Positions 1 to 9,065 of a stretch of 9,065 nt of DNA are shown in pieces (the stretch's first letter is position 1; every line of letters begins with the position of its first letter). The notes beneath the pieces are model-generated. The model saw only the letters and a program-made list of their open reading frames with translations. It was not told the DNA's origin and did not search any database. This DNA is from an uncultured Eubacteriales bacterium (GTDB lineage: Bacteria > Bacillota_A > Clostridia > Lachnospirales > Cellulosilyticaceae): the NCBI GenBank assembly GCA_900556665.1, contig USPX01000067.1, positions 1-9,065 of the forward strand, written 5' to 3'. Both the position numbers and the translations under genes were made by a program.

Positions 1-189
1 CTGAGTGAGCGGGCCCTGCAGGTGCTGCGGCTACAGGATCGGGGCCTGACCCGGTCTGAGATCGCCCGGCAGCTCCAGCTCAGTGAGCGGAGCGTCAAAT
101 ACCAGTGCGAGCAGGCCTACCACAAACTGGGTACCAGCAACAAGGTGGAAGCTCTTGCCGCCGCGCGGAAATTAAATCTCTTAAATTAA
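1..189 (+). CDS. C-terminal end of a LuxR/MalT-type HTH regulator (partial)
   Basis: Frame 1 is open from the first base to a TAA at 187-189 and gives 62 residues. It opens with LSERALQVLRL, continues with LTRSEIARQLQLSERSVK and then the recognition-helix region ending in HKLGTSNKVEALAAARKL. This matches the GerE/LuxR winged-type HTH (usual pattern: LTxRExEVLxLxxxGxxxxEIAxxLxxSxxTVKxHxxxIxxKLGxxxRxEA). The domain binds DNA as a dimer and normally sits at the C-terminus of a response regulator or MalT-like ATPase; the N-terminal part lies outside the window, so the input signal is unknown. The first 170 bases are about 65% GC, unlike everything downstream, so the gene is foreign to its neighbours or joined artificially. 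The last codons are AT-rich yet still give the expected LuxR-type ending (RKLNLL). Convergent with hydF, with only 14 bases between the two stop codons. Confidence 0.8.
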   Translation: MSERALQVLRLQDRGLTRSEIARQLQLSERSVKYQCEQAYHKLGTSNKVEALAAARKLNLLN

Positions 190-196
190 ATCTCTT
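169..196. repeat. Perfect 14-bp tandem duplication at the GC-content junction
   Basis: The unit AAATTAAATCTCTT occurs twice head to tail, at 169-182 and 183-196. It lies exactly where the ~65% GC segment stops and the AT-rich segment starts. The LuxR-type stop codon falls inside the second copy. A looser relative of the unit (TTTAAATATCTCAT) occurs at 213-226 inside the 3' end of hydF. It could be a target-site-like duplication, replication slippage, or a join artefact; the sequence alone does not decide. Confidence 0.85.
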
Positions 197-203
197 ATAA
201 ATA

Positions 204-1397
204 TTAGTTGCTTTTAAATATCTCATAACTTCTTTCTAAGATACCACTTAGAAAGGCTAACACCATACCGTAATTAGTGATTGGAACCCCCTTTTCATTA
301 CATATACGTGCACGATTACAAACTGTTTTACGTGTCAGCATGCATCCTCCACAGTGAATAACCAACTCATAATCTGACAAATTTCCCGGGAAATCTTGCC
401 CTGCAATATATGTAAATTCTAGTTCACCACCCACATATTTACTTAAACCTTTTGGAATTTTAACACGACCAATATCTTCATGGGATACATTATGTGTGCA
501 CCCTTCAAGTATAAGCACCTTATCCCCTGGCTTTAAAGTCTTTATCTTTTGGATCCCTTTCATAAATAGATCCAAGTCACCCTTTTGCCTAGACATCAAA
601 AGTGAAAATCCTGTAAGCTTAATTGTGTTAGGTACAATTTTACTTACCTTAGCAAAGGCCTGTGAATCAGTAATAACCAAATCCACATCCGGCATTTCTT
701 TTAATGCTTCTTCTAATTCTGTATCACGTACTACATATGATTTAATCCCATGATCAAGGCAATCTCTAATACATTGTACTTGCGGTAAAATAATTCTTCC
801 CTTTGGTGCTTCGCTATCTATCGGTACTACTAAAATAACCTTAGCACCATAAGGTAATAAATCTCCTACTAAAGGCTTATCTTCTTCCTCAGCTTCAAGT
901 TTACTTATAATAACTTCTTTTAACTTAATTATGCTCGTTTCATCTGCTATAGTTGTTAAAATACTCTCCTTAAATTCTTGTTGTATATGTACAAGTTCTA
1001 CTGGAGTCACCTTATCTATTTGGCTAATAACTACAACATAAGGAATGGCATACTTTTTGAAATATAGCTTAAAAGCATTAAAAGCTTCTATATCTATATC
1101 ATTTGCTGCCATCACATAAATGGCTAGATCTGTACGCATAAGCATATCCATTGTTTTCTTAATTCTAAGCCTACCTAATTCTGTCTGATCTTGCACGCCT
1201 GCCGTATCTACCCACACAACTGGCCCAACAGGTATAAGTTCCATTGCCTTAATGACTGGGTCTGTAGTTGTTCCTTCTTTTTCAGATACAATGGCCACAT
1301 CTTGCTCTACTAGATGATTTAATAAAGATGATTTTCCTGAATTAGTTTTTCCATAAAACACAATATGTTTACGATTTGCATTTGGTGTTGTTTCCAT
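204..1397 (-). CDS. hydF: [FeFe]-hydrogenase maturation GTPase HydF
   Basis: HydF is the scaffold on which the 2Fe subcluster of the H-cluster, built by the radical-SAM enzymes HydE and HydG, is assembled before transfer to the hydrogenase. The 397-aa length is normal. The N-terminal GTPase domain shows the P-loop GKTNSGKSS (residues 16-24), the switch I GTTTD (42-46) and DTAG (64-67). The G4 motif reads SQID (125-128) rather than the usual NKxD. The C-terminal domain carries the [4Fe-4S] ligand pattern: C300-T-H302, then H348-C349-x2-C352. An ATG start is preceded by GGAGGAG with 7 bases of spacing. It follows the TM1266-like gene by 47 bases on the same strand and probably shares its transcript. 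No terminator is visible after the stop, because the foreign GC-rich segment begins almost at once. hydE and hydG are not in the window. Confidence 0.96.
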   Translation of the reverse strand: METTPNANRKHIVFYGKTNSGKSSLLNHLVEQDVAIVSEKEGTTTDPVIKAMELIPVGPVVWVDTAGVQDQTELGRLRIKKTMDMLMRTDLAIYVMAANDIDIEAFNAFKLYFKKYAIPYVVVISQIDKVTPVELVHIQQEFKESILTTIADETSIIKLKEVIISKLEAEEEDKPLVGDLLPYGAKVILVVPIDSEAPKGRIILPQVQCIRDCLDHGIKSYVVRDTELEEALKEMPDVDLVITDSQAFAKVSKIVPNTIKLTGFSLLMSRQKGDLDLFMKGIQKIKTLKPGDKVLILEGCTHNVSHEDIGRVKIPKGLSKYVGGELEFTYIAGQDFPGNLSDYELVIHCGGCMLTRKTVCNRARICNEKGVPITNYGMVLAFLSGILERSYEIFKSN

Positions 1398-1444
1398 ATA
1401 TATTCTCCTCCATACTTATCTATTTTTATTAATTTATCTTTAAA

Positions 1445-1696
1445 TTATATTATTTCTTTTTTAGCAATAGCCGTTTTAACTGTTACACCTTTTATATTAC
1501 CTATTTTCCCAGTTAAACTATTAATCTCATCTAAGCTACCAGTCACAACTATTGACACCACTGAAATTTCTTGGTCTAAGGGAATTCCCATACGCCCCTT
1601 AGTATTTCCTCTAAAACTTGCTACTACTTCATTAAATTGTACCTGACATTCTTTAGGATTTTCTAATATGGCACTAATTACTGCTATCTTATTCAT
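1445..1696 (-). CDS. TM1266-family iron-only hydrogenase system putative regulator
   Basis: An 83-residue protein starting MNKIAVISAILENP and ending VKTAIAKKEII. The N-terminal IAVISAILENPKE, the central FRGNTKGRMGIPL and the later ISVVSIVVTG plus INSLTGKIGNIKGVTVK are typical of the small ACT/NikR-C-like family called 'iron-only hydrogenase system regulator' (Thermotoga TM1266 type), found next to [FeFe]-hydrogenase maturation genes. Its biochemical role is not established; no DNA-binding domain is visible. I prefer the ATG at 1696 because GGGAG lies 8 bases upstream; a GTG at 1711 in the same frame would add five residues but would place this ribosome site inside the coding region. It heads a two-gene unit with hydF, which supports a shared role in hydrogenase maturation or its control. 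Confidence 0.9.
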   Translation of the reverse strand: MNKIAVISAILENPKECQVQFNEVVASFRGNTKGRMGIPLDQEISVVSIVVTGSLDEINSLTGKIGNIKGVTVKTAIAKKEII

Positions 1697-1749
1697 TTTC
1701 TCATCTCCCACTCTTGCTAATTCCCTTACCTATGCTATATACAAATAAA

Positions 1750-1773
1750 GGACTATGTCTTTAGACACAGCCC
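1750..1773 (-). promoter_or_regulatory. Hairpin at the 5' end of the TM1266-hydF leader
   Basis: Read on the minus strand, GGGCTGTGTC, loop TAAA, then GACATAGTCC forms a 10-bp stem with two G-U pairs. On the plus strand two of these pairs become A-C mismatches, so the structure belongs to the minus-strand RNA. It is followed by the T-rich TTTATTTGT, giving it a terminator-like look. No minus-strand gene lies just upstream that would need a terminator. Instead the hairpin begins about 7 bases after the predicted transcription start and ends about 54 bases before the TM1266 start codon. It may be an attenuator or an mRNA 5'-end stabiliser (inference). Confidence 0.6.
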
Positions 1774-1786
1774 TATAATTATCTTT

Positions 1787-1815
1787 ATTATACCTTGCTC
1801 ACTTAAGTTTATCAA
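1787..1815 (-). promoter_or_regulatory. Sigma-A-type promoter for the TM1266-hydF unit
   Basis: Minus-strand -35 TTGATA (1810-1815) and a perfect -10 TATAAT (1787-1792) are separated by 17 bases. Transcription would start near 1780, giving a leader of roughly 84 bases before the TM1266 ATG. Confidence 0.75.
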
Positions 1816-1936
1816 ACCATTTATCTTTTACAACAACTTATATTTTTAAGCATTTTATAAATTTTTATTTATGTATATTCTTTATATATATATCTTATAC
1901 TATTTTTAACAACTACTCATAAAAAGGAGTGTCTCA

Positions 1937-2293
1937 ATGAATTTAAAAAAATATATACGTCTTACTATATTCTTAGTACCTTTGGTACTGGGTATTACTT
2001 TATTAGCTAATTCATCTAATGAAACAATTCGTGTTACACTTACTCATCCTTATAACCTTTTATTGAATAACCGACAGATTTTACAGGATCAACCCACTCT
2101 ATTTTATAATAATGTTTTATATGTACCTGCTAAGGATTTTGCCAAAGAGCTTGGCTATACTGTTGAATACGATAATAGCACTGCTGTCATTACTAATACT
2201 GAAATTCCTAAACCTTCTTCTAAAACTACTTCCTCTCCTAAGCAAAGTATTTCTACTTACTTTAGAAGTTCACTCCGTCCTCTCTTACCATGA
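1937..2293 (+). CDS. Small secreted protein with a copper-amine-oxidase-N-like (stalk) domain
   Basis: A 118-residue protein. Residues 1-25 are a signal peptide or anchor: MNLKKY is followed by a hydrophobic stretch through about residue 24. Residues 40-87 resemble the 'copper amine oxidase N-terminal' (stalk) domain common in Clostridia and Paenibacillus secreted proteins: a short strand ending in LLLNNRQI, then NNVLYVPAKDFAKELGYTVEYD and a final AVIT strand. Despite the family name this domain binds no copper and has no catalytic role; it is an extracellular structural module. The tail (residues 91-118) is rich in Ser, Thr, Lys and Pro and looks disordered. AAGGAG sits 8 bases before the ATG. 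The gene stands alone: it is divergent from the TM1266-hydF unit and has its own strong terminator 28 bases after the stop. One domain copy is fewer than usual, but there is no frameshift; the other frames downstream do not continue it. Confidence 0.75.
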   Translation: MNLKKYIRLTIFLVPLVLGITLLANSSNETIRVTLTHPYNLLLNNRQILQDQPTLFYNNVLYVPAKDFAKELGYTVEYDNSTAVITNTEIPKPSSKTTSSPKQSISTYFRSSLRPLLP

Positions 2294-2321
2294 ACACCAT
2301 CTGTTTTAGCATTTTAATCCC

Positions 2322-2364
2322 AAAGATCGAATAAATATATCTACTATATTTATTCGATCTTTTT
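2322..2364 (+). terminator. Intrinsic terminator after the stalk-domain gene
   Basis: A perfect 18-bp stem (2322-2339 with 2345-2362), five-base loop, closed by AAAGATCG/CGATCTTT and running into a T tract on the plus strand. The stem is AT-rich apart from the GATCG core. The minus-strand side lacks a comparable T tract. Confidence 0.88.
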
Positions 2365-2432
2365 CATATTTATATCTTATTTTTTCTTATCCCTTAGCCT
2401 ATTATTTTGTCACCATTACTAGATACAAGCCA

Positions 2433-2473
2433 TATAATGTAGTGTAACTAAGATATCTTCCCACTCTTAGTTA
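2433..2473 (+). promoter_or_regulatory. -10-like element and leader hairpin of the repeat-protein/kinase unit
   Basis: TATAAT at 2433-2438 is a good -10 but has no well-spaced -35; TTGTCA at 2407-2412 is 20 bases away. Read as CATATAAT it also resembles a sporulation sigma-E -10 (CATACANT) with one mismatch, but I see no convincing -35 for that either. Just downstream, TAACTAAGA (2445-2453) pairs perfectly with TCTTAGTTA (2465-2473), an 11-base loop between. The hairpin would sit at the very start of the mRNA, 21 bases ahead of the ribosome site. There is no T tract, so it is not a terminator. Confidence 0.4.
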
Positions 2474-2500
2474 ACATTAATTATAAGGAGCTGTTTAAGT

Positions 2501-3001
2501 ATGGGTTATTTAAAATCTTGTGGTAACAAATCAAATTCTTGTGGTAAAGACAACAATCGTTGTTGGGCATGTGGAAGAGATAGTATGAAATCTTCTACTG
2601 ATTTCTCTAGCCGTAAAAATGATTCTTCTGATTTCTCTAGCCGTAAAAATGATTCTTCTGATTTCTCTAGCCGTAGATATGATTCTTCTTTTTCATCTTC
2701 TGACGAATCTAGATCTTCTGACCGCAGAGATAACAAACGTGGCCATGGCCGTAAAGAAAATAAAGACAACTGTGGTTGCAAAGATAATTGCAGACGTAAA
2801 AACCGTAAAGACAACTGTGGTTGCAAAGATAATTGCGAACGTAAAGACCGTAAAGACAACTGCGAACGCAACAATCGCAACAATCACAGAGACAATTGCG
2901 GATGCAAAGATAACAAGGGTCATGGCCACAAAGAAAACAGAAAACACGGCTGTAAAGACAACTGCGGATGCAACAATCGCAAAGACAATTGCAGATATTA
3001 A
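2501..3001 (+). CDS. Ser/Asp/Arg-repeat and Cys-rich repeat protein, possible kinase substrate or spore-coat-like protein
   Basis: I recognise no family. The 166-residue protein has three parts. Residues 1-28 hold four cysteines, including CWAC. Residues 29-85 are serine-rich, with three copies of the ten-residue unit DSSDFSSRKN (the first and last imperfect), then SSSDESRSSDRRD. Residues 86-166 are built from KDNCGCKDNC-type units with 13 further cysteines, giving 17 in all. The rest is almost entirely Lys, Arg, Asp, Asn, Glu, Gly and His, so the chain is highly charged and probably disordered. There is no signal peptide or membrane segment. AAGGAG lies 10 bases before the ATG. The kinase gene follows after 31 bases with no terminator between, so the two are probably co-transcribed. 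Low-complexity, Cys- and Ser/Arg/Lys-rich proteins are common among spore coat proteins (e.g. CotG), and the Ser repeats are plausible phosphorylation sites; both are inference. A metal-binding role for the Cys/His tail is an alternative. Confidence 0.75.
   Translation: MGYLKSCGNKSNSCGKDNNRCWACGRDSMKSSTDFSSRKNDSSDFSSRKNDSSDFSSRRYDSSFSSSDESRSSDRRDNKRGHGRKENKDNCGCKDNCRRKNRKDNCGCKDNCERKDRKDNCERNNRNNHRDNCGCKDNKGHGHKENRKHGCKDNCGCNNRKDNCRY
2591..2690 (+). repeat. 30-bp tandem repeats encoding DSSDFSSRKN
   Basis: The copy at 2621-2650 is followed by a near-identical one at 2651-2680 (two base differences, turning RKN into RRY). A partial copy precedes it (2591-2620, diverged in its first bases but identical from 2600 on) and the next unit starts at 2681 before decaying. 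The near-identity at the DNA level points to recent duplication by slippage or unequal exchange, in frame. Confidence 0.9.
2762..2878 (+). repeat. 45-bp tandem repeats encoding the KDNCGCKDNC unit
   Basis: Copy 1 (2762-2806) and copy 2 (2807-2851) differ at three of 45 bases. A shortened third copy (2852-2878) keeps KDNCER only. Looser forms of the same motif (RDNCGCKDN, CKDNCGCNNRKDNC) continue to the end of the gene. Confidence 0.88.
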
Positions 3002-3032
3002 TTATTAGTTAATGTAAGACGGATGTCATCTT

Positions 3033-3749
3033 ATGGATAGGTATTTCAAACCCGGTACCCGAATTAAAGATTTCACTATTATTAAAATACTTGGTCAAGG
3101 ACGTTATGGCATAGCTTATCTTGCTGAAAATAAACATGGCAGAAAATGTGTTATTAAGCAGCTCAAAAAAGATATGTTAAGCTCTACTCGTGATAAGTTA
3201 TTTTATGAACAAGAAATTCTAAAAAGTCTTCATTCTCCTTATATCCCTGAATTTATGGGTACCTTTAAAACCCGGGATGCAGAAGGCTATATATTAGAAT
3301 ATATAGAAGGCACACCTCTTGATGTTGTTGTCAAAAAAGAAGGTTATAGATTTTCTAGACGAGAAATTTATAACATTGGCAGCCAGCTTCTGCGAATCAT
3401 CGAAAATTTGCAGGCATCTCATATTGTTCATAGAGATATTCGGCTTCCAAATGTTATTCTACGCCCTAATGGAAAACTAGCTCTTATAGATTTTGGTCTA
3501 GCAAGATACATTGATCATGAGAGATATACTCGTAAAGAAGATTATTGGTTCTTGGGCGATTTCTTAATTCGTCTATACTATACTTCATATTATATAGGTT
3601 CTGCTGGTTCAACGGCTCCTTGGTACTATGAACTAGCTCTTACCAGAGATGAAAGATACTTTTTAAAGAAATTATTAGGTATCAATGGTAGTTTTAAATC
3701 TTTGTCAGATATTAGATACAACTTAAATGAACTTAAATCTATGACCTAA
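3033..3749 (+). CDS. Compact Hanks-type Ser/Thr protein kinase
   Basis: A soluble 238-residue protein consisting only of a kinase domain. It has the glycine loop GQGRYG (21-26), the ATP-anchoring lysine in VIKQL (K42), a likely helix-C glutamate (E59 or E61), the catalytic loop HRDIRLPN (133-140, D135 and N140 present) and the magnesium-binding DFG (153-155). All residues needed for phosphotransfer are therefore present. The loop lysine of HRDxKxxN is Arg here. The activation segment is very short: the usual GTxxYxAPE is missing and DFGLARY is followed within 15 residues by DYWFLGD (170-176), the subdomain IX equivalent. There are no transmembrane or PASTA regions, so it is not PrkC/PknB; small soluble kinases such as B. 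subtilis YrzF or YabT are closer in size (comparison from memory). The ribosome site is weak (only GGA about 9 bases upstream). It lies 31 bases after the repeat-protein gene and the unit ends in a strong terminator, which suggests kinase and substrate (inference). Confidence 0.87.
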   Translation: MDRYFKPGTRIKDFTIIKILGQGRYGIAYLAENKHGRKCVIKQLKKDMLSSTRDKLFYEQEILKSLHSPYIPEFMGTFKTRDAEGYILEYIEGTPLDVVVKKEGYRFSRREIYNIGSQLLRIIENLQASHIVHRDIRLPNVILRPNGKLALIDFGLARYIDHERYTRKEDYWFLGDFLIRLYYTSYYIGSAGSTAPWYYELALTRDERYFLKKLLGINGSFKSLSDIRYNLNELKSMT

Positions 3750-3753
3750 ATTT

Positions 3754-3801
3754 AAACCGTCTAGTTATATGTGCCCCTCTTATAACTAGACGGTTTCTTT
3801 T
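3754..3801 (+). terminator. Intrinsic terminator closing the repeat-protein/kinase unit
   Basis: A perfect 16-bp stem (3754-3769 with 3781-3796; core CCGTCTAG/CTAGACGG), 11-base loop, followed by TTTCTTTTT. It begins four bases after the kinase stop codon. Confidence 0.92.
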
Positions 3802-3852
3802 TATATTTCGTTTATCCCATTTTTGTCTATCTAAACTTAATAGGTGGTATGT

Positions 3853-4413
3853 ATGTCAAATAAATTATGTAGCATTTTAGATATTTATCCTGAAAGTTTT
3901 ACTGCCAACTTATACACAACTTCACATTTCAGAATGATTGGTTTGATAGATGCACGTATACAATATTCTTATGGGGTAGAAACAGTTAAATTAGGTTACT
4001 ATAGTTCCTCTGGCACTAATGGTGGGAAAACAAAAGGACTTTGGTATCCCATTGTAGGTATTAAACTTAAAAATGGTCCGTTTATTGAATTCACCTATTA
4101 TATTAATAAGGTTTTAACCCACACAACCTCTTACGGCACTGCAAAAAAAGGCTGGCTTGCAAAATCCCTTTTCTTTTATAAATCTGATTCTAGTGGTATA
4201 GCAGGTTTTGCTTCAAGTCACTACCACCATTCTTTATTAACCATTGGAGAAACCCTTAGAAGCCTTTATAACTTAGATGCGTATACAAATCTAAGTACTT
4301 TAACACCAAAATTTCTTAATTATTCACTTTTATCTTCAGAAATATATCCTGGTAATACACATAGTCAACGTGAAAATTATGAAAATCTGATTCATGATAT
4401 CTTTGTTGCTTAA
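3853..4413 (+). CDS. Hypothetical protein, unrecognised family
   Basis: A 186-residue protein starting MSNKLCSILDIYPESF. I recognise no domain. It is rich in Tyr, Ser, Thr, Leu and Gly, with alternating hydrophobic/polar runs suggesting beta strands, and has no signal peptide, membrane helix or clear catalytic motif. A glycine turn region GTNGGKTKG is followed by LWYPIVGIKLKNGPFIEFTYY; SSHYHHS near residue 123 is the only histidine cluster. I chose ATG 3853 because AGGTGG lies 5 bases upstream; a GTG at 3844 in frame would add three residues but overlaps that ribosome site. It stands alone between the terminator after the kinase and a bidirectional terminator. I see no convincing promoter in the 50 bases between. 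Whether it belongs functionally with the upstream pair is unknown. Confidence 0.7.
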   Translation: MSNKLCSILDIYPESFTANLYTTSHFRMIGLIDARIQYSYGVETVKLGYYSSSGTNGGKTKGLWYPIVGIKLKNGPFIEFTYYINKVLTHTTSYGTAKKGWLAKSLFFYKSDSSGIAGFASSHYHHSLLTIGETLRSLYNLDAYTNLSTLTPKFLNYSLLSSEIYPGNTHSQRENYENLIHDIFVA

Positions 4414-4416
4414 TGC

Positions 4417-4469
4417 ATAAAAGAAGAAGCTGACCTAACATATGATTTTAGGACAGCTTCTTCTTTTAT
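4417..4469. terminator. Bidirectional intrinsic terminator between convergent genes
   Basis: Arms 4417-4438 and 4448-4469 pair over 22 positions with one A-A mismatch, nine-base loop. The AAAAGAAGAAG/CTTCTTCTTTT ends supply a T-rich tail on both strands. Its outer bases overlap the stop codon (4466-4468) of the minus-strand flavoprotein gene, so one element ends both convergent genes. Confidence 0.88.
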
Positions 4470-5170
4470 TTAATCCAACCTTTTTTCTTCCAGTATATCT
4501 TATCAGCCTGTGTATCCGGATAATTTCTTATCACCAAACTCATGCCCTTACGTATCATAATGGCTAAGAGATTATTACATAACTTATATCTATTCTCTGC
4601 TATATGATAAAACTTAACAGCTTCCTTCTTCAACTGCCTTTCTATCTTTTCTCTACGTTTTTCTGTAATATGATTCCATTCACTTTCGAATAACCTAAAC
4701 TTACACTTTTGTATGCGTTTGATCCCCCAAAATAATAGATTGCGACTCATCGTACTAATTGCCCTTCCTGAGCCAGCTCCTGCTGCTGTAGAAACAACTA
4801 ATGCTACCTTATCAAACATTTCCTCATTAGGCCTATGCACAATATAAGTACATGCAAAATGGTCAAAAAGTGCTTTTATTTGTGCTGTCTCTGCTAAAGC
4901 ATAGCTAGGACATCCTATTACTATACCATCTGCTTCTAATAATTTTTCTAATATGGGATGTGTATACTTTTTATGTGGACAGTTTCCCCCTGCACGCTCT
5001 CCCGCCTCTAAACAAGCCATACATCCCATACAAAAATGAGGTAAGTCTTTAGGTAAATAAATATCTGTATAAGTTACATCTCCTAATGTACTCATTTCAC
5101 TTTTTATCATTTCAAGTGTTTTATCAGTATTTCCCTTTCTATTACTTCCATGAATCATACATATTTTCAT
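4466..5170 (-). CDS. Flavodoxin-fold NAD(P)H-dependent oxidoreductase with a four-Cys motif
   Basis: A 234-residue cytoplasmic protein of the NADPH-dependent FMN reductase / iron-sulfur flavoprotein group. MKICMIHGSNRKGNTDKTL (1-19) is the first strand plus FMN-phosphate loop. GCPSYALAETAQIKALFDH (86-104) is the second FMN-contacting loop, and STAAGAGSG (127-135) is the third. C47-x2-C50-x2-C53-x10-C64 sits where iron-sulfur flavoproteins carry their [4Fe-4S] ligands, but the spacing differs from what I remember for the classic motif, so cluster binding is a possibility only. The basic C-terminal extension (about 155-234: several Lys/Arg-rich stretches, then hydrophobic LLAIMIRKGMSLVI and a KKKGW end) is beyond the core fold and may form a peripheral membrane or partner contact. 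AGGGGG lies 5 bases before the ATG. The natural substrate cannot be read from the sequence. Confidence 0.88.
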   Translation of the reverse strand: MKICMIHGSNRKGNTDKTLEMIKSEMSTLGDVTYTDIYLPKDLPHFCMGCMACLEAGERAGGNCPHKKYTHPILEKLLEADGIVIGCPSYALAETAQIKALFDHFACTYIVHRPNEEMFDKVALVVSTAAGAGSGRAISTMSRNLLFWGIKRIQKCKFRLFESEWNHITEKRREKIERQLKKEAVKFYHIAENRYKLCNNLLAIMIRKGMSLVIRNYPDTQADKIYWKKKGWIK

Positions 5171-5209
5171 TTTGTCCCCCTATAACTCTCTATTTATCTA
5201 TCTAGATTA

Positions 5210-5237
5210 ATTATATTTCATTACTTTTATTTTTCAA
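5210..5237 (-). promoter_or_regulatory. Promoter for the flavoprotein gene
   Basis: Minus-strand -35 TTGAAA (5232-5237) and -10 TATAAT (5210-5215), 16 bases apart, start site near 5203. It lies in the 87-base gap after yhgE. I see no clear terminator for yhgE in that gap, so some read-through from yhgE is also possible. Confidence 0.65.
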
Positions 5238-5257
5238 ATATACCTTAAAAATTTTCT

Positions 5258-8200
5258 TTAGTGCTCTACCACTCCTGATTCTCCTAACTTCTTAGAGAAT
5301 TTGTGAAGCTTTTCATTGGCTTTTTGTTTTAGTAGAGCGCCTATAATTAGTGCCCCTATCAAGAAACAAAATAGCACTATAATATCTTTAATTAATGTTT
5401 CATAATAGATACCTGCAATTGCTTCTCTCATCCCACTAATAGCATAGGTAAATGGTAAAAGATTATATAGTCTTTGGAATAGTATAGGTGTTACTTGTAT
5501 TGGGAAGGTTCCCCCTGATCCTCCAAGTTGTAATACTAATAATACAACGCCTAATGCCTTTCCTACATTACTAAATAGTGCCACTAATGTATACACAATA
5601 GCTATAAACACAACGCTATATGCCATCCCTAAAACCACGAATAATAACGGATTTTTAGCCACTACCCCTAGCACAATAATATCTCCAGAAGCAGCTATAA
5701 AAGCTTGTAGTATACCACATAAAGCAAATAAAAAGAATTTCCCAAAATATTCTTCTATAGGTGTATACTTAAAATCTGCATTTTTAGCTTCTGTTGTAAG
5801 CAGTGAAGTAAGCAGTAATGCCCCTACCCATAAACATAAAGTTGTATAAAATGGTGCAAGTCCTGTACCATAGTTAGGCACTGGATATAAAGCTGTGGTT
5901 TTTAAAACAACTGGTGAAGCTAAGAAATCACTTTTATTACTATTATCTGCAGTCAGCTGGTTAATAAGATCTCTGATATCTACATTTTCATTAAGCTCTG
6001 CTATCTTATTTCTTACCTTATTAATCTTTTCTTGCAAAGTAGGTATATGAGATTTAATTTCCAAAATATCACTCTCAAGTACTTCTGACTTTTCACTTAA
6101 TCTAGTACCAAAGTCTCTTAAATAATTAAGTTCATCTTGAATACTAGTTAGGAGCCCTGTCGTATCATCTACAAAGCTTGCCATCTTACTAAGTTGTTCT
6201 TTTAACTTAGCAATCAAATCTGAATCTAAAAGGTTAATTGTATTATCTAAAGAGGCTTGTATATTATAGGTAAGCTCTGAGATATTTTGAAGTGTTTCTT
6301 CTACAACCACCTTATCTTCTAACTTACCTCTTAGACTTGCTAATCGTTCTTGGAGCACTGTTAAATCAGAATTAACTTCTTCCACTTTTTCTTGTATTCT
6401 AGCGGATTCACTATGCAGCGTTTTGACCACACGCTTTGCAACATCTGAAAGTTTATCTTGTACTGTCTCTATATTGACTATAATACTATCTATTTTTTCA
6501 CTGCCCCCTGTTGCTATATCGTTAATTGTAACTTTAAACCTTTTAATAGCAGTAACAGTGTCATTCATTAATTCTTCTAGTGTTGTAAGCTTATCTGAAA
6601 GGCTTGTGATACGCACTTCAATAAGGGTACGAATATTCCCTATTGCTGAACTTAGTCCGCCGTTATTGGCTTTTAATTCATTAAGCTTTTGCCCAGCTAA
6701 TGTTGGATTATCTGAAAGCCCTATAAGTTCAGTTAACTTTGCCTTTATATTGTTTAATGCATAAATTGCATCACCAAACACCTCTGGGTTATTACTTAGA
6801 TTCTCCTGAGTTGTATTTATGAGGTCAATTGTTTCATTTACTTGACTTTCAAACACGCCATTATCTGTATTAGCTGTTTCTACACTTTCCTCTTCTTCTC
6901 CTATAGGATTTGTAAATAATGTATCTACATCTGTTGGAGGTCCATTTATTTCCTCAGTATCAATATTCTCATCTACCACAGGTGCTTCTTCTGCATCAGG
7001 TGGCGTCTCTGGTTCTCCTGACACAGGTGGCTGTGTCACTGGAGGTGCTTGTGGCTTTATAATAGGTGGTACAATGGCTTCAATCTTACTAAGAATAGTT
7101 TGTAAAGCAAGTAGTTGACTATTTAACTTCTGTCCTATCTTTTGAATATTTGTCTTTAGTTTTGTAATATCTGCTGATAATGCTGTACTTAATTTTTCAA
7201 GTTTATCTAATGTGGCGATTACTTGATCAGCATTATCTAATTTATCTTGTAAATTTCTAAGTGTGACGATATAGTCATCTAAAATATTAATCATTTCATT
7301 CTTTGTACTTGTAATTGAACTACTTAAATCCCTATCTAATTCAGCTGCTTTATCTGCCAGTTCTATAAGACGTGTCTTAGCATTTTCCATTTTTGAAATA
7401 CTTGTATTAATATCATTAATTAAAGTAGGTTTATTAAGCTCAATAGAATTTTTTAGTTCTGCTGTAGACTTTGAGATATCTGCAAATATAGTTTGAATCA
7501 AAACAAGATTTTCTTTAATCTCTGGAATGACTTCTTCTGGTTTTGTACTTAAGTCTCTTAGATTCTCTGCAATATCCCCATTAAAGCTTGCAAGTTGTTC
7601 TATGATATTTTGTAATGAAACTATATTCTTATCATTACGTTCAATGGCTACTCTACCATTATTTGCAGTATCCGCAAGAGATTGCAATCTACCTTCTAGT
7701 CCTGGACATCTATCACTTAATTGAGTCATTAAATCTTCTAATCTTTGAACCGTTGGATATTGTGCATCTAACTCAATCCCTATATCATGCATGGCAGAAA
7801 TAATCTTATTGGCCACCGTTTCAATAAACGAAGTCGTAATTTGGTGTTGAATAGTCGTTGCACCCTTATCTGTAATCTTAGGCGCAATGGCATTAATCTT
7901 TTCATTGACATAGTACTCCAGGTCAGGCTTTACAGGGTCTGCATCTACTAAAGTTAAGATTTTCTCTGAGAAGTCAGCTGGAATAATTAAAGTTGCATAA
8001 ACATCTCCTTTAGTTACCGCTGCCATCCCCTCTTCCCTTGTATCATAAAATACCCATCCCAAAGCATTATTTTCCGTCAAGGACTTTACAACATCTTTTC
8101 CGATGTTTATCTCTGTATCTCTAATACTTCCACCAACATCTTCATTTACAATGGCTACCTTAATCCCTTTTGTATTCCCATAAGGATCCCAAGAGGCATA

Positions 8201-8335
8201 AATATTAACCCATGCATAAAGAGATGGTAAAAAGATTAAACCCCCTATAACAACTAAGCTTACCCAATTGCTTAGTATCTTGCCTAAGTCGATTCTAAAT
8301 ATCCTAAAACTATTTCTCATTAACTTAACTACCAC
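5258..8335 (-). CDS. yhgE: YhgE/Pip (phage infection protein) family membrane protein
   Basis: A 1025-residue protein with the family layout. There is an N-terminal membrane segment (about 24-44; IGGLIFLPSLYAWVNIYASW follows the diagnostic FRIDLGKILSNW). The region AIVNEDVGG...G.V.ATLIIPADFSEK is typical of YhgE and ABC-2-type permeases. A long extracellular part (about 130-810) is dominated by coiled coil. A C-terminal bundle of about six helices (about 820-1020) contains GGSGGTFPIQ and LPFTYAISGMREAIAGIYYE. Family members include L. lactis Pip, needed for infection by c2-type phages; B. subtilis YueB/EsaA of type VII secretion are related in architecture. The true function is unsettled. Around 420-495 the coiled coil is interrupted by a Pro-rich then strongly acidic linker. 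The GTG at 8335 is preferred: AGGAAGGAG is 7 bases upstream, whereas an in-frame ATG at 8359 has no usable ribosome site and overlaps the promoter -10. Longer than the roughly 775-900 aa of common homologues (from memory). Confidence 0.92.
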   Translation of the reverse strand: MVVKLMRNSFRIFRIDLGKILSNWVSLVVIGGLIFLPSLYAWVNIYASWDPYGNTKGIKVAIVNEDVGGSIRDTEINIGKDVVKSLTENNALGWVFYDTREEGMAAVTKGDVYATLIIPADFSEKILTLVDADPVKPDLEYYVNEKINAIAPKITDKGATTIQHQITTSFIETVANKIISAMHDIGIELDAQYPTVQRLEDLMTQLSDRCPGLEGRLQSLADTANNGRVAIERNDKNIVSLQNIIEQLASFNGDIAENLRDLSTKPEEVIPEIKENLVLIQTIFADISKSTAELKNSIELNKPTLINDINTSISKMENAKTRLIELADKAAELDRDLSSSITSTKNEMINILDDYIVTLRNLQDKLDNADQVIATLDKLEKLSTALSADITKLKTNIQKIGQKLNSQLLALQTILSKIEAIVPPIIKPQAPPVTQPPVSGEPETPPDAEEAPVVDENIDTEEINGPPTDVDTLFTNPIGEEEESVETANTDNGVFESQVNETIDLINTTQENLSNNPEVFGDAIYALNNIKAKLTELIGLSDNPTLAGQKLNELKANNGGLSSAIGNIRTLIEVRITSLSDKLTTLEELMNDTVTAIKRFKVTINDIATGGSEKIDSIIVNIETVQDKLSDVAKRVVKTLHSESARIQEKVEEVNSDLTVLQERLASLRGKLEDKVVVEETLQNISELTYNIQASLDNTINLLDSDLIAKLKEQLSKMASFVDDTTGLLTSIQDELNYLRDFGTRLSEKSEVLESDILEIKSHIPTLQEKINKVRNKIAELNENVDIRDLINQLTADNSNKSDFLASPVVLKTTALYPVPNYGTGLAPFYTTLCLWVGALLLTSLLTTEAKNADFKYTPIEEYFGKFFLFALCGILQAFIAASGDIIVLGVVAKNPLLFVVLGMAYSVVFIAIVYTLVALFSNVGKALGVVLLVLQLGGSGGTFPIQVTPILFQRLYNLLPFTYAISGMREAIAGIYYETLIKDIIVLFCFLIGALIIGALLKQKANEKLHKFSKKLGESGVVEH

Positions 8336-8358
8336 TATACTGCTCCTTCCTGATGTCA

Positions 8359-8387
8359 TTTATATAAATTTGTTACCCCTTCATCAA
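8359..8387 (-). promoter_or_regulatory. Promoter of yhgE
   Basis: Minus-strand -35 TTGATG (8382-8387) and -10 TATAAA (8359-8364), spacing 17. The start site falls near 8352, downstream of the ATG at 8359, giving a short leader that contains the GGAAGGAG site for the GTG at 8335. Confidence 0.65.
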
Positions 8388-8415
8388 AATAAATAATATA
8401 TTTTTTATAAATAAA

Positions 8416-8452
8416 AAATAAGCATAGTTATTTTTTGTAACTATGCTTATTT
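8416..8452 (-). terminator. Intrinsic terminator after the SLH-domain gene
   Basis: A perfect 15-bp stem (8416-8430 with 8438-8452; core AAGCATAGTTA), seven-base loop. On the minus strand it runs into TTTATTTAT, so it ends transcription of the SLH gene and insulates the yhgE promoter just beyond. Confidence 0.85.
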
Positions 8453-8506
8453 CTATACATTTATTTCCTATTTAACGACTTACTTAACACTAAGTCCTCA
8501 AATATA

Positions 8507-8944
8507 TTATTTACTTTCTAAGGCTGTCATCAGTCTATACATCATTTCACTTACTTCAGCTCTTGTGGCTTTTGCTTTAGGATTGTAACTTCCTTTATTA
8601 TCCCCTTTCATAATACCTGCTTGAATCATGAATGTCATTGCTTCTTTTGCCCAATCTGATACTTTAATATCACCAAGGTCTACTGCTTCATTTTCTAAAG
8701 CAAGTGTTTGACCATTCATTTTAAGATAATTATATAACATCACTGCCATTTGCTCTCTTGTAACTTCTTTATTTGGTGCAAATACTTTAGCATCCATCCC
8801 TTTTATAATGCCTTCTTTATTTGCCCATATTGTAGCATCTGTATACCACATATTGGCTTTAACATCTTTAAATGGTGTATCTCCTTCTACCACTGGCTCA
8901 TTTGCTAAACGATATAACATACTTGCAAACATAGCACGGGTCAT
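8507..8944 (-). pseudogene. C-terminal fragment of an SLH-domain surface protein
   Basis: The frame encodes S-layer homology repeats, which bind pyruvylated secondary cell-wall polymer and hold exported proteins at the surface. From the ATG at 8944 (145 aa) there are two full repeats: FKDVKANMWYTDATIWANKE... through MLYNYL (about 25-73) and LGDIKVSDWAKEAM... through MMYRLM (about 89-139). The ATG lies inside a third, more N-terminal repeat. The same frame stays open to 9031 and encodes YITEKGILKGVSSNNFAPNK directly before the MTRAMF that follows from this ATG, i.e. the second half of that repeat. Upstream of about 9010 the match is lost, and TAA occurs in frame at 9032-9034. Neither other frame restores the repeat. 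There is no signal peptide, no start codon with a ribosome site and no first half-repeat. It is therefore a broken gene or a product of a rearranged or misjoined window edge. Three C-terminal SLH repeats would be the normal count. Terminator at 8416-8452. Confidence 0.8.
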
Positions 8945-9009
8945 TGTTTTATTTGGTGCAAAGTTATTTGAGCTAACACCTTTTAAAATACCCTTTTCAG
9001 TAATATATT

Positions 9010-9065
9010 TACGACATGTGCTAGTTAATCTTTAATTATGTAAAGGATAAATATGGTAATTATAG
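9010..9065. other. Unexplained right-edge segment after the SLH break
   Basis: These 56 bases show no resemblance to SLH coding sequence in any frame. On the plus strand AAAGGA followed five bases later by ATG (9053-9055, encoding MVII at the edge) could be the start of a gene leaving the window, but four codons are too few to support a call. No transposon end or target duplication can be recognised. Confidence 0.35.

Follow-up and report, generated by a model that had tools for sequence, protein, structure and literature searches.

A serine-rich protein and a Hanks-type kinase encoded side by side in spore-forming Bacillota, a candidate module for phosphorylation at the spore or cell surface

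The locus and its three genes

The window, i.e., the whole stretch of 9,065 nt that was analysed (contig USPX01000067.1 of an uncultured Eubacteriales bacterium), carries on its plus strand three consecutive genes, encoding a low-complexity protein, a kinase and a third protein that belongs to no recognised fold. The following features were assigned:

2411..2439, plus strand: sigma-K-type promoter, -35 CACC (2411-2414), 16-nt spacer, -10 CATATAATG (2431-2439), matching the loose pattern only
2446..2472, plus strand: 5'UTR hairpin with the arms AACTAAGA and TCTTAGTT, part of inverted repeat I8, arms mostly retained in Cellulosilyticum ruminicola
2485..2490, plus strand: ribosome binding site AAGGAG of the serine-rich gene, assigned from the sequence
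2501..3001, plus strand: serine-rich and cysteine-rich partner protein, 166 aa, serine block at about 2588-2725, cysteine block at about 2726-2998, without a GHxYYK motif
3033..3749, plus strand: Hanks-type Ser/Thr kinase, 238 aa, with all catalytic residues but no activation segment
3755..3795, plus strand: intercistronic hairpin, stem 3755-3766/3784-3795, 3' side T-rich, covariation among relatives
3853..4413, plus strand: third gene, 186 aa counted from ATG, a family without a name that is present at 40 of 87 kinase loci

The serine-rich reading frame, the 31-nt gap behind it and the full set of catalytic residues in the kinase were confirmed from the sequence as they had been given in the preliminary description. 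That description had also proposed a two-gene unit closed by a single terminator, which has to be revised, as in the window's clade the unit consists of three genes (partner, kinase and 186-aa protein) and the presumed terminator is a hairpin that lies behind the kinase gene and 5' of the third gene and recurs at this place in relatives. Counted over 21 of 26 regions (L010, L012, L015, L020 and L027, with short or different hairpins, were excluded), double changes were found in 9 of the 12 stem pairs, 95.2% of the cells were paired, and none of 500 shuffles came out as high. Several members of the clade have a gap of 0-18 nt 5' of the third gene, which leaves no room for the hairpin.

The region from 178 to 4414 is syntenic with C. 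ruminicola (L001), with 80.6% nucleotide identity over 178-2530 and 82.4% over 3004-4414, while most of the serine-rich gene stays unaligned. Identical positions amount to 88/98 in the promoter and 5'UTR and 618/714 in the kinase gene, compared with 206/359 in the partner gene; within this conserved frame, it is the partner coding sequence that changes fast. The serine block of the window partner is built from a 30-nt direct repeat in three copies and its cysteine block from a 45-nt repeat in five copies. Serine makes up 14% of the whole protein and 43% of residues 29-75; residues 76-166 contain no serine and 14% cysteine. The protein has no match in Pfam, NCBIfam or PADLOC.

The kinase matches PF00069 with an E value of 2.1e-26 and possesses the glycine loop (G21, G23), the lysine (K42), the alpha-C glutamate (E59), the HRD motif (H133-R-D135), the asparagine (N140) and the DFG motif (D153-F-G), and what it lacks of a Hanks-type kinase is the activation segment with APE and the P+1 loop. 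The distance from the DFG aspartate to the alpha-F aspartate is 17 residues in the window kinase and in 57 of the 87 kinases compared (range 16-36), against 36 residues in yeast PKA (1fot, taken from the alignment), and the activation segment/APE region is therefore missing and the Hanks domain incomplete. Thus, the canonical Hanks kinase of the preliminary description stands as a Hanks-type enzyme with intact catalytic residues that is not CotH, but not as a canonical one, and because the APE/P+1 region is absent, peptide binding cannot be canonical either. Two other assignments were tried and rejected: PF08757 (CotH) gave no match at an E value of 0.01, and for the PD-T4-6/MAD6 defence kinases only the generic kinase part aligns (at best residues 7-170 of 238 with profile positions 46-213 of 659). 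None of the ten window proteins scanned is a defence protein.

Further genes and irregularities were noted in the surroundings. Positions 1937-2293 encode a protein of 118 aa that combines a signal-like start with a partial copper amine oxidase N-terminal domain, the gene of which is retained in C. ruminicola immediately 5' of the pair. HydF and a TM1266-like hydrogenase regulator are encoded on the minus strand (204-1711), and a 1033-aa YhgE/Pip/EsaA-like membrane protein lies at 5258-8359, of which C. ruminicola retains only parts at the same place. The first 165 bases have a GC content of 65% and contain the end of a LuxR-type HTH gene, compared with 33% GC in the rest of the window; only from 178 on is the sequence syntenic with C. 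ruminicola, and a unit of 14 bases occurs twice, at 169/183, so that positions 1-177 look like a mis-join at the contig end. At the other end (8945-9065), the frame of the SLH protein is open 5' of its listed start, and the similarity to C. ruminicola ends at 9007 and is followed by a stop, possibly a second contig-end artefact.

Conservation of the kinase and its partner

With a kinase alignment of 19 rows as the query, one scan of genome contigs yielded 41 loci. Whole-genome searches at an E value of 1e-40 found the kinase in 8 of 291 genomes of a class sample, in 8 of 24 genomes of the C. ruminicola family and in 40 of 194 genomes of the C. hydrogenum family, and at 1e-25 in 51 of 101 genomes of the family of Bacillus sp. 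FJAT-27245. At most 30 loci were taken per search. Merging on a 120-residue core reduced 109 loci to 87 distinct kinases, to which eight Bacillus-family loci were added that had been parsed separately and were not merged for near-identity; the resulting 95 loci are mostly best matches and not a random draw. A Bacteroidota locus with a partial kinase (L041) lies outside the parsed set.

At 91 of these 95 loci a small serine-rich gene adjoins the kinase gene or is fused to it. For 82 of the 87 kinases the script placed a partner next to the kinase gene, 67 times upstream, six times after a third gene, eight times in convergent orientation and once, at L040, by choosing a wrong ORF where a convergent partner is indeed present. 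Beyond these calls, L027 has a partner upstream of the kinase, recognised by eye, L035 has one as an in-frame fusion, and so do seven of the eight later-parsed loci have a partner at the kinase. The four loci without a partner comprise L054, with a divergent kinase, L099, L039, situated at a contig edge, and L030, with a short broken ORF that retains the motif described below. The preliminary description had expected adjacency to persist while repeat number varies, and had named kinases consistently devoid of a serine-rich neighbour as the contrary case; what we observed is adjacency at nearly all loci, with repeat type, number and length changing freely.

How rare such neighbourhoods are depends on the rule applied. 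A serine-rich ORF anywhere in the wide search area was found for 51 of 317 other genes from the same loci treated by the same rule, and loose nearness of such an ORF alone is thus not rare. With the partner upstream and on the same strand, the same rule gave 68 of 87 kinases (L027 by eye) against 3 of 317 control genes. A stricter rule, a small serine-rich ORF just upstream, gave 23 of 36 kinases and none of 337 other genes; this rule is stricter than the one behind the 91 loci, for which the 317-gene set provides the same-rule controls.

The partners are small genes rich in Ser, Arg, Lys, His, Gly, Tyr and Asn, with SR, SN, SK or SY repeats and lengths of 40-281 aa, and in 38 partners of the clade carrying the third gene the serine content ranges from 12 to 51%. 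What they have in common is a short motif, in its typical form GHxYYK, rather than the repeat. A broad version, G-[HYSCNKR]-x-[YHFRD]-[YF], occurs in 87 of 90 partners (the fused L035 not counted) against 10.0 expected from residue shuffling, and a narrow one, G[HSYR]x[HY]Y[KRSQ], in 69 against 1.2 expected, an excess that is somewhat flattering, as the patterns were derived from the sequences in which they were counted. A motif-bearing neighbour accompanies 87 of the 95 kinases; among the same-rule controls, a motif-bearing ORF at any place was found for 3 of 317 genes with the broad and for none with the strict pattern. The motif is absent from the partners of the window (the cysteine-rich variant), C. 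ruminicola and L040, and its position reads SCRGHNHF in Cellulosilyticum sp. (L005) and in L056 of the same family.

The Ser/Arg repeat by which the preliminary description characterised the partner is not its invariant part: L004 and L006 retain the N-terminal motif without such a repeat, and the window has the repeat without the motif. The cysteine array proposed as part of the substrate is present in the window but specific to a few lineages; 6 of the 38 partners of the third-gene clade contain at least 5% cysteine. In L052 and L053, a zinc-ribbon-like tail with CxxC pairs replaces the serine block. The upstream-type partners of the Bacillus-family loci L092-L117 start with a cationic, amphipathic-looking MLKKILKSIL-like segment, which could bind membranes. 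In nine of nine close partner pairs dN was lower than dS, from which we conclude that the partner ORFs are real genes; the window and C. ruminicola partners (dN 0.77, dS 0.89) have diverged too far to be judged. Besides matching none of the databases scanned for the window, the partner is easily overlooked in annotation, as on a Cytobacillus spongiae plasmid (L119), where its ORF (2260-2442), followed by the kinase and Spo0M, is absent from an incomplete gene table.

In a quick tree of the kinases, those with a convergent partner form one clade, the downstream arrangement needs two changes, although the starred branches are also compatible with one origin, and the L035 fusion falls within an upstream-type clade. 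Given these several rearrangements (upstream, after a third gene, convergent), the nearness of kinase and partner has outlived rearrangement. The pair is real, conserved and broader than the preliminary description supposed.

Promoters, downstream genes and sporulation

In the clade carrying the third gene, the region 5' of the partner contains the strict pattern [AC]AC[AC]-N15-17-CATAnnnTA, which corresponds to the sigma-K consensus of B. subtilis, at 21 of 32 loci and a loose form at 28 of 32. Shuffles by first-order resampling, which preserves dinucleotides approximately, gave means of 0.3 and 3.7, and other genes of the same loci gave 0/213 and 13/213, for the strict and loose forms, respectively. 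The window promoter, CACC-N16-CATATAATG, passes the loose pattern and fails the strict one. Where the serine-rich gene lies downstream, it has its own strict promoter in five of six cases. For C. difficile, sigma-E and sigma-K promoters are described as sharing a -10 element and differing at -35 (ATA or AC), and the P2 promoter of sigK as having the -10 CATATAAT and the -35 AC (PMC3789822). Among the 19 clostridial loci without a third gene, one has the strict and eight have the loose pattern, and sigma-K wiring is therefore shown for the window's clade only.

A different setting was found in the Bacillus family. Where the partner is upstream, 14 of 16 loci carry GAAAC-N15-18-CGTA (0.02 expected from the same kind of shuffles; control 0/148), a promoter pattern of the sigma-W type. 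Furthermore, the next gene is Spo0M-like at all 16 of these loci (PF07070 was confirmed for L119), and spo0M is listed as a core sigma-W gene of B. subtilis (PMC3498285). The eight later-parsed convergent loci of this family showed the ECF pattern in 0/8 and Spo0M, by a crude pattern, in 0/8; among convergent loci, L047 has a weak Spo0M-like match. The scanned stretches of the window's clade contain no Spo0M-like gene. Therefore, the same kind of pair seems to be attached to at least two programmes, and the wiring of the 16 Bacillus-family relatives points to vegetative envelope work. Their apparent tie to sigma-W and Spo0M means that a role in the spore coat does not extend to the family as a whole.

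SpoIVA is present in 40 of 40 kinase-bearing genomes of the C. hydrogenum family, with a base rate of 185/194, and in the class sample it is not enriched among carriers (5/8 vs 208/291 overall). One of the three SpoIVA-negative carriers has SpoVA and two do not, one of the latter being the partnerless L054. In favour of a spore role are the sigma-K-type promoter of the window's clade, which fits the spore envelope, and the 40 of 40 carriers with SpoIVA in the C. hydrogenum family; the missing SpoIVA enrichment in the class sample weighs against it, and the Bacillus-family branch favours a broader role in the envelope.

Possible function of the pair

Several known systems invite comparison. According to PMC7821199, at least 39 serines in CotB and 13 in CotG are phosphorylation targets of CotH in B. 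subtilis, and as described there a cationic protein with Ser/Lys/Arg repeats adjoins its kinase in a short, sigma-K-type expressed cluster, much as here, where the likeness in expression concerns the promoter pattern. Unlike CotH, the present kinase belongs to PF00069 and has no PF08757 match, most partners carry GHxYYK and there is a third, unrelated gene. CotH is encoded in 7 of 40 kinase-bearing genomes compared with 45 of 194 overall, which indicates that the module neither replaces nor needs CotH. The short Hanks-type kinases PrkD, YabT and YrzF of Bacillus are alike by description, sharing the fold and the occurrence in spore-forming Bacillota, and none of the 120 matches listed in a search is named YrzF. 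The bacterial spore kinases (CotI/YtaA) have an APH fold, an assignment that was rejected for the window kinase, as PF01636 aligns with just residues 117-161 (E 4.7e-6); they are alike in forming a spore-associated kinase family (PMC2860764). No paper describing the kinase-partner module was found in a search of open-licence literature, and the conserved adjacency points to a hitherto undescribed system for phosphorylation at the surface of spore or cell.

We consider it rather probable that a dedicated kinase-substrate pair builds the spore envelope here, with a CotG/CotH-like working but a kinase unrelated to CotH, and that part of the Bacillus family uses it for envelope stress. In late sporulation, RNA polymerase with the mother-cell factor sigma-K would transcribe the partner, the kinase and then the third gene, with the hairpin reducing or setting apart the expression of the third protein. 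The partner would be a short, probably disordered and strongly cationic protein with a serine every few residues, which the small kinase, probably always on as it is without the usual activation segment, would phosphorylate. A positively charged polymer would thereby acquire a mixed or negative charge, and the change of charge may set the time and place of partner assembly on the spore. The N-terminal GHxYYK of most relatives may serve as a handle for recognition by the kinase or by the assembly site; in the window partner, which has lost the motif, the Cys/His/Asn-rich C-terminal array could cross-link or bind metal.

That the partner is instead an activator or anchor of the kinase, with GHxYYK docking in place of the activation segment and the real substrate being the third protein or some other protein of coat or envelope, would agree with the motif and not the serine repeat being its conserved part, and with the repeat-less partners of L004 and L006. 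A conserved gene indeed follows in both settings, Spo0M at 16/16 upstream-partner loci of the Bacillus family and, in the window's clade, another family, found at 40 of all 87 loci, and CotG is reported to promote the phosphorylation of CotB by CotH (PMC7821199). However, nearly all partners keep a serine-rich low complexity despite its changing type, which a substrate role explains more easily, and the window partner has the serine block but no motif; we judge the activator reading unlikely. A general envelope-stress module, in which an ECF-induced, cationic peptide-like protein binds membrane or wall in a manner switched by phosphorylation and the clostridial CATA promoter reflects growth-phase control only, would account for the amphipathic-looking MLKKILKSIL starts, the sigma-W-type promoter at 14/16 Bacillus-family loci and the downstream Spo0M, which PMC3498285 counts among the core sigma-W genes of B. 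subtilis. It sits poorly with the sigma-K-type rather than ECF-type promoter and the absence of a Spo0M-like gene from the scanned stretches of the window's clade, as well as with the convergent Bacillus-family loci (0/8 for the ECF pattern and, by a crude pattern, 0/8 for Spo0M), and appears still less probable to us. As low-complexity ORFs arise easily, the loose rule finds one near 51/317 other genes and the reverse strand at the window locus also holds a 125-aa ORF, chance neighbours or a spurious ORF had to be weighed as well, but with controls at 3/317 for the upstream position and 3/317 for the motif, dN below dS in 9/9 close pairs and both motif and promoter conserved, this explanation is very improbable.

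The preferred reading of a dedicated kinase-substrate pair can be taken further. In eukaryotes, SR proteins with RS/SR dipeptide repeats are paired with the SRPK/CLK kinases, and the repeats, the kinase and a possible docking motif make the pair described here comparable, as an analogy only, with no homology shown. To the following, wider proposal we would give a little less than an even chance: the pair may be an ancient and hitherto unrecognised module of spore-forming Bacillota, in which a Hanks kinase without an activation segment recognises a disordered serine-rich partner by GHxYYK docking, as a counterpart of the SR proteins and their kinases. In Clostridia it would be combined with sigma-K and a protein whose fold is not recognised, and in part of the Bacillus family with sigma-W and Spo0M, so that one charge-switch polymer would serve the envelopes of both spores and living cells.

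Few coat proteins of B. subtilis are conserved in C. difficile, as stated in PMC3789822, and the module may bear on how clostridial spore layers are patterned. Its kinase has an evident substrate candidate, the partners share a conserved motif and the promoter can be read from the sequence, so that phosphorylation could be tested directly in dozens of species. The Bacillus-family branch provides an aerobic and genetically easy setting for such work and may contain a new element of the sigma-W/Spo0M axis.
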